Part shown: piece by piece, positions 1 to 64,000 of the stretch
Layout: every line of letters begins with the position of its first letter
Numbering within the stretch: position 1 is the first letter of the stretch
NCBI RefSeq assembly: GCF_009689005.1
Contig: NZ_AP021879.1
Span: 5,241,724 to 5,305,723, forward strand
Origin: Desulfosarcina ovata subsp. ovata
GTDB taxonomy: Bacteria > Desulfobacterota > Desulfobacteria > Desulfobacterales > Desulfosarcinaceae
DNA: 64,000 nucleotides
Reading direction: 5' to 3'
The notes under the pieces: model-generated
Told to the model about the DNA's origin: nothing
What the model saw: the letters and a program-made list of their open reading frames with translations, nothing else
The model's database searches: none
Made by a program: the position numbers and the translations under genes

Positions 1-258
1 CTGCTATTGGGCGGACTGCCCTGCGGGCTCTCTTACGCGGCGTTTGCCAAGGCCCTTGCCGCCGCCCGGATTTTCGCCGGCGGCAGTGCCGGCCTGGTTT
101 TCGGTTTGGGCACCCTGCCGGGGCTGCTGGCAGTGGGGGCCGGGGCCGGGCTTTTGTTGAACCGCTACCGCCGCCCGGCCGATCTCATGGCCGGTGTGCT
201 CATGCTCGGCATGGCCGCTGCCCTGCTGGTACGGGTGGTGGCCTTCATGGGCGCATGA
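1..258 (+). CDS. TauE/SafE- or DsbD-like membrane permease, C-terminal fragment
   Basis: This is the 3' part of a gene whose start lies left of the window; the frame is open from base 1. The fragment is almost entirely hydrophobic and holds about three membrane segments. Near its beginning is a Gly-Leu-Pro-Cys-Gly-Leu-Ser-Tyr motif typical of the UreH/DsbD-like transmembrane family (often annotated sulfite exporter TauE/SafE or heavy-metal-associated permease). In that family the motif begins the second half of the protein and the conserved Cys may act in thiol or metal handling. Substrate and direction of transport cannot be decided from the fragment. Confidence 0.7.
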   Translation: MLLGGLPCGLSYAAFAKALAAARIFAGGSAGLVFGLGTLPGLLAVGAGAGLLLNRYRRPADLMAGVLMLGMAAALLVRVVAFMGA

Positions 259-267
259 ACAGCTCTT

Positions 268-412
268 GACGGATTCGTAAGAAGCCCGATATCGGCGCCT
301 GCGCGTATCCTTCGTCACTGCGGCGTACGCTCAGTACGCTGCCTACGGCACCCGCGATAGCGGTATTCTCAGGATTCGCAAGCCTTGATCTCGGGCTTCT
401 TACGAATCCGTC
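268..412. repeat. Inverted-repeat element R1 (MITE-like)
   Basis: Arms at 268-293 and 387-412 are inverted copies agreeing at 25 of 26 positions (core GGATTCGTAAGAAGCCCG). They enclose about 93 bases containing a second palindromic stretch around GCGTACGCTCAGTACGC. No coding frame is credible inside. It fills the gap between the permease gene and the convergent min operon. It could be a non-autonomous transposable element or a structured intergenic repeat; either way it would fold into a long hairpin if transcribed. Confidence 0.75.
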
Positions 413-451
413 TAATTTTAAAGGAACGATCAAATTCTTGTGCAGCCGTCC

Positions 452-724
452 TCAGGCAGGCCGCCGCCGACTTTTGGCCGAGATGATGGGCGTATTGAAG
501 ATCAGGGCCGACAGGTCGTTGTGCCGCGTGATGTCGAGTTTCAACTGGTCCTTGTCGATGACGAAATAGCGCGAGATAACCTCCACGAGCTCTTTCTGCA
601 TATTTTGCAGGATGTCATCGGATACTTCCAGGCGGTCGTAGACCAGCGCGAACTGCAGCCGCTTCTTGGCCGTATCCTTGCTGTTGTTCTTGCTGAATAT
701 TCTTTTTACCAAACCGTTTAGCAT
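452..724 (-). CDS. minE: Cell division topological specificity factor MinE
   Basis: MinE, 90 residues, the usual size. It stimulates the MinD ATPase at the membrane and drives pole-to-pole oscillation of MinCD. The N-terminal anti-MinCD segment contains the KKRLQFALVYDR stretch (about residues 20-31) that contacts MinD, followed by the topological specificity domain (VISRYFVIDKDQLKLDI). The start at 724 follows a GGGG-type ribosome site and lies 10 bases after the minD stop, so this is the last gene of a minCDE operon. A longer open frame extends upstream of this start but overlaps minD and is not MinE-like. Confidence 0.95.
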   Translation of the reverse strand: MLNGLVKRIFSKNNSKDTAKKRLQFALVYDRLEVSDDILQNMQKELVEVISRYFVIDKDQLKLDITRHNDLSALIFNTPIISAKSRRRPA

Positions 725-734
725 TGGATTTCCC

Positions 735-1535
735 CTATTTGCCGAAACCGATCTTCGATCCGATTTTTTTCCATAATGATTTGGACGTACTGGGAATTTC
801 AATGGGCAGGTCGGGCTGTCCGTTGAGGCGCATGGCAATCCGTTTAAACGCCTGCCCGGCCCTGGAATCGTTTTGCATGATCAGGGGAGTGCCGCTGTTG
901 GTGGCCACCACGACCTGATCATCCACTTCGACCAGTCCCACCAGATCGATGGAGAGCACATCGACCACATCCTGATGGCTCAGCATGTCTCCCCGTTCCA
1001 CCATGGCCGGCACAATACGGTTGATCAACAGCTTCGAGGGGATCTCCTTGGCGTACAACAGCCCGATGACCCGATCCGCATCGCGAACCGAGGAGACCTC
1101 GGGGGTGCAGACGATCACCGCTTCATCGGCGGCGGCCACGGCGTTTTCAAATCCCCGTTCGATGCCGGCCGGGCAGTCCATCAGGATAAAATCGAATTCC
1201 GTGCGCATCTTTTTGGAAATCCGGATCATATCCTGGGGGGTCAGGGCGTCCTTGTTGTCGCTCTGGGATGCCGGAATCAGGAACAGGTTGTCGATACGGC
1301 GGCTCTTGATGGCTGCCTGGGTCAGTTTGCATTTGCTCCGGGCGACATCGACAATATTGAAGACGATCCGGTTCTCTAACCCCATAACCACATCGAGGTT
1401 GCGCAAACCGATGTCCATATCCACCACGGCCACTTTCTTGCCCTCCATTGCCAGGGCGGCACCGATGGAAGCCGTCGCGGTGGTCTTGCCGACGCCGCCT
1501 TTCCCGGAAGATATCACGATGATTTTACCGTTCAC
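735..1535 (-). CDS. minD: Septum site-determining ATPase MinD
   Basis: MinD, 266 residues, full length for the family. It has the deviant Walker A motif GKGGVGKTT (residues 11-19) with the signature lysine, the switch region DMDIGLRNLD (39-48), and a C-terminal amphipathic membrane-targeting helix (SLWKKIGSKIGFGK) at the very end. The start is GTG at 1535, preceded by GAGGTGA at good spacing. It is the middle gene of minC-minD-minE, 47 bases after minC. Known role: ATP-dependent membrane recruitment of MinC to block FtsZ assembly away from midcell. Confidence 0.96.
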   Translation of the reverse strand: MNGKIIVISSGKGGVGKTTATASIGAALAMEGKKVAVVDMDIGLRNLDVVMGLENRIVFNIVDVARSKCKLTQAAIKSRRIDNLFLIPASQSDNKDALTPQDMIRISKKMRTEFDFILMDCPAGIERGFENAVAAADEAVIVCTPEVSSVRDADRVIGLLYAKEIPSKLLINRIVPAMVERGDMLSHQDVVDVLSIDLVGLVEVDDQVVVATNSGTPLIMQNDSRAGQAFKRIAMRLNGQPDLPIEIPSTSKSLWKKIGSKIGFGK

Positions 1536-1582
1536 GTTTCACCTCTGTTTTGTTTATTTCTGAACAGACAAAAAATAGGTCT

Positions 1583-2263
1583 TTATCGAACCACCGGCCA
1601 TGGCATCCGTTTGAACGGATTGGCCGACAGGTACGACTCGACGACAATGGCGCCGTCTTCGAGATGGGCGAACTCCGTCATGCCCTGGCCTTTGGCCGGC
1701 AGGCCGGCGGCCACGACGTTTCCGATCTTGACCTGAAGGGGGCGAAAATCGAGGGCCAGGATAATGGCCTCGTCGTTGTTCGGTTGGCCGGCCGCCGCCG
1801 TTCCCAGCAGGCTGCCGAGAACCAGGATGTCGCCGCCGGCGGTCAGGTCGCACCCGGGATTGACATCCCCCATGATAATCAGATGCTTCCGGGCACTCAC
1901 ACTCTGTCCCGAACGGACCCGCCCGGCCAGAACCAGGGTGTCTCTGCTGTGCTTGGCGATGGTGTTGTCCGAATTTTTCATTTTGAACCGTTTTTCTTCA
2001 TGCTTGGCTTTTTCCTTGGGCGCGACAATTTCTTTCAACTGATAGGTATTTTTCAGATACGTGTGGATCTGACGATAGCGATCATCGCTGTCCGGCGTCC
2101 CGGTATCCAGAACCACCCGTGTGGCGTGGGCCATGTGCCGCAAGGGGTCGAAGAGTTTTGCCAGATCTTCCTGGATCCGCTCGACAGGCGAGTCCGGAAG
2201 CACGGTTACCCAAAGGCTGTCACCGACACCCTTCATTCGTACGGATGATGTTTGTTCAATCAT
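1583..2263 (-). CDS. minC: Septum site-determining protein MinC
   Basis: MinC, 226 residues. An N-terminal domain (about 1-100) and a charged linker precede the C-terminal beta-helix domain (about 115-220). That domain contains the LAGRVRSGQSV and IIMGDVNPGCDLTAGGDILVLGSLLGTA-type turns diagnostic of MinC. MinC inhibits FtsZ polymerisation and is placed by MinD. It is the first gene of the operon; a candidate promoter with a perfect TTGACA lies about 95-125 bases upstream. No strong ribosome site is visible before the ATG at 2263. Confidence 0.93.
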   Translation of the reverse strand: MIEQTSSVRMKGVGDSLWVTVLPDSPVERIQEDLAKLFDPLRHMAHATRVVLDTGTPDSDDRYRQIHTYLKNTYQLKEIVAPKEKAKHEEKRFKMKNSDNTIAKHSRDTLVLAGRVRSGQSVSARKHLIIMGDVNPGCDLTAGGDILVLGSLLGTAAAGQPNNDEAIILALDFRPLQVKIGNVVAAGLPAKGQGMTEFAHLEDGAIVVESYLSANPFKRMPWPVVR

Positions 2264-2358
2264 TTTGGCTGGTTGTCAACTGTATCGTTAAATTCGTTCG
2301 TGGCTCAGATGGTGGATCAGCAGTGCCGGATAAGTGGGTTGACGATTATCATTGCCAT

Positions 2359-2388
2359 ACAATACTGAAAACATATCTTGTATGTCAA
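2359..2388 (-). promoter_or_regulatory. Candidate sigma-70 promoter for minCDE
   Basis: Read on the minus strand: TTGACA (2383-2388), an 18-base spacer, then TATTGT (2359-2364). It would start transcription near 2352 and give a leader of about 90 bases before minC. The -35 is consensus and the -10 matches 4 of 6. No competing signal is seen closer to the gene. Confidence 0.5.
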
Positions 2389-2425
2389 GTTTGAAAATAC
2401 ACCCATATATGGTGGGGTCCTGAGA

Positions 2426-3271
2426 CTAAGCTGCCAATCCCGCTTCTTTCAGAATGGGCAGCAGATACTCCAGGCTCTGCCGGCCGGCTTCCTCCGGGCG
2501 GTCGGTGTACGGATAGAGTTCGAGACTCATGTCGTAACGATAACCGCACTGCTTGATGGCCCGGAGCACCGCCGGAAAGTCGATGGCGCCCAGGCCGGCG
2601 ATAAGGTGGTTGTGCTCACGGGTGGGGGCGATGTCTTCGATATGGATATGCCCGATCCAGGGAAACAGTTCTTCGAAAGCCGAGGCCGGGTCCTCGCCGG
2701 CACAGAAGAAATGGCCGATGTCGAAATTGATCCCCACGATCGGCGCCTGGATCTCCGCCACGAAGGGTTTGATCTCGGCGGTGCGCTCCATGAGAAGATT
2801 CGGCTCCGGTTCGATGAGCAGCCGCACGTCGAGTTCCTCGGCCCTGGGGATGACCTGATCCATGCCGGCGTGAAACAGGCGCAGGGCTTCCTGACGGGTC
2901 ATTCCCGCCGGCAGCGGCCCGCCCGGCGGTACGGAGATGTTGGCGCAGCCGATGCGGGAAGCGATGTCGAGACAGGCCAGGGTATGGTCCACGCGGATTT
3001 TTCGACGCTCGGCCTCCGGTTCGATCCAGGACGGGAGATAGGTGTCGCCCACGGCGAAGAGCGTAAAACTGTTCAGGTTGGTGGGCGTCAGACCGTTTTT
3101 CTCAAGGGCGGCCTTGACCTCGGCCAGCCTGGCCGCATCGTACTCGGGCGGGTAGAGGTGGGGCTGGTCGCACATGATTTCCACACCGGCGAACCCCAGC
3201 CGGGCGATGCGGTCGAATGAATCCAACAGCGGGAATTTTACGAAGGCGTTGGTACTGTAGCCGAAAATCAT
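2426..3271 (-). CDS. Sugar phosphate isomerase/epimerase (xylose isomerase-like TIM barrel)
   Basis: A 281-residue AP-endonuclease-2/xylose-isomerase-like TIM barrel protein. Metal-site residues are visible as Glu in LIEPEPN, Asp and His in NFDIGHFF, His in IGHIHIEDI and Glu in MSLELYPY. The start at 3271 (MIFGYSTNAF) has an AAAGG site 10 bases upstream; the open frame continues upstream but into low-quality sequence. It lies 52 bases after the inositol-3-phosphate synthase gene on the same strand, so the two are probably co-transcribed. A role in processing an inositol- or keto-sugar-derived compound is inferred. A synthase plus TIM-barrel pairing of this kind recalls ebo-type clusters, but no prenyltransferase or dehydroquinate-synthase-like gene is adjacent. 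Confidence 0.85.
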   Translation of the reverse strand: MIFGYSTNAFVKFPLLDSFDRIARLGFAGVEIMCDQPHLYPPEYDAARLAEVKAALEKNGLTPTNLNSFTLFAVGDTYLPSWIEPEAERRKIRVDHTLACLDIASRIGCANISVPPGGPLPAGMTRQEALRLFHAGMDQVIPRAEELDVRLLIEPEPNLLMERTAEIKPFVAEIQAPIVGINFDIGHFFCAGEDPASAFEELFPWIGHIHIEDIAPTREHNHLIAGLGAIDFPAVLRAIKQCGYRYDMSLELYPYTDRPEEAGRQSLEYLLPILKEAGLAA

Positions 3272-3323
3272 AGGAGCGGAGCCTTTCTTTTCGCGAGCAT
3301 GGGGATCGCACCGCCAATGCTTG

Positions 3324-4508
3324 TTATTTACCACCGTCGGGTGATTCGTCGATGCGGCGGTTGATTTTTGCTTCCAACCGGTCAAGGGCGGCCAACTGGT
3401 CCGCAAAGGTCAGCGGCGCGTCGCCGCCGACCGGCTTTTTAAAGAAGAATGCCAGATCGGGAACCGGTCCGCCCATGCCGGCCACCTGCAACGCCGCGGC
3501 CCAGCGCGCCAGATCCAGGGCCATGGGGGCCGCCAGGATGGAATCCCGGCCCTGCAGGTTGAGACGCAGGCTCATGGGCATCCCGAAAATGCCCTTCACA
3601 TCGATGACGTCCCAGGCTTCCTTGGCGTCCCCCCGGGGCGGGTAGTAGTCGATGTGTACCTTGTGGGTGGAACGGCCGTATTGCTCGCCTACCGGGTATC
3701 CGAGAAGATCGTCCAGGAGGCGGGTTTTGTTGTTCAGCTTGCCGCAGGCACGCTCCGGGTCCATCAGATTGAGCCCGTCGGCATTGCCCAGGATGTTGAG
3801 GCTGTACCATCCGTCCACGTAAAGCCCGCGGGCCTTCAGCGCGGATGCCAGCACCACCTTGAAATAGGTCTGGCCGGTTTTGCCGTCGCGGCCGGCCATG
3901 GGGGTGCCGTTTTCACGGGCCTGGTCGACGATGGCCGGCAGTTCGACGGTGTTGGGACTGAAGTTGACCACCGGGATGCCGGCTTCGACGGCTGCGGCCA
4001 CGTAGGCCAGGTCCGGCAACAGTGCCCCGGCGTCCTCTTCCAGGAGCATTGCCATATCCGTGTAGCGTGAGGGATCGGCCAGGTCGCAGGCGGCAGGCAG
4101 CAGGTTGAGCAACACCGGACGGGCGTGCGGCCAGCGGTTGCGGCAGCGCACAATATCCGCAGTGATCCGGGCGACCTGGTCGCCGACGCGGCCGGTGGCC
4201 GGTGGTGCGCTGAACGCCGGCAGACGGTCCAGCATGGGCGCATGGGGCTGCCAGATCCCCTCCGGCAACACGCCGTGGCGCCCGATTGCGGTGGTGATCG
4301 TCTCGGTTGAGAGGTCCCATCCGGCCATGGTCACCTGCGGGCATTGGCCAAGGGCGCTGAATTTGCCGGCCGTGGTGAGTCCGGGAACGATCAGATCGGG
4401 GGCGGTCTGCATGGCGGCCATCGCTGTGGCGAGGGTGGTGCCGATGGCGCCTTTGATACCGGCGACGAGCAGCAGCATCTGTGGAGAATCGTCGGGCGTT
4501 TGGTCCAT
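3324..4508 (-). CDS. Inositol-3-phosphate synthase
   Basis: A 394-residue member of the myo-inositol-1-phosphate synthase family, which converts glucose 6-phosphate to 1L-myo-inositol 1-phosphate in an NAD-dependent internal redox cycle. The N-terminal Rossmann region has GIKGAIGTT (about residues 18-26). The catalytic region carries VNFSPNT, the near-invariant AGRDGKTGQT and YSLNILGNADG, followed by a lysine-containing NNKTRLLDD segment. The C-terminus is shorter than in eukaryotic enzymes, typical of the prokaryotic type. The likely product supplies inositol lipids or compatible solutes. Two CDP-alcohol phosphotransferase domains are encoded 13 kb away, but a link is only inference. Confidence 0.9.
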   Translation of the reverse strand: MDQTPDDSPQMLLLVAGIKGAIGTTLATAMAAMQTAPDLIVPGLTTAGKFSALGQCPQVTMAGWDLSTETITTAIGRHGVLPEGIWQPHAPMLDRLPAFSAPPATGRVGDQVARITADIVRCRNRWPHARPVLLNLLPAACDLADPSRYTDMAMLLEEDAGALLPDLAYVAAAVEAGIPVVNFSPNTVELPAIVDQARENGTPMAGRDGKTGQTYFKVVLASALKARGLYVDGWYSLNILGNADGLNLMDPERACGKLNNKTRLLDDLLGYPVGEQYGRSTHKVHIDYYPPRGDAKEAWDVIDVKGIFGMPMSLRLNLQGRDSILAAPMALDLARWAAALQVAGMGGPVPDLAFFFKKPVGGDAPLTFADQLAALDRLEAKINRRIDESPDGGK

Positions 4509-4688
4509 GGTTATCCACTTTCCTTAAGTGAGACGTCGATTCGAGCGGAGAGATAAACGCTCGCACCATAAAAGGAAGCACCGGCAAAGTCAAGCCGGCG
4601 CTGGAGCGGTTCCAGGGTGACCACATGTAACCTTGGTATGTGATGTGCTTTACAGGACGATCGCGTACGGATCGTTACGATGATCCAA

Positions 4689-4865
4689 ATCGAAATCGGG
4701 ATCGCTATCGAAATCGAAAAGAAATGGGGCGTAGGCATGCAGACGGGATGTTTGGCGACTTGCGGTCAATGGTCATCGGCGCCATGGGAAACTGGGAACC
4801 GTCTAGCGCCCTTTTGTCAACCCGTGATTTCAATATACATCGTCGATTTCGATCCCGATTTCGAT
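4689..4865. repeat. Inverted repeat in the iorA upstream region
   Basis: The arm at 4689-4716 (ATCGAAATCGGGATCG followed by a second ATCGAAATCG) is the inverted counterpart of 4844-4865. The arms enclose about 127 bases without a convincing coding frame. The rest of this 490-base gap between the inositol synthase start and iorA holds only the short repeat at 4874-4892 and, presumably, the iorA promoter, which I could not pin down. Confidence 0.55.
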
Positions 4866-4873
4866 AAACTTGA

Positions 4874-4892
4874 GTTACATGCGATTGCCCTG
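4874..4892 (+). repeat. Dispersed short repeat, copy 1
   Basis: The 19-base motif GTTACATGCGATTGCCCTG occurs here. Exact or near copies occur near 20645-20660 (inverted), 20994-21008, 55389-55406 (inverted) and 55525-55542. At the two other loci the copies form inverted pairs, so this could be one end of a small inverted-repeat element whose partner is lost or decayed. Confidence 0.5.
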
Positions 4893-4998
4893 TCCGGTCA
4901 AACCACCACTCTCGACTTTTGCGACAATTCCGTGTAATAGCCAGATACCCCGTTATCCCAATGCGGGATGATGATTTCCTGACAAAATCGAGGCAGAA

Positions 4999-6819
4999 AT
5001 GAACCAGGCAGAAAACAAAGCGCTCATGATGGGCAACGAGGCCATCGCCCGCGGGTTGGTCGAAAATGGCTGCAGCGTGGCGACGGCCTACCCGGGAACC
5101 CCGTCATCGGAAATCCTTTCGTCCGTTGCAATGTATCGACGGCAGTTGGGTATCGACATGCATACCCAATGGGCGGTCAATGAGAAGATCGCTTTTGAAA
5201 TCGCCTACGCCGGCAGCCAGGCCGGCCTGCGAACGGCGGTGAGCATGAAACAGGTGGGACTGAACGTGGCCTCGGATCCGTTGATGAGCGCCGCCTACAT
5301 GGGTTGCGTCGGTGGATTCATTATCATCAGTGCCGATGATCCCGGCCCGCACTCCTCCCAGACCGAGCAGGACAGCCGCATGTTGGCCGTGATGGCCAAG
5401 ATTCCCGTGCTTGACCCCGATTCCCCCGGTCAGGCCAAGGCGATGGTCGGCATGGCCTATGACCTTTCCGAAACGTTCAAGACCCCGGTGATGCTGCGGC
5501 CCACCACCCGGGTGTGCCATTCCCGCCAGGATGTGCAGCCCGGCGACATTCCGGTTTCAACCCGGCAGCCCGATTTCAAAAAAGACCCGCTGCGCTGGGC
5601 GGCCACGCCCAAATTCCGTTACCAATTGCACCTTGAACTGGAAGCCAAGCTGGCCGACATCGCCAGGCAAACGGCCACCGCCCCGCTGTTGCGCAACCCC
5701 CAGGCCGGCGGACGGCAGGCGGTGGTCGCCAGTGGGGTGGCCGCCGCTTACACGGCGGAAGCCTTAAACGATCTTGGCTTGTGGGAGCGCCTGCCCTTCT
5801 ATCAGGTGCTGCAGCCGTTTCCCCTGCACACCGATTTCATGAAACAGTTGCTGGCCAACCATGACGACGTGCTGATCCTGGAGGAGTCCACCGGCATCAT
5901 CGAGATGCAACTGGCCGATCACCGGCGAGTCAAGGGCAAGCTGAACCATGTGGTTCCGCGGGTGGGTGAACTGCTGCCTGAAAAAGTCGAGCGGTTGCTG
6001 GCCGACTTCACCGGCCAGGCGGTCACCATCCCGGAGCTGCCCCCAGCCCCGGGCCGGCGGCCGACCCTGTGTGCCGGCTGCCCCCACCGGGCCAGTTTTT
6101 TCGCCATCAAGAAAGCGGCGCCGCGGGGCATCTACACCAGCGATATCGGCTGTTACACCCTGGGGCTCAACCTGGAGGCGGTGGACACGGTGCTTTGCAT
6201 GGGGGCCGCCATCAGCCAGGCCGCCGGCTTTTACCATGCCTACCGCAATGCCGAGAAACGGCCCGATGTGGTAGCCACCATCGGTGACTCGACTTTTTTT
6301 CACGCCGGTTTGCCGGCCCTCATCGACGCGGTGAACCACAATGTCCGTTTCGTACTGGTGATTTTGGACAACCGTACCACGGCCATGACCGGCAGCCAGC
6401 CCACACCGGCCACGGGTACCGGTGTCAGCGGCGAGGCACTGGTCAAAGTGGATATGGAGACCCTGATCAAGGGCTGTGGGGTGGAATTTCTGGAGGTCGG
6501 CGATCCCTATGACCTGGCAAATTTCACCGCCATGGTCAAAAAGGCGGTGGCCTTCAGCCGCAGCCACGGACCGGCCGTGGTCATTGCCCGCCATCCATGC
6601 ATCATCGACCTCTCGCGCCAGGGAAAGGGTACCGATCCAGTCAGGGTAACCGTCAACGATGACTGCGACGGCTGCGGCTACTGCCTGCAGCACTTCGAAT
6701 GCCCGGCCCTGGTCGCCGTGGACGATGGCGCCCGCACGGCCGTGGATCCGTTGATTTGCACCGGATGCGGGGTGTGTCTCAACGTATGCCCCAAAGGGGC
6801 CATCGTGGCAGACAGGTAG
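4999..6819 (+). CDS. iorA: Indolepyruvate ferredoxin oxidoreductase, alpha subunit
   Basis: IorA, 606 residues, full length. It oxidatively decarboxylates aryl pyruvates (from Trp, Phe, Tyr transamination) to aryl-acyl-CoA and reduces ferredoxin, or runs in reverse. An N-terminal pyrimidine-binding domain (AYPGTPSSE) is followed by a thiamine-diphosphate domain with DIGCYTLG and GDSTFFHAG...DNRTTAMTG. Two C-terminal 4Fe-4S clusters are visible (CDGCGYCLQHFEC and CTGCGVCLNVCPKG). The start at 4999 has a GAGGCAG site. iorB follows after 139 bases on the same strand. Confidence 0.95.
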   Translation: MNQAENKALMMGNEAIARGLVENGCSVATAYPGTPSSEILSSVAMYRRQLGIDMHTQWAVNEKIAFEIAYAGSQAGLRTAVSMKQVGLNVASDPLMSAAYMGCVGGFIIISADDPGPHSSQTEQDSRMLAVMAKIPVLDPDSPGQAKAMVGMAYDLSETFKTPVMLRPTTRVCHSRQDVQPGDIPVSTRQPDFKKDPLRWAATPKFRYQLHLELEAKLADIARQTATAPLLRNPQAGGRQAVVASGVAAAYTAEALNDLGLWERLPFYQVLQPFPLHTDFMKQLLANHDDVLILEESTGIIEMQLADHRRVKGKLNHVVPRVGELLPEKVERLLADFTGQAVTIPELPPAPGRRPTLCAGCPHRASFFAIKKAAPRGIYTSDIGCYTLGLNLEAVDTVLCMGAAISQAAGFYHAYRNAEKRPDVVATIGDSTFFHAGLPALIDAVNHNVRFVLVILDNRTTAMTGSQPTPATGTGVSGEALVKVDMETLIKGCGVEFLEVGDPYDLANFTAMVKKAVAFSRSHGPAVVIARHPCIIDLSRQGKGTDPVRVTVNDDCDGCGYCLQHFECPALVAVDDGARTAVDPLICTGCGVCLNVCPKGAIVADR

Positions 6820-6867
6820 ATCTCGGCATCGACCAGGGCGACCGCATTTGAAATGGATGAGTGTCAA

Positions 6868-6935
6868 ATGCCAACATCCAAATGTCAATTGAAGGATAAA
6901 ATCGATTAAATTGGACAGAATTCCACACATTCGAG
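6868..6935. repeat. Dispersed intergenic repeat E, copy 1 (between iorA and iorB)
   Basis: The iorA-iorB gap holds a sequence that recurs inverted at about 20700-20757. Both share ATCCAAATGTCAATTGAAGG, and then further matching blocks (ATCGATTA..., GGACAGAAT.CCAC.CATT) with small differences. No coding potential is seen. At the second copy the homology is interrupted by a 163-base element (repeat A, copy 2), so this site resembles the uninterrupted form. Confidence 0.5.
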
Positions 6936-6958
6936 CAGACGGGAAATCGAGATAAATC

Positions 6959-7516
6959 ATGAAATCAGAAACAACCTGTCAGATTGTGATCAGTGGTGTG
7001 GGTGGCCAGGGGGTCTTGTTCGTCACCCGCCTGTTGGCCGAGGCCGCCATCGCCAAAGGCCTTCCGGTGTATACATCGGAAACCCACGGCATGGCCCAGC
7101 GGGGGGGGACGGTCATTTCCCATCTCAAGGTGGGGCCGTTCGCCAGCCCCCTGATCAATCCCGGCCGGGCCGACGGACTGATCGCCATGAAAGCCGAAAG
7201 CCTCGCTCAGCACGGGGGGTACCTCAACCCCGCCGGGTGGGCGGCGGTCAATGGGCCAGCCCCCACCGAAAACCGATCTTCACCACAGGCATTTTTCATC
7301 GATGCGGATCACTTGGCCGGCGAAATGGGCAACCCGAGGGCCGTCAACCTGATCATGCTGGGTTTTTTCCTGGCCCGCACCGTGTCCAACCCACCGGGGC
7401 CCCCGCCGTTCTATTGCAACTTAGACGACATCGGCGCCGTTTTGCAAAAACGACTCAGCAAAAACCCCCAGTTGCTGGCGGCGTCCATGGCCGCCCTTGG
7501 GAGCGGAGCGAAATAA
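6959..7516 (+). CDS. iorB: Indolepyruvate ferredoxin oxidoreductase, beta subunit
   Basis: IorB, 185 residues, the gamma-domain partner of IorA. The N-terminus VISGVGGQGVLFVTRLLAEAA carries the family's Gly-rich motif, followed by the conserved ETHGMAQRGGTVISHLK segment. It forms the alpha-beta complex that binds CoA and channels electrons to ferredoxin. The start is ATG at 6959. The next gene starts 4 bases after its stop and is likely co-transcribed. Confidence 0.94.
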   Translation: MKSETTCQIVISGVGGQGVLFVTRLLAEAAIAKGLPVYTSETHGMAQRGGTVISHLKVGPFASPLINPGRADGLIAMKAESLAQHGGYLNPAGWAAVNGPAPTENRSSPQAFFIDADHLAGEMGNPRAVNLIMLGFFLARTVSNPPGPPPFYCNLDDIGAVLQKRLSKNPQLLAASMAALGSGAK

Positions 7517-7520
7517 GGCT

Positions 7521-8564
7521 ATGGTGGATCATTCCGGAACCGGTAGAGACAAGTACCTGACCCTCTTTGAGAGCCTGCAGTTCCCCGTCGCCCTGTTGGA
7601 TAAAGACTGCCGCATCGATGCCATGAACAGTGCCTGGAAAAACTTATTCAGGGATGCATCCCATGCCGGTGCCGGCAACGATACGGAAAGCCGGCCCCAT
7701 ACTTTGGCAACCTGGATATCCGACGACGTCAGAGGGTTCGTATCCAGTGGCAGGGATGAAGACGTGATTGAGAAGCGGGTGGAAACGGTCGCGGGCAAAC
7801 GGCATCTTTCCGTTAAACTCAAACGTATGCCCGATGTCGGCGACACGTTCAGCGGCTGCGTGATTGTACTGGACGATATCACACGGCAAAAGAAGACTGA
7901 GTTGGCGCTTCAGGAAACCACCATCTGGCTCACCAAGATGTTCAACGCCCTGGAAGAAGCCGTTTTCATCGGCACCTCACAAGGCATGATTGTAAACGCC
8001 AACAGGGCCGCCCGGCGAATTTTCGGATATGCCCTGGAAGATCTGAAAAACCAGACCACGGAATTGCTGCACGTGGATCATGAACATTTTATGGCTTTCA
8101 ACACACGATTAAAAGAAGAGCTGACCAAGGGGGAAAGCACCACGATTGAGTATGTGGCCAGACGCAAAAACGGTGAGGTCTTTCCCGTCATCGCCAATGT
8201 TACCCGGCTGAAGCGGGAAGATAATAAAACCCTGGGCATTGTCAGTATCCTGCGAGACATTTCCGCCATCAAAATGGCCGAAGAGGCCGCCCGTGACAGT
8301 GAACGGCTCCAGGGGGCACTGGAACTGGCCGGGGCCGTCTGCCACGACATGAATCAGCCGCTGATGGCGATTACCGGCTACGCGGAACTTCTTTTGATGG
8401 AATGCTGCTAGGCAGATCCACAATACCCCAGACTGAAAAAAATCATGGAACAGGTGGATAAGGTGGGCGGCATTACCCGCAAACTGATGCACGTCACCCG
8501 TTACAAGACCAAAATCTATCTGGACCAGCAGATCATTGACATCGACCAATCTTCCGATCGGTGA
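7521..8564 (+). pseudogene. PAS-domain sensor histidine kinase, interrupted by an in-frame TAG
   Basis: The frame starts at ATG 7521, 4 bases after iorB, with AAGG upstream. It encodes two PAS domains (about residues 8-120 and 128-255) and a dimerisation/phosphoacceptor helix with CHDMNQPLMAITGYAELLL. A TAG stop at 8409-8411 cuts the helix. The same frame then continues with clearly homologous sequence (DPQYPRLKKIMEQVD, GGITRKLMHVTRYKT, QIIDID) to TGA at 8562-8564, so the stop is a nonsense mutation or is read through. No ATPase domain follows; related short proteins may naturally lack it. The TAG-terminated product would be 296 residues with an incomplete DHp domain. Confidence 0.75.
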
Positions 8565-8640
8565 GACATTCACCCGGATCATCACCGAAGAGAAAGCCCA
8601 TATCGACCAGTTCCGCAAGTTGCTGGCCAGCGGCGAATGA
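8551..8640 (+). pseudogene. C-terminal remnant of a ferritin-like/rubrerythrin gene
   Basis: In a frame shifted relative to the preceding kinase, about 28 codons read ...GETFTRIITEEKAHIDQFR KLLASGE and then stop at 8638-8640. The pattern E-x(2)-F-x-R-I-I-x-E-E-K-x-H-I-D-x-F matches the last iron-binding helix of ferritin-like/rubrerythrin proteins (E-E-x-x-H). Nothing upstream in this frame is ferritin-like, so a deletion appears to have fused the kinase end to the ferritin end. Short length limits certainty. Confidence 0.45.
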
Positions 8641-8660
8641 CATCGCTTTCCATCCTCGGC

Positions 8661-8694
8661 GGTGGCAACGCCAGCCAAAACTGGCGTTGCCACC
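8661..8694. terminator. Hairpin between convergent genes
   Basis: A perfect 14-bp inverted repeat (GGTGGCAACGCCAG / CTGGCGTTGCCACC) around the loop CCAAAA lies between the kinase/ferritin remnant (plus) and the aldolase gene (minus). There is no U-tract on either side, so it may be a Rho-assisted or RNA-processing hairpin rather than a classic terminator. Confidence 0.6.
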
Positions 8695-8706
8695 GTGACG
8701 GGTATA

Positions 8707-9510
8707 TCAGCGGTTGCGCATCTCTTCGAGCAGCTGGGCGGCTTCGTTGACCGTCATGTTTTCGTGAATCAGGCCGTGAACCGCCGTCAGCAGGGCCACC
8801 GGGTAGGGGCTCTGCCAGACATTGCGGCCCATGACGATTCCTTTGGCTCCGCCCTGCAGCGCGCCGTGGATCATCTTGAGGGTGTCGAGATCGGTTTCGC
8901 ACTTGGGACCACCGGCGATCATGATCGGTACGGGGCAGCCGGCGACCACTTTTTCAAAATCCGTTTCCGTGTAATAGGTTTTGATGATGTCCGCACCGTG
9001 CTCCGCACCCACCCGGGCACCCAGAGCAATGAATTTGGGATCTTTTTTCTTGTCTTCATTGGTTTTCCCCAGGCCGATGACACCAAGCAGGGGCAGATCC
9101 CACTTGCGGCACTCCGTGGAGAGGCCGGCCATGCTGATCAGGGTTTCGTGCTCATAGGGAGAGCCCACGAAGGCCGATGTGGCCACGGCATCCACGCCCA
9201 GGTGCAAGGCCTCCTTGGCCGTGGCGGTTTGCCCCTCACGGGTCAGCTCCGGTCCGGCGATGGTGGCCCCGCCGCTGGCCCTCAGGATCACGCCGGGATC
9301 GCCGGCCGGATCAAAGGCGTGATTGTAAATGCCCTTGGTCATCAGCCAGCAGTCGACCTTTCCGGTGGCATCCAGCTGGCGGATGGTTTCAGCAACATTC
9401 ACAATGCCGGTCATGGGTCCCAGAGCCATCCCATGATCCACGGCCAGGACCAGGCTGCGCCCGGTATCCTTGTTCAGTATTCTTCTCAGGCGTCTCTTTT
9501 TTCCATGCAT
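8707..9510 (-). CDS. DhnA/LsrF-type class I aldolase
   Basis: 267 residues, related to LsrF (3-hydroxy-5-phosphonooxypentane-2,4-dione thiolase), DhnA fructose-bisphosphate aldolase and the archaeal ADH synthase AroA'. Visible family marks: LAVDHGMALGP, LRASGG, GADIIKTYYTE (the Lys is the Schiff-base candidate), AGCPVPIMIAGGPK and MGRNVWQSPYPVA. It is the last gene of a minus-strand cluster, 48 bases after the dehydrogenase; GAGGAACAACC precedes its ATG. The substrate is unknown. The LsrF resemblance favours a phosphorylated ketose-type C-C bond cleavage or synthesis. Confidence 0.85.
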   Translation of the reverse strand: MHGKKRRLRRILNKDTGRSLVLAVDHGMALGPMTGIVNVAETIRQLDATGKVDCWLMTKGIYNHAFDPAGDPGVILRASGGATIAGPELTREGQTATAKEALHLGVDAVATSAFVGSPYEHETLISMAGLSTECRKWDLPLLGVIGLGKTNEDKKKDPKFIALGARVGAEHGADIIKTYYTETDFEKVVAGCPVPIMIAGGPKCETDLDTLKMIHGALQGGAKGIVMGRNVWQSPYPVALLTAVHGLIHENMTVNEAAQLLEEMRNR

Positions 9511-9541
9511 GGTTGTTGTTCCTCTAGTCGGTTAGGGATAA

Positions 9542-9561
9542 TTTTTGACAGAAATCGCCTA
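9542..9561. repeat. Solo tip of repeat family A
   Basis: The sequence TTTTTGACAGAAATCGCCTA is the inverted terminal part of repeat A (full copies near 13.6, 20.8 and 58.7 kb). Only about 20 bases remain, and they supply the TAG stop codon of the upstream dehydrogenase gene (9559-9561). Confidence 0.6.
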
Positions 9562-10590
9562 AAACATCACAATCCCCCGGATCATCTCCTGGGCCTTGGC
9601 CCGTTCGACGGCATCCAGAAAGTTATCCAGGGTGAAGGTATCGGACACCAGGTCGTCCACGCGGATCTCACCCGTTTCGATCAATGTCAGGCATTTTTTG
9701 AAATCGTCGGGGGAACAGGCGAACGTGCCGGTCAGGGTAATCTCCATATAGTGCAACCAGCGGGGATCCACACTGATGGCCTCACCGGCCGGAGGCCCGC
9801 CGAAGACGTTGAAGGTTCCCCCCTTGCGGGTCAGCTTCAGGTTGGCTTCCACGACCTTGGGAATGCCCAGGGAGGCAATCACCACTGCAGCCCCCTTGCC
9901 ATCGGTGATCTTCCCGATGGCGGCGGCATGGTCCGTGGTGGATGGGTTGATGCAATGGTCGGCACCCATGGCCGCGGCCACCTTCAGCCGGCTGTCCAGG
10001 ATATCGACCACGATCACCGTGGCCCCATGCCACTTGGCCATTTTCAGGTGCATGAGGCCCATGGGACCGGCCCCCAGGATCACCACATGGTCGCCGGCCG
10101 CTACCCGGCATGCCTTCAGGGAGGCGTAGACACAGGAGAGCGGCTCGGCCAGGACCGCCTTCTCAAAAGGCAGGTCGTCCGGAATCTTGACCACACCGCC
10201 GATGTCGATGATCTGCTTCGGCAGACGCACGTATTCGGCGAATCCGCCCTCGATGCCGTGGGCCAGACCGAACTCATGGTCGCACAGATTATGCCGCCCC
10301 TTGCGGCAGTACTCGCACCGGCCGCATACGGCGATGGGATAGACCGCGACCCGGTCGCCAATGGCATAACCGGATACACCCGCCCCGATCTCGGCGATTT
10401 CGCCCACCACCTCGTGGCCCAGAATCGTGGGCAGCTCCTTGGGCAGGCCCTGGCCGAGCAGGGTTTTGATATCGGTGGCGCAGATCCCGGAGACCCGGGT
10501 GCGCACCACCATTTCCCCTTCACCGGCAGTGGGGGTGGGGTAGTCTTCGATGCGAATATCGTTTTTTCCGTATACAACCGCCGCTTTCAC
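9559..10590 (-). CDS. Zinc-dependent medium-chain alcohol/polyol dehydrogenase
   Basis: 343 residues, MDR superfamily (Tdh/sorbitol-dehydrogenase-like). Catalytic zinc ligands fall in GICATDI and GHEVVGE. The structural zinc lobe is CGRCEYCRKGRHNLC. The NAD(P)-binding site is LGAGPMGLMHLKMAKWHGATVIVVD. It likely oxidises a secondary alcohol of a sugar or polyol. Its ATG overlaps the stop of the TrpF-like gene by 4 bases (ATGA), implying translational coupling. The protein ends ...IVMF at a TAG contributed by the tip of a repeat-A element, so the native C-terminus may have been altered slightly. Confidence 0.9.
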   Translation of the reverse strand: MKAAVVYGKNDIRIEDYPTPTAGEGEMVVRTRVSGICATDIKTLLGQGLPKELPTILGHEVVGEIAEIGAGVSGYAIGDRVAVYPIAVCGRCEYCRKGRHNLCDHEFGLAHGIEGGFAEYVRLPKQIIDIGGVVKIPDDLPFEKAVLAEPLSCVYASLKACRVAAGDHVVILGAGPMGLMHLKMAKWHGATVIVVDILDSRLKVAAAMGADHCINPSTTDHAAAIGKITDGKGAAVVIASLGIPKVVEANLKLTRKGGTFNVFGGPPAGEAISVDPRWLHYMEITLTGTFACSPDDFKKCLTLIETGEIRVDDLVSDTFTLDNFLDAVERAKAQEMIRGIVMF

Positions 10591-11297
10591 GTTTTCTCAC
10601 CTCTCTTTGTTGATGCCTGTCGGATGGCATCCATTAACCGTTTGACCTTGGCCGGATCCTTCTTTCCGGAGCGTGCTTCCACCCCTGAACACAGATCGAT
10701 GCCATACGGATCCACGGCGGCCAGGGCGGCGGCGACATTGTCGGGATCGATGCCGCCGGCCAGCCAGACGGGAAACCCGGCGGGCACCATCTGCATGAAG
10801 GTGCCCGCCAGCGCCCAGTCAAAAGTCAGGCCGGTTCCGCCAAATTTGATCTGGCCCTGTTTGATCGCTGCCGTATCCAGCAGCAGGGCGTCCACACCGG
10901 CCTGGAGATAGGCCTCCACGCCGGCTTTCAGATCGTCCAGCTCGACTTGGCCGCCGGCCTGGGGCAGATGCACGGACTGCCAGATTTGCGTTTCCGGGAA
11001 AGTCGATTTCAACCGTTTCAGCACGGCCCGGTCCGAATCGCCCAGAAACTGCACGGCAAAGGGGCATAGGTCCTGGATGAGACGATGAATGCGGCTTTCC
11101 GGCATTTTACACACCAGGGCCACGGCCGGCAGTGGCGGCGCGTCGAACAGGGACCGGGCCGCTTCGATGGTCAATGACCGGGGTGAGAAATCCACCTCCA
11201 CCACCACGCCGAAAAAATCGGCACCGGCCTCGGCCGCCAGCCGGGCATCGTCCGGATTGGTGGTGCAGCAGATTTTGGCATGGTAAGGTGTCGGCAT
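10587..11297 (-). CDS. Phosphoribosylanthranilate isomerase-like protein (TrpF family)
   Basis: 236 residues, TIM barrel of the TrpF family. It has the N-terminal KICCTTNPDDARLAAEAGADFFGVV pattern, the phosphate-binding region GGIDPDNVAAAL, and IDLCSGVEARSGKKDPAKVKRLM at the end. TrpF normally performs the Amadori rearrangement in tryptophan synthesis. Here it lies in no trp operon: it sits 2 bases after a GHMP kinase and overlaps a dehydrogenase. The first motif reads KICCTTN rather than the usual KICGxTxxED, replacing the common Gly. Either it is the relocated TrpF of this organism or a paralogue acting on another phosphoribosylamine-type compound. Confidence 0.82.
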   Translation of the reverse strand: MPTPYHAKICCTTNPDDARLAAEAGADFFGVVVEVDFSPRSLTIEAARSLFDAPPLPAVALVCKMPESRIHRLIQDLCPFAVQFLGDSDRAVLKRLKSTFPETQIWQSVHLPQAGGQVELDDLKAGVEAYLQAGVDALLLDTAAIKQGQIKFGGTGLTFDWALAGTFMQMVPAGFPVWLAGGIDPDNVAAALAAVDPYGIDLCSGVEARSGKKDPAKVKRLMDAIRQASTKRGEKT

Positions 11298-11299
11298 AT

Positions 11300-12514
11300 C
11301 TACCCCTTGAGCCAGTTGTCGTTGGTGAAACTGCGCTCCACGCCATCCTCGCGAATGGTTCCGCCAAGGTTGTCCACCTCGGTCTCGATAATGCGCGTCT
11401 TGGAAATCTTCAGCGACTCGAGATAGGAGAGCACCCGGTCGTACACATCCGGTTTCTGGGTCAAGGCGAATACCGTCGGCCCCACCGAGCTCATGCCAGC
11501 AATCTCCACTCCGATCTTTCTAAAGACGTTGATGTACTGGTAAATGGGGGTGCCGAAGTTACCGTGCTGCTCACACTCGGCCCGTTTGGAACCCAGATAG
11601 CAGATGTCGAACAGAGCATCGCCCATCTTCTGCAGATCTCCCTTGATCATGGCCGGCAGCATATCGAAGAGAACGATCTGGGCCTTGGCCCCGGCCTGCA
11701 GGGCATCCAGGCTCCGGGCCCGCCGCATCAGCAGTTCCACCTCGGATTCGGCCGAGGTCTCCTTGCCGCGGAATTCGTCTTCCAGGCTTTGGACCTCCGG
11801 AATAAAAATAATCGCCTTGGTATTGGGCAACTCGACCCGATGAGCCAGCATGAGATCGTCACTGGCCACCACCCAGCCGCCGTTGACGCCCACCATGGCC
11901 CCGATGCCGGTTTCGAAGGCGGGCAGCAGGAAACCGTTGTTTTCCGGACTCTCCTCACAGGAGTTGTAGCCCATGATGCGACGCAGTTCCCAGCCATGGA
12001 AGGGCCGCCCCAGCACCTCGTTCATGCCGATGCACGCCGCGCACATGGTGCCGATGGAAGACCCCAGACCCACATGCCGGCGTTTGTGGTCGTGCAGTTC
12101 GATCTCGAACCCACCGGGATATCCCAGCAGTTTTTTGAAGATGTGTCCGAAATGGCTGACGATGAGCTGCCGTTCACCGGAGGCGCGGATCTCCGGTTCG
12201 TCGATGGCCCTTATCTTGGCATGAAAGTAGATCGCGATGCTGACCCCGAGGCCCCCGCCCCCGGGGCGGTTGAGGTTGAACCGGTTCATGTCGAGCACCG
12301 TGGGATGCAGCCGGGCCGGGACCTTGACCTCGATCTCGTTATGCTTGACCTGGTTGTAGCCTCTCGGTTCGATACCTAACGTTTCGTAGTCGCGGATAAA
12401 GCGTTCATCACCGGGTTTGAATTCCTCGAGAATCGTGGTGACCTTGTCGAAACGGCCCCCGATAATTTCTATTTCGATTTTCTCTCCCTGCCGCCCACTT
12501 TCCTGTGTGGTCAT
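11300..12514 (-). CDS. GHMP kinase family protein (beta-RFAP synthase-like)
   Basis: 404 residues. The ATP-binding motif of GHMP kinases is seen in RRHVGLGSSIGTMCAACIGMNEVLG, and an N-terminal substrate segment reads VKVPARLHPTVLDMNRFNLNRPGGGGLGVSI. Overall it resembles the COG1907 group that includes beta-ribofuranosylaminobenzene 5'-phosphate synthase of methanopterin synthesis, an enzyme using PRPP. It is first in the cluster; GGGGGGAG precedes its ATG. The combination with a TrpF-like isomerase suggests a ribosyl-phosphate-linked pathway; the actual reaction is not known. Confidence 0.78.
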   Translation of the reverse strand: MTTQESGRQGEKIEIEIIGGRFDKVTTILEEFKPGDERFIRDYETLGIEPRGYNQVKHNEIEVKVPARLHPTVLDMNRFNLNRPGGGGLGVSIAIYFHAKIRAIDEPEIRASGERQLIVSHFGHIFKKLLGYPGGFEIELHDHKRRHVGLGSSIGTMCAACIGMNEVLGRPFHGWELRRIMGYNSCEESPENNGFLLPAFETGIGAMVGVNGGWVVASDDLMLAHRVELPNTKAIIFIPEVQSLEDEFRGKETSAESEVELLMRRARSLDALQAGAKAQIVLFDMLPAMIKGDLQKMGDALFDICYLGSKRAECEQHGNFGTPIYQYINVFRKIGVEIAGMSSVGPTVFALTQKPDVYDRVLSYLESLKISKTRIIETEVDNLGGTIREDGVERSFTNDNWLKG

Positions 12515-12723
12515 TGGTTCTCCCCCCTGTAAGATTCTGTAGGCATGTCGTCGCTAAAGGGTACATGCAATGGCGCTGGTTGTCAGGTGCGTTGCTTTCA
12601 GGTTCGGACGGGAACGCAAAATTTCTGCAATCCGACCGACGATCGCCAGATAATTATGATTCAGGGTGTAAACACGATTCGATTGCTGGCTTGCAGCCGA
12701 TAAAGTTGCTGTTGATAACATGG

Positions 12724-13554
12724 TTAAAATTTTTCTGTCAACTTTTCATACTCCCCGGCTTCAGCTATCCGTCCCCGTTTGCGGCATCCCTGAGCATAAA
12801 TAGCGCACTTGTTTTTCAACATGGCGATGGCGGCCGTTTGCTGATCCTCGGACAGACAACCGCATTGCAACAGGCGGGTGATCGATCGGATGCGGTATTT
12901 GTCCAGTTCGGGCATGCGCGAGAGTTGGTCGGCATGGCCGCCGTGTTTGACGATCAACGGGCGCTCGATCAGGTGGATCGGGTATTTCCAGGCGATGCGT
13001 AGCCATAGATCGTAATCCTCACAGGCCGGAAGATCGGGATCGAACCCCCCCACTTCATCCAACAGGGACCGGTGCAACATTACTGCCGAGGGGCTTACCA
13101 GGCACAGTTCCAGACTGCGCTCGAAGATCATGCCGCCCTCCTTGCGATGGCGTTTGCCCGGATTGACCCGCGCTCCGTTTCGGATCCAGAGTTCCTCGGT
13201 CTGGCAGATCAGGGCATCGGGATGACGGGAAAAAAAATCGACCTGGGCGGCCACTTTGCCCGGCAGCCAGGCATCGTCCGAGTCCAAAAGGGCGATCAAG
13301 TTGCCTTCGGCAGCCTGAATGCCGGCATTTCGGGCGGCGCTGACCCCCTGATTGCTTTGCCGAATGACCTGAATCTGCGTCCCGTAGTCCGCCAAAAGGT
13401 CGGCCGTGCCGTCGGTGGACCCATCGTCCACAACGATCAATTCCAGGGCGGTGTAATCCTGATTAAGGACCGAGTCAATTGCGGACCGGACCGTCCAGGC
13501 CCGGTTGTAGGTGGGCAGGACAACACTGACCAGCGGTGATTTCCCGTTATTCAT
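12724..13554 (-). CDS. Family 2 glycosyltransferase
   Basis: 276 residues, GT-A fold. N-terminal VSVVLPTYNRAWTVRSAIDSVLNQ is followed by VVDDGSTDGT (nucleotide-sugar binding), GVSAARNAGI and the DxD-type ALLDSDDAW motif (about residue 93). Further on, EDYDLWLRI is the usual acceptor-side ED motif. No membrane segments are seen, so it is probably cytoplasmic or peripheral, acting on lipopolysaccharide or a secreted glycan. It stands alone, with 200 bases to the GHMP cluster and a repeat-A element upstream. No strong ribosome site precedes the ATG. Confidence 0.9.
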   Translation of the reverse strand: MNNGKSPLVSVVLPTYNRAWTVRSAIDSVLNQDYTALELIVVDDGSTDGTADLLADYGTQIQVIRQSNQGVSAARNAGIQAAEGNLIALLDSDDAWLPGKVAAQVDFFSRHPDALICQTEELWIRNGARVNPGKRHRKEGGMIFERSLELCLVSPSAVMLHRSLLDEVGGFDPDLPACEDYDLWLRIAWKYPIHLIERPLIVKHGGHADQLSRMPELDKYRIRSITRLLQCGCLSEDQQTAAIAMLKNKCAIYAQGCRKRGRIAEAGEYEKLTEKF

Positions 13555-13612
13555 GGTCGCTGACCATACTGTCCGGCGGGCTCCTGCGCAAGGATCATCT
13601 AACCAAGGATTT

Positions 13613-13774
13613 TAGGCGATTTCTGTCAAAGAATATACCCGCCTGCTTGTCTTTTCATCCGTCTTCTGCGTTGGGCTTTTCCATACATAGCCCCACTATA
13701 CATAAAAAAGCCCGCCTTGAATACGAATGAAAATCCGGCGCATCCTGGTATATTGTTATCCGCCAATCGCCTTA
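13613..13774. repeat. Repeat A, copy 1 (about 162 bp, MITE-like)
   Basis: One end reads TTAGGCGATTTCTGTCAAAG and the other, inverted, TAAGGCGATTGGCGGATAAC; both are followed by AATATACC, giving imperfect terminal inverted repeats of about 28 bp. Inside, GGGCTTTTCC...AAAAAAGCCC forms a further hairpin. Close copies lie at 20764-20926 (inverted), 51851-52090 plus 53686 (interrupted) and 58677-58839. The right tip provides the TAA stop (13772-13774) of the MFS gene. Confidence 0.85.
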
Positions 13775-15022
13775 CGGGTTGCCCGGTTCCGGCTCCGTAC
13801 GGGGGTCCATGGCCGTTGCCACCGGGGATGTGCTCTTCATGGGCACGAAGGCCACCTGCTCCTCCACCGGAACAATATCGATTTTTTCCCGCTTGCGTAA
13901 GTAGAGGGTAATGCCGGCAAGTGCGGCGTTGACCATGCACCAGAAGGCGAAGAGGCCGAACGGTGTGCCCATCAGGGTCATCACTCCCGAGGCGACGATC
14001 GGGCTCATGCTGGCGCCGATGCTGTAGGCAAAGAGCAGACCGGCGCTCACCGCCACGGCATCCTGTCCACCGAAAATGTCGTGGGCGCGGGCCACCGCCA
14101 CCGGATAGACCGCGAACATCATGGTGCCGAAAACGCCCATGCCGGCCAGCAGTGCCCCGAAGGAGTGCCTGCCACCGATGAACATGACGGCGCTGAAGCC
14201 GGCGATGGCGGTGGCAATGACGCTGAGCACGACGGTACGGTCAAACCGATCCGACAGGGAGCCGATGACCCATTGGGCCGCCAGGCCGGAGAAGACGGTC
14301 GTGGTCATGATCCACGACAACTGGTGCAGGGTCAGTCCGATTTGGGTACAGAACAGCGGCGTCAGGGCATAAAACGCGCTGTTGGTAAGTCCTGCGGCCA
14401 TGCTGCCGAGCATTCCCAGGGGGGATTTTCGGAAGATGGTCATGAAGTGATAGGGCTTGGTCTCCGGCAGGCGTGGATGGACCCCTTCGGTGGCCGATAC
14501 CGGCACGAGACACAGTGCGAAAAGGATTCCGCTGATCACGAACAGATCGGGGCCCTGGATATCGGCGACATTGAGCAGCTGCTGGCCGATGCCGATTCCC
14601 AGGTAGCTCAAGGTCATGTAGATGGAGAAGATCCGTCCGCGGAAGTGCGGTTCGGTGCACTCGTTGAGCCAGCTTTCGATGACCATGAATAGGCCGAAGG
14701 ATGTCGTGCCGCTGAAAAATCGCAGCGCCCCCCAGAACCACGCCGACAGGTAGAGGCCGTGGAGCAGGGCGGCGGCGGTGGTGGTGGCGGCAAAGACCGT
14801 GAAGGCACGGATGTGTCCCACCCGCTGGATGAGCCGGTGGCACAGGAACGATCCGGCCAGCAGGCCTGAAAAATAGCAGGAAAGAACGAGGCCGGACGTG
14901 GCCGTGGAAAATCCCGCCAGTGCCATGCGTGTGCTGAGAAGGGTACTCAACAGGCCGCTGCCGGTCAAAAGAATGATCGTGGCGGTAAACAGGGCGCCGA
15001 ATGCACCAATGGTATTTGCCAT
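13772..15022 (-). CDS. MFS transporter, YcaD-like
   Basis: 416 residues with about 12 hydrophobic segments. The motif VIESWLNE after helix 4-5 is diagnostic of the YcaD/UMF group of major facilitator proteins; GSLSDRFDRTVVL is the second-half loop motif. The start is taken at 15022 because GAGGTGA lies 6 bases upstream; an upstream GTG would add 6 residues. The cytoplasmic C-terminal tail is Pro/Glu-rich and stops at a TAA donated by repeat A. Substrate unknown; export of small molecules is typical. Confidence 0.88.
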   Translation of the reverse strand: MANTIGAFGALFTATIILLTGSGLLSTLLSTRMALAGFSTATSGLVLSCYFSGLLAGSFLCHRLIQRVGHIRAFTVFAATTTAAALLHGLYLSAWFWGALRFFSGTTSFGLFMVIESWLNECTEPHFRGRIFSIYMTLSYLGIGIGQQLLNVADIQGPDLFVISGILFALCLVPVSATEGVHPRLPETKPYHFMTIFRKSPLGMLGSMAAGLTNSAFYALTPLFCTQIGLTLHQLSWIMTTTVFSGLAAQWVIGSLSDRFDRTVVLSVIATAIAGFSAVMFIGGRHSFGALLAGMGVFGTMMFAVYPVAVARAHDIFGGQDAVAVSAGLLFAYSIGASMSPIVASGVMTLMGTPFGLFAFWCMVNAALAGITLYLRKREKIDIVPVEEQVAFVPMKSTSPVATAMDPRTEPEPGNP

Positions 15023-15150
15023 GGGCGTCACCTCAACCAAAAAAGGGCAGACACGTTCCGATCGTCATGGATCGCTTATCGGCTGAAAACCGGCGCTAAA
15101 AAGCAGATTATGGCAATTTAAGCAACCTATTTTTTCTCCTCATGTTTGGG

Positions 15151-15906
15151 CTATCGGAGAGCGACGTAGACATACCCGCCACTGCCGTAGCCGTGCATTT
15201 TAAACATGTGGTGGTAATCCGTTGACAGCCCGTTGAAAAAGGTTTCGAAACCGACCTGATAGGGTCGCGTTTCATCGGGATCCACATCGAGCATGGTGAC
15301 GCGGTCGGTTTTGGCATCATAGGCGCCCACCGGTGAAATATGGGGAATATTCAGGGTGGGGATCAGGCTGCCCTGATCAAAATGGGCGATCAGCAATCCC
15401 CTGCCGTGCCGGTCAAAATCGATCAGCCGTTTTTTCAGCAGCGTCCGGAGCGGTGATTGATGCGGCGTGTTTTTGGGCGTGGGAACAATGTCCACATGGC
15501 CGGCCGTCAACCCGTAAATGGCGATGCTGTCTTTGATTACCTGGCCCAGCAGGGGCAGGGGCAGCCCGCGGCGACCGTGATAACCGCCTGAGCTCATGCG
15601 CTGTTTCCAGTGTCCGGTGGGAACCTGGTCGAGGATTTCGGCCTGGGTGATGGGGCGGATGCCGTTGGCACCCAATGAACGGAGGGCATTGATGCACGCC
15701 ACCACGCTGGCCACCGAGCATGACGAGCCGTGGAATTGCTTGACATGATGCTTCCAGATGGCCTGTTTGAGTGGGTTCCACCAGGGGCTGATCGATGGAT
15801 CGACATACTTCACCCCACCCTTACGAAATGACCCACTGGCGGTCAGACGGTGAAAACCGTACCGGGTGTAAAGATAGGGGCGGACCAGATGGCGCAACAG
15901 ATTCAT
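15151..15906 (-). CDS. Phytochelatin synthase-like papain-fold protein
   Basis: 251 residues. The catalytic triad of the phytochelatin synthase/clan CA fold can be placed: Cys63 in FHGSSCSVAS, His189 in IPHISPVGAYD and Asp207 in MLDVDPDE. The His-to-Asp spacing of 18 equals that of plant enzymes. Bacterial members mostly cleave glutathione to gamma-Glu-Cys rather than polymerise it. The start at 15906 is set by GGGAG seven bases upstream. No signal peptide is evident. A role in thiol or metal homeostasis is inferred from the family; the gene stands alone between an exporter and a transglycosylase. Confidence 0.78.
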   Translation of the reverse strand: MNLLRHLVRPYLYTRYGFHRLTASGSFRKGGVKYVDPSISPWWNPLKQAIWKHHVKQFHGSSCSVASVVACINALRSLGANGIRPITQAEILDQVPTGHWKQRMSSGGYHGRRGLPLPLLGQVIKDSIAIYGLTAGHVDIVPTPKNTPHQSPLRTLLKKRLIDFDRHGRGLLIAHFDQGSLIPTLNIPHISPVGAYDAKTDRVTMLDVDPDETRPYQVGFETFFNGLSTDYHHMFKMHGYGSGGYVYVALR

Positions 15907-16076
15907 TTTTATCTCCCGGGCAGTTCGGATGGGACGATTCCGATGGTGCAAGCATGCGTTGATGTGCTCAAAAATATGGTCATTGATCGAATCGATTCAA
16001 GTTTTTTGCACGATCGGCGATGAATCGATTGATGGATGACAATAATTCAAATAACCAAACCTGAGGATGTGCTGTT

Positions 16077-17570
16077 ATGATCTTCAAGTGGCTATCCATT
16101 TGGATCGCGGTCGCTGCATTGATGCTGACCGTACCGGTTTTACCCGGCCACACCGCCGACCCGCTTTTCCCCGAATATCCGGAGATTACGGCCAATGTCG
16201 CTTTTTGGACCGATATCTATGCGACCTATCCGACCACCCGGGCCGTTGTGCACGACAGTTTGCGCTTGAATATTGTTTATGACGTGATCGATCTGGAGCC
16301 GGTCGACCATCCGGGTTCCCGTAAAGTCAACCGGCGGCGCATGAAAGCGGCTCGGCTCAAATATGGTCGCATCCTGAAACGGCTGGCTGCCGACCCGCAG
16401 GCCAAGGATACGGAGAGCGAGCGGGTTGCCGGGTTGTTCGGGCCCCGGGCCACTGCGCGCACCTTCGATCATGCACGCCACCGGGTGCGCTGCCAGATCG
16501 GTCAGCGGGACCGCTTCCGGAGTGGTCTGATTCGTTCGGGGGCCTACTTCGACCAGATGCGGGCGATTTTTCAAGCCTATGGCCTGCCCGGCGATCTGGC
16601 CTATCTGCCCCACGTGGAGTCCTCATTCGATACCCGGGTGACCAGTAAATCCGGCGCTGCCGGCATGTGGCAGTTCACCCGTTCCACCGGGCGGCGGTTT
16701 CTGACCGTGGACCATATGATCGACGAGCGGCGCGATCCCATTGCCGCCACCCATGCGGCCGCCCAACTGCTTATGGAAAACTATGCAAAGCTGGGCAGCT
16801 GGCCCCTGGCGATCACGGCCTATAACCATGGTGCCGCAGGAATGCAGCGGGCCAAAGCCGCGCATGGCAGTTACCCGGCCATTTTTTCCAGCTACCAGGG
16901 GCGGACTTTCAAATTCGCCTCGCGCAATTTCTATTCGGAATTTCTGGCGGCCCGGCAGGTGGCGGTCAACTACCCGCACTATTTTGGTCAGCTGACCCTG
17001 AAAACGCCGGTGCCCCTGCAAACGCTGCCGCTCGATGGGTATGTTGCCTGGGCGGATTTGTGTCGTCATCTGGAGTGCCATCCCCAGGTGCTGCAGGCCT
17101 TGAATCCGGCGCTGATGCCGCCGGTGCTCAGTGGCCAGAAATATCTTCCCCGGGGGTATGTGCTGAACCTGCCCCGGCAGAATCCATTCGAGGGCGCCGA
17201 ACCCATGGCGGTGTTGCCCCTGGATCTGTTCAAACCGGCGCAGCGGGCCAGTCGTTACTATACCGTCCGGGACGGGGACACCGCCGGTAAAATTGCCCGC
17301 ATGCACCGGGTGCGGGTGGCGGATCTGGTCCTGGCCAACAACCTGGATCACCGGGCCACCGTTTATCTCCGGCAGCGGTTGCGGATCCCCCATCTCCCCA
17401 CGCGCACTTCTGATAAAAAGCGTTTTCCCGCGTCCTCCTCCTCCTCCAGCGTCGTTGAAAATGCAGCCGTGAAATCTTCGGCTGCCGGGAAGAGACCTGC
17501 CATCCTCGATACCATACCGGTGGAATGCGGCGATATGAGATATCGACGTTCCCCAATTTCACCAATATAA
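16077..17570 (+). CDS. Membrane-bound lytic murein transglycosylase (MltD-like)
   Basis: 497 residues with an N-terminal signal sequence (about 1-26, ending GHTA). The SLT domain (about 155-300) has LPHVESSF (catalytic Glu near residue 181), SGAAGMWQFTRSTG and ITAYNHG. A LysM domain follows at about 393-440 (YYTVRDGDTAGKIARMHRV...LRIP) for peptidoglycan binding, then a Ser-rich tail. It cleaves glycan strands in the periplasm, forming 1,6-anhydro ends. A single LysM rather than two is visible. It appears monocistronic. Confidence 0.93.
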   Translation: MIFKWLSIWIAVAALMLTVPVLPGHTADPLFPEYPEITANVAFWTDIYATYPTTRAVVHDSLRLNIVYDVIDLEPVDHPGSRKVNRRRMKAARLKYGRILKRLAADPQAKDTESERVAGLFGPRATARTFDHARHRVRCQIGQRDRFRSGLIRSGAYFDQMRAIFQAYGLPGDLAYLPHVESSFDTRVTSKSGAAGMWQFTRSTGRRFLTVDHMIDERRDPIAATHAAAQLLMENYAKLGSWPLAITAYNHGAAGMQRAKAAHGSYPAIFSSYQGRTFKFASRNFYSEFLAARQVAVNYPHYFGQLTLKTPVPLQTLPLDGYVAWADLCRHLECHPQVLQALNPALMPPVLSGQKYLPRGYVLNLPRQNPFEGAEPMAVLPLDLFKPAQRASRYYTVRDGDTAGKIARMHRVRVADLVLANNLDHRATVYLRQRLRIPHLPTRTSDKKRFPASSSSSSVVENAAVKSSAAGKRPAILDTIPVECGDMRYRRSPISPI

Positions 17571-17840
17571 CACCTCAGATCAGCGGGTTACAGGGCGGAT
17601 AAAATTTATTCGGGATCCGCGGATCTCTTGACTCGATCGTGCAATGCCTTTATTATAATCGAATTTGGCCGTTTCGTGGAAATTCCGCCGCCCACATCAA
17701 GCGGGATCCTCCGGATCCGCAGGCCTGATCGGCCGGCTTTTGACGAGACCGCCTGAATTCCGCACTCCCCTAAAGGGGCACTCACGCCTGATGCGTCAGG
17801 TGAATCACCAATATGCACAAAGCCGACAGGCATTGCTTCC

Positions 17841-19331
17841 ATGATCGATAGAATTCCGCTACCGGCGAGGTTGGCCGCCATTTTCGTATACAGTCGTCCC
17901 ACTCTCATCTTCGGCGGGATGATCTGCGCACTGGCGGTCATGTGGGGCCGTAACCCGTTGGTCTATACCGTGGGCGTCTCCTTTCTGATCACCTCCATGG
18001 CCTTTGATCTGGTGGACGGCTGGTTCTCGGCTCGTTTCCGGCCCAACGCCCCCCTGGCACCGCTGGCCGACCGGCTCATGGACAAACTGGTCTACTCGAT
18101 TATTTTTCCGGTCATTGCCACCGGAATGATGTGGCGACTGCTGGTGTCGGAATCCGACCCCAGCCGCATCGAACTGCTCAACGCCATTTTTGTTCTACTT
18201 CTGTGTGTTACCGTTCTGGTCCGGGACAGCTTTGCCGCCTTCATGCGCGGCTTTGCCATCCGCCAGGGGGTGGAGCCCGAGAGCAGCGAGTACAATCGCA
18301 TGCGTACCATCGTTGCCGCACCGGTCAGCGCCCTGCTCTATGCCTACGCATTTTACATCCCCGAAGGTCCGGAGTCGTGGATTTATTTTCGCATTTCCTA
18401 CCTGGGGAATGTCAGTCTGCGCATCCTGCTGTTTGTCGAAATTCTGTTTTTGATTATCAATCTAGGGTCCATTGCCGGCTATTGCCGCAAATACGGCACG
18501 GCCTGCCTGGATGAACTCTGTTTTGGCGACCAGATCCTGCGGCGCAAAATTCTTTCGGTGTTCCCCAATGCCCTGACGGTGATGAATGCCCTGATGGGGC
18601 TCCTGGCGGTTTTTTTCGCCTACCAGGGCCGGATCCGGGAAGCCTATCTGGTGATGATCGGGGCGGCCACCTTCGACAAACTGGATGGTTCCCTGGCCCG
18701 CCGATTGGGACTGACAGAGCCGCTTCCCGATGCGCTGCCCAGGAAAAAAATCAACATGGGCAGCATCATGGACGACCTTGCCGACGCCATCAGTTTCTGT
18801 ATTGTACCGGCCTGGATTTTTTACATTGTCCTCAGCCGGTTCGGTGATGATCGTTTCGTCCATTTGCCCATCGGGTGGATCGCCCTTTTTTATGCTCTCA
18901 TGGGAATGGGGCGGCTGGTCTATTTCACCCTGGACAAAACGCCCATCCCCGGTTTTTTCAAAGGGCTGCCATCGCCTGGAGGTGCCATGCTGGTCCTCTC
19001 TCCGCTGGTGATTTTTGATCATGCCCTGGCCCTATCCTCCCAGCGCGTCGTTTTCTGGGGGATGTTTGCAACCGGGACCATGGTTTTCGCCGGGGTGATC
19101 ATGAATCTCTATCCGATTCGCTACATTCATCTGGGACGCACCATGAGCCGCCATCCCTGGTTTGGCAGGGCCAATTTACTCCTGTTGACCGTGGGCATGT
19201 TCACCCCGGTCTTCGGCCAGATCTGCCTCGGCTACATGGTTCTTTATCTGCTGTCACCGCTTTTTACCTGGCGCATCCATCCTGAGGACGCCGCCCGGGA
19301 AAACCGCCGCAACAACATGGTTGAAAATTGA
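17841..19331 (+). CDS. Double CDP-alcohol phosphatidyltransferase
   Basis: 496 residues with two CDP-alcohol phosphotransferase domains in one chain, each with several membrane helices. The C-terminal domain (from about residue 230) has the canonical DKLDGSLAR...GSIMDDLAD pattern (D-x2-D-G-x2-A-R, then G-x3-D-x3-D), like PssA-type enzymes. The N-terminal domain has [10 protein letters not shown]...APLADRLMD, with one extra residue before Ala-Arg and Ala in place of the Gly, so it is probably divergent or altered in substrate. Likely reaction: CDP-diacylglycerol plus an alcohol (serine, glycerol phosphate or inositol phosphate) to phospholipid plus CMP. Which alcohol is used cannot be told. 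Confidence 0.85.
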
Positions 19332-19492
19332 TCCGCTCAATGCGGTTACCCTGGGCGGACAACCGGTTTTGCTTGACAGAACCGGGCCCGAGCCCGTATA
19401 GGCCTTTGCCGAAGTCAGGTGGCGGCCTTTCCAGCCATGGCGATCAATTTTGCCTGACCCGATCAGAGAACCCATACTACTGGAGCAAAACC

Positions 19493-19981
19493 ATGGAATT
19501 ATGCCCCTGCGGGAGCGAAAAAGCATATGCCGACTGCTGCCAGCCGCTGATTACCGGTGAGCGCGCGGCCGAGACCGCCGAAGCCTTGATGCGTTCCCGT
19601 TATACCGCCCATGCCAAAAGAGAGTTCGACTATATTTTCGATACTACCTACCCGGACAGCCGTCAGGAAGAGGACCGCAAGGGCACCGCGGCGTGGTCCA
19701 GAAAGCTGGACTGGCAGCGGTTGGAAATCCGCGACGTGGCGGCGGGCGGCGCCGACGATACGACCGGTACGGTGACGTTCTTGGCCCGTTACCGCAAGAA
19801 CGGCAAGGCCTTTGATCACCACGAAATCGCCGAGTTCGTGAAGGAAGACGACCGTTGGTACTTTAAGGACGGCCAGCCCCCGGCACCGGTCCAGGTGGTC
19901 CGAACCGGACCCAAGGTGGGCAGAAACGACCCCTGCTCCTGCGGCAGTGGGAAGAAATACAAGAAGTGCTGCGGGGCCTGA
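19493..19981 (+). CDS. YchJ-family SEC-C motif protein
   Basis: 162 residues, UPF0225/YchJ family. A SEC-C zinc motif occurs at each end: [14 protein letters not shown] near the start and [15 protein letters not shown] at the C-terminus. Between them is the NTF2-like domain ([23 protein letters not shown]...). The start at 19493 is chosen because the first SEC-C motif begins two residues later; the longer open frame upstream is not family-like. The molecular function of the family is not established; zinc binding through the Cys clusters is expected. Confidence 0.9.
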
Positions 19982-20063
19982 GTCCCTTTGGCAATGAAAA
20001 ATTGCGTTGGCCCATGGCCGGGGCGGGCATTGCCGGAACTATCTTTCAGGGTGGGAGAAAAAG

Positions 20064-20597
20064 ATGTTTATCGATCTTTTGCGATCACGCCGGAGCGTCC
20101 GAAAATTCATCGATCGGCCCGTTGAGCCGGACAAGGTGGACCTGCTCGTGGAAGCGGCCTTGCGGGCGCCCTCCTCTCGGGGGTTCAATCCCTGGTCGTT
20201 CGTTGTGGTCGACGATCCGGAAACGATCCGGCACCTGTCGACGTCCAAACCCCACGGGGCCTCTTTTTTGGCCCATGCGCCCCTGGCCATAGCCGTCTGT
20301 GCCGATCCGAAAAAATCCGATGTGTGGGTGGAGGATGTCTCCATCGCAGCCATCATCCTGCATCTGGCGGCCACTGACCTGGGCTTGGGCAGTTGCTGGA
20401 TTCAGCTGCGCAAGCGCGACCACGATGCCAAAAAAACCGCCAGCCAGTTCGCGGCCGAGGTGTTGGGGCTGCCGGCCGGCATGACGGTGTCGGCCATCAT
20501 GGCCATCGGCTATCCCGACCAGGCGTCAACGCCCCATCCCCACGAATCCCTGCAGCAGGACAAGGTCAGTTTCAATCGATACGGGAAACGACCTTAA
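20064..20597 (+). CDS. Nitroreductase family protein
   Basis: 177 residues, FMN-dependent nitroreductase fold. N-terminal LLRSRRSVRKFIDRPV and APSSRGFNPWSFVVV contain the FMN-phosphate-binding Arg and Ser residues. IAAIILHLAATDLGLGSCWIQ is the usual dimer/FMN helix, and the C-terminus has the IGYPD motif. The start at 20064 has GGGAG upstream. It is short for the family, typical of anaerobes. Possible substrates are quinones, nitroaromatics or flavin itself; none is indicated by context. It follows the YchJ-type gene by 82 bases. Confidence 0.9.
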   Translation: MFIDLLRSRRSVRKFIDRPVEPDKVDLLVEAALRAPSSRGFNPWSFVVVDDPETIRHLSTSKPHGASFLAHAPLAIAVCADPKKSDVWVEDVSIAAIILHLAATDLGLGSCWIQLRKRDHDAKKTASQFAAEVLGLPAGMTVSAIMAIGYPDQASTPHPHESLQQDKVSFNRYGKRP

Positions 20598-20640
20598 CCG
20601 CCCGATTGCAGCGGGCTGGCGGTAACCGGCGACCTGGCTT

Positions 20641-21010
20641 CCAGAGCAATCGCATGTAACTGTTTTTCAATTGTTCTACCCGATAGCGATGGGTCACAAA
20701 TGCCAAATGGTGGTATTCTGTCCATATTATAATCGATCGGATCCTTCAATTGACATTTGGATTTTAGGCGATTGGCGGATAAGAATATACCAGGATGCGC
20801 ATGATTTTCATTCGTATTCAAGGCGGGCTTTTTTACGCATAGTGGGGCTATGTGTGGAAAAGCCCAACGCAGAAGACGGATGAAAAGACAAGCAGGCGGG
20901 TATATTCTTTGACAGAAATCGCCTTATCATTTGGCATTGATTGAATTGGGGCGGTGGGTTTCTGATCACACCGCCGCCAAGAATACATCCAAATGCGATT
21001 GCCCTGACCT
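20641..21010. repeat. Composite repeat region: inverted GCGATTGCCCTG pair, repeat E copy 2 and repeat A
   Basis: The 430-base gap after the nitroreductase gene has no gene. Its outer parts are inverted copies of the GCAATCGCATGTAAC motif (20645-20660 and 20994-21008). Inside lies repeat E copy 2 (about 20700-20757, the inverse of 6878-6932), which is interrupted by repeat A copy 2 (20764-20926). The GGCGGTG...CACACCGCC stretch at 20950-20975 could be a hairpin terminator for the convergent genes. Confidence 0.6.
20764..20926. repeat. Repeat A, copy 2 (inverted orientation)
   Basis: 163 bases from TTAGGCGATTGGCGGATAAG to GACAGAAATCGCCTTA, an inverted near-identical copy of 13613-13774. Its middle (GGGGCTATGTGTGGAAAAG) preserves the empty site into which a smaller element inserted in copy 3 at 51.9 kb. 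Confidence 0.85.
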
Positions 21011-21027
21011 GGCTTCCGTCAGACCCA

Positions 21028-21585
21028 TCAGGCCGGCCCGAACGCGCGGGTAAAAAAATCGTGGATGGCCTGCTTCCCCTCTGCGGTCAGGTTGCGGGTT
21101 CCCGTTCCCACGAATGTATCCCGGTCAAGCTCGGGCACTTCGGCGGTCCAGGCGTTATCCTTCCAGGTGAACCAGCCGTTGCGTTCCTGATCGTAGACGT
21201 GCACCGGCCGGTTGAACAGCTTGGCCAGTTCGACGCCCCAGCCGGTTCCCCCCTTGACGGTATCGTCCGGTTGAATCCAGCCGACGGCCAGCACGTGATA
21301 CCCATTGTTGACCATGTGAAAAATGGACTGAATCACCTTGCGGATCTTGTTGGCATGGGCGAATTTGCGCCCCATGCGGGCGGAGACGATCTCCATGCTC
21401 ACGTTGCCTTTGTCCAGTTCCTCCGGATCGAGGACCTTCATTCCGCGGGTGCGCTGGATGCTGGTGTGTCCGTCGAATGAAAAGTTGACCTCTTGAATCC
21501 CCCACTGTTCGGCCAACTGACCAAATTCGGATTCGGCCCCTTTGTGGCCGCCGCTGTAAAGGGTGATATGGGAACGATCTGTCAT
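21028..21585 (-). CDS. SLOG/YpsA-like Rossmann-fold protein
   Basis: 185 residues. TLYSGGHKGAESEFGQLAEQWG at the N-terminus and KGGTGWGVELAKLFNRPVHVYDQ further on resemble nucleotide-binding loops of the SLOG superfamily (YpsA, LOG, TIGR00725-like). The start at 21585 is fixed by an AAGGAGA ribosome site 5 bases upstream. The protein is soluble with no signal. SLOG proteins sense or process nucleotide-derived ligands; no specific role is supported here. Its upstream region is cut by an IS element 88 bases before the start, so its promoter may be disturbed. Confidence 0.6.
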   Translation of the reverse strand: MTDRSHITLYSGGHKGAESEFGQLAEQWGIQEVNFSFDGHTSIQRTRGMKVLDPEELDKGNVSMEIVSARMGRKFAHANKIRKVIQSIFHMVNNGYHVLAVGWIQPDDTVKGGTGWGVELAKLFNRPVHVYDQERNGWFTWKDNAWTAEVPELDRDTFVGTGTRNLTAEGKQAIHDFFTRAFGPA

Positions 21586-21664
21586 TTTCTTCTCCTTGGT
21601 TCTTACATGATTATTTCGAAACGGCCCTGAAACGAAGCCACCGGGCGTTGCCAACCATCCCGTA

Positions 21665-23286
21665 TAAAAACAACTAAAGTTTCCCCTTTTTGAAAGCAGC
21701 CCGGCGGGGTGAGTACTACTGAAGAATATTAATATTTCCTGTAATAACAGATGGTTAGCAAAATGGCGGTCGCCTGTAACCTATTGAAATCATTACAGAT
21801 ATCGGGACCGATTTTTGGCAATATGATCAAATATTTAGTTAATACAGTATGTTAATGTTGATTGCGAGGCTCGGTTGTGGTATGTTTCTTCTTCCACAAA
21901 CAAACAACCCAACCGGAGGCCTCGCATGCTTATCCTACACGACATCCTTGAAAAACTCAAAAACGAATTTGCTCAGTCCAGTAAAGGTCAGGAACGGGGA
22001 ATATGGTTCGTATACACGATCGTGGCGATCATTGTTCCTTTCGCCTCATCGAGGACCTCAAACATTCTACGGTGCTTGAAGACGGTGTTCGGCTTTTCCG
22101 GGATCAGTCGTAAAAAGTTCTATACCTTCATGGCATCCCCACGGATTCCATGGCAACGGTTATGGCCCACGCTGTGGAAATTGATTCCGCTGCCAACGAC
22201 CGGTGGGCGGTTAATGCTGGCTCTGGATGACAGTATCAACGCCAAGACAGGCAAGAAGATTTTCGCCTGCGACAAGGTTTTCGATCATGCTGCCAAGCAA
22301 AACCAGTCCAGGTATCCGTGGGCCCAGAACATCGTTGCTGTGGGGTTGTTGAAGATGATCAAGGGACGTTGGGCCTGTCTGCCGCTGAGTTATCGTTTCT
22401 ACCTCCTGAAGAAAACCATCGAACGAATGAACCGTGACAGCAATGGACCGGAAGTGACATTCAAGAGCAAGCTTGCCATGGCGGTCGACATGATCGGTGA
22501 GATTGCCGCGGTGTTTCCCAGAAAACGGATTGTCATCATCACCGACTCATGGTTCGGCAATGGCGGCCTGTGGAAGCCATTGAAAAAACAGTTGGGCATA
22601 TGGGTGGATATGATTTCCAGGCTTCGATCCAACAGCACAATATTTGAACTGCCGCCACCTCCGACCGGACGACAAGGCCGCCCGCGTAAATATGGCCGCA
22701 AGCTGGGGAATGCGGCAGCGTTGGCCGTTCGATTCAAATCGCTGGCAAAAGAATACATCGTCAACCTGTATGGCCGCAACCGGAACATCGTAGCCTATGA
22801 ACGCGTGGTGATGCTCAAGACCATCCGATGTGCGGTCAAGGTGGTCTGGGTCTATCGTAAGACACAGTGGGTGGCACTTTATTCCACCGACCTGTCCCTT
22901 TCGGCTGAGCAGATTATCGAATACTATGGGGCCCGCTGGAAGATCGAAGCCTTATTCAAGGAATTGAAAAACGACATCGGCAGCGCTGACACGCAAAGCC
23001 GTCATCCGCAGGCCGTCAGCAACCATCTGCACTTTTGCATGCTGGCGACCACCGTCGCCTGGATTTACGCCAGCCGGGTCGAGAAAACGCCATCTCGCCG
23101 GCATGCCGTCGGCGGCCGCCGTCATTTTGCCTTTTCGGATGTCCGCCGATCCGTTACAAAGGCCGCGATGGACAAGGATTTTGGTAGGCTCTTCCCGGTG
23201 CCACGCAAATCCGTCTTTAATTCTCTCGTGGACGTACTGCTGCGCATGGCGGCTTGATTGAATTTAGGAAACTTTAGTAAAAACAA
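21665..23286 (+). mobile_element. Complete IS4-type insertion sequence with 9-bp target duplication
   Basis: The element spans 21674-23277 (1604 bp) with terminal inverted repeats CTAAAGTTTCC / GGAAACTTTAG. It is flanked by exact 9-base direct repeats TAAAAACAA at 21665-21673 and 23278-23286. It contains one transposase gene. The target lies in the T-tract of a terminator (minus strand) at 23279-23313. The exact duplication indicates recent insertion. Confidence 0.93.
21926..23257 (+). CDS. IS4-family DDE transposase
   Basis: 443 residues from ATG 21926 (GGAGG upstream). Catalytic residues: the first Asp in LALDDSINAK, the second in IITDSWFGN, and the Glu in YYGARWKIEALFKELK, which fits the Y-(2)-R-(3)-E-(6)-K signature of the IS4 group. 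The frame is intact, so the element could be active. Codon use and AT-richer ends differ mildly from neighbours. Confidence 0.93.
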   Translation: MLILHDILEKLKNEFAQSSKGQERGIWFVYTIVAIIVPFASSRTSNILRCLKTVFGFSGISRKKFYTFMASPRIPWQRLWPTLWKLIPLPTTGGRLMLALDDSINAKTGKKIFACDKVFDHAAKQNQSRYPWAQNIVAVGLLKMIKGRWACLPLSYRFYLLKKTIERMNRDSNGPEVTFKSKLAMAVDMIGEIAAVFPRKRIVIITDSWFGNGGLWKPLKKQLGIWVDMISRLRSNSTIFELPPPPTGRQGRPRKYGRKLGNAAALAVRFKSLAKEYIVNLYGRNRNIVAYERVVMLKTIRCAVKVVWVYRKTQWVALYSTDLSLSAEQIIEYYGARWKIEALFKELKNDIGSADTQSRHPQAVSNHLHFCMLATTVAWIYASRVEKTPSRRHAVGGRRHFAFSDVRRSVTKAAMDKDFGRLFPVPRKSVFNSLVDVLLRMAA

Positions 23287-23313
23287 TACACCCCGCCGTT
23301 TGCCGACGGGGTG
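23279..23313 (-). terminator. Rho-independent terminator, separated from its operon by an IS
   Basis: On the minus strand CACCCCG (23307-23313) pairs with CGGGGTG (23289-23295) and is followed by TATTGTTTTTA. It suits the end of the minus-strand rho-ywbE operon, about 110 bases after ywbE once the 1431-bp IS at 23382-24812 is removed. The other IS inserted in its T-tract. Confidence 0.7.
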
Positions 23314-23373
23314 CGCAGGAGATAATAAGTCCGGCCTTGGAGAATGCAACCACTCCCCGCCGGTTTCTTTAAA

Positions 23374-24820
23374 ATTTAATCCTGATTATAACGGATTTTG
23401 GGGAGTTTGATTCCAATAAGCCGAACATACAGTGGCCTATCCCCCGACAAAAACACAACATGTTGATATTATTGAAGATTTGAGTCTAGACTTTTTACTA
23501 ATAATTTTATATAGTTAGAGACACATCCCGCCAAAGGAGGTCTCTAACTATATGGGAATAGCAGATACAAGATCCGCTAACCGAAACAACAGAATCATAT
23601 GTTTGCCCTTTTCTCAAGGCAATTATGAATGCAACATACTCAACCCGGTTGATTTCAGAACTTCCGTAAACAAAAGGATCGAACTGTTTCCGGAATTATT
23701 CCCGGCTGAAATCGAAAATGGATATCGGATGAAGGATCTTTATTACTCAAAAAAACAATCCATATGGATCCGTCGAATTAAAATATCCGGTGTTGCTTAC
23801 ACCATTCGTCCTTCATTTGTACTGCCATACCTCGTTGGATTTGTTGACGAAATCGAAGATGCAATGTTTTTTAGAAAGTTCGACATACCATTTTGGGCCA
23901 TAAGTCGTGTTTTCGGAAAAGATCCCATGTATTGGTATCGAATCGAACAATCTATCGGGCGAAACAGCATTGTCGGAACAACTGTCCGAAATCCTCAAGA
24001 TGTTCCCGAACATCTTGCCGCTGATGAAAAGCATACTCGAATTTTAGGTGAAAAAACGTATGTGGCCACGACAGTTGGTGATGGCTGTATTCTCGGTGCA
24101 GCCGTTGCCAAAGACGCCGGAGAACAAGCGTTAACAGATGCGTATCAAGTGTACAAACAAGAGGCCCAGTGTATAAAGCCGGAATATTCACCGGAAACCG
24201 TGAATATGGACGGCTGGAAAGCCACCCGAAATGCGTGGCAATTCCTCTTCCCGGCAGTAGTTATCATTTGCTGTTTTCTTCATGTGTTTATCAAAATTCG
24301 TGACCGTGCCAAAAAGAAATACCGAGATATTTTTGAAAACGCCGCATCAAAGCTATGGGAGTGTTATCGCGCTGAAAGTAAGGCATCGTTTTCCCAAAGA
24401 ATAAGAAGGTTGTACGAATGGTGCGAAAAGAATGCTGTGCCATCCGTTATCATAGATCCCATAACGAAGTTACGGAAAAACATTGCCGCCTATCGTGTTG
24501 CCTACGATCATCCTAAAGCACACCGAACCAGTAACATGGTTGACCGGTTGATGCAAAGAATGGATCGCCACCTGTACAGTACCCAATATTTTCATGGATC
24601 GATGGATGCAGCGCAGTTGAGTATTCGAGGATGGACGCTCATCAATAATTTTTCACCATACAATCCTCGAACGGTTAAGTTGCACAATGGATTTAAAAGT
24701 CCGGCGGAACAGCTAAACCAATTCAGATATCACAACAACTGGTTGCAAAACTTGTACGTTTCGGCTTCTTTGGGTGGGTACCGGAGACCTCCCCAAAATC
24801 CGATATAATCAGATTTAATC
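23374..24820 (+). mobile_element. Complete MULE/IS256-like insertion sequence with 8-bp target duplication
   Basis: The element runs 23382-24812 (1431 bp). Its ends are inverted repeats of about 24 bp (CTGATTATAACGGATTTTGG at left and its near-complement at right). Direct repeats ATTTAATC flank it at 23374-23381 and 24813-24820. It lies only 95 bases from the preceding IS, between ywbE and its terminator. Confidence 0.92.
23552..24808 (+). CDS. MULE-superfamily transposase
   Basis: 418 residues from ATG 23552 with AAAGGAGG upstream. Candidate catalytic Asp residues are in HLAADEKHTRILG and VNMDGWKATR. It has a C-x2-H motif (CCFLHVFIKIRD) like the C/D-x2-H signature of Mutator/IS256-type enzymes. 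The C-terminus (GWTLINNFSPYNPRTVKLHNGFKSPAEQLN) is typical of related bacterial transposases. It is intact. Lower GC than the surrounding genes marks it as acquired. Confidence 0.8.
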   Translation: MGIADTRSANRNNRIICLPFSQGNYECNILNPVDFRTSVNKRIELFPELFPAEIENGYRMKDLYYSKKQSIWIRRIKISGVAYTIRPSFVLPYLVGFVDEIEDAMFFRKFDIPFWAISRVFGKDPMYWYRIEQSIGRNSIVGTTVRNPQDVPEHLAADEKHTRILGEKTYVATTVGDGCILGAAVAKDAGEQALTDAYQVYKQEAQCIKPEYSPETVNMDGWKATRNAWQFLFPAVVIICCFLHVFIKIRDRAKKKYRDIFENAASKLWECYRAESKASFSQRIRRLYEWCEKNAVPSVIIDPITKLRKNIAAYRVAYDHPKAHRTSNMVDRLMQRMDRHLYSTQYFHGSMDAAQLSIRGWTLINNFSPYNPRTVKLHNGFKSPAEQLNQFRYHNNWLQNLYVSASLGGYRRPPQNPI

Positions 24821-24859
24821 AAATTCTAATGCGGCGCGGCCTCGGATGATCCGGTTCAT

Positions 24860-25063
24860 TCATCCCTGATCTGGAAAAATAGTTTTCACCCGCCCCACTT
24901 GGCCGTCGGCGAGCCGCACTTTGATGCCGTGGGGATGACGGGCGCTGCGGGTCAGGATATCCTTGACCGTTCCCCGGGTGAGCCGACCGGTGCGTTGGTC
25001 CTTTTTGAGGACAATGTCGACGGTCGCACCCGGGTGGATGGCATTGCGGTTCTGTCCGTCCAT
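24860..25063 (-). CDS. ywbE: YwbE family protein
   Basis: 67 residues, DUF2196/YwbE family: MDGQNRNAIHPGATVDIVLKKDQRTGRLTRGTVKDILT...HPHGIKVRL.DGQVGRVK. A small KOW/Tudor-like beta-barrel is expected, so nucleic-acid or ribosome contact is plausible but unproven. It begins 9 bases after the rho stop with GAGGGG before its ATG, so the two are coupled. The pairing with a transcription terminator gene is suggestive of an RNA-related role. Confidence 0.88.
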   Translation of the reverse strand: MDGQNRNAIHPGATVDIVLKKDQRTGRLTRGTVKDILTRSARHPHGIKVRLADGQVGRVKTIFPDQG

Positions 25064-25072
25064 GGAGGCCCC

Positions 25073-26185
25073 TCATTTCCGACCTTGGCGATCCAGGTAT
25101 TCGAGAAGGTCCGCCATGGCCTTGGTGGTGTCTTTCTGGGAGAGTGCCCGGCGAATGTCTACCACCTTTTTCAATTCCTCCTTGTCCAAGAGCAGTTCTT
25201 CCTTGCGGGTGCCGCTCTGGCGAATGTCGACGGCCGGAAAGACGCGGTGTTCGGCGCAGTCGCGGCTGAGTACGAGATCCATGTTGCCGGTGCCCTTGAA
25301 CTCCTGGTAGATGATGTCATCCATGCGGCTGCCCGTCTCCACCAGAATGGTGGCGATGATGGTCAGGGAACCGCCATCCTCGATGTTGCGGGCGGCGCCG
25401 AAGATTTTACGCGGCACCTCCATGGCGTTGGCGCCCAGTCCGCCGGACAGGGTCCGTCCATAACTTTCCGTTTCAGCGTTGAAGGCGCGCGCCATGCGGG
25501 TCAGGGAGTCGATGAACACCACCGTGTCCCGACCGGTTTCCGCGCAACGCATGGCCGTATGCACGGCCAGGCGGGTCATGCGCATGTGTTGGGCGATGCT
25601 TTGATCGGATGAGGAGTAGAGCACATGGGCGTTTCTCAACCCGCGTTTGAAGTCGGTCACCTCTTCGGGGCGTTCGTTGACCAGCAGAACGAAAACATTC
25701 ATTTCCGGGTCGTTGGCCGTCACCGAATTGGCCATATGGCGCAACAGGGTGGTCTTGCCCGATTTCGGTGGAGAGATGATCAATCCCCGCTGTCCCCGGC
25801 CCATGGGAACGATGAGGTCCAGGGCCTGACCGGTAAGGTCCTTGGGCCCCTGGCTCATGTACAGGCGCTGCTCCGGGTTGATGCTGGTCATGGTGTGCAT
25901 GGTCTCGGTGCGTCCGAACTGCTGCGGAGTGATCCCGTTGACCTGGTCGATGGCTGCCAGCTTGAGGTTCTGGTTGCCCGGATTGCCCGGTTCGCCGCGG
26001 CCTTCGATAAACGTGCCTTCCCTGAGACCGAATTTGTTGATCATGAAGGCCGGTACAAAGGTATCCGTCGGACCGGCCTGGTAGTTGCCGTCGATGTTGC
26101 GCAGAAAACCGAATCCCTTGTCCAGTATCTCTAGATGTCCACTTACCGCTTTCACTGGTTTTCTCCCGGGGTTATGCTGTTTCAT
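25073..26185 (-). CDS. rho: Transcription termination factor Rho, short form
   Basis: 370 residues, about 50 shorter than E. coli Rho because the N-terminal helical Rho_N domain is absent. It opens directly with the RNA-binding cold-shock domain ([15 protein letters not shown]). The ATPase core is intact: P-loop [62 protein letters not shown] and [12 protein letters not shown]. The motif before the catalytic Glu reads Asn-Glu-Arg where Asp-Glu-Arg is usual. It terminates transcripts as an RNA-dependent hexameric helicase. It may be a paralogue of a full-length Rho elsewhere. Confidence 0.93.
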
Positions 26186-26526
26186 GGTGTTTGCCGGTCA
26201 GTAGAATGTCGATCCGGCAGTTGTCCGGATCGTTATCGGTGGTGTTGTACATAAACGTGACTGTCATTGGCGCAATAATCCTTTTTTACGGTAATGCAAA
26301 GCTGTTGTGGAAGCCGATCAGATTTACGGAGCCGGATTCTGGGTGGCGTTGACGGTAATTCCCTAACGATAGTTGCCAAACCGGTGGGAAATTGATTAAA
26401 ACGACGCTGACGATGGACTGGCATTGTAAATCGCGGTTGCGTGCCTACATAATAGAACAGACCGGCGTGTCTGACAACCTCTAAGCAACGCAACGGTTAA
26501 AATATTCTCCAAAGGAGGCACTAATT
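26186..26526. other. Divergent intergenic region, no gene seen
   Basis: 341 bases between divergent rho and the DUF309 gene. I see no coding frame of quality and no repeat shared with other gaps. A TACATAAT near 26447 could be a -10 for the plus-strand gene but lacks a good -35. Rho genes are often autoregulated through long leaders; no structured leader is obvious. Confidence 0.5.
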
Positions 26527-27099
26527 TTGCCAACGGTTAATCAACAGACCGAACGAGAGACAAATGCCGACCGGTTTGACCCGTTCAATGATCGCTTGTC
26601 CCGGGATGTGCGCAACGCGTTATCCGTGGCCTTCATGGATACGCTGGAAAGAAATGAGTTGCTACCGGTGCACCGCATCGCCGAATTTTTTATGGACGAC
26701 GCACTTCCCGAAGCGATCAAGCAATATATTCAGACGCGCGTGAAGGCCTACGCGCGGGTGCTGGCCGATCTCTCCGACCGTCACCTGGATGACCCCATCG
26801 ACATTGCCATGGTCATTTGGGATCGGGGCCTTTTTTTTGAAACCCACGAATTCCTGGAACAATACTGGCTGCCGGCCACCGGAGAAAAGAAAACGCTTTT
26901 CCAGGCGCTGATCCGGGCTGCCGGCGCCTATGTGCATATGGAACAGGGAAATTTACGCAGTGCCGGCAGGATCGCTGCCAAAGCGATCTACGGCCTGGAG
27001 CGGACCCAGGCGCTTCTGGCCGTCCATACCGACCCAAAACCGCTGATCGATAAACTCAGGCAACTCGATCCGGTGCCACCGAGACTTTCCCCTTTTTGA
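26527..27099 (+). CDS. DUF309 family protein
   Basis: 190 residues. The second half has the DUF309 core: WDRGLFFETHEFLEQYWLPATGEKKTLFQALIRAAGAYVHMEQGNLRSAGRIAAKAI, an alpha-helical bundle with conserved His, Glu and Trp. The start is TTG at 26527, fixed by AAAGGAGG upstream. The N-terminal 90 residues are an extension not seen in minimal members. Function unknown; the conserved H-E-x3-E pattern suggests a buried polar site. Confidence 0.85.
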   Translation: MPTVNQQTERETNADRFDPFNDRLSRDVRNALSVAFMDTLERNELLPVHRIAEFFMDDALPEAIKQYIQTRVKAYARVLADLSDRHLDDPIDIAMVIWDRGLFFETHEFLEQYWLPATGEKKTLFQALIRAAGAYVHMEQGNLRSAGRIAAKAIYGLERTQALLAVHTDPKPLIDKLRQLDPVPPRLSPF

Positions 27100-27183
27100 A
27101 AATGCCTCCGGATCAGGCGCTGCACGGTTTCGTGAGATTCCATTGCCGGGACCGGCGGCGGACCATGTCGGGATGGACATCCG

Positions 27184-27657
27184 TTACCCATGTAATCTGG
27201 CTTTGCCGGACAGGTGTTGAATCGTGATTTGCACCACGGCCGTTTTGTCCTCCAGCCTGTCGATGTAGGCCTCGCCGGCGGCAACCTGGTCCGGGGCGTA
27301 TTTCCGCACCAGGGCGCGCAGGGCATCTTTTTTCAATGTCGCATTGGCCACGATTTCCGCCTCGCCCGACACAATCACGCTTTCATAGCAGGTGGAAAAT
27401 TTTTCGGGAATCAATTCGGTTTTCCCGACCACGCAGAAGGAGACCGCGGGATTGGCCGCGATGTTCTCCAGTTTGTGACCTCGGGGGGCGCAGTGGAAAA
27501 AGATATGGTCTTTCATGAGCACATAGTTCAATGGCGTGCCGTAAGGCTGATGGTGGTTGTCCGCAGTGGAAAGAATGCCGTATTCCCCGCATTTTAAAAG
27601 GGCCATGGCGGTGGCGCGGTCCATACGCCGGTCTTCCCGGCGAAGTGGTCTGGTCAT
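27184..27657 (-). CDS. Pyridoxamine 5'-phosphate oxidase-like flavin protein (NimA-like)
   Basis: 157 residues, split-barrel FMN-binding fold. Features: RRMDRATAMALLKCGEYGILSTADNHHQPYGTPLNYVLMKDHIFFHCAPRGHKLENI, as in Nim-type/5-nitroimidazole reductase-related proteins, and CVVGKTELIPEKFSTCYESVIVSGEAEIV. The start at 27657 is fixed by GAGGAAG. It probably reduces or binds a small substrate via FMN; antibiotic-related activity should not be assumed. It is convergent with the DUF309 gene, with only 84 bases between them. Confidence 0.88.
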   Translation of the reverse strand: MTRPLRREDRRMDRATAMALLKCGEYGILSTADNHHQPYGTPLNYVLMKDHIFFHCAPRGHKLENIAANPAVSFCVVGKTELIPEKFSTCYESVIVSGEAEIVANATLKKDALRALVRKYAPDQVAAGEAYIDRLEDKTAVVQITIQHLSGKARLHG

Positions 27658-27835
27658 GGAAACTTCCTCATGGTTCGATTGATCTGGCGGGGCCCGCCGG
27701 TACCTCGCGTCCAAGCCTGGGCGTTGCCCGGTTACCCGTGAAAACGACATAACCTACTTTTTACCGAAAAACCAGATTTCCCTGGTGGTCGGACAGGGCA
27801 TTCGCCCGCTGAATGGATTTTTGCCACAAATTCCC

Positions 27836-27870
27836 TTGACAACCATACGGCGTTGTCTGTACCAGCACGC
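27836..27870 (+). promoter_or_regulatory. Possible promoter for the larA-like gene
   Basis: TTGACA at 27836-27841 is a consensus -35 box, but the region 17-18 bases downstream (TGTACC/TACCAG) is a poor -10. It lies in the 306-base divergent gap between the flavin protein and larA, where nothing else is recognised. Confidence 0.3.
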
Positions 27871-27963
27871 AAGATCGGTTGGAGATTTTTGGATTTGTAT
27901 TGAATGTCAATGGCTTCCGCGAACCCCGGAAACTGTCTGCAGGCGATTCAGGAGCAACCGCAA

Positions 27964-29241
27964 ATGACCACCATCAAGATCCCATACGGTGGACGTTCCC
28001 TTCAATTTAACCTTCCGGACAGGTGCCTGGGGACGGTGTTGAGTCCTCAGTCGGTCCGGTCCCGGCACAACGCCGGTGATATCATTTCCAAGGCACTGGC
28101 GCAGCCCGTGGGAACACGGCCACTGAAGCAAATGGTCTCGCCCGGCGGCACCGTGGCGGTGATTATCGATGATATCTCCCGCTGCACCCCCACCCACCGG
28201 ATGCTGCCGCTGCTGCTGGGCGAGCTGCACGATGCCGGCATAGAGGAAAAAAATATCCGGATTGTCATCGCACTGGGAACGCACCGGCCCATGACCCCGG
28301 ATGAAATCCTGGCGAAAACCGGACCCCGGATCGTCGATCGTTACCGGATTGTCAATCTTTCCAGCCAGGAGACGGATCAGCAGGTCTATGTGGGCACCTC
28401 CTCCAATGGCATTCCGGCCTGGGTGAACAGAACCGTGGCCGAGGCGGATTTCCGCATCGGCGTGGGAATGATTACGCCGCATATGGACGTGGGATACAGT
28501 GGCGGCGCAAAAATCATTCTCCCCGGGGTTTGCGGCCAACGTACCGTGGATGCGTTTCATTGCCGCCAGGCCGCCCTGTATGGCAATCAACTGGGCCTGG
28601 TTGACGCGCCCATGCGGCAGGATTTTGAACGGTTTGTGGCTGAGCGCATCGGCCTTGATTTTATCTTGAATGCGATTGTCGACCAGGGCGGGGACCTGTT
28701 CGACTGTGTGGCCGGCGACTGCATCATGGCGCATCGCAAGGGGGTGACGGTGGCCCGACAGGTGTTTGGCGTTCCTGTGGAAAAGCGTTTTTCAATTGTG
28801 ATTTCAAATTCCTATCCCGCCGATCGGGACTTGTGGCAGAGTGTCAAAGGCCTGGCCAGCGGTGAACTGATGACCCGGGACGGCGGAACATTGATCCTTG
28901 TGAGCCACTGCCCAGAGGGAACCCGGACCCATCCCCACTACGCCGACTATATCGGACGAGACCTGGATCAGCTTTTGGCTCAACTGGCGCGTGGCACGAT
29001 CGAGGATCCCGTGGCGTGTGCCCTCGCCGTCCCCATCTGCCGAATCCGGCAACGGGTCAAGGTCGCCCTCGTCTCCGCGCACTTGAGCCACAGCGATGCC
29101 GATCGCATGGGCTTTCCCTGGTATTCCGATGTCGAGGGTGCCCTTGCCGATGCACTCGATGGCCATTGCGACAAGACGGTTGCCGTACTTACCCATGGCG
29201 GGATCAGCCTGCCACTGGTTCGTTCAGGTGGCCTGGAGTGA
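27964..29241 (+). CDS. larA: LarA-like nickel-pincer 2-hydroxyacid racemase
   Basis: 425 residues, DUF2088/LarA family. Lactate racemase uses a nickel-pincer nucleotide attached to a lysine. Diagnostic segments: IDDISRCTPTHRMLP, IVIALGTHRPMTPDEI (active-site His) and ITPHMDVGYSGGAKIILPGVCGQRTVDAFH (His and the pincer-attachment Lys in SGGAK). ATG 27964 is preferred to the earlier ATG at 27904 because CAGGAG lies 9 bases upstream and the IPYGGRSLQFNLP start is family-like. LarB and LarC, needed to build the cofactor, are encoded at 45.4-47.4 kb; LarE is not in the window. The substrate could be lactate or a related hydroxyacid. Confidence 0.85.
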   Translation: MTTIKIPYGGRSLQFNLPDRCLGTVLSPQSVRSRHNAGDIISKALAQPVGTRPLKQMVSPGGTVAVIIDDISRCTPTHRMLPLLLGELHDAGIEEKNIRIVIALGTHRPMTPDEILAKTGPRIVDRYRIVNLSSQETDQQVYVGTSSNGIPAWVNRTVAEADFRIGVGMITPHMDVGYSGGAKIILPGVCGQRTVDAFHCRQAALYGNQLGLVDAPMRQDFERFVAERIGLDFILNAIVDQGGDLFDCVAGDCIMAHRKGVTVARQVFGVPVEKRFSIVISNSYPADRDLWQSVKGLASGELMTRDGGTLILVSHCPEGTRTHPHYADYIGRDLDQLLAQLARGTIEDPVACALAVPICRIRQRVKVALVSAHLSHSDADRMGFPWYSDVEGALADALDGHCDKTVAVLTHGGISLPLVRSGGLE

Positions 29242-29629
29242 TTTGTCGGTTGTCACCAACGGCGGGCGAAAGCCAATGAAGGTGCGATTCAACGATATGG
29301 ATTCGGTTTGTCGTTTAACCAGCGCGCCACCCCCCCGATCGGCTTCGATTCATGCCGGTGCTGAAGGTATCGGTGCCAGAGATCGATACCATGCTGGCGA
29401 TTCCGGACAAAATCGTGTACAGTTAACGAACGGCTTTCACCCGGAAGCAGACCACGGGATCATTGACGGATGGCTGCCACGTTATACCCTACGCTGACTG
29501 AAAGTAACCGGAATTGTTTTTCCACTGCTGATTCAGGGATCGGCCCGATTCGTCCATACCGGCCGGTTCCATCCTGACCGCTCGCGCTCGACCTGACCCT
29601 GATTGATACCATATCTGTCATCAGCGTTT
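29242..29629. other. Non-coding stretch with possible gene remnants
   Basis: 388 bases between larA and repeat D. A 24-codon frame at 29351-29425 (MPVLKVSVPEIDTMLAIPDK...) reads like the end of some protein, but has no recognisable family and no upstream continuation. I see no promoter or repeat. It may be a decayed gene. Confidence 0.3.
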
Positions 29630-29794
29630 TTAAGGCTGGCGGAAAGAAATAATTCCACCATCCTGCTTGTCTTTGTGACCGTCTGCTGTCTTGCCGCCAC
29701 TGGCACATATCTCGATATGCGCCGGTGGCGGCGCCTTGTAGACGACCACAAGTCCGGCGCGATCTGGGGGAATTATTTCTTTCCGCCAGCCTAA
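29630..29794. repeat. Repeat D (165 bp, MITE-like, related to repeat A)
   Basis: Terminal inverted repeats of about 26 bp (TTAAGGCTGGCGGAAAGAAA at left, inverted at 29769-29794 with one or two changes). Inside are a second inverted pair around CCGCCAC/GGTGGCGG and the block ATCCTGCTTGTCTTT, which also occurs in repeat A. The right tip alone (CCGCCAGCCTAA) recurs near 55102, and the internal CTGCTTGTATTTGTG block recurs at 58870. It lies immediately upstream of the hybrid kinase gene. Confidence 0.8.
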
Positions 29795-29828
29795 CTCCTT
29801 GCGCCTCACCGGCCTGTCAAGAGGGGAT

Positions 29829-32800
29829 ATGCAACCACGTCGAAAACCGGGCATTACCCGGAACCTCATTTATGGATTCGGTGTGCTGATTCTTTTGTAT
29901 GCCGGTCATGCGTTCTACTCATTCCAGTGCATGCAGCGTCTTTCGGACCTGGCTCGGACCATTCATGCGCACCCGCTGGTGGTTTCCAATGCCGCACTGC
30001 GGGCCAGCGTATCCATCGGCCTTATCCATGGCGACATCAAAGACATGGTTTTGTTCGATGATCCAACCTCCACCGATTCGGTGATGCGCGCCATTGACAG
30101 GCACGAGACGGATGTGTTCAAGCAGCTTGATATCGTCATCGCGAACATTCTCGGCCAACGGGGCGCGCAGCTGGCGTCTGAGGCCATGGATTTGTTCCGA
30201 ACCGGGATACCCCTTAAAGAGAAGGTCCTCGAACGGATCCGCCTGGGGGACCGGGACGCGGCGATCCGGATCATCCGAACCGAGGTGGCCGATCATGTCC
30301 GCCGGTTGGAAGATAAAATGGCCGCGCTGAACCATTACGCCAGGGACAAGGCATCGGGATTTCTGGAGGAGAGTGAACGGATCGATGCCGACCTTGCCAG
30401 GTGGTCATTGATCTTTTCCCTGACCTGGCTTGCGCTGGCGTCGACGATTGCATTTCTCACCATAAAAGGCAGCCGGCAGAACGAGGCGGCCCTGGCAGAC
30501 GAGAAAGAGAAGCTGGGCGTCACCTTGAAATCCATTGGTGACGGGGTGATCGCCACGGATGAGAATGGTGCGGTGGCGTTGATGAACCGGGTGGCGGAGC
30601 AGTTGACCGGTTGGACCGAAGCGGAGGCGCTCGGCCAACCCGTCGAGCGGGTATTTACCATTATCAACGAATATAGTCGTGAGAATTGTGAAAATCCGGT
30701 GGGAAAGGTACTGGCCTCACGCAGCGTTGTCGGGCTGGCCAACCATACCGTTTTGGTCGCCCGGGACGGCAGCGAACGGGCGATTGCCGACAGTGGCGCC
30801 CCGATCCAGGCCCATGATGGAAAAGTCATCGGCGTGGTGCTGGTCTTCAGGGACCAGACCGAGGATCGCCGCTACCGGAACCGGATCATCGAAAGCGAAA
30901 AGAAATACCGGCTGCTTTCGGACAATACGGTGGACGTTATCTGGATCATGAATTTCGACCTCGAGTTCACCTACGTCAATCCCGCCATCACCAGCATCAC
31001 GGGCTACACCCCCGAAGAGTGGATCGGCACCCGCCTGCCAGACCATTGCGACGAGGAAAACTTCAATAAAATGGCCACCATCGTGGCCAATGAAATGGCC
31101 AAGGGAGAGGAGAGCCGCGGTATCTCCTTCGAAGCGGTAATGCTCAAGAAAAACGGTGACCTGCTGCCGGTTGAAATTCGCGGAAGGGTGATTTACAGCG
31201 AGGATGGTCAGCCCACCCGCCTCCAGGGCGTCACGCGGGATATTACCCGGCGCAAAGCGGCCGAGGCAGACCGGGAATACCAGGCCCGGTTGCTTCAGGA
31301 GATGGGTCGGCTGGCAAAAATCGGTGCCTGGGAGTTCGATCCGGCCACCGGCCAGGGATCCTGGACCGAAGAAGTGGCCCGGATTCACGATCTCTCGCCT
31401 GGCGAGCTGACTTCCATGGAGCATGGTCTGGGTTTCTATGAGGGTGAGTCCCGCGAGATCATCCAACGTGCCGTCAAGGCGGCCGTTGAAAACGGTACGC
31501 CCTATGATCTGGAAATCGAACTGGTCAGTGCCAAGGGGATCCGCAAATGGGTGCGGACGATTGGCCGGCCAAAGATGCAGGCGGGGCGGGTGACCCACGT
31601 CCGGGGCTCTTTTCAGGACATCACCGAGCGCAAGCGGTTCGAGCAGCGCATCGACCACCTGAATCGGGTATTGCGGGCGATCCGTGATCTGAATCAATTG
31701 GTCGTCCGGGAAAAGGATTCCGAGTCGCTGATTCGCAACGGTTGTCACATTTTGGTGGACAATCGCGGCTTCGCCTCCGCCATGATCATTCTCACGGACG
31801 ATAACGACCGCCCTCGCTCATGGGCCAGGGCCGGTCTTGTCAAGGCTTCGGACATTCTCAACCGCATACTTGAAGGCGGCAAGCTTCCCCGCTGCTGCGA
31901 ACAGGTTCGAAGCGGGGTCAAAATCGTGTCGGTCACCGAAAAAGAGGACTATTGCATCGGGTGCCATATTCTGGAGAAGGGCCGGGGCATGCATTCGCTG
32001 GCCGCACCCCTGGTTTCCGACGATAATTATTTTGGCTGCCTAGTTGTCGCCCTGAGTGGTGATCTGCCTGTGGACGACGAGGAACTGAATTTGCTGGAAG
32101 AGGCCGCCGGCGATATCGCCTATGCGCTGCGGGTGTTGCAGTTGGACGAAAATCACAAGCAATCGGAGCATGAACGCGTTTCGCTGGAACGTCAACTGGT
32201 TCAGGCGCAGAAGATGGAATCGGTGGGACGGCTGGCCGGTGGCGTGGCCCACGACTACAACAACATGCTCAGTGTCATTATCGGCTATACCGAACTGGCC
32301 ATGGATAAGGCGGGTGAGGATTCCCCCCTGATGACCGATCTCAAAGAAATCCTGCAGGCGGCCAATCGGTCGTCGGAAATCACCCGGCAACTGCTGGCCT
32401 TTGCCCGCCAGCAGACCGTCGCCCCCCAAGTGCTTGATCTGAACCATATCATGAAAAGCATGCTCAACATGCTCCGGCGGTTGATCGGCGAGGACATTGA
32501 CCTTGCCTGGAATGCGGGGCTGGATCTGTGGCCGGTGAAAATCGATCCGGTGCAGGTGGACCAGATTCTGGCCAACCTGTGTGTCAATGCCCGGGATGCG
32601 ATTGTCGGGGTGGGGAAGGTGACCATCACGACGGAGAATGTTCACTTCGACGAGGCGTATTGCGCCCGGCATACCGGATTTATTCCCGGTGCGTTTGTCC
32701 AACTGGCGGTCAGTGATGATGGCAGCGGTATGTCGCGGGAGACCCTGGATAAAATATTCGAGCCTTTTTTTACCACCAAGGGATTGGGCAAGGGAACGGG

Positions 32801-33332
32801 CCTGGGGCTGGCTACCGTTTATGGCATCGTCAAGCAGAATAATGGGTTTATTAACGTATACAGTGAACCAGAGGTGGGGACCACCGTCAAAATTTACCTG
32901 CCCCGGCATGCGGACGCGCACGTGCCGGCGGCCGATGATCCTCCCGCCAAGATTCCGACTGGCCGCGGCGAGACCCTCCTCCTGGTTGAGGACGACCCGG
33001 AGATTTTGAAGCTGGGCTGCAAAATGCTCGAGATGTCTGGCTATTCGGTATTTCCCGCTGCCACTCCGGGGGATGCCCTGGCGCTGGTCACCGCCCATGC
33101 CGGTCATATCGATTTGCTGATTACCGATGTGGTCATGCCGGAAATGAATGGCCGTGATCTGGCCGGGAAGGTGAACGACCGTTGCCCGGATGTGCGCGTC
33201 TTGTTTATGTCCGGTTACCCGGCCAACGTGATCGCTCACCGGGGGATTTTGGAAGAAGGCTTCAATTTTATTCAAAAACCGTTTTCCCGTCGGGAACTGG
33301 CCGGCAAGGTCAGAATGATCCTTGACCACTGA
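29829..33332 (+). CDS. Hybrid sensor histidine kinase with three PAS and a GAF domain
   Basis: 1167 residues from ATG 29829 (AGAGGGG upstream). Order: membrane helix (about 12-32), periplasmic helical sensor domain, second helix (about 190-210), PAS (about 225-350), PAS (about 360-480), PAS (about 490-610), GAF (about 620-780), HisKA with the phosphoacceptor His in [11 protein letters not shown], HATPase with [16 protein letters not shown] and [11 protein letters not shown], and a C-terminal receiver domain with the acceptor Asp in [13 protein letters not shown] and the Lys in FIQKPFS. The GAF region contains paired Cys residues, PRCCEQV and YCIGCHI, possibly redox or metal sensing. No dedicated response regulator is adjacent. 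Signal unknown. Confidence 0.93.
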
Positions 33333-33475
33333 ACCCCGATTTTTTTTAAAACTTGTTTTGTAAAACTTTTGTCAACTGCTTTGCTCCGGCTTGTCATCCT
33401 TATTTCGGTTCTTTACATTTGCTTTCCGGACATTGACCGGTTCGGCGTGATCTGAACTTATAGAGGATGATTGCC

Positions 33476-34372
33476 ATGAAATCCATTTTAACTAGCCTGC
33501 GTGGCGCATTTTCGATCCTTATCTACGCCATCAACACGGTCGCCTGCTGCATTCCGATTTTTGCCGTGGCACTGGTTCGGTCGCTGGTTCCGATCCGGCC
33601 GGTCCAGACCTTCTGCCGGCGGTTGCTGACCGGTATCGCCAGTTGCTGGATCTGGGTGAACAATATGAACCAGCGCCTGTCCAACGGCATCCGCTGGGAT
33701 GTGCAGGGTCTGGATGGCCTCGATCCCCGGGGATGGTATATGGTGGTGGCCAATCACCAGTCCTGGGTGGATATTCTGGTGCTGCAGAATGTTTTTCACG
33801 GCAAGATCCCGTTTCTCAAATTCTTTCTGAAAAAAGAGTTGTTCTGGTTTCCCCTGTTGGGCCAGGCTTGGTGGGCCCTGGATTTTCCCTTTATGAAACG
33901 ATACTCGCGCCGGTTTCTGCGCAAGCACCCGCATCTGATCGGCAAGGACCTGGAGATTACCCGTAAGGCTTGCGAAAAGTTCAGAAGCATTCCCGTCTCG
34001 GTGATGAATTTTGTCGAAGGCACCCGTTTCACCCGGGAAAAGCATAGCCGCCAGCGTTCGCCCTACACGCATCTGTTACGCACCAAGGCGGGCGGCCTGG
34101 CTTTTGCCATGGCGGCCATGGGGGACAAGTTCCAAGAGATCGTGGACGTGACCATCGCCTATCCCCAGGGCGTAAGCAGTTTCTGGGACTTTGTCTGCGG
34201 CCGGGTCAAAGAGATCCGGGTGCGGATCAACATCCTGCCGGTGAACAGCGAGATGATGGGGGATTATCTTCAGGACGCGGAGTTCAAACGCAATTTCCAG
34301 GACTGGCTCAACCGTCTGTGGCAGGAAAAAGATCAGACGCTGGACCGTTTGCTGGTGGTTAACGAATGTTAA
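33476..34372 (+). CDS. PlsC-type lysophospholipid acyltransferase
   Basis: 298 residues. It has the acyltransferase H-x4-D motif in VANHQSWVDIL (catalytic His and Asp), KFFLKKELFWFPLLGQAWW, and EGTRFTREKH (glycerol-phosphate binding), most like the YihG/YbjG-type 1-acylglycerol-3-phosphate acyltransferases. An N-terminal membrane helix lies at about 10-35. The start is ATG 33476, with AGAGGA upstream; an ATG three codons earlier overlaps that site. It transfers acyl chains to lysophosphatidate at the inner membrane. The fumarase gene follows after 12 bases, so they are probably co-transcribed, although functionally unrelated. Confidence 0.9.
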   Translation: MKSILTSLRGAFSILIYAINTVACCIPIFAVALVRSLVPIRPVQTFCRRLLTGIASCWIWVNNMNQRLSNGIRWDVQGLDGLDPRGWYMVVANHQSWVDILVLQNVFHGKIPFLKFFLKKELFWFPLLGQAWWALDFPFMKRYSRRFLRKHPHLIGKDLEITRKACEKFRSIPVSVMNFVEGTRFTREKHSRQRSPYTHLLRTKAGGLAFAMAAMGDKFQEIVDVTIAYPQGVSSFWDFVCGRVKEIRVRINILPVNSEMMGDYLQDAEFKRNFQDWLNRLWQEKDQTLDRLLVVNEC

Positions 34373-34384
34373 GGAGATAGAACC

Positions 34385-35992
<1,608 letters not shown>

Positions 35993-36007
35993 GCTGCCAA
36001 TCCAAAG

Positions 36008-36051
36008 CATAACCGGGGGACTGCTCACGGCGGTCCCCGGTTATGCCCTTT
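36008..36051 (+). terminator. Terminator after the fumarase gene
   Basis: CATAACCGGGG (36008-36018) pairs with CCCCGGTTATG (36035-36045) and is followed by CCCTTTT. The stem is 11-12 bp with one bulged G. It also lies near the end of the convergent regulator gene. Confidence 0.8.
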
Positions 36052-36100
36052 TCGTCAGTGGAATTCCGTTGCCTCCGTCATTTCTTCTGCGTACCCGTCG

Positions 36101-36811
36101 TTACCGTCCCTGTCTTGCGATCATCTGGTCCACATATTCGATATGCTGCTTCATGGCCTGGTGGGCCGTTTCCGGGTCGTTTGCGCGAATGGCCCGGTAG
36201 ATGGCCCGGTGCTGTTCCGGAATGGTCTGCATGTCAACGGGATTCTGGTACAGATCCTCGAGATTGGCCTGGACGCCGGTGAACAAGTAATCATAGACAT
36301 TTTTCATGATCAGGACCTGCAGGCGATTTTTGGTGGCGTAGGAGACGGCCATATGGAAAGAGACGTCGGCCTCGGAGCTCAAACGGCCGGCGTTGATTTC
36401 TTTTTCCATGGCTTCGATACTTTTTTCCATGAACCGGAAATCCTTTTCGTCGGCCCGTACCGCTGCCATGGCGGCGGCATTGCACTCCAGCCCCAGGCGG
36501 ACCTCCAGTACATCGGTCAGCGAGGCGTCCTGGCTTTTCACCATGGTGGCCAGCAGACTGCGCTTGCGGGATTCGGGAGAACGGACGAAGGTGCCCTGTC
36601 CCTGCCGCTGCTCCAGCAGGCCCATGACCACCAGTTTGTTGATGGCGTCCCGGACCGATGTCCGGCTGACGCCGAAGGCGGCGGCCATCTCCCGTTCCGT
36701 GATGATCTTTTCGCCGGCCTTGAATTCACCACGGAAAATCAGTTCCCGCAGTTGGTCGAACACTTGATCGGAAATGCGCTTGGGTCGAATCGGTTTGATT
36801 GAGGGGGGCAT
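36101..36811 (-). CDS. FadR-subfamily GntR transcriptional regulator
   Basis: 236 residues. The N-terminal winged helix-turn-helix (about 10-75) has GEKIITEREMAAAFGVSRTSVRDAINKLVVMGLLEQRQGQGTFV. The C-terminal FCD ligand domain has the metal-binding Asp/His set (ADVSFHMAVS, EQHRAIYRAI, HIEYVDQMI). The start at 36811 (MPPSIKPIRPK) is chosen because the operator lies just upstream; a longer frame from 36865 would run through it. FadR/FCD regulators respond to organic acids or acyl-CoA. It is divergent from the acyl-CoA synthetase and probably controls it and itself through the two palindromes. Confidence 0.92.
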   Translation of the reverse strand: MPPSIKPIRPKRISDQVFDQLRELIFRGEFKAGEKIITEREMAAAFGVSRTSVRDAINKLVVMGLLEQRQGQGTFVRSPESRKRSLLATMVKSQDASLTDVLEVRLGLECNAAAMAAVRADEKDFRFMEKSIEAMEKEINAGRLSSEADVSFHMAVSYATKNRLQVLIMKNVYDYLFTGVQANLEDLYQNPVDMQTIPEQHRAIYRAIRANDPETAHQAMKQHIEYVDQMIARQGR

Positions 36812-36837
36812 AATCAATAAAGGCTCCGCTTTGGAAA

Positions 36838-36852
36838 ATTGGTCAGACCAAT
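36838..36852. promoter_or_regulatory. Perfect GntR/FadR-type operator upstream of the regulator gene
   Basis: ATTGGTCAGACCAAT is a perfect 15-base palindrome of the TGGT-N-ACCA kind bound by FadR-subfamily regulators such as PdhR and LldR. It ends 27 bases upstream of the regulator's start, where it would repress its own promoter. Confidence 0.75.
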
Positions 36853-36975
36853 GCATCAAGGCCATTTATGAGGCCATACGGTAACTGTCCGTTAACGTCT
36901 GGATACCATGTAGCTACAGTAATATCAATCTATTTTGTCATTTGTGCTTGACAGTCGTCTTTGCCCTTGGATAAT

Positions 36976-36990
36976 AATGGTTAAACCAAT
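36976..36990. promoter_or_regulatory. Second GntR/FadR-type operator, upstream of the acyl-CoA synthetase gene
   Basis: AATGGTTAAACCAAT is a near-perfect palindrome with the same TGGT-N5-ACCA core and spacing as the site at 36838. It lies 74 bases before the acyl-CoA synthetase start, a typical promoter-proximal position. Confidence 0.65.
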
Positions 36991-37063
36991 CTTATGTTGG
37001 TTTTGGTCTTAATTTATTTATTTCGGCTGAAACAGCCAATTAGATGAAAGCAGGTATTTTACC

Positions 37064-39214
37064 ATGGAAGGTCTTGATGCACTGTTCAACCCGTCATCCG
37101 TGGCGGTGGTCGGCGCCTCCAGCACACCCGGAAAAGTCGGTCATGATATTTTTGTCAATATCCTCAAGGGCGGGTTTACCGGAACCCTTTACCCGGTCAA
37201 CCCCAAAGCCAAATCCATCTCCAGCGTGCGCGCCTACGCAGACATCCAGGATATCCCGGATCCCATTGAACTGGCAATTATCATTCTTCCCCCGCAACAG
37301 GCGGAAACCGCCATCCAGCATGCCATCGACAAAGGCGTCAAGGCGGTGGTCATCGTTTCCGCCGGATTCAAGGAAGTGGGGGGGGAGGGACTTGAGATCG
37401 AGCGGCGGATTGTGAGCATGTGCCGTGAAGCCGGTGTGCGCGTGGTCGGTCCCAACTGTCTGGGCGTGATCAATCCCAAGGCCGATGTGCAGCTTAACGC
37501 CAGCTTTTCCGCGCGCATGCCCAAGGCTGGCAATATCTCGTTTATATCCCAAAGCGGCGCCTTGTGTACGGCTGTCCTGGATTTTGCCGCGGACAAGGAA
37601 TTCGGCTTTTCCAAGTTTGTCTCCATCGGCAACAAGGCCGATGTGGATGAACTGGACCTGCTGCGTTATTTCCATGCCGACCCGGAAACCGAAGTGATCA
37701 TGCTCTATATCGAAGAGCTGCAGCGGGGGCCCGAGTTTATCAAGACGGTAAAGGAGATCACCGGTGGCGACCGGCCCACACCGGTTCTGGCCATCAAATC
37801 GGGTCGGACCAGTGCCGGCGCCCAGGCCGCCGCATCCCATACCGGCTCCCTGGCGGGCAGCGAATCGGTGTATGATGCGATATTCATCCAAAGCGGCATC
37901 ATCCGGGTGGAATCGATCAATGAACTGTTCGATTTCGGGACGGCATTCGCCTATAAAAACGAGAGCGCCCTGGGCAAGATGCGGCGCAAGGTTCCCATGG
38001 GCAACCGGGTAGCCATTGTCACCAATGCCGGCGGACCCGGGATTGTGGCCACGGACATGACGATCCACTCCGGCCTGGAACTGGCCAAATTCAGCGAAGA
38101 GACGGTCGAGGCCCTGAAGAGCCACCTGCCCCAGACGGCCAACTTCAACAACCCGGTGGACGTGATCGGTGACGCCGCCCAGGACCGTTACGAAAATGCC
38201 CTTGCCGCCGTGATCAAAGACGAAGGCGTTGACGGCGCACTGGTGATCCTGACGCCCCAGAGCATGACCAACGCTATCGGCACGGCCGAAGCCATCGTGC
38301 GGATTGCAGGGCGTTCCCACAAACCGATCCTGTGCTGTTTCATGGGAATTATCGACGTTTCCGCAGGGGTCAAGTACCTGCAGGAGCACGGCGTGCCGGT
38401 GTACCGTTTTCCCGAAAGCGCGGCCAAAACCTTCGGTGCCCTCTATCGTTATTCCCGCTGGCTGAACCGCCAGCAACTCGCCCCGTTTCCGGTCAAGCAC
38501 GACAAAAAGCGGGCGTCCGAGATTATTGCCAACGCGTTGGACAGCGGTCAGACCTACATCGGCGAGATCGGCGGTACCGAGCTACTCAAGTGTTACGGCT
38601 TCAATGTCCTGCCCACCGAGTTGACCACCAGTGCCGAAGCTGCCGGTGAAGCGGCGGAGAAGATGGGCTATCCCGTGGTCATGAAGATCGTCTCCCCCCA
38701 GATTATCCACAAATCCGACGCCGGTGGCGTTCTGGTGGGGCCGGACAATAAGGACGCGGTGATGGCCGGATACAATACCATTGTGCAGAACGCCAAAACG
38801 TTCAATCCCGATGCCGAGATCACCGGGGTCCTGATCCAGCGCCTGGCCCCCAAGGGCCACGAAGTGATCCTGGGCATGAGCCGCTATCCCATTTTCGGGC
38901 CCCTGATCATGTTTGGCATCGGCGGCGTTTTTGTGGAGGTCTTCCAGGATGTGGCTTTCCGCCTGGCCCCCCTGACCCGTAACGGGGCCCGCAACATGGT
39001 CCGCAGCATCAAGGGCCATAAATTGCTCAGCGGTTTCCGCGGTGAGCCCAAAACCGACATCGCTACCATCGAACGCATGCTGGTGGGGCTGTCCGACATG
39101 GTTATGGATCATCCGGAAATCAAGGAGCTGGACATTAACCCGCTGCTGGTTCATCCGGAGGGCGAGGGGGTTACCGTGGCCGACTGCCGCTTTATCCTCG
39201 AAAAGCCGGAGTAG
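37064..39214 (+). CDS. Acetate-CoA ligase (ADP-forming), fused alpha-beta
   Basis: 716 residues of the NDP-forming acyl-CoA synthetase superfamily. N-terminal CoA-binding domain (SVAVVGASSTPGKVGHDIFVNIL). The succinyl-CoA-ligase-like region carries the phosphohistidine in AASHTGSLAG (about residue 260). The C-terminal ATP-grasp domain starts near residue 490 (LLKCYGFNVLPTELTTSAEEA-like, with YPVVMKIVSPQIIHKSDAGGV). It interconverts acyl-CoA plus ADP and phosphate with acid plus CoA and ATP. Two FadR-type palindromes precede it. A role in energy-conserving acyl-CoA use is likely; acetyl versus propionyl or aryl-acetyl specificity is unknown. The aryl-acyl-CoA made by IorAB is a possible substrate. 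Confidence 0.93.
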   Translation: MEGLDALFNPSSVAVVGASSTPGKVGHDIFVNILKGGFTGTLYPVNPKAKSISSVRAYADIQDIPDPIELAIIILPPQQAETAIQHAIDKGVKAVVIVSAGFKEVGGEGLEIERRIVSMCREAGVRVVGPNCLGVINPKADVQLNASFSARMPKAGNISFISQSGALCTAVLDFAADKEFGFSKFVSIGNKADVDELDLLRYFHADPETEVIMLYIEELQRGPEFIKTVKEITGGDRPTPVLAIKSGRTSAGAQAAASHTGSLAGSESVYDAIFIQSGIIRVESINELFDFGTAFAYKNESALGKMRRKVPMGNRVAIVTNAGGPGIVATDMTIHSGLELAKFSEETVEALKSHLPQTANFNNPVDVIGDAAQDRYENALAAVIKDEGVDGALVILTPQSMTNAIGTAEAIVRIAGRSHKPILCCFMGIIDVSAGVKYLQEHGVPVYRFPESAAKTFGALYRYSRWLNRQQLAPFPVKHDKKRASEIIANALDSGQTYIGEIGGTELLKCYGFNVLPTELTTSAEAAGEAAEKMGYPVVMKIVSPQIIHKSDAGGVLVGPDNKDAVMAGYNTIVQNAKTFNPDAEITGVLIQRLAPKGHEVILGMSRYPIFGPLIMFGIGGVFVEVFQDVAFRLAPLTRNGARNMVRSIKGHKLLSGFRGEPKTDIATIERMLVGLSDMVMDHPEIKELDINPLLVHPEGEGVTVADCRFILEKPE

Positions 39215-39243
39215 GCATCCGGCGTTGCGGATCATCCACCAAG

Positions 39244-39267
39244 GCCCCGGTACGTTTTGGCCGGGGC
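39244..39267 (+). terminator. Hairpin after the acyl-CoA synthetase gene
   Basis: GCCCCGG (39244-39250) pairs with CCGGGGC (39261-39267) across a 10-base loop. No U-tract follows, so it may be a weak or Rho-assisted terminator, or an intercistronic processing hairpin before the CoA-transferase gene. Confidence 0.45.
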
Positions 39268-39372
39268 GTTGGTGTGCCCCCTGGCGGGGGACGATGAAAA
39301 AGCGCTTTCCCCATAAAGATAAAGCCGCTATTGTAAGAGACTGATAGACCACCCTGGCGAAGGAGACCGCTT

Positions 39373-41262
39373 ATGACACGCTCATTGTACTGGGCCGATG
39401 GTTATGTTCAAAAATTACATACCGCCCAGGAGGCCATCGCCATGATCCGCCCGGGGAAGCGGGTGTTTATCGGCAGCGCCACCGGTGAACCCCAGGAGTT
39501 GGTGCGGGCGTTATCGGCGGCGACCATGCGGCTTTCCGGGCTGGAGGTGGTTCGGCTGATGAGCCTCGAAACCACCTCGCTTTCCGAAATTGCCGACAAG
39601 ACCCTCGACCACAGCCTGAACATCCGTACCATCTATTTGGGCTCGGCGGATACCGAGGCCATTGCCCGCTACATGCGGTTTATCACACCGATGAACATGT
39701 CGGAGATTCCCGGCCTCTTCCTCACCCGGAAACTGCCGATTCATGTGGCCCTGATCCAGGTCACGCCACCCGATGATTTCGGCTGGATGAGCTTGGGCGT
39801 GTCGGTGGATGTCACCCTGGCGGCCGCCCAGAGTGCCGATCTGGTCATCGCCCAGGTGAACCCGCGGATGCCCCGCACCATGGGGCAGAGTTTTATTCAC
39901 GTCAACAATGTGCATGTGCTGGTGGAGCATGAAGAGCCGCTCCTGACTGCCGAATTGCGCAAACGTTCCGGGGCGGCCGAATGGATCGGCAAGCACATCG
40001 CCCGGTTTGTCGAGGACGGGTCGACCCTGCAGATCGGTCTGGATGCCGCCTCCCAGGCCACGGTCAAGGGGCTTGCGGACAAGAACGATCTGGGGTTTCA
40101 TTCCCAATACATCACCGACGACGTCATGCACCTGTATGCCAAGGGAGTGATCACCAACCGCAAAAAAGGGCTCAACGAGGGCAAGCTGGTAGCCTCGTGT
40201 GCCATCGGCAGCGAGAACCTGTACGAGTTTCTGCATGACAACCCGGGGGTGGACTTCCGGCCGTCCGACTATATCAACGATCCTTTCATTATCGGCCAGC
40301 ACAACCGCATGATCTCCATGAATGTGGCCCATACCATCGATCTGACCGGCCAGGTGGCTGCCGAAGCGTCCAAGCACACCTTCTTTGCCGGTGTTTCCGG
40401 CATTCCGGATTTCGTTCGCGGCGCCAAACGTTCCAAGGGGGGCAAGTCGATTCTGATGCTCTATTCCGCGTCCAAGGACGGCAAGCGCAGCCGCATCGTA
40501 CCGTCACTGGACAGCACCGCAGTGGTGGTGCCCCGTGGCGATGTCCACTATGTGGTGACCGAATACGGAGCGGTCAACCTTTTCGGCAAGAGCCTGCAGG
40601 AGCGGGTGCTGGCCCTGATCGGGATCGCCCATCCGGATCACCGGGACTGGCTTTTCAATGCCGCCAAGGAGGCCCGGCTGATTGGCGGCGAACGCCATCT
40701 GGGGGAGGCGACCAAGGGGATTTATCCCATCCACCTGGAAGAGACCATCGTGCGCGACGGCGAAGAGATCACCATCCGGCCATCCAAGCCGGTGGACGAG
40801 CGCCGTATTCAGGAGCATTACTACAATCTGAACAAAAAGGATGTTCAGCTGCGTTTTTTTCACGACAAAAACAGCTTCGACCGCAGCGACGTGGAGACCC
40901 GTTCCCAGATCGACTACATCAAGGATCTTACCCTGGTGGCGATTGTCGGCGAGTTCGGCTTTGGTAAAGTGATCGGCGTCGGCGAATACCTGCTGCTCAT
41001 CGAAAGCAACATCGCCGAAGTGGCCTTTTCCATATCCACAGCGTACCAGGGGAAAGGGCTGGGCAAACTTTTTCTGCGCAAATTGGCCCGGGCCGCACGG
41101 GAAAACGGGATTTCCGGACTGGTGGCCTACACCGCGCCCCAGAACAAGGCCATGGTGGCGCTGTTCAAGACGCTGCCCTACAAAGTGAAAACCACCTTTG
41201 ACGGAGAGTCCCTGATGCTCAAGTGCCGCTTCGACGAAATGGCCGATCCGGTGGGCGCATAG
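39373..41262 (+). CDS. Acetyl-CoA hydrolase/transferase fused to a GNAT domain
   Basis: 629 residues. The first 440 or so are a family I-type CoA transferase (acetyl-CoA hydrolase/4-hydroxybutyrate CoA transferase): GSATGEPQELV, GDVHYVVTEYGAVNLFGKSLQER (Glu of the covalent CoA thioester in TEYG) and RVLALIGIAHPDHRDWL. From about residue 475 a GNAT acetyltransferase-like domain follows (YYNLNKKDVQLRFFHDKNSF...AYQGKGLGKLFLRKLARAARENGISGLVAYTAPQNKAMV), containing the acetyl-CoA loop QGKGLGK. Such fusions are known; whether the GNAT part acetylates a protein or regulates the transferase is not settled. AAGGAGA precedes the ATG. Confidence 0.92.
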   Translation: MTRSLYWADGYVQKLHTAQEAIAMIRPGKRVFIGSATGEPQELVRALSAATMRLSGLEVVRLMSLETTSLSEIADKTLDHSLNIRTIYLGSADTEAIARYMRFITPMNMSEIPGLFLTRKLPIHVALIQVTPPDDFGWMSLGVSVDVTLAAAQSADLVIAQVNPRMPRTMGQSFIHVNNVHVLVEHEEPLLTAELRKRSGAAEWIGKHIARFVEDGSTLQIGLDAASQATVKGLADKNDLGFHSQYITDDVMHLYAKGVITNRKKGLNEGKLVASCAIGSENLYEFLHDNPGVDFRPSDYINDPFIIGQHNRMISMNVAHTIDLTGQVAAEASKHTFFAGVSGIPDFVRGAKRSKGGKSILMLYSASKDGKRSRIVPSLDSTAVVVPRGDVHYVVTEYGAVNLFGKSLQERVLALIGIAHPDHRDWLFNAAKEARLIGGERHLGEATKGIYPIHLEETIVRDGEEITIRPSKPVDERRIQEHYYNLNKKDVQLRFFHDKNSFDRSDVETRSQIDYIKDLTLVAIVGEFGFGKVIGVGEYLLLIESNIAEVAFSISTAYQGKGLGKLFLRKLARAARENGISGLVAYTAPQNKAMVALFKTLPYKVKTTFDGESLMLKCRFDEMADPVGA

Positions 41263-41439
41263 CTTTCCAAACGATTCTCGCCCATCAGGTTCGCATCATG
41301 CGACCATTTATTATCTCCCTTACGCAGAGATTCGACAGTGTCCGCTGAAACGACATTCCGTAACCATCTTCTCCGCGATCCCTATGAATTTTTTCAAATA
41401 TCAGCTGGTTGGGGGTAATTAACAAGATTCAATTTATGC

Positions 41440-41468
41440 TTGCCATTTCGGTTTGAATGTGTTTTATA
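41440..41468 (+). promoter_or_regulatory. Candidate promoter for nifJ
   Basis: TTGCCA (41440-41445), a 17-base spacer and TTTATA (41463-41468) lie in the 369-base gap before nifJ. The rest of the gap shows no gene or shared repeat. Moderate matches only. Confidence 0.35.
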
Positions 41469-41622
41469 GAGAAATTTTTTATTTGGAGTACAACGGGACC
41501 GATGCCTGATGCGATTTCACACCCCCCCTTTTTTTTCCTGATAATACGCACTCGTCGTCCGCGGTAGTGTCCCCACAAGGCCGGATGCTGTCGGATCTCC
41601 ATTCATTTTTAACCAGTTATAA

Positions 41623-45276
<3,654 letters not shown>

Positions 45277-45310
45277 TACCGCAATTCGTTTATTCTAAAT
45301 AGACATTCCA

Positions 45311-45347
45311 GGGTCGCGTCACCAACCAGGGGGCGCGGCCCTTTTTT
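45311..45347 (+). terminator. Rho-independent terminator after nifJ
   Basis: GGGTCGCG (45311-45318) pairs with CGCGGCCC (45334-45341), one G-U pair, followed directly by TTTTTT (45342-45347). It separates nifJ from larB, which begins 20 bases later. Confidence 0.85.
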
Positions 45348-45367
45348 CCTGCAGAGGCGGTTGCAGC

Positions 45368-46162
45368 ATGGATAACCAGCAGTTGAAAGCGCTGATTGCC
45401 GGCATACAAAACGGCGACGTGAGCCCGGATAACGCGCTGGAGCGCCTGAAAAAACTGCCGTTTGAGGACTTGGGATACGCCAAGGTGGATCACCACCGCT
45501 GCCTGCGTAACGGCGTGCCGGAGGTCATCTACTGCCAGGGCAAGACGGTCGAGCAGATTCAGGGGATCGTGGAACGGATGATTCCTCATCACAGCAACAT
45601 TCTGGCGACACGCGCCGATTCCCGGGTCCATGAGGGTATTCTGGCTCTTACCGACGACTGCCGGTATCACGAGATGGCGCGCATCGTGGTGGTCCGTCCG
45701 CAACCGGTGACCCCGGTCGGTCGTATCGCCGTGGTGTGCGCCGGAACCTCGGACATCCCCGTGGCCGAGGAGGCGGCCGTGACCGCGATCACCCTGGGAA
45801 ACCGGGTTGACCGGCACTACGACGTGGGTGTGGCCGGCATTCACCGGTTGCTGGATTCCTGCGAAGACCTGTTCAAGGCCAACGTGGCCATCGCCATTGC
45901 CGGCATGGAGGGTGCCCTGGCCAGCGTGGTGGGCGGATTGGTCTCCTGTCCCGTCATCGGTGTGCCGACCAGTGTGGGCTACGGTGCCAGCTTCGGCGGT
46001 CTCGCTGCCCTGCTCAGCATGCTCAACAGTTGCGCATCGGGGGTTTCGGTGGTCAATATCGACAACGGTTTCGGCGCCGCTTACCAGGCCAGCCTGATCA
46101 ACAAGCTGGCCACGGGCGCCTGCGATGAACGGGGGCGCCGGACAAGGCCGATAAATCCATGA
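45368..46162 (+). CDS. larB: Nickel-pincer cofactor biosynthesis protein LarB
   Basis: 264 residues. LarB carboxylates and hydrolyses nicotinic acid adenine dinucleotide, the first step to the nickel-pincer cofactor. The C-terminal half is AIR-carboxylase (PurE)-like: VVCAGTSDIPVAEEAAVTAITLGNRV, AIAGMEGALASVVGGLVSCPVIGVPTSVGYG and SCASGVSVVNIDNGFGAA. The N-terminal FEDLGYAKVDHHRCLRNGVPEVIYCQGKT is diagnostic for LarB. larC follows after 70 bases on the same strand. Confidence 0.94.
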   Translation: MDNQQLKALIAGIQNGDVSPDNALERLKKLPFEDLGYAKVDHHRCLRNGVPEVIYCQGKTVEQIQGIVERMIPHHSNILATRADSRVHEGILALTDDCRYHEMARIVVVRPQPVTPVGRIAVVCAGTSDIPVAEEAAVTAITLGNRVDRHYDVGVAGIHRLLDSCEDLFKANVAIAIAGMEGALASVVGGLVSCPVIGVPTSVGYGASFGGLAALLSMLNSCASGVSVVNIDNGFGAAYQASLINKLATGACDERGRRTRPINP

Positions 46163-46232
46163 AAAAAACCGATTGCGGTTGCCTGCCGCGAGAGCGGCGC
46201 CGATCGGCCATGAAGGATTTTCCAAGGGAACG

Positions 46233-47432
46233 ATGACAATGAAGATGGCCTACTTTGACTGTTTTGCCGGCGCCAGCGGCGATATGATTCTCGGTGCACT
46301 CTTGGACGCCGGACTGGATCTATCTGTTTTGAGAAGCGAATTGAACACGCTGGGGCTTTCCTACTGGACCCTGGATCGGCAGGATGTTGTCAAAGGCGGC
46401 ATTGGCGGCAGCCAGGCCATGGTGCGCGTGGACGATGGGCATCATCACCACCGCCATCTTTCCGATATCACCGCCATTATCGAAAAAAGCGGGCTGGATC
46501 CAGCGGTCAAGCGCGACAGTGTCCGGATCTTCAATCGCCTGGCCCAGGCCGAGGCCAAGGTGCACAACACCACCGTAGATCAGATCCATTTCCACGAAGT
46601 GGGGGCCATGGACGCCATCCTCGATGTGGTCGGCGGCGTGGCCGGCATCCACGCCCTGGGCATCGAACGCATCGTCTGCTCACCCCTTAATGTGGGCAGC
46701 GGCACCATCGACTGCGCCCACGGTACCCTGCCGGTGCCCGCGCCGGCCACGGCCGAGTTAGTTCGCGGCTGTCCGATCTATTCCAGCGGCGTTGACGGGG
46801 AACTGCTGACCCCCACCGGGGCGGCCATCCTGACGACCCTGGCCGACGACTTCGGCCCCATGCCGTCCATGACCGTGGATTGCATCGGCTTTGGTGCCGG
46901 CAGTGCCGATCGCGCCATCGCCAACATGCTGCGGGTGTTCATCGGTTCGGCCGCCGAGCACGGGAAGGCATTTGCCATGGAACAGACGGCCACCGTCGAA
47001 ACGACCATCGACGACATGAATCCTCAGATTTACGAGCATCTCATGGAACGGGTACTTTCCCTTGGGGTGCTGGATATTTTCATGCAGCCGGTGCAGATGA
47101 AGAAGAACCGCAACGGCACCCTGGTGACGATTCTCTGCCGTCCGGAAAGGGTAACCGCCGTGGCCGACATACTCTTCCGCGAGACCACCACCATCGGTCT
47201 GCGTTGGCGGCTGGACAACCGGTTTACCCTGCAGCGCGAATTCATCACCGTAAAGACCCGCTTCGGCCCGATCCGCTGCAAAGCGGCGATTCTGGGCGAC
47301 GAACGGATCAATCTGACCCCCGAGTATGACGATTGCAGGCGGGTGGCTTTGGCGCACAACGTTCCACTGAAAGCCGTCCTGGAAGAGGCCGGTTGCCAGG
47401 CCCTGGCCATGGCATCACGGCAGGCGCGATGA
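46233..47432 (+). CDS. larC: Nickel insertion protein LarC
   Basis: 399 residues, full-length, not split by the ribosomal frameshift known in some LarC genes. LarC is the CTP-dependent nickel insertase completing the pincer cofactor. N-terminal AYFDCFAGASGDMILGALLDAG; a His-rich nickel-binding loop VDDGHHHHRHLSDI at about residue 70; IHFHEVGAMDAILDVVG; VETTIDDMNPQIYEHLMERVL starts the C-terminal domain. Three ATGs lie close together (46233, 46239, 46245); AAGGGA at 46224 fits the first two. With LarA at 28 kb this gives three of the four Lar components in the window. Confidence 0.94.
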   Translation: MTMKMAYFDCFAGASGDMILGALLDAGLDLSVLRSELNTLGLSYWTLDRQDVVKGGIGGSQAMVRVDDGHHHHRHLSDITAIIEKSGLDPAVKRDSVRIFNRLAQAEAKVHNTTVDQIHFHEVGAMDAILDVVGGVAGIHALGIERIVCSPLNVGSGTIDCAHGTLPVPAPATAELVRGCPIYSSGVDGELLTPTGAAILTTLADDFGPMPSMTVDCIGFGAGSADRAIANMLRVFIGSAAEHGKAFAMEQTATVETTIDDMNPQIYEHLMERVLSLGVLDIFMQPVQMKKNRNGTLVTILCRPERVTAVADILFRETTTIGLRWRLDNRFTLQREFITVKTRFGPIRCKAAILGDERINLTPEYDDCRRVALAHNVPLKAVLEEAGCQALAMASRQAR

Positions 47433-47462
47433 CGGCCGCCCTCGATTGCCGGTTCCTGTTCC

Positions 47463-47768
47463 TTATTCCATGTGGGCCTTCGCCATTTGAAGGGCCTCTT
47501 CCTTGTCCCTGGTGATCAGCCGCCACTTTCCTTCCGATGAGTGAATACCGGCCTTTTTGTTCTGCCCCTTGCACACGTACCAGCGCCCGAAACGTTCAAT
47601 TTTGGAGAAGGGGTGGTTTTTATTGCAAAGCACCCCGCATGGATTGTGCTCCTCGAAGAAAACGGTTTCATCCGGGTCCCGGTCGTACGCCAGGTCTTTG
47701 GGCAGTTCGATTTGGGAGACATCCACGCCCTCTTTTTCTTTTTGATTCAGCCATTCCGAAATTCTCAT
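47463..47768 (-). CDS. Small conserved-looking protein of unknown function
   Basis: 101 residues, soluble, acidic at the N-terminus. A Cys/His cluster is visible (NPCGVLCNKNHPFSKIERFGRWYVCKG), so a metal site is possible. I do not recognise the family. The start at 47768 has AGGAG 10 bases upstream. It lies 19 bases after the DUF1847 gene on the same strand and is probably co-transcribed; both proteins have clustered Cys residues. Confidence 0.7.
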   Translation of the reverse strand: MRISEWLNQKEKEGVDVSQIELPKDLAYDRDPDETVFFEEHNPCGVLCNKNHPFSKIERFGRWYVCKGQNKKAGIHSSEGKWRLITRDKEEALQMAKAHME

Positions 47769-47787
47769 GGAAGACTTTGCTCCTATG

Positions 47788-48489
47788 TCAAGGGGTTGTC
47801 CGGGTTTGAAACCTTTTGAGGCTTCGGTAATAGCTATCGAGGTTGTAAACGGCAGCCAGGGGATTGTGGCCCAACACCCGGTCCTTGACAGCGAGCACCG
47901 TGCAGGGCGCTTGGGCATACTTGAAAAAAAGCGAATCATGTCCCACGCACAGTCCCAGGAGAACATTGAATTCGGTTTCGGCCTTGTTTAAAACCATGGC
48001 CTGCAAAATCGGATTGCACATGCTTTCCGGTTCGCTTGCATCGATCTGCTGGGCCCGGTCCAGTCCCAGCCGTTCTTTGGGTATCCGTCCCGCCTTGCAG
48101 ACCACTGAAACCATGTCAAAGCCAACGGAGGAAAAAAGTTTGCCCACAATTTTGGCCTCCTGGCGCAGGCCAAGGCAAAAAGCCAGACCCAGACGGTGGT
48201 AGTTCATTTTTGTGGCGAACTCCATGATCTCCTCGATCCGGGTTTTGGCGCCCCTGACGTTTTCATAACCCAGTTCCCGGTTCCGATATCCCTCTCCCTC
48301 TTGGATTGAAGCCTGTTGGGCAAATTCCAAAATACCGGGTGAATGATCGTACTCCTCGAGACTCTGCTCGACCAGATCCGACATGTGGCGGGTGGGGCAA
48401 AAATCCGGGGATTTGCCGTCTGGTGTCCGGCACAGTCGCTCTGAGATTTTGTAAGGGCAGCGGGCGCAATCGGGAGTTTTTGCTTGCAT
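47788..48489 (-). CDS. DUF1847 metal-binding-type protein
   Basis: 233 residues. An N-terminal Cys cluster (CARCPYKISERLC, then PDFCP) is followed by a helical core ending in LLGLCVGHDSLFFKYAQAPCTVLAVKDRVLGHNPLAAVYN, characteristic of DUF1847. The fold and activity are not established; Cys ligands suggest an Fe-S or zinc site. The start at 48489 (MQAKTPD) has AAAGGA upstream. An IS3 element ends only 30 bases before this start, so the native promoter has been displaced and expression may depend on the IS. Confidence 0.85.
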   Translation of the reverse strand: MQAKTPDCARCPYKISERLCRTPDGKSPDFCPTRHMSDLVEQSLEEYDHSPGILEFAQQASIQEGEGYRNRELGYENVRGAKTRIEEIMEFATKMNYHRLGLAFCLGLRQEAKIVGKLFSSVGFDMVSVVCKAGRIPKERLGLDRAQQIDASEPESMCNPILQAMVLNKAETEFNVLLGLCVGHDSLFFKYAQAPCTVLAVKDRVLGHNPLAAVYNLDSYYRSLKRFQTRTTP

Positions 48490-48595
48490 CGAGTTATCCT
48501 TTCCCATTGATGGTGTGAGGTGGACCCCAAAGGTTGGGCAGCCGGACGGAGTGAATAAGCTATAAGCAAAAATAAAAATGAAAAGTGTGACAGCG

Positions 48596-49453
48596 TCATG
48601 CCGCCTCAGCAAATGGACGAGGTAATCCGAAGTAAACCTCATCCGGGGTCTTGTCGTCAAGAGAAGAATGGCCTCTGACGAGATTATAGTATTGAATCCA
48701 CTTGGCCAGCCCCAACCGGAGGGACTTGCCATCCTCGAATGAATGGAGATAAATGAACTGGTGCTTAAGGGTCCACCATAGCCGCTCCACAAAGATGTTG
48801 TCATGGCAGCGGCCCCGGCCATCCATGCTGATGGCCACCTGGTTGTCTTTGAGTACCTGTGTAAATGCATTGCTGGTGAACTGGGCGCCTTGGTCCGAGT
48901 TGAAGATTTCGGGCGCCTCAAGACGGCTCAGCGCCTCTTCCAGGGCATTGATACAGAAGTCTGTATCCAACGTATTGGAAAGCCGCCAGGATAGAATTTT
49001 GCGGCTGTACCAGTCCATGATCGCCACAAGATACATGTATCCATGTTCCATGGGAATGAAGGTTATATCGGTTGCCCACACTTGGTTCGGACGGTCGATG
49101 GTCAGCCCCCGGAGCAAGTAGGGATAGACACGGTGCCGGGAATGAGGCCGACTGGTTTTGGGTTTTGGATATACCGCCTCAATTCCCATTAGCCGCATTA
49201 GGCGTTGTGTTTTTTTCCGGCTGACGATGATACCCTGGCGCTTTAGTTGACGACGGATCGTTCGACTTCCGGAGGATGGATTTTCAAGGTATAATTCGTC
49301 GATTTTCCGCATCAAGTCCAGGTCTTCTTGTTTTACAGGCTTGGGCCGGTAATAGTAGGATGATCGGCTAACTTTCAATATCTCGCATTGCCGGCAAATG
49401 CTCAGCGTCTGATCCGTCGGGTCAATTATTGCCTTGCGTTGTTTTGACGTCAT
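48596..49453 (-). CDS. IS3-family transposase OrfB (integrase domain)
   Basis: 285 residues from ATG 49453, which overlaps the orfA stop as ATGA. An HTH_21-like region (GSRTIRRQLKRQGIIVSRKKTQRLMRLMGI) precedes the rve integrase core with DDE residues: WATDITFIP, FNSDQGAQFTS and the Glu in NIFVERLWWTLKHQ. It is probably also made as an OrfAB fusion by -1 frameshifting at T_TTT_TTA within orfA (about 49466-49472 on the minus strand). Intact. Confidence 0.92.
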   Translation of the reverse strand: MTSKQRKAIIDPTDQTLSICRQCEILKVSRSSYYYRPKPVKQEDLDLMRKIDELYLENPSSGSRTIRRQLKRQGIIVSRKKTQRLMRLMGIEAVYPKPKTSRPHSRHRVYPYLLRGLTIDRPNQVWATDITFIPMEHGYMYLVAIMDWYSRKILSWRLSNTLDTDFCINALEEALSRLEAPEIFNSDQGAQFTSNAFTQVLKDNQVAISMDGRGRCHDNIFVERLWWTLKHQFIYLHSFEDGKSLRLGLAKWIQYYNLVRGHSSLDDKTPDEVYFGLPRPFAEAA

Positions 49454-49731
49454 CTGCTGAGCTTTCGCGATAAAAAATCGTTTTCCACTTTCAGTTGGCC
49501 GATCTGCCTGTAAAGCTCGTCTGTTTGATCTTCTGCCTGCTTTCTGGATTTGTGGTTTTTGTCGAAAATGTCGGCGACACCTTCTAACATCTGCCGTTTC
49601 CAACTAGATACCATGGTCGGGTGGATTCCGAACCGACTGGCCAGCTGTGCGGTAGTTTCATCGTTTTGAATAGCCGCCAGAGCGACCTTTGCTTTGAACT
49701 GTGGACTGTGTGTCTTGCGTTTGTTACCCAT
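49450..49731 (-). CDS. IS3-family transposase OrfA
   Basis: 93 residues with a helix-turn-helix (SPQFKAKVALAAIQNDETTAQLASRFGIHPTMVSSWKRQML) and a C-terminal leucine-zipper-like helix (IGQLKVENDFLSRKL). The start at 49731 is set by AGGAGGA. The codons GAT TTT TTA near its end form a canonical slippery heptamer for production of OrfAB. Confidence 0.9.
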   Translation of the reverse strand: MGNKRKTHSPQFKAKVALAAIQNDETTAQLASRFGIHPTMVSSWKRQMLEGVADIFDKNHKSRKQAEDQTDELYRQIGQLKVENDFLSRKLSR

Positions 49732-49937
49732 TGTCAGATCCTCCTGATTTTGGTCTGACTTATAGCTTAGCACACTGTCCAGTTTTTGGGGTCCACCGCA
49801 GGTGTATGGCCGTCGATAAAAAACCTGATTTGTCTCAACCTTCTTTGCCTTTTTCTGTAGCCTTGCTTAGGTCGGCTACGCCAAGCGTCAGTATTGTAAT
49901 TCTTGAAATTTTCATTGTTTCCTTTGCCTTTCGGATA

Positions 49938-50636
49938 TCAAGGGCGATTTCGTACCCCTTTTATCAAAAGCCATAAACAAAATGAAGATTCAGTGATAAA
50001 CGGTACCACATAAGCGGGTTCAATGCGTGATGCATATTCCGGAACAAGAAAACGCGCGAAACTTCCCGCCAGGTAGACCGTTGCTGCGGCGATCAGCCCC
50101 CATCCGAAAATGCCGGGAAAGTACTTTGATCGGACAATCAGGTGTCCGAGAATAAGGCTTGAAAGGCCAAAGAAAATCAGCCCGATATCATAACCATGGC
50201 GGTGCATATCAAGAAACAGCATCACTAACGCATGCAACTGATCGGTTTCGAAGGCAGCAGTGCTTCCAGAATCGTTCAATAGAAGCAGCGCAGCGTAATA
50301 ATTCAGCAAATTAATTCCAAGTACAGCGGCCTGCGTCATCCGGAAAGCCGCGGCTGCAAGGGACAGCAGTCGACTGACCGGTTTGAGCAGTACATAAAAA
50401 AGCACTGCAATAGCGACGTCACTCAATAGCATGATTGCGTCAGCTGCAAAGCCGATGCGGAACATCCATTCCGACGCCAAGATATTGGTGACGGTAGCGG
50501 CGGCATCGCCCGTTACAATCAGACTGCCGCGAACAAAGACTTCGCTGAAGATACCGAATACAATGATGATAAGATAGAGAAGACCAGCAATTCTTGCATG
50601 AACCAGTGGGGATGGGTGTGTGGGATGGGCCGTCAA
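49938..50636 (-). CDS. DUF4386 membrane protein
   Basis: 232 residues with about six hydrophobic helices. DUF4386 marks: ARIAGLLYLIIIVFGIFSEVFVRGSLIV and the middle segment MHRHGYDIGLIFFGLSSLILGHLIVRSKYFPGIFGWGL. The start is TTG 50636 with AGGAAG upstream. Function unknown; located in the inner membrane. A 102-bp repeat-B element sits 33 bases upstream of the start, in the promoter region. Confidence 0.85.
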   Translation of the reverse strand: MTAHPTHPSPLVHARIAGLLYLIIIVFGIFSEVFVRGSLIVTGDAAATVTNILASEWMFRIGFAADAIMLLSDVAIAVLFYVLLKPVSRLLSLAAAAFRMTQAAVLGINLLNYYAALLLLNDSGSTAAFETDQLHALVMLFLDMHRHGYDIGLIFFGLSSLILGHLIVRSKYFPGIFGWGLIAAATVYLAGSFARFLVPEYASRIEPAYVVPFITESSFCLWLLIKGVRNRP

Positions 50637-50669
50637 TTCAATGGCTTCCTTTATTGAAACTTCAATATA

Positions 50670-50771
50670 TAGGATTTAAGAAAATGTTTTTGGCAAGGCC
50701 AGAGGGAGGAAGATGTATAATAATACCGCGATGACCGATAACGCAGCCCAAAAACATTTTCTTGAAGTCTA
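50670..50771. repeat. Repeat B, copy 1 (102 bp, TA-flanked MITE)
   Basis: 102 bases from TAGGATTTAAGAAAATGTTT to its inverted counterpart AAACATTTTCTTGAAGTCTA, flanked by TA on both sides (50668-50669 and 50772-50773). The interior (GGCAAGGCCAGAGGGAGGAAG, GATAACGCAGCCC) matches copy 2 at 51914-52015 in inverse orientation. Confidence 0.85.
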
Positions 50772-50829
50772 TAACCGCTCCAAATCACATGACCCGCGCA
50801 GTTTTCGGGGCCAGTATGAAGCCGGGTGG

Positions 50830-51210
50830 TTATGCATCACCTGTTGCTACAATACCTGCTTTTTCAATCATTAGAACGACTGTCTTTTCAGGTGCTCTGG
50901 TTTTATGTACCACACCCTTGGGCACAACGTACCCTTGATGCTGTTTCAATGTGACAGTTTCACTGTCTTCAATGTCGATGAAGAGTTCTCCATTTAATGT
51001 GAAGAAAAACTCATCTTCAACATCGTGCTTATGCCAATGATACTCTCCTTTTAGAATTCCAAGCCGTACCACAGACTCGTTTACTTGGCACAATGTTTGA
51101 TTATACCATTCATCGGTGCATTGTCTGACTAATTCTGGAATATTTACAAGCTGCAACGAATCGTAAAGAATGTTCATATGATTTACGTAAGGGGATTTTT
51201 TTTCACTCAT
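50830..51210 (-). CDS. Cupin-domain protein
   Basis: 126 residues, a single cupin barrel. Metal ligands are visible in YHWHKHDVEDEFFFTLNGEL (His-x-His, Glu) and the second motif VVPKGVVHKTRAPE (His). The start at 51210 has AGAGGTC upstream. Small mononuclear cupins act as isomerases, dioxygenases or ligand sensors; no specific substrate can be assigned. Confidence 0.88.
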   Translation of the reverse strand: MSEKKSPYVNHMNILYDSLQLVNIPELVRQCTDEWYNQTLCQVNESVVRLGILKGEYHWHKHDVEDEFFFTLNGELFIDIEDSETVTLKQHQGYVVPKGVVHKTRAPEKTVVLMIEKAGIVATGDA

Positions 51211-51222
51211 TTTGACCTCTAA

Positions 51223-51364
51223 GAGCCTGTTTGAGAAGTCTGGATCAGGCCCGATAACAAGGCGGAAAGTGGCTCAAAAGCGGAGCATATATGTAATATG
51301 TGAGCATTTTTAGACACTTTCCAACGCCGTTAGCGGGATTTAGACGGATTTATCAAACGGGCTC
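51223..51364. repeat. Repeat C (142 bp, long imperfect inverted repeat)
   Basis: The two halves are imperfect inverted copies over about 70 bases: the left starts GAGCCTGTTTGAGAAGTC; the right, inverted, starts GAGCCCGTTTGATAAATC. Flanks share TAA. It lies between the cupin start and the end of the DUF4405 gene, whose TAG stop uses the element's last base (51364). Fully folded, it would be a strong hairpin between the two genes. Confidence 0.75.
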
Positions 51365-51708
51365 TAAAATTTTTTTATAATATAGGCGATTGCCAACACC
51401 AAAATCCAAGCTCCCGAGATACACATCAACATATTTTTCCAATTATCGCCAAAATATTTTTTCGAAGATTGAACGATCCAAGTCCAGCTGAACCAGATAT
51501 GCAAAACCAAAAGCAACAACAACAAAATGGAAAGATAAAGATGAATGTCTCCCCAATCATGTCTATGCAGTCCAAGTAAGTATTTTGAGCCCCAACCTGT
51601 CCTTCCCTCAGGAATAACGAAGGCAAGCAGTAATCCAACCACGGATATCGAACAAATATCTACGAACAACATTGTATCAATCAAATATTTGATAAAAATT
51701 TTTTTCAT
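51364..51708 (-). CDS. DUF4405 cytochrome b-like membrane protein
   Basis: 114 residues with three hydrophobic helices (about 8-30, 55-75, 92-112). His residues in GLHRHDWGDIH and LVLHIWFSW fit the DUF4405 family of cytochrome b561-like membrane proteins, so haem binding is possible. The start at 51708 has AAGGAG upstream. It is isolated, with no obvious redox partner nearby. Confidence 0.82.
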   Translation of the reverse strand: MKKIFIKYLIDTMLFVDICSISVVGLLLAFVIPEGRTGWGSKYLLGLHRHDWGDIHLYLSILLLLLLVLHIWFSWTWIVQSSKKYFGDNWKNMLMCISGAWILVLAIAYIIKKF

Positions 51709-51850
51709 TTCCGCAAGCTCCTTTATTGCCTGATTAAATCATAAGACAGCAAAATGCTATAAAAGCGCACAACACCAAATCCAAATCCAAATCCAAATCG
51801 GATTTGTCTTTTGGAGCAATCTTGAATAAAGCGCCATAGAGGCCGCAATC

Positions 51851-52090
51851 AGGATGGATGCGCAGAATTTTCATTCGTATTCAAGGCGGGCTTTTTTACG
51901 CATAGTGGGGCTATAGCATTCAAGATAATGTTTTTGGGCTGCGTTATCGGTCGTCGCAGTATGACAATACGGCTTCCTCCCTCTGGCCTTGCCAAAAATA
52001 TTATCTTAAATGCTATATGTGTGGAAAAGCCCAACGCAGAAGACGGATGAAAAGACAAGCCGGCGGGTATATTCTTTGACAGAAATCGCC
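51851..52090. repeat. Repeat A, copy 3, split by repeat B and by an IS66
   Basis: From CAGGATGGATGCGCAG the sequence follows repeat A (as at 20790) to GGGGCTA, is interrupted by repeat B (51914-52015), resumes with TGTGTGGAAAAG, and runs to GACAGAAATCGCC at 52090. There an IS66 interrupts it; the last bases (TAAGC...) reappear at 53686. The left tip is decayed. Confidence 0.8.
51914..52015. repeat. Repeat B, copy 2, inserted in repeat A
   Basis: 102 bases from TAGCATTCAAGATAATGTTT to AAATATTATCTTAAATGCTA, with TA duplicated on each side. The empty site GGGGCTATGTGTGG is preserved in repeat A copies at 20.8 and 58.7 kb, which proves a 2-bp TA target duplication. Confidence 0.92.
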
Positions 52091-53685
52091 GTAAACGGTC
52101 ACGGGGCTATTAGCTGAAGAGAGGCTTAGATCCAACTCACATCAACAGAGATGCCTGCAAAGTAACATTCCAGGCATTCGACCAGAAACGGGAATGTGGC
52201 TTTATCTCTCAGTCGGCAGGTTTCTTTTACAGACAAGATTCGTTCGACCCAGCGGTTGCCTTTGTCGCTTTGCGTTCCCAGACTACATTTGCGCCATAGC
52301 ACGCCAAAGCGCAGAGAGCGTTCGGCACGGTTGTTGGTGGGTTCGACGCCATCATGTTCGAGAAAGGTCCACAATGCGTCAATTTCTCGTATTATTTGCC
52401 TGGCCAGGCGTCCGGCATCATCGGTGTCGTCTTCAAAAAGGCTGAGGATGAGCAACAAGGAGTTATAAAAACGCTCCCATTTTAAAGGTGGCGGTTTGTT
52501 TTTTGAAAATTCGATCAGGGTATTCAAATGTGCCAAAATTAACTTGCCGCCTCGCCTTTCGTTGAGTTTTCTACTCTCGATTAACGCCTTGGCCTTTCGG
52601 ATCAAATGGGCCAGGCAGGTTTGCCGGCCATGGACCCATTTGCAATAAAGGCCATAACCGTCGCTGATCAAGATGCCTTTCCAGTCGGCGATCAGTTCGA
52701 GAAAGGCCTGTTTGGATCTTTTCGGATCGATGCGGAAAAAGGCCACCATCGTATTGACCATTACCCAGAGCCATTGCAGATTGTGTTTTTCAAACCAGCT
52801 GGTTTCATCGATGAAGTTGCACTCACTGCTGCGGGCCACCTGGCCGATACGCTCATAGGTGGAGGCAATGGCCTCGGAAGCGCGGTCGATAACCTTTTGG
52901 ATCGTGCCGGTGGCGATTTTGATATCAAACACGGAGTGGACCAGTTGCTGCACATTTCTCCGACTCATGGCCTTGATGCCACTCAGTTCGGCGATAAACG
53001 CACAAAACCGCGGGCCGTAGCCGGTGCTAAACGCCTCCGGAACCTGTGCTTTGACAATCTTGCCGCACCGAGGGCATTGACCTTGGTGCAGAACAAAATG
53101 GGTGATGTCCATCTCGATTTCAGGCAATTCGATATGTTGGTGAGTATGAAAGGGTCGCAGATTATCCCAATCTGATGAATGGAGACCGCAACCGCAGCAC
53201 TTGGGCATCACATTTTGAGTATTGTTGGGCGTTAGCAGCATTTGCCCATGCCCCGGGTGTCCTTTTTGTCCGCCCGGTTTGCGCTCGCCTTTGGGCTTTT
53301 CGCGTTTGGGTTTGTTATAGGGCGGATCGGATGAGGGCGGTTTGCTGGAGTTGGTCGAGTTTTGGCGTTTTTGCTTTTCAAGCTTCTCGTTGTTTTTCTC
53401 CAGCTTGTCGTTTTGAGTTTTAATCGCCCGCAGCTCATCTTCCAGAGAAACGATGTACTGGCGTACCGGTTCAGCAGTAGCTTGCCAATCGGCATCTGAA
53501 ATGGGTCTATCGGACTTCATGAAAAGCACGATAGCATACCAGAAATGGAAAGTCTAGATATTTTTAATTATTTCAACAAGTTATTGATTTTGTATGGGAA
53601 TGTTGAAATTACGAGAGGTTAGCGGAGCGAAAAAAGTGCGCCGGATTGAGCGCCCAATATACCCCGTGAACGCTTACAAATCGCC
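52083..53685 (-). mobile_element. IS66-family insertion sequence (tnpC only) with 8-bp target duplication
   Basis: Element 52091-53677 (1587 bp). Ends are inverted repeats GTAAACGGTCACGGGG / CCCCGTGAACGCTTAC. Direct repeats AAATCGCC flank it at 52083-52090 and 53678-53685; 8 bp is typical for IS66. No tnpA/tnpB accessory genes are present. The target is the tip of a repeat-A element. Confidence 0.93.
52126..53520 (-). CDS. IS66-family transposase
   Basis: 464 residues. An N-terminal coiled coil (VRQYIVSLEDELRAIKTQNDKLEKNNEK) is followed by a zinc-finger region (PKCCGCGLHSSDW...GQCPRCGKIV). The DDE core has Asp in CNFIDETSWF, Asp in ILISDGYGLY and Glu in PTNNRAERSLRFGVLWRK. Intact. The start is ATG 53520; a GTG three codons earlier is possible. 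Confidence 0.94.
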   Translation of the reverse strand: MKSDRPISDADWQATAEPVRQYIVSLEDELRAIKTQNDKLEKNNEKLEKQKRQNSTNSSKPPSSDPPYNKPKREKPKGERKPGGQKGHPGHGQMLLTPNNTQNVMPKCCGCGLHSSDWDNLRPFHTHQHIELPEIEMDITHFVLHQGQCPRCGKIVKAQVPEAFSTGYGPRFCAFIAELSGIKAMSRRNVQQLVHSVFDIKIATGTIQKVIDRASEAIASTYERIGQVARSSECNFIDETSWFEKHNLQWLWVMVNTMVAFFRIDPKRSKQAFLELIADWKGILISDGYGLYCKWVHGRQTCLAHLIRKAKALIESRKLNERRGGKLILAHLNTLIEFSKNKPPPLKWERFYNSLLLILSLFEDDTDDAGRLARQIIREIDALWTFLEHDGVEPTNNRAERSLRFGVLWRKCSLGTQSDKGNRWVERILSVKETCRLRDKATFPFLVECLECYFAGISVDVSWI

Positions 53686-54326
53686 TAAGCATTGGTATTT
53701 TCTGTTAAGGCCAGACGGATCCCCAGAGCGACAAGAATAGAACCTGAAGCCCGTTCAAGCCAGAGAGAACAACAACGATTCTTACGGAAAAAGGAGGTTG
53801 TTCGGGATGCTGTAACAACGAAGAAAAATTCAATCGGAACAGCCACCAGAATGACAAGAAATCCCAAAACTGCAATCTGGGCGGAATAATGCCCCAATTC
53901 AGGACGGATGAACTGGGGCAAAAAGGCCATGAAAAAAATTGCGACCTTCGGATTGAGGATATCCACAAGCATTCCCTGTCTGAATGCCTTCCAAAGAGTT
54001 GTTTTCTCACCTGTATCTTGATGCATATCAAAAGTCTCACCCTCGGAAATCAGGCTTCGGACTCCGAGATATATCAGATATGCCGCACCCATATACTTTA
54101 CAATGCCGAATGCGGTTGCGGAAGCGGCAAGAACCGCAGACAGACCGAGTGCTGCTGCTGCCACATGCACCAATGCCCCTGACCAGATACCGAAAGATGA
54201 AGCAATGCCTACTTTCCGACCCTGTGATATCGTTCTGGAAACAATGTAAATAACGTCCGGACCGGGCGATATGTTAATCACGAAAACTGTTGTAAAGAAT
54301 ACCAGCCAATAAGATGTTGATTCCAT
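53685..54326 (-). CDS. LysE/RhtB-family amino-acid exporter
   Basis: 213 residues with about six membrane helices. The signature VFVINISPGPDVIYIVSRTISQGRKVGIASSFGIWSGALVH lies near the N-terminus, and GMLVDILNPKVAIFFMAFLPQF in the middle. Likely exports amino acids or homoserine-lactone-like compounds across the inner membrane. The final codons read ...GIRLALTENTNA then TAG; the TAG (53685-53687) overlaps the tip of a repeat-A element that was itself later split by the IS66. Length is normal for the family. Confidence 0.92.
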   Translation of the reverse strand: MESTSYWLVFFTTVFVINISPGPDVIYIVSRTISQGRKVGIASSFGIWSGALVHVAAAALGLSAVLAASATAFGIVKYMGAAYLIYLGVRSLISEGETFDMHQDTGEKTTLWKAFRQGMLVDILNPKVAIFFMAFLPQFIRPELGHYSAQIAVLGFLVILVAVPIEFFFVVTASRTTSFFRKNRCCSLWLERASGSILVALGIRLALTENTNA

Positions 54327-54419
54327 GTTATTCGTCTCTTTTCTCTGTGTCTGGTGAGAATGCCGGCAGACATACGGCTATAGATTCCGTTCCCTCTGGT
54401 GAAGGAGTGCTGTATTGTA

Positions 54420-54507
54420 TAGCATTCAAGATAATGTTTTTGGGCTGCGTTATCGATCGTCGCAGTATTACAATACGGCTTCTTCCCTCTGGCCTTATCA
54501 ACACCTT
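54420..54507. repeat. Repeat B, copy 3, truncated
   Basis: TAGCATTCAAGATAATGTTT... matches copy 2 through CGGCTTCTTCCCTCTGGCC and then breaks off; the right terminal repeat is missing. A TA precedes the left end. It lies just downstream of the lipoprotein gene, which stops at 54520. Confidence 0.8.
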
Positions 54508-54519
54508 TAAAAACGGAAA

Positions 54520-55029
54520 CTATCGAATCGGCCGGGATCTGATCGTACCAGTCACGATGTCCGGTTTTTTACTGCCAAAGCCGCTGCCGCCGCCTTTATC
54601 AGAAACGTTCAGATTGTAGGCGATGGACACGGCATCGAAATCGGAGTGCGTGGCAAAGGACCTTGCAAAGCGAATTTCGTTTTCCAGAGATCCCCTTATC
54701 AGAGATACCGAAGCGGTCTCTACGATGGCCCCATCTTTAATCAGCAGCAAGGTAAAAACGCCATTTCTATAGTATTGCCAGGTGAGCGATCCATGATAGG
54801 TGGCCGTGGCGTCGATGGTAAAATTGTTGGGCCTGTTTGGCTTGGCAATTTGGTACTCGATGGTAAAGTTGTTGTCTTCAAAATTACATGCCATCGGTAG
54901 GCGGCCAATGGCACAGACCAAGGGGGTGTACGGCGTTATCGAACGTCCCATATACGGCGATCGACATGATAACACATAACAGAACACCAATAGACCAATT
55001 ACGATGCAAGTGCATAATCGACGCATCAT
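54520..55029 (-). CDS. Putative lipoprotein, unknown function
   Basis: 169 residues. The N-terminus (MMRRLCTCIVIGLLVFCYVLSC) is a lipoprotein-like signal peptide with Cys at about residue 22. The mature part is beta-rich with a TWQYYRNGVFTLLLIKDGAIVE segment and no family I recognise. AGAGGAG lies directly before two consecutive ATGs, so the true start may be the second (55026). It stands alone among repeats, suggesting accessory status. Confidence 0.65.
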   Translation of the reverse strand: MMRRLCTCIVIGLLVFCYVLSCRSPYMGRSITPYTPLVCAIGRLPMACNFEDNNFTIEYQIAKPNRPNNFTIDATATYHGSLTWQYYRNGVFTLLLIKDGAIVETASVSLIRGSLENEIRFARSFATHSDFDAVSIAYNLNVSDKGGGSGFGSKKPDIVTGTIRSRPIR

Positions 55030-55147
55030 CGCTCCTCTTTCAAAAAACGGACATGTTGGGCTGAGGCGGCTCCAGGGACTCGGCGAACGATTGATTTTTC
55101 CGCCAGCCTAATCAGCCGCGCGTTTTTGCGTCGGCTGAATTAGCATG

Positions 55148-55370
55148 GTGTGTGCCGGGCACGGCACGTATTCTTAAAGGTGTGATGAGCATAGCCTTTT
55201 CTGTGGTGCACATCAAGTCCCAAACCCAGCCCGATGGAGGCGAAGGGTATAGCGGTAAGGCGTGCTCACTCTGAAAGCCCGGCGGAATCATAACTCACCG
55301 CCGGTTCCGTTAGTGCCAGCCGAACCGCTTTGGTACGCGATCCGTATGCCGGGTGGTGTGGTACGGTGAT
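55148..55370 (+). mobile_element. Possible group II intron 5' fragment without reverse transcriptase
   Basis: The stretch begins GTGTGCCGGGCACGGCAC and ends around GAACCGCTTTGGTACGCGATC and CCGGGTGGTGTGG. This resembles the 5' domain of bacterial group II introns up to the conserved GATCCGTATGCCGGGTGGTGT turn that precedes the maturase gene. No reverse transcriptase frame or domain V follows. I rely on remembered sequence patterns, so this is tentative. The region 55030-55147 before it has only a repeat-D tip near 55102. Confidence 0.35.
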
Positions 55371-55385
55371 GTTCTACTTTCAGAC

Positions 55386-55545
55386 CACCCAGGGTAATCG
55401 CATGTAAACCAAATATAGGGAACCGTTGTCGCAGGCAAGGTCAGTTCTTACAGCAAAAGCAGTGAATTGACTAAGTTACAGGACGCTGTAGGAGCGGTCC
55501 ATGACCGCGAAAAAAGAAATCAAGCTACATGCGATTGCCCTGTCA
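55386..55545. repeat. Inverted pair of the GCGATTGCCCTG repeat
   Basis: CAGGGTAATCGCATGTAA (55389-55406) and TACATGCGATTGCCCTG (55525-55542) face each other across about 120 bases without a coding frame. Outside them, CAGACCACC and CAGACCACC recur on each side. It is the best-preserved example of this small repeat family. Confidence 0.55.
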
Positions 55546-55622
55546 GACCACCGTTAATGTCTTGCAGAACATGATCGTAAATGATAAAAGGATCCCGATC
55601 CTAATCATCTCCAGTTCTATTT

Positions 55623-56210
55623 CTTGTTGACAAATTACTTTTAGAAAAGCTCCCAATTGCTGGAATATCAAGGGTTACTGGAATATCAGAGCCATGATTA
55701 CAGCGGTACATAAACAACAAATATGAAGAAATAAGCAAAGTAATTGATATCCAAAAAAAAAGAGGACCGTTAACGATTCAGTGTGACGAAATGTGGTCTT
55801 TTATCCAAAACAAAAAGAATAAGCAATGGCTCTGGTTTGCTTTGGATGTAGACTCCAGAGAAATCGTCGGTGCATATATTGGCAGCCGTGATCGTTCCGG
55901 TGCAAAGGGATTGTGGGATTCCTTACCACCAGTCTATAGACAATGTGCCGTCACCTTTACGGATTTCTGGAGAGCCTATGATGATATATTCCCTTTTAAT
56001 AGGCATCACTCTGTTGGGAAAGACAGCGGCAAAACCAGTTACATTGAAAGATTTAACCTTACTGTCAGGCAGCGTATTTCTCGGCTTGTAAGGAAAACCC
56101 TCTCTTTTTCAAAGAAATTTGAAAATCATGTTGGAGCTGTCTGGAATTTCATTCATCATTATAACGCCGAAATAGCTCCTAAAATAGTCAATGCGGCCAC
56201 TACATCTTAG
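55623..56210 (+). pseudogene. IS1-family transposase remnant
   Basis: In one frame the sequence reads LVDKLLLEKLPIAGISRVTG, ISEP, then TGA (55695-55697) where Trp is expected, then LQRYINNKYEEISKVID and QKKRGPLTIQCDEMWSF onward to ALDVDSREIVGAYIG and FTDFWRAYDDIFPFNRHHSVGKDSG. This is an IS1-type (InsB-like) transposase with its catalytic Asp in CDEMW. The N-terminal zinc region is missing upstream and the Trp codon is a nonsense codon, so it is inactive. A 139-residue frame from 55791 remains open. AT-rich compared with its surroundings. Confidence 0.8.
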
Positions 56211-56468
56211 GCACTACCCTTAAATTCCCCATTATGTCAATTATAGCCAATTATATATTAACGCATTCATGCGCTGCCCCAAACACGGATGATAAAATGT
56301 TGATATAAAGTTATCTGATTGGAATTACGATGATATATCGTTATCCGGATCGGCACCCGGAAGGTGCATCTCGCGTTAAAATGTGCTATAGAGAGCCGCC
56401 GGGGGGTGGTCGCTCCCTGATCCGGGGAGTGTTAACGTTTTATCATTATTCAATAAAAAGATGGTCGT

Positions 56469-58679
56469 GTGGAAAAAAATTATTTCAGATTCGAGGATGA
56501 CGTTTTATTCATCCACACCGAGTGTGGAGAATATAAATTTAAGATCGAAAGCGACACCCGTCTGACCAAAGCACGGCAGATTGCCGAGTTGATGATCGCT
56601 GAGATGGACAACGTCGAGGCCAAATTTCAGCGGGCAAATAGGAAATCGAGTCCTTACGCCAAGATGCTGCTGGCCAACTTGAACATGGCGGACAAGTATG
56701 TCCGGCTGGAGAGCAAGTATAACCAGCTTTGTCTCGAACGGGAAAAGATGATCGCCGGAGGCGGGGATGCAACGGTCGCCGAGACAGTGGCCTACGTGCC
56801 TGCCCACCTTGAGAACGAACCAGCCATGGAATGCCGACAACCTGGGGCAGTATTGCCACAGGGCACACCGTTGGTCCAACCGCCGACTGCGCCGACGATC
56901 GCACCGACAGAACCGGAGGACGAGAGGGCGCTGGAACTGACCGCCGATCCCACCCCGCCGACCCGGACGCATGGGGCCTTGCCACCCACACCGCCAGACG
57001 AACCGGCACCGGATACTTGTGAAATGGAAGTGCCCCCATCCCGGCCTGAAGTATTGCCGGTGTCAGAGGAGACTGACCGGGCGCCTGAATCCGCAACTCC
57101 ATCCGTGGAAGGGCCTTGTGTCGAGCCGCAGTCGACACCGACGCCGGCCATCCAGTCATTCCCGCCAGCGTTGCGGATTACCCCCCAGGATCGCTCTTCA
57201 TCGCCGGTTGAAGACGCCATTGACGGTTCCGGTGGCGATTTCAAAAGGCCCTCCCTGGACTTTTTAAGAAAGGCCGACCAGGAAGTCGTGCTGGATCATG
57301 AGGCCATCCGGCGGGATGCGGAACTTCTCGAACAGAAGCTGGGATATTTCGGTATCAAGGGAGAGGTCATGGGGGTTTCTCCGGGTCCGGTCATTACCAC
57401 TTTTGAATACAAGCCGGCCCCCGGGATCAAGATCAGCAAGATCGTGAACCTGGCCAATGACCTGGCTCTGGCCCTGAGCGCGGTCAGCATTCGTATCGTT
57501 GCCCCGATTCCCGGCAAGGATGTGATCGGCATCGAGATTCCCAATCCCAAGATGAGCATCGTTCCCTTTGTCGATATCGTGGGATCCGAGGCCTTTGCTC
57601 AGATCGACTCCCCCACGCCCATCTGCCTTGGCAAGGATATCATCGGCAAACCGGTGGTCGTTGGGCTGGAAAGAATGCCCCACCTGCTGATTGCCGGGGC
57701 CACGGGAACGGGGAAAAGCGTTGCCCTGAACGCCATGATTACCAGCATCCTGTACAAATCGCCGCCGGATGCGGTCAAATTTATTATGATCGATCCCAAA
57801 CGGATCGAGCTGTCGCTGTTTAATGATATCCCCCATCTGCTCACCCCGGTGATTGTTGACATGCGAAAGGCCAATATCGCCCTGCAGTGGGTGGTCCGGG
57901 AAATGGAACGCCGCTACGAAAATCTCGCCGCACTCCAGGTGAGGAACATCGAGCAGTATAATGACAAGGTGAAAAATGCAGACTTGTCGTCATTCGATGA
58001 TGATGAGGCGTTCGACGCGTTTCCCTATATCGTAGTGATCATCGACGAGTTGGCCGATCTGATGATGACGGCCAGCAAGGATATTGAATTCTCCCTTACC
58101 CGTATTGCCCAGATGGCCAGGGCGGCGGGCATTCATCTCATCCTTGCCACCCAGCGCCCCTCTGTGGATGTGCTTACGGGTATTATCAAGGCCAACTTCC
58201 CCACGCGGATATCCTTCCAGGTTTCCTCCAAAACCGATTCCAGGACGATTATTGACTCCAATGGCGCCGAAACCCTGCTGGGCCGGGGGGATATGCTCTT
58301 TGTTCCGCCTGGAACCGCAAGATTGACCCGGGTCCACGGTACCTACCTGTCTGAAGAGGAATTGATCACCATCACCGATTTCCTGAAACGTCAGGGGGAA
58401 CCCGAGTACGTGCTTGACGTGATTTCGGAAAAAGAGGACGAATCGGAAGCTGCGGAAATCAGCGAAGACGAATACGACGAGAAATACCAGGCGGCCCTGG
58501 AATTCGTTTTGTCGAGCAGACAGACCTCCATATCCAGTGTTCAGCGGGCGCTGCGGGTCGGGTACAACAGAGCCGCAAGGATTATCGACCTGATGGAGAA
58601 AAAAGGGATCGTCGGTCCTTCCGACGGGATCAAACCCCGCCAGGTGCTGGTGGACCGAACGGAATGGCTGCCGTATTAA
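56469..58679 (+). CDS. FtsK/SpoIIIE-type DNA translocase with a ZapA-like N-terminal domain
   Basis: 736 residues from GTG 56469; no membrane segments. Residues 1-97 look like ZapA: a short beta-rich start (DDVLFIHTECGEYKFKIES), a helix (TRLTKARQIAELMIAEMDNV) and the characteristic YAKMLLANLNMADKYVRLESKYNQL coiled-coil helix. A Pro/Thr-rich linker covers about 100-255. The FtsK alpha region starts near 262, the motor carries Walker A GATGTGKS (about 409-416) and Walker B VVIIDELADLMM, and the C-terminal winged-helix gamma domain (about 668-733) should read polar DNA motifs. It pumps DNA during chromosome segregation. Recruitment to FtsZ through the N-terminus is inferred. Its TAA stop belongs to the tip of repeat A. 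Confidence 0.9.
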   Translation: MEKNYFRFEDDVLFIHTECGEYKFKIESDTRLTKARQIAELMIAEMDNVEAKFQRANRKSSPYAKMLLANLNMADKYVRLESKYNQLCLEREKMIAGGGDATVAETVAYVPAHLENEPAMECRQPGAVLPQGTPLVQPPTAPTIAPTEPEDERALELTADPTPPTRTHGALPPTPPDEPAPDTCEMEVPPSRPEVLPVSEETDRAPESATPSVEGPCVEPQSTPTPAIQSFPPALRITPQDRSSSPVEDAIDGSGGDFKRPSLDFLRKADQEVVLDHEAIRRDAELLEQKLGYFGIKGEVMGVSPGPVITTFEYKPAPGIKISKIVNLANDLALALSAVSIRIVAPIPGKDVIGIEIPNPKMSIVPFVDIVGSEAFAQIDSPTPICLGKDIIGKPVVVGLERMPHLLIAGATGTGKSVALNAMITSILYKSPPDAVKFIMIDPKRIELSLFNDIPHLLTPVIVDMRKANIALQWVVREMERRYENLAALQVRNIEQYNDKVKNADLSSFDDDEAFDAFPYIVVIIDELADLMMTASKDIEFSLTRIAQMARAAGIHLILATQRPSVDVLTGIIKANFPTRISFQVSSKTDSRTIIDSNGAETLLGRGDMLFVPPGTARLTRVHGTYLSEEELITITDFLKRQGEPEYVLDVISEKEDESEAAEISEDEYDEKYQAALEFVLSSRQTSISSVQRALRVGYNRAARIIDLMEKKGIVGPSDGIKPRQVLVDRTEWLPY

Positions 58680-58839
58680 GGCGGTTTCTGTCAAAGAATA
58701 TACCATCCTGCTTGTCTTTTCATCCGTCTTCGGAGTTGGGCTTTTCCACACATAGCCCCACTATGCGTAAAAAAGCCCGCCTTGAATACGAATGAAAATC
58801 CTACGCATCCTGGTATATTCTTTTCCGCCAATCGCCTAA
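58677..58839. repeat. Repeat A, copy 4
   Basis: 163 bases from TAAGGCGGTTTCTGTCAAAG to CCGCCAATCGCCTAA, nearly identical to copies 1 and 2. The first TAA is the stop codon of the FtsK-type gene. The middle, CTTTTCCACACATAGCCCC, is the empty form of the repeat-B site. Confidence 0.88.
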
Positions 58840-58930
58840 GGCGATTTCTGTTAAAGAATATACCCGCCTGCTTGTATTTGTGCTCGTCTACCGCACTGTC
58901 GCCCCCGGTACATATCTTGATAATTGAAAA
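58837..58930. repeat. Second, hybrid repeat tip (A-type end joined to D-type interior)
   Basis: Directly abutting copy 4 and sharing its TAA, a new A-type tip (TAAGGCGATTTCTGTTAAAG, AATATACC) leads into CTGCTTGTATTTGTG and GGTACATATCTTGATAA, which match the interior of repeat D (29.66 kb) rather than repeat A. The other end is missing. Confidence 0.6.
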
Positions 58931-59010
58931 TGCAAATTTTCTATTTTTCATGTCACACTTTTCAATAATTTTAGTCTAAACAGAAAAAGTCACAATCAAA
59001 GGGTGAGCAA

Positions 59011-59856
59011 ATGGCTTCAAATCTGGAAGACTATGTCAGGCAGGCTAAAGAGGGGAAAAAACAAGCCCTCGAGAAGGTCGTGGGACACATTCAGGACCGA
59101 ATTTACGGACTGGCACTGCGGATTCTGGGTGACGCCGAGGATGCCGAAGATGAAACCCAGGAGATCCTTATTAAAGTGATCACGCATTTGAGCGACTATC
59201 GTGAAGAGAGTGCTTTCAGTTCCTGGGTTTACCGGGTGGCCTGTAATCATCTCCTAACCATACGAAAACGGAAAAACGAGCGCGAGGGTGTAACCTTCGA
59301 TTTTCTGGAAGACATGATTCAGGCCGATGCCGATAAGACCTATCCCTTGACCGTTTCAGGCCCGGAGCGGGACCTTCTGGCCGAGGAAGCCAGGCTTGAA
59401 TGCATGCAGGCCGTGCTGGCCTGTTTGGATAAAAAGACGCGAATGATCTATATCCTGGGTGACATTTTTGGCGTCACGAGCAATGAGGGGGCCTATATAT
59501 TCGACATCACTCCCGAGACGTTTCGAAAGCGCCTTTCCCGCAGCAGAATGCGTATAGGGGAATTCATGATGAAGCACTGCGGCTTGGTCAATAAAAACAA
59601 TTTCTGCAGATGTCATAAACAAGCCGGAAAAAAACTGGCTTCAATGCCGAGAATTCCGGCCATGCGGCCTGTTATCAAGAGGGATGGTGTTGCGAAAGGC
59701 AGGGCCGAAGCGGTAGCTCATTTAAATGAACTGTCCGAAATCGAGCGCACTACTGCCATGTTCCGTCGCTATCCGGAATACCGGTCGCCCGAGTCGTTCA
59801 CCTACATCGTCAAGGACCTGATACGGTCAGGTAAATATACAATGTTTATGGAGTAA
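59011..59856 (+). CDS. ECF-type sigma factor with C-terminal extension
   Basis: 281 residues. Region 2 (about 10-95) has ALRILGDAEDAEDETQEILIKVITHLSDYREESAFSSWVYRVACNHLL. Region 4 (about 130-190) is a divergent helix-turn-helix (LDKKTRMIYILGDIFGVTSNEGAYIFDITPETFRKRLSRSR). A C-terminal extension of about 85 residues starts with CGLVNKNNFCRCHKQ, a small Cys cluster common in one extracytoplasmic-function sigma group. No anti-sigma gene is adjacent, so control may reside in the extension. GGGTGAG precedes the ATG. It directs RNA polymerase to unknown promoters. Confidence 0.9.
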   Translation: MASNLEDYVRQAKEGKKQALEKVVGHIQDRIYGLALRILGDAEDAEDETQEILIKVITHLSDYREESAFSSWVYRVACNHLLTIRKRKNEREGVTFDFLEDMIQADADKTYPLTVSGPERDLLAEEARLECMQAVLACLDKKTRMIYILGDIFGVTSNEGAYIFDITPETFRKRLSRSRMRIGEFMMKHCGLVNKNNFCRCHKQAGKKLASMPRIPAMRPVIKRDGVAKGRAEAVAHLNELSEIERTTAMFRRYPEYRSPESFTYIVKDLIRSGKYTMFME

Positions 59857-59921
59857 TCCCCTATCGGGAACCAATCAAACCGTCCGGATATTACGGACAA
59901 CAACAATCAAGGAGACTTCAA

Positions 59922-60206
59922 ATGGCTGACATCAATTATCCACCAATCGGTAACAAAGTGATTGCAAAAGTCATCGGTAACAAGGGGAACTGTACCATCG
60001 GGATGAAACCCGGTGACGAGTTCGAATTGAGTACCCACAAGTGCGGCGAATTTTGCGGGTTGTTTTACAAAAATATACAGGGATGGGTACAGACACTTCA
60101 ATTCGGCGGCACATTTCCCGCCGGTCCGGATCCCGATGTACAGGTATGGGATTGCCCGAACCCTATGAATCGGATACAAGTCGAACTGCGGCGGGTAAAA
60201 GAGTAG
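59922..60206 (+). CDS. TIGR04076 family protein
   Basis: 94 residues. Family pattern: KVIAKVIGNKGNCTIGMKPGDEFELSTHKCGEFCGLFYKNIQGWVQTLQFGGTFPAGPDPDVQVWDCPNP, with three or four conserved Cys positions (NC, KC, FC, DC) that may bind a metal. AAGGAGA precedes the ATG. It lies 65 bases after the sigma factor gene on the same strand and could be co-transcribed. Function unknown; such proteins are common in anaerobes. Confidence 0.85.
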   Translation: MADINYPPIGNKVIAKVIGNKGNCTIGMKPGDEFELSTHKCGEFCGLFYKNIQGWVQTLQFGGTFPAGPDPDVQVWDCPNPMNRIQVELRRVKE

Positions 60207-60248
60207 GTTAACACAGGGGATTTTCTTTCACATCGGTTAACGTTTGGA

Positions 60249-60734
60249 CTATGGGTTGGCGGATGAGGAAACCCGCTTTTCAAGCGCCAGAATATACTTC
60301 CATTCGGCCGCCGACACCGGCATGATCGAGAGGCGGTTGCCCTTGCGCACCAGGGGCATGTTCTCAAGCGCCGCATGCTCCTTGAGTTCTGAAAGCGGGA
60401 CGACCCTTTTCGTGTGGCGGATGTACCTGATGTCGACCATGAACCAGCGCGGCTTTTCCGGATCGCTCTTCTCGTCGAAATACTTGCTCTTGGGGTCGAA
60501 GGCGGTATGGTCCGGGTAGCCTTCGCGTACGACTTCCATCAGCCCGACGATTCCCGGCACCTTGCAGTTGGAGTGGTAAAAGAAGACCTGGTCGCCCACC
60601 TTCATCTGGTCGCGCATCATGTTGCGGGCCTGGTAGTTGCGCACGCCGTCCCAATGCTCGGTCCGATCGGGTGCCGCTTTCAGATCATCGATGCTGAACG
60701 CCGTGGGCTCGGATTTCATCAGCCAGTAGTTCAT
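60249..60734 (-). CDS. EVE-domain protein
   Basis: 161 residues, an entire EVE domain (PUA-like fold, thymocyte nuclear protein 1 type). It opens with MNYWLMKSEPTAFSIDDL, has WDGVRNYQARNMMRDQMKVGDQVFFYHSNCKVPGIVG and the W-F-M-V-D-I strand, then PLSELKEHAALENMPLVRKGNRLSIMPVS. EVE domains bind modified bases in RNA or DNA. AAAGGAGA fixes the start at 60734. It lies 12 bases after the transglutaminase gene on the same strand. Confidence 0.93.
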   Translation of the reverse strand: MNYWLMKSEPTAFSIDDLKAAPDRTEHWDGVRNYQARNMMRDQMKVGDQVFFYHSNCKVPGIVGLMEVVREGYPDHTAFDPKSKYFDEKSDPEKPRWFMVDIRYIRHTKRVVPLSELKEHAALENMPLVRKGNRLSIMPVSAAEWKYILALEKRVSSSANP

Positions 60735-60746
60735 GTGTTTCTCCTT

Positions 60747-61622
60747 TCACGACTGCGCCGCCACATCCACCATCACGGAGAGCGCATGCACGCCGCCACC
60801 CATGACCACCCCTTTCACCGGGGTGACGTCGCCGTAATCCCTGCCCCAGGCCAGGGTGATGTGCCGCTCGCCGGGAATCAGGTTGTTGGTGGGGTCCAGA
60901 TCCACCCAACCGAAACCGGGAACGAAAAGGGAGAGCCAGGCGTGGGAGGCGTCGGCACCGACGAGTTTGGGCTTTCCCGGTGGGGGTAGGGTTTCCAGAT
61001 AACCGCTCACATAGCGGGCAGCCAGGCCGAGGCTGCGCAGGCCGCTGATGGCCAGATGGGCGAAATCCTGGCAGACCCCCTTGCGGTCGGCCAGCACCTG
61101 GTCCACACCGGTGTCCACGGTGGTGGCGGTTTTGTCGTAGGTGAATCCGGTGAAGATGCGACCCATCAGGTCCATGGCACCGGCCAGTACCGGCCGGTGT
61201 GGCGGAAAAGAAACCCGTGCATACTCCCGGACGGCGGCACCCACCGCGACCAGGGGGCTGGCAAAGACGAACTGGTAGGCGTCCAGTTCATTCGAACCGG
61301 TATGGGCGGTCAGCTGCTGGGCCACCTGCTCCCAGGGGGGCGTTGATTCCGGCGGCGGGCTGCCCTGCGGCAGAATCTCCATCTCGCTGAAGGCGGTCAT
61401 GGCCAGCTCGCTGTGGGGATGCTGCACCATGAACCCCTGCACCGTGTTGCCGAAAAAGTCGATGCGTTCGCTCAGGTACTGGGGCTGGGGAACAATTTCC
61501 AGGCGACACGGGCCCACCGTTTGGGTGGCCGTCATCCGCGGTTTGAGGATCAACTCGTTCTGGGAAAGCGAGGCCGGCTCCGAATAGCGGTAGGCCGTCT
61601 TATGCGTGATCCGGTATCTCAT
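60747..61622 (-). CDS. Transglutaminase-like cysteine protease family protein
   Basis: 291 residues. An N-terminal beta domain (RYRITHKTAYRYSEPASLSQNELILKPR) precedes the transglutaminase core with the catalytic Cys in RKGVCQDFAHLAISGLRSLGLAARYVSGY, His in GADASHAWLSLFVPGFGWVDLD, and Asp in DLDPTNN. No signal peptide. It overlaps the end of the circularly permuted ATP-grasp gene by 4 bases (ATGA). This pair is a widespread conserved cluster thought to act in peptide tagging or hydrolysis; the substrate is undetermined. Confidence 0.92.
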   Translation of the reverse strand: MRYRITHKTAYRYSEPASLSQNELILKPRMTATQTVGPCRLEIVPQPQYLSERIDFFGNTVQGFMVQHPHSELAMTAFSEMEILPQGSPPPESTPPWEQVAQQLTAHTGSNELDAYQFVFASPLVAVGAAVREYARVSFPPHRPVLAGAMDLMGRIFTGFTYDKTATTVDTGVDQVLADRKGVCQDFAHLAISGLRSLGLAARYVSGYLETLPPPGKPKLVGADASHAWLSLFVPGFGWVDLDPTNNLIPGERHITLAWGRDYGDVTPVKGVVMGGGVHALSVMVDVAAQS

Positions 61623-64000
61623 GGCTGCGACTCGCCACGGATGGCTGAAAAATGAGGCGTTGCCGGCACCCGGGTCAGGTAGTGGGCGCTGACCTGCTGG
61701 GCAAAGTCCGTCAGGCGTTGTTCCATGCTTTTGAGAAATTTTTCCAGGGCGGCCCGGCGATCATTGCTTTTTTTACAGTCCAGTCCGGACAGGTCCAGGA
61801 GGCGCACGGCAGTGAGCATTTCCAGCGCCAGGCGTTCCTCGGCGGTGGCGTAGCGTCGCGGATCCTTGCGGGGCAGCTCTTCCACGTGGCCGGCGATCCG
61901 GCTGCACTGGAAGGCCAGCGATTTGGGATTGCTTTCATCCACCACCAGAAGATCCATCACCGGTGCCAACTGAAAGGCCGTGCGGTAGCGTGCCCGGTAG
62001 GTCATGATGCTGTCGGACACCTCCAGCAGGGCCTCCAGGGCACTGCTCGAATCCATACACACCCGGGGCAGGCCGAGGCGAATCAGGGTTGTCTGGTTGA
62101 TGGCCCGTTCCACGCGGCGGCCCATGTCCATGAAACGCCAGCCCAGGCCGCGGGTCATGCTTTCCATGGCCAGACCGGAAAAGGCACTCAGGGTGAAAAG
62201 CGTGTCGTCCAGAAGGTCCAGGGGATCCCCATTGGGGGCGTCGGCAAAACCATCCAGGCGGTTGATGACCCGCCAGGAGTCCAGGGAAAGCCGATCGCGC
62301 ACGTTCCGGGCCGCTTCCTGTACCCGTTTGAGCACCGCCACCACGCTTGCGGGGCGATCTTTGTTGGTGATGGCCGCATTGAGCTGGCCGGCCAGCTCGC
62401 GGTAGCGCGGAATGGGGGCGCCCCCGTCGGGTACCGGTGGAATGGTGTTTTCCGCCCTCAGCAGGCTCAGCAGAAAGGGAAGATCGGGAATATCCGCCAG
62501 ACGGGTCTCCCCGGAGAGGCGGCGGAAGACCGAGCGCAACAGGCGGATCAGGCCTTCGGCGCGTTCCAGGTACCGGCCCAGCCATAGAAGATGGTCGGCC
62601 ACGCGGCTGGGCAGGTCGCTGCCGCGCTTGAATTGATCAATGGTCTGCAGGCCGCCCATGAGGCTGAAGGGGGTCACCGGTCGGTCGGAGAACACCCAGA
62701 TGTCCTTGCTTTGCTGCTGTTCGGGTGCGCTTCCCAGCAGGGTGGGCACGTCGGCGGCCGTGATGGCCAGGCCGCCGGGCATGAGGGTGAATCCGTTTTC
62801 GGTGGCACAGGCGAACACCCGCAGCAGGGTGTAGCGGGGCCCGACGCTGTCCGGGTTCCAGGCCGGTGCCGTTGCCGGCTGAACCAACGCCCGGGCCATG
62901 AAGCGGTGCGGGGCCGTGCCGATGTCGGCGATCCGGTCGGTCGACACCGCGGGCGGTTCGTCCGGTTCCATGGCCGGCATGAGGGTCAGTTGCTCGAGAT
63001 TGGCCAGAACATGGTTGCGATCGGATTCGTTACCGCACCACCAGGCCGGGTGGTTCTCCAGCAGAAGGTCGCCTCCGGTCAACTGGCGGCACAGCGCCGA
63101 CAGGAACACCGCCAGCACCGGGGTGTCCACGAATCCGCTGCCGATGGGATTGACCACCTCGATCTGTTGCTCGCGGCAGGCCTGGATCAGTCCGGCCACC
63201 CCGCTGCCGGTGGCCCGCCGCAAGGCGAAGGGATCGCTGCTGTCGTCGGCGATGTGCCGAAAGATGGCCTCCACCGGTTCCAGCCCGGCCAGCTTTTTCT
63301 GAAAGACGTCGCCATTGCGGACAGTCAGATCCTGCCCCTCCACCAGGGGATAGCCCAGGTAGCGGGAGAGCAGGGCGTGCTCGAAATAGATGCGGCTTTC
63401 CGGCCCCGGCGAGAGCAGGACGATGCCCGGATCATTTCGCCGAAGGGTGGTCCGTTCGACCAGACTGAGGTGAAAGGTATGAAAGAAGGGCGCCAGCCGG
63501 CGGATTTGGGTACGGTGATAGAGTTCGGAAAAGACCCGGGAAATGACGATTCGGTTCTCCAGCGCATAGCCGATCCCGGCCGGGTGGTCGCCGTAATCGC
63601 GCAGTACCCGGAAGCGTCCGTCGGTTCCGCGGTAAAGGTCGGCCGCATAGTAGGTCAGGTAGCGGTTGCCGGCCGGCAGGATGCCATGGCAGGGCCGCAG
63701 GAAATGGGGGTTGGCGTAGATCAGTTCCGCGGGCAGGTGGCCCTGCCGGATCAGGTTCTGCGGGCCGTAGACGTCGGCCAGGATCTGTTCGAGCAACCCG
63801 GCGCGCTGGATCAGGCCGGCTTCGAGACCGGCCCATTCGCCGGCGGTGATGGGCAGCGGAATCATGTCCAGGGCCCATGGGGTTCCCCGGCCACCGGTAT
63901 CATTGAACGGATTGAAGGTGGCGCCGTCTTCGTGGCGCATGCGCCGCACCCGTTCCTGCCGCTGGGCCAGCACCGATGGGGCGATGGTGTCCAGGGCGTT
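61619..64000 (-). CDS. Circularly permuted ATP-grasp protein fused to an alpha-E domain (5' end outside window)
   Basis: At least 793 residues; the frame is open to the right edge and the true start lies beyond 64000. The circularly permuted ATP-grasp/glutathionylspermidine-synthase-like part has LLEQILADVYGPQNLIRQGHLPAELI, YYAADLYRGTDGRFRVLRDYGDHPAGIGYALENR, LSPGPESRIYFEHALLSRYLGYPLVEGQDLTVRNG, and VVNPIGSGFVDTPVLAVFLSALCRQLTGGDLLLEN. From about residue 455 of the visible part an alpha-E helical domain follows (VADHLLWLGRYLERAEGLIRLLRS...). In many bacteria these are two genes; here they are one. Translationally coupled to the transglutaminase. An amide-ligase role is inferred from the ATP-grasp fold. 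Confidence 0.92.
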   Translation of the reverse strand, partial: NALDTIAPSVLAQRQERVRRMRHEDGATFNPFNDTGGRGTPWALDMIPLPITAGEWAGLEAGLIQRAGLLEQILADVYGPQNLIRQGHLPAELIYANPHFLRPCHGILPAGNRYLTYYAADLYRGTDGRFRVLRDYGDHPAGIGYALENRIVISRVFSELYHRTQIRRLAPFFHTFHLSLVERTTLRRNDPGIVLLSPGPESRIYFEHALLSRYLGYPLVEGQDLTVRNGDVFQKKLAGLEPVEAIFRHIADDSSDPFALRRATGSGVAGLIQACREQQIEVVNPIGSGFVDTPVLAVFLSALCRQLTGGDLLLENHPAWWCGNESDRNHVLANLEQLTLMPAMEPDEPPAVSTDRIADIGTAPHRFMARALVQPATAPAWNPDSVGPRYTLLRVFACATENGFTLMPGGLAITAADVPTLLGSAPEQQQSKDIWVFSDRPVTPFSLMGGLQTIDQFKRGSDLPSRVADHLLWLGRYLERAEGLIRLLRSVFRRLSGETRLADIPDLPFLLSLLRAENTIPPVPDGGAPIPRYRELAGQLNAAITNKDRPASVVAVLKRVQEAARNVRDRLSLDSWRVINRLDGFADAPNGDPLDLLDDTLFTLSAFSGLAMESMTRGLGWRFMDMGRRVERAINQTTLIRLGLPRVCMDSSSALEALLEVSDSIMTYRARYRTAFQLAPVMDLLVVDESNPKSLAFQCSRIAGHVEELPRKDPRRYATAEERLALEMLTAVRLLDLSGLDCKKSNDRRAALEKFLKSMEQRLTDFAQQVSAHYLTRVPATPHFSAIRGESQP

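Follow-up and report, generated by a model that had tools for sequence, protein, structure and literature searches.

A conserved bacterial operon joining a beta-RFAP synthase-like protein, a second TrpF-type isomerase, a zinc dehydrogenase and an LsrF-like aldolase: a tentative path from PRPP to a cleaved ribose chain

Gene content of the locus

The window, a stretch of 64,000 nucleotides from Desulfosarcina ovata subsp. ovata, carries a compact cluster of four genes on the reverse strand, followed by two neighbours:

11300..12514, minus strand: gene 1, ORF of 404 aa, GHMP-fold protein, beta-RFAP synthase/ForT-like
10587..11297, minus strand: gene 2, ORF of 236 aa, second TrpF-type isomerase
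9559..10590, minus strand: gene 3, ORF of 343 aa, zinc MDR dehydrogenase
8707..9510, minus strand: gene 4, ORF of 267 aa, DhnA-type class I aldolase/thiolase, LsrF-like
4999..7516, plus strand: neighbour outside the conserved core, iorA-iorB-like, indolepyruvate:ferredoxin oxidoreductase
3324..4508, minus strand: neighbour, inositol-1-phosphate-synthase-like protein (Pfam Inos-1-P_synth, E 5.3e-31)

The ORF coordinates bear out the layout described in the initial annotation, the four genes sharing a strand and lying 2, -4 and 48 bases apart, and family searches returned the families it had named: GHMP, PRAI (TrpF), zinc MDR dehydrogenase and DeoC/LacD class I aldolase, the last with LsrF as best NCBIfam model. 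Its remark that the neighbourhood holds no other trp or methanopterin gene also stands, the sole TrpC match of the genome lying at 6.06 Mb, about 0.8 Mb away, and the methanopterin marker MCH being absent from the genome.

The iorA-like neighbour scored 649.8 bits against TIGR03336, marginally under the cut-off of 650.9; its iorB-like partner was named by eye from the sequence. Relatives of iorA also lie near the cluster in L037, L042 and L060, all of them below the cut-off, and this proximity, post hoc and seen at four loci of which two come from one genus, is a weak association. Among the loci read, the window and D. cetonica are the only places where the inositol-1-phosphate-synthase-like gene adjoins the cluster, with divergent orientation in L037, and on this distribution an inositol pathway was rejected. 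We likewise rejected a larger operon: beyond the four genes, the most widespread families were a broad ABC ATPase family (6/37 loci), iorA (4/37) and PhoU-like proteins (4/37), in a count of non-Poribacteria loci that includes the Poribacteria record L064 and leaves out L099, L105, L109 and L110. At nine loci, ten proteins flanking the operon (nine downstream, one upstream) belong to dissimilar Pfam families or to none. No RNA element was found between positions 3000 and 16000 of the window; nine Bacillota loci yielded a TPP riboswitch in L062, far from the operon, and a TwoAYGGAY match in L066.

Conservation of the four-gene module

Loci were collected with the cluster TrpF alone, taking the best 80 of 134 relatives and omitting matches of 60 aa or less, and presence was counted by tblastn because gene calling had erred (a spurious antisense ORF at 8662-10911). 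All four genes stand on one strand at 28 of these 80 TrpF-found loci; a further six are cut by contig ends, four are partial variants, and in 42 the TrpF occurs without the partners (40 of them in Poribacteria), while L058 holds a lone TrpF of the cluster clade. The order of the four families is identical in 27/80 loci and rearranged in one more operon, and the aldolase follows the dehydrogenase in all 26 complete cluster-type operons. The hosts are mostly Thermodesulfobacteriota and Bacillota. By comparison, none of 18 housekeeping TrpF loci of about 3.6 kb each held a GHMP, ADH or aldolase match at E 1e-6. The four-gene operon is a conserved, self-contained module, beyond chance, and this recurrence across genomes upholds the earlier suggestion that the genes act together. 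No account of it appeared among the matches listed from the open-licence literature.

The TrpF-type isomerase is distinct from housekeeping TrpF

Gene 2 matched PRAI with E 4.4e-25, and its best equivalog score reached 130.2 of 215 bits, below the cut-off. A tree of 81 rows (73 different), in which 9 of the 40 Poribacteria loci are represented, places the cluster TrpF proteins in a clade of their own with 97/97 support, separate from the housekeeping TrpF that the same genomes carry. This phylogeny, proposed earlier as a check, identifies the cluster TrpF as a second copy. The initial annotation had named an unconserved cluster with the only TrpF of the genome as the opposing case; we found a conserved cluster and another TrpF, located in trpDCF.

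Cys7, Asp126 and Arg36 are kept in 34/34 cluster TrpF rows (C10, D141 and R40 in the window), and the counterpart of His83 is Leu. Arg36 of TrpF contacts the anthranilate carboxylate, and His83 also has a role in this enzyme. The initial annotation had read the motif KICC(TTN) as a sign of altered TrpF specificity, but it is confined to the window protein, the 33 other cluster rows having KxCG, and as a single-genome quirk it was rejected as a family trait; the loss of His83 and Lys102 hints at altered specificity instead. His83 is likewise lost in Poribacteria, which may use the cluster type as their tryptophan enzyme, and this counts against the reading that we favour below.

It is highly improbable that gene 2 is simply a further TrpF for tryptophan synthesis that happens to lie among unrelated genes. 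A separate housekeeping-type TrpF is present in 18/24 cluster or variant genomes, three genomes, whose records are possibly incomplete, retain the operon with no TrpC found, and the neighbours are conserved over two phyla. These points weigh against the kept PRAI active-site residues and the five cluster genomes that show no other TrpF (G456, G458, G466, G467 and G469), of which G469 has TrpC.

Gene 1 resembles C-ribosyl-forming GHMP proteins

Among curated families, gene 1 is closest to beta-RFAP synthase (E 1.5e-21, with homoserine kinase at 1.7e-5), so that the likeness noted earlier holds and is nearer than to any kinase family. Its scores fall far below both beta-RFAP synthase cut-offs (NF040726, 76.9 of 328 bits; TIGR00144, 71.6 of 113.5), which counts against the reading that we favour below. 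The alignment shows R68, D75, R83, H147, S152, E258 and K310 as kept residues, and the gene 1 family retains the positions of ForT R19, H99, S104, E211 and K263. The positions of RFAP synthase D19 and R26, placed by their 7-residue spacing and by alignment to RFAP-synthase rows, fall on D75, invariant in 25 rows, and R83, nearly so; both are invariant in the 20 cluster rows. According to the cited passages, ForT E211A was the sole variant without confidently measured activity, and D19 and R26 of RFAP synthase are required for activity or pABA affinity.

A profile built from the 20 cluster rows only had ForT as its top solved match (E 1.5e-7), with homoserine kinase at 9e-6. A profile that included four RFAP-synthase rows gave ForT 1.6e-31 vs 4.3e-9 for kinases, a seemingly decisive lead that the rerun without those rows shrank to the former values, and we slightly lowered our confidence for that. 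Gene 1 as a single sequence found no solved structure at E 0.1, and Foldseek with its predicted model placed ForT first by the slightest margin, homoserine kinases not being separated. Of the PRPP contacts of ForT, R19 and H99 are retained and the S139 position is Thr in the cluster family; the 5'-phosphate contacts T106 and S142 are lost, and a third, R135, occurs only in Bacillota rows and is lost in Desulfobacterota rows. These lost contacts, the lack of a single-sequence match and the Foldseek non-separation speak against the favoured reading.

The lost contacts and the Foldseek result are in keeping with a salvage route in which gene 1 would be an ATP-dependent riboside kinase whose product the remaining three enzymes would break down, leaving triose phosphate and a two-carbon fragment. 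The GHMP fold, the P-loop HVGLGSS and a GHMP_kinases_C domain over its cut-off fit such a kinase, as do the homoserine kinases that come next to ForT among solved matches with cluster rows only and that rank among the top structural matches. A sister clade, in a GHMP tree of 53 rows (rows with broken frames or of short length, L036, L055, L057, L067 and L076 among them, left out), adjoins UbiD genes and could consist of kinases. We nevertheless consider a kinase-first route unlikely: the curated models favour beta-RFAP synthase, the ForT E211 and K263 and RFAP synthase D19 and R26 positions are kept, true RFAP synthases occur in the same operon context, and no recurring transporter gene lies beside the operon except the broad ABC-ATPase family.

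That context is set by variant loci. In L042 and L073, genes 2 to 4 are all present and the gene 1 place is taken by a protein that exceeds the beta-RFAP synthase cut-off of 328 (scores 350.8 and 356.5), and the L042 TrpF nests within the cluster clade. TrpF also accompanies a protein over this cut-off in L110 and L109 (366.4 and 332.7): L110 has RFAP synthase, TrpF and ADH without the aldolase, a metallo-beta-lactamase-fold hydrolase overlapping the dehydrogenase at the expected gene 4 place, and L109 has RFAP synthase beside TrpF alone. L105 carries an RFAP-synthase-type protein just short of the cut-off (320.7 of 328), again beside TrpF alone. One genome, G135, encodes both the cluster-type GHMP protein and a canonical beta-RFAP synthase, and an exchange of gene 1 is therefore only one possible reading of L042.

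We propose from these relationships that gene 1 is a PRPP:aromatic-acid C-ribosyltransferase (decarboxylating). Beta-RFAP synthase and ForT release CO2 and PPi, and in the cited texts those relatives of gene 1 whose chemistry is established form C-C bonds with CO2 loss. This chemistry, together with the proteins over the beta-RFAP synthase cut-off at the gene 1 place in L042 and L073 and beside TrpF in L110 and L109, argues against an N-riboside version, in which gene 1 would phosphoribosylate an amine, an ordinary TrpF Amadori reaction would follow, and oxidation and LsrF-like cleavage would give an N-substituted glycyl thioester and DHAP. Such a route would suit the retained Cys7, Asp126 and Arg36 of the cluster TrpF and the known TrpF/HisA reaction, which in the cited passage acts on 5'-phosphoribosyl amines; we judge it distinctly unlikely. 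The kept Arg36 does count against the C-riboside reading, since a decarboxylated C-riboside would have no obvious need for it.

The dehydrogenase and the aldolase

The best NCBIfam model of gene 3 is IolM at 192.1 bits (cut-off 450), with threonine dehydrogenase close at 179.6. IolM makes a 1,3-diketone from a beta-hydroxyketone. The Zn-ligand residues and the acidic residue ending the second Rossmann strand are present in 32/32 rows; an acidic residue at this place marks NAD+ preference, and the dehydrogenase is probably NAD+ dependent.

Gene 4 scored 260.4 bits against LsrF, its best NCBIfam model, under the equivalog cut-off of 297, and LsrF is also its top solved match (E 1.9e-53). Against the ADTH synthase (AroA') models it reached 234.7 bits (cut-off 241) and 204.4 bits (cut-off 299.45), and an AroA'/AroB' entry to shikimate was rejected, DHQ synthase II (PF01959) being absent from the genome. 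The cited part of PMC2728841 gives the LsrF residues K203, D57, H58 and R254 and describes ribose-5-P and ribulose-5-P bound in LsrF crystals at the corresponding site. These four are kept in gene 4 as K177, D25, H26 and R229 (K177 and R229 in 29/29 rows, D25 and H26 in 28/29 with one gap), and its Schiff-base Lys and phosphate-binding residues are retained. LsrF D251 is replaced by V226 in 29/29 rows, and its absence counts against the favoured reading.

Relation to methanopterin

MCH was found in 0/20 cluster or variant genomes and was present in G264 and G307; with no MCH in the genomes examined that carry it, methanopterin biosynthesis was rejected as the role of the operon. Searches of two methanopterin loci, L031 over 14 kb and L032 over 18 kb, gave no TrpF, ADH or aldolase. 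All 12 Poribacteria genomes tested have an RFAP-synthase-type gene and none has MCH, a co-occurrence that we downgraded as support because TrpC is present and two tested genomes have no other TrpF.

These results bear on whether the operon builds a methanopterin-like arm of an unknown cofactor, with TrpF opening a C-riboside, the dehydrogenase reducing the ketone to a 1-aryl-1-deoxyribitol 5-phosphate and the aldolase serving a separate step. The loci with RFAP synthase and TrpF but no aldolase (L110, L105 and L109) are consistent with this, as is a 2011 review that, in the cited passage, estimated seven methanopterin proteins as still unknown. The NAD+-type acidic residue in every dehydrogenase row, the lack of MCH in the 20 genomes, the aldolase placed after the dehydrogenase in all 26 complete operons, and L031 and L032 make it decidedly improbable.

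A proposed four-step path

We tentatively favour, at well below even confidence, a four-step path in which the ribose of PRPP would be attached to a small aromatic acid before its chain is reshaped and cut. Its observed base is the conservation of the operon, the family relations, the catalytic residues, the true beta-RFAP synthases at the gene 1 place and the separation from trp and methanopterin genes. We infer the aromatic substrate and all four reactions from sequence relationships, steps 3 and 4 being the weakest.

First, the GHMP protein would put phosphoribose on the carboxylate-bearing ring carbon of an electron-rich aromatic acid, presumably of the 4-hydroxybenzoate or 4-aminobenzoate type, with loss of CO2 and PPi. 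The former, 4-hydroxybenzoate, is a methanopterin precursor. Second, gene 2, which we propose to isomerise the ribosyl conjugate with ring opening, would convert the furanose in an Amadori-like step into a 1-aryl-1-deoxyribulose 5-phosphate; for a C-riboside, the para OH or NH2 would supply the push via the ring. Third, the NAD+-type zinc dehydrogenase would oxidise the 4'-OH to a 2,4-diketone, giving a 3-hydroxy-2,4-dione 5-phosphate whose carbon skeleton matches that of the substrate of LsrF. Finally, the LsrF-like enzyme would make the C-C cleavage, yielding an arylacetyl group and dihydroxyacetone phosphate, the former as arylacetyl-CoA if the enzyme is CoA-dependent like LsrF. The order suggested earlier, from PRPP transfer through isomerisation and oxidation to C-C cleavage, agrees with this anatomy. 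A more specific version is doubtful: the operon would convert an aromatic acid to its arylacetyl homologue with PRPP as two-carbon source, and TrpF would perform a vinylogous Amadori reaction on a C-riboside, which would also explain how methanopterin synthesis turns the ribofuranose into the ribitol chain.

If true, the path would put beta-RFAP-synthase-type C-C bond formation to a third use, next to those in methanopterin and in C-nucleoside antibiotics, and would do so in bacteria that lack methanopterin genes. A role of RFAP-synthase-type proteins outside methanopterin organisms is also suggested by the Poribacteria counts. The path would further extend the TrpF barrel to a new class of substrates and offer a candidate enzyme type for the ring-opening step that methanopterin synthesis also requires.

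Comparison with known systems

The literature cited comprises PMC8183095, PMC6787355, PMC9832568, PMC8305020, PMC3087415, PMC2728841, PMC7828210, PMC7591586, PMC13101534 and PMC7500099. With beta-RFAP synthase (MptG), of tetrahydromethanopterin biosynthesis, gene 1 shares its best curated family and the D19, R26 and P-loop positions, whereas it is only about 25% identical to RFAP-synthase rows, scores under the curated cut-offs, has a changed 5'-phosphate pocket with an insertion and belongs to genomes without MCH. The C-nucleoside synthases ForT/PyfQ are its best solved match and share the R19, H99, S104, E211 and K263 positions, but identity is about 16%, the operon partners differ, and gene 1 has Glu at Q266 and lacks T106 and S142. 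The cluster isomerase has the family, catalytic Cys and Asp, Arg36 and phosphate-binding motifs of TrpF (phosphoribosylanthranilate isomerase), yet it falls in a separate clade, below the equivalog cut-offs, with His83 changed to Leu, Lys102 to Gln and Ser180 to Cys. IolM, the scyllo-inosose 3-dehydrogenase, is the top family model of gene 3, although the score is far from its cut-off and threonine dehydrogenase is nearly equal. Although gene 4 scores below the cut-off for LsrF (3-hydroxy-5-phosphonooxypentane-2,4-dione thiolase), has Val for Asp251 and lies in an operon without any other lsr-type gene, it keeps the Schiff-base Lys, Asp57, His58 and Arg254 of that enzyme.

A conserved four-gene operon

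Open reading frames and family searches defined four genes in D. ovata, whose genome is a single contig of 7.63 Mb:

12514 to 8707, minus strand: genes 1-4, encoding a GHMP-fold protein, a TrpF-type isomerase, a zinc dehydrogenase (ADH) and a DhnA-type aldolase

The gene spacings (2, -4 and 48 bases) and family assignments agree with the initial annotation. We performed a conservation scan using TrpF only, with two peptide patterns and one genome per species, and a neighbourhood search for the same four families revealed a conserved arrangement, with all four genes on one strand at 28 of 80 loci (the best 80 of 134 relatives). Twenty-six of those 28 carry a GHMP gene like the window's (cluster type) in the order GHMP-TrpF-ADH-aldolase; locus L073 keeps this order with a beta-RFAP synthase as its GHMP protein, and L042 reads TrpF-ADH-aldolase-beta-RFAP synthase. 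Six further cluster-type loci (L040, L046, L051, L052, L054, L065) meet a contig edge within or just past the operon. Among the partial variants, L110 reads RFAP synthase-TrpF-ADH and then a gene for a metallo-beta-lactamase-fold hydrolase that overlaps ADH; in L105 and L109 only TrpF accompanies an RFAP-synthase-type GHMP; and L099 has TrpF-ADH on a contig beginning 424 bases ahead of TrpF. No partner lay in the stretch searched at 42 of the best 80 loci (40 Poribacteria, L058 and L071); at L058, which belongs to a Pelotomaculum MAG, the TrpF (6104-6769) falls in the cluster clade and stands without partners across the 15.8 kb searched.

Across loci the genes frequently overlap or are separated by tens of bases, the widest gaps being 200 (TrpF-ADH) and 458 bases (ADH-aldolase). 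By their labels, most cluster-type hosts are Thermodesulfobacteriota or Bacillota, with L048 assigned to Pseudomonadota; variants occur in Myxococcota, Gemmatimonadota and Chloroflexota. Distribution is patchy: the GHMP gene is in 2 of 60 near genomes, window genome counted, and a phylum-wide draw gave some match in 15 of 395 genomes, at least 66% identical in only three (window, G135, G184). At E 1e-6, neither ADH nor aldolase was detected in control loci of housekeeping TrpF (0/18), methanopterin RFAP synthase (0/2), Poribacteria RFAP synthase (0/11) or UbiD type (0/6). The four-gene operon is real and conserved, and we consider it well supported that its proteins form one pathway. Among the literature matches listed (open-licence papers), we found no description of it.

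Gene 1 and a proposed ribosyl transfer

The initial annotation had likened gene 1 to beta-RFAP synthase; that family is indeed its top curated model (76.9 bits, 1.5e-21; homoserine kinase 23.8 bits, 1.7e-5), but gene 1 falls under both curated cut-offs. Searched as a single sequence, gene 1 matched nothing among solved structures at E 0.1. With 25 relatives combined in a profile, four RFAP-synthase-type rows and one UbiD-type row included, the first match was the C-nucleoside synthase ForT at 1.6e-31, followed by homoserine kinase at 4.3e-9; this lead comes mostly from the RFAP-synthase rows, because it narrows when the profile is built from only the 20 rows of cluster type (1.5e-7 versus 9e-6). 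The predicted structure has a GHMP fold (pLDDT 83.7), and Foldseek gave ForT and the homoserine kinases adjacent ranks. In the GHMP tree, cluster-type proteins and RFAP synthases form two distinct groups, with UbiD-associated proteins on the cluster side.

At the active site, ForT R19, H99, S104, E211 and K263 align with gene 1 R68, H147, S152, E258 and K310, invariant in 25 rows. ForT Q266 aligns with E313, T106 and S142 are not conserved, and at R135 the Bacillota rows have Arg but the Desulfobacterota rows do not. The ForT papers give R19, H99, T106, R135, S139 and S142 as PRPP contacts; they single out E211A as the one variant confidently found inactive and describe the Lys263 to Ala change as leaving weak activity. 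Positions D19 and R26 of Methanothermobacter RFAP synthase match gene 1 D75 and R83; in that enzyme D19A and R26A are reported to be inactive and R26K to raise the KM for pABA.

The GHMP proteins of L042, L073, L110 and L109 score 350.8, 356.5, 366.4 and 332.7 bits, over the NCBIfam beta-RFAP synthase cut-off of 328, and that of L105 lies under it (320.7). Since the L042 partners are a TrpF nested in the cluster clade and an ADH and aldolase 67% and 78% identical to the window's, a true RFAP synthase can occupy gene 1's place. This is the strongest argument for ribosyl transfer. Against it counts genome G135, which has both GHMP types: the four-gene operon and a canonical beta-RFAP synthase between thiolase and GNAT acetyltransferase genes (L030 8498-11334). 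A search of 20 distinct genomes with the cluster or a variant (sets of 12 and 8; G340 and G455, which look like the same assembly, counted once) did not find the methanopterin marker MCH, and 12 of 12 Poribacteria genomes likewise lack it; it is present in G264 and G307, both with RFAP synthase inside a methanopterin cluster. Those Poribacteria, chosen for cluster-clade TrpF, all have a beta-RFAP synthase elsewhere (L180-L191; 9 over the cut-off, one stop-broken). Overall, the ribosyl-transfer step is moderately supported.

A distinct TrpF clade

The initial annotation had called for comparing this TrpF with a true TrpF of the same genome, and the tree sets the two apart: cluster-type TrpF forms its own clade (60 rows, support 97/97, taking in Poribacteria) and is a second copy in the window genome, whose housekeeping TrpF gene follows trpC and (by eye) trpD. 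Of 24 genomes with the cluster or a variant, 18 also have a separate housekeeping-type TrpF. Cys7, Asp126 and Arg36 are kept in 34/34 cluster rows, all of which have His83 replaced by Leu, Lys102 by Gln and Ser180 by Cys; His83 is present in 16/18 housekeeping rows. This Leu is no proof of a lost tryptophan reaction, because Poribacteria share it (8/8 rows) and have TrpC (12/12 genomes). TrpC was not found in operon genomes G456, G466 and G467 and is a fragment in G458, all MAG records that may be incomplete. In G469, TrpC is present and the cluster TrpF is the only one, so a tryptophan role may apply there. A TrpF-type isomerisation step is moderately supported.

Related loci and neighbours

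The GHMP of L033 (7581-19001) belongs to a clade sister to the cluster type, at about 40% identity; related loci are L027-L029, L034 and L035. In L033, the one locus annotated with Pfam, the GHMP protein retains the invariant residues of the gene 1 alignment, and its neighbours are UbiD carboxylases, a UbiX-like flavoprotein, a HAD phosphatase and an aryl-CoA-ligase-like protein, a set resembling anaerobic phenol or aniline carboxylation. L025 (234-3729) and L026 carry another GHMP, then a TrpF-like protein with the catalytic Cys replaced by Tyr, then phosphoglucose-isomerase pieces. A stray member of this TrpF-like family lies in the window genome (L003 1366-2268, C1:1613510), flanked (by eye) by lytic transglycosylase and elongation factor P genes.

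Within the window, an inositol-1-phosphate-synthase-like gene (3324-4508) abuts a gene for, by eye, a xylose-isomerase-like TIM barrel (2426-3406), and 15151-15951 (minus strand) encodes a 266-aa protein, by eye a phytochelatin-synthase-like peptidase. In D. cetonica, the inositol-1-phosphate-synthase-like gene adjoins the cluster in divergent orientation. L066 has a TwoAYGGAY RNA match (10849-11006, minus strand) between ADH and aldolase on the opposite strand, barely over the gathering score.

Later steps and a proposed route

The dehydrogenase keeps its zinc-ligand residues in 32/32 rows and ends the second Rossmann strand with an acidic residue in all 32 (Asp in 25, Glu in 7), which we take to favour NAD+. 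Among family models it scores highest against IolM (192.1 bits), with threonine dehydrogenase close (179.6), all under cut-offs. For the aldolase, LsrF is the nearest relative among family models and solved structures; the Schiff-base Lys, Asp57 and phosphate-binding residues of LsrF are kept, whereas Asp251 is not. LsrF itself is described in the literature as a CoA-dependent thiolase giving DHAP and acetyl-CoA. Its crystals bind ribose-5-P and ribulose-5-P (PMC2728841). The last two steps, oxidation and cleavage, are weakly supported.

By chemical analogy, we propose that gene 1 would form a C-riboside 5-phosphate, which TrpF would open to a 1-aryl-1-deoxy-2-ketose; C4 oxidation would then give an aryl 3-hydroxy-2,4-dione 5-phosphate, and its cleavage would yield an arylacetyl unit and DHAP. 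Known relatives of indolepyruvate:ferredoxin oxidoreductase handle arylacetyl-CoA, and similar genes lie close to the cluster in four loci (the window, L037, L042 and L060), which is suggestive of such a product but no more. The proposed dione would correspond to the LsrF substrate plus an aryl group at C1.
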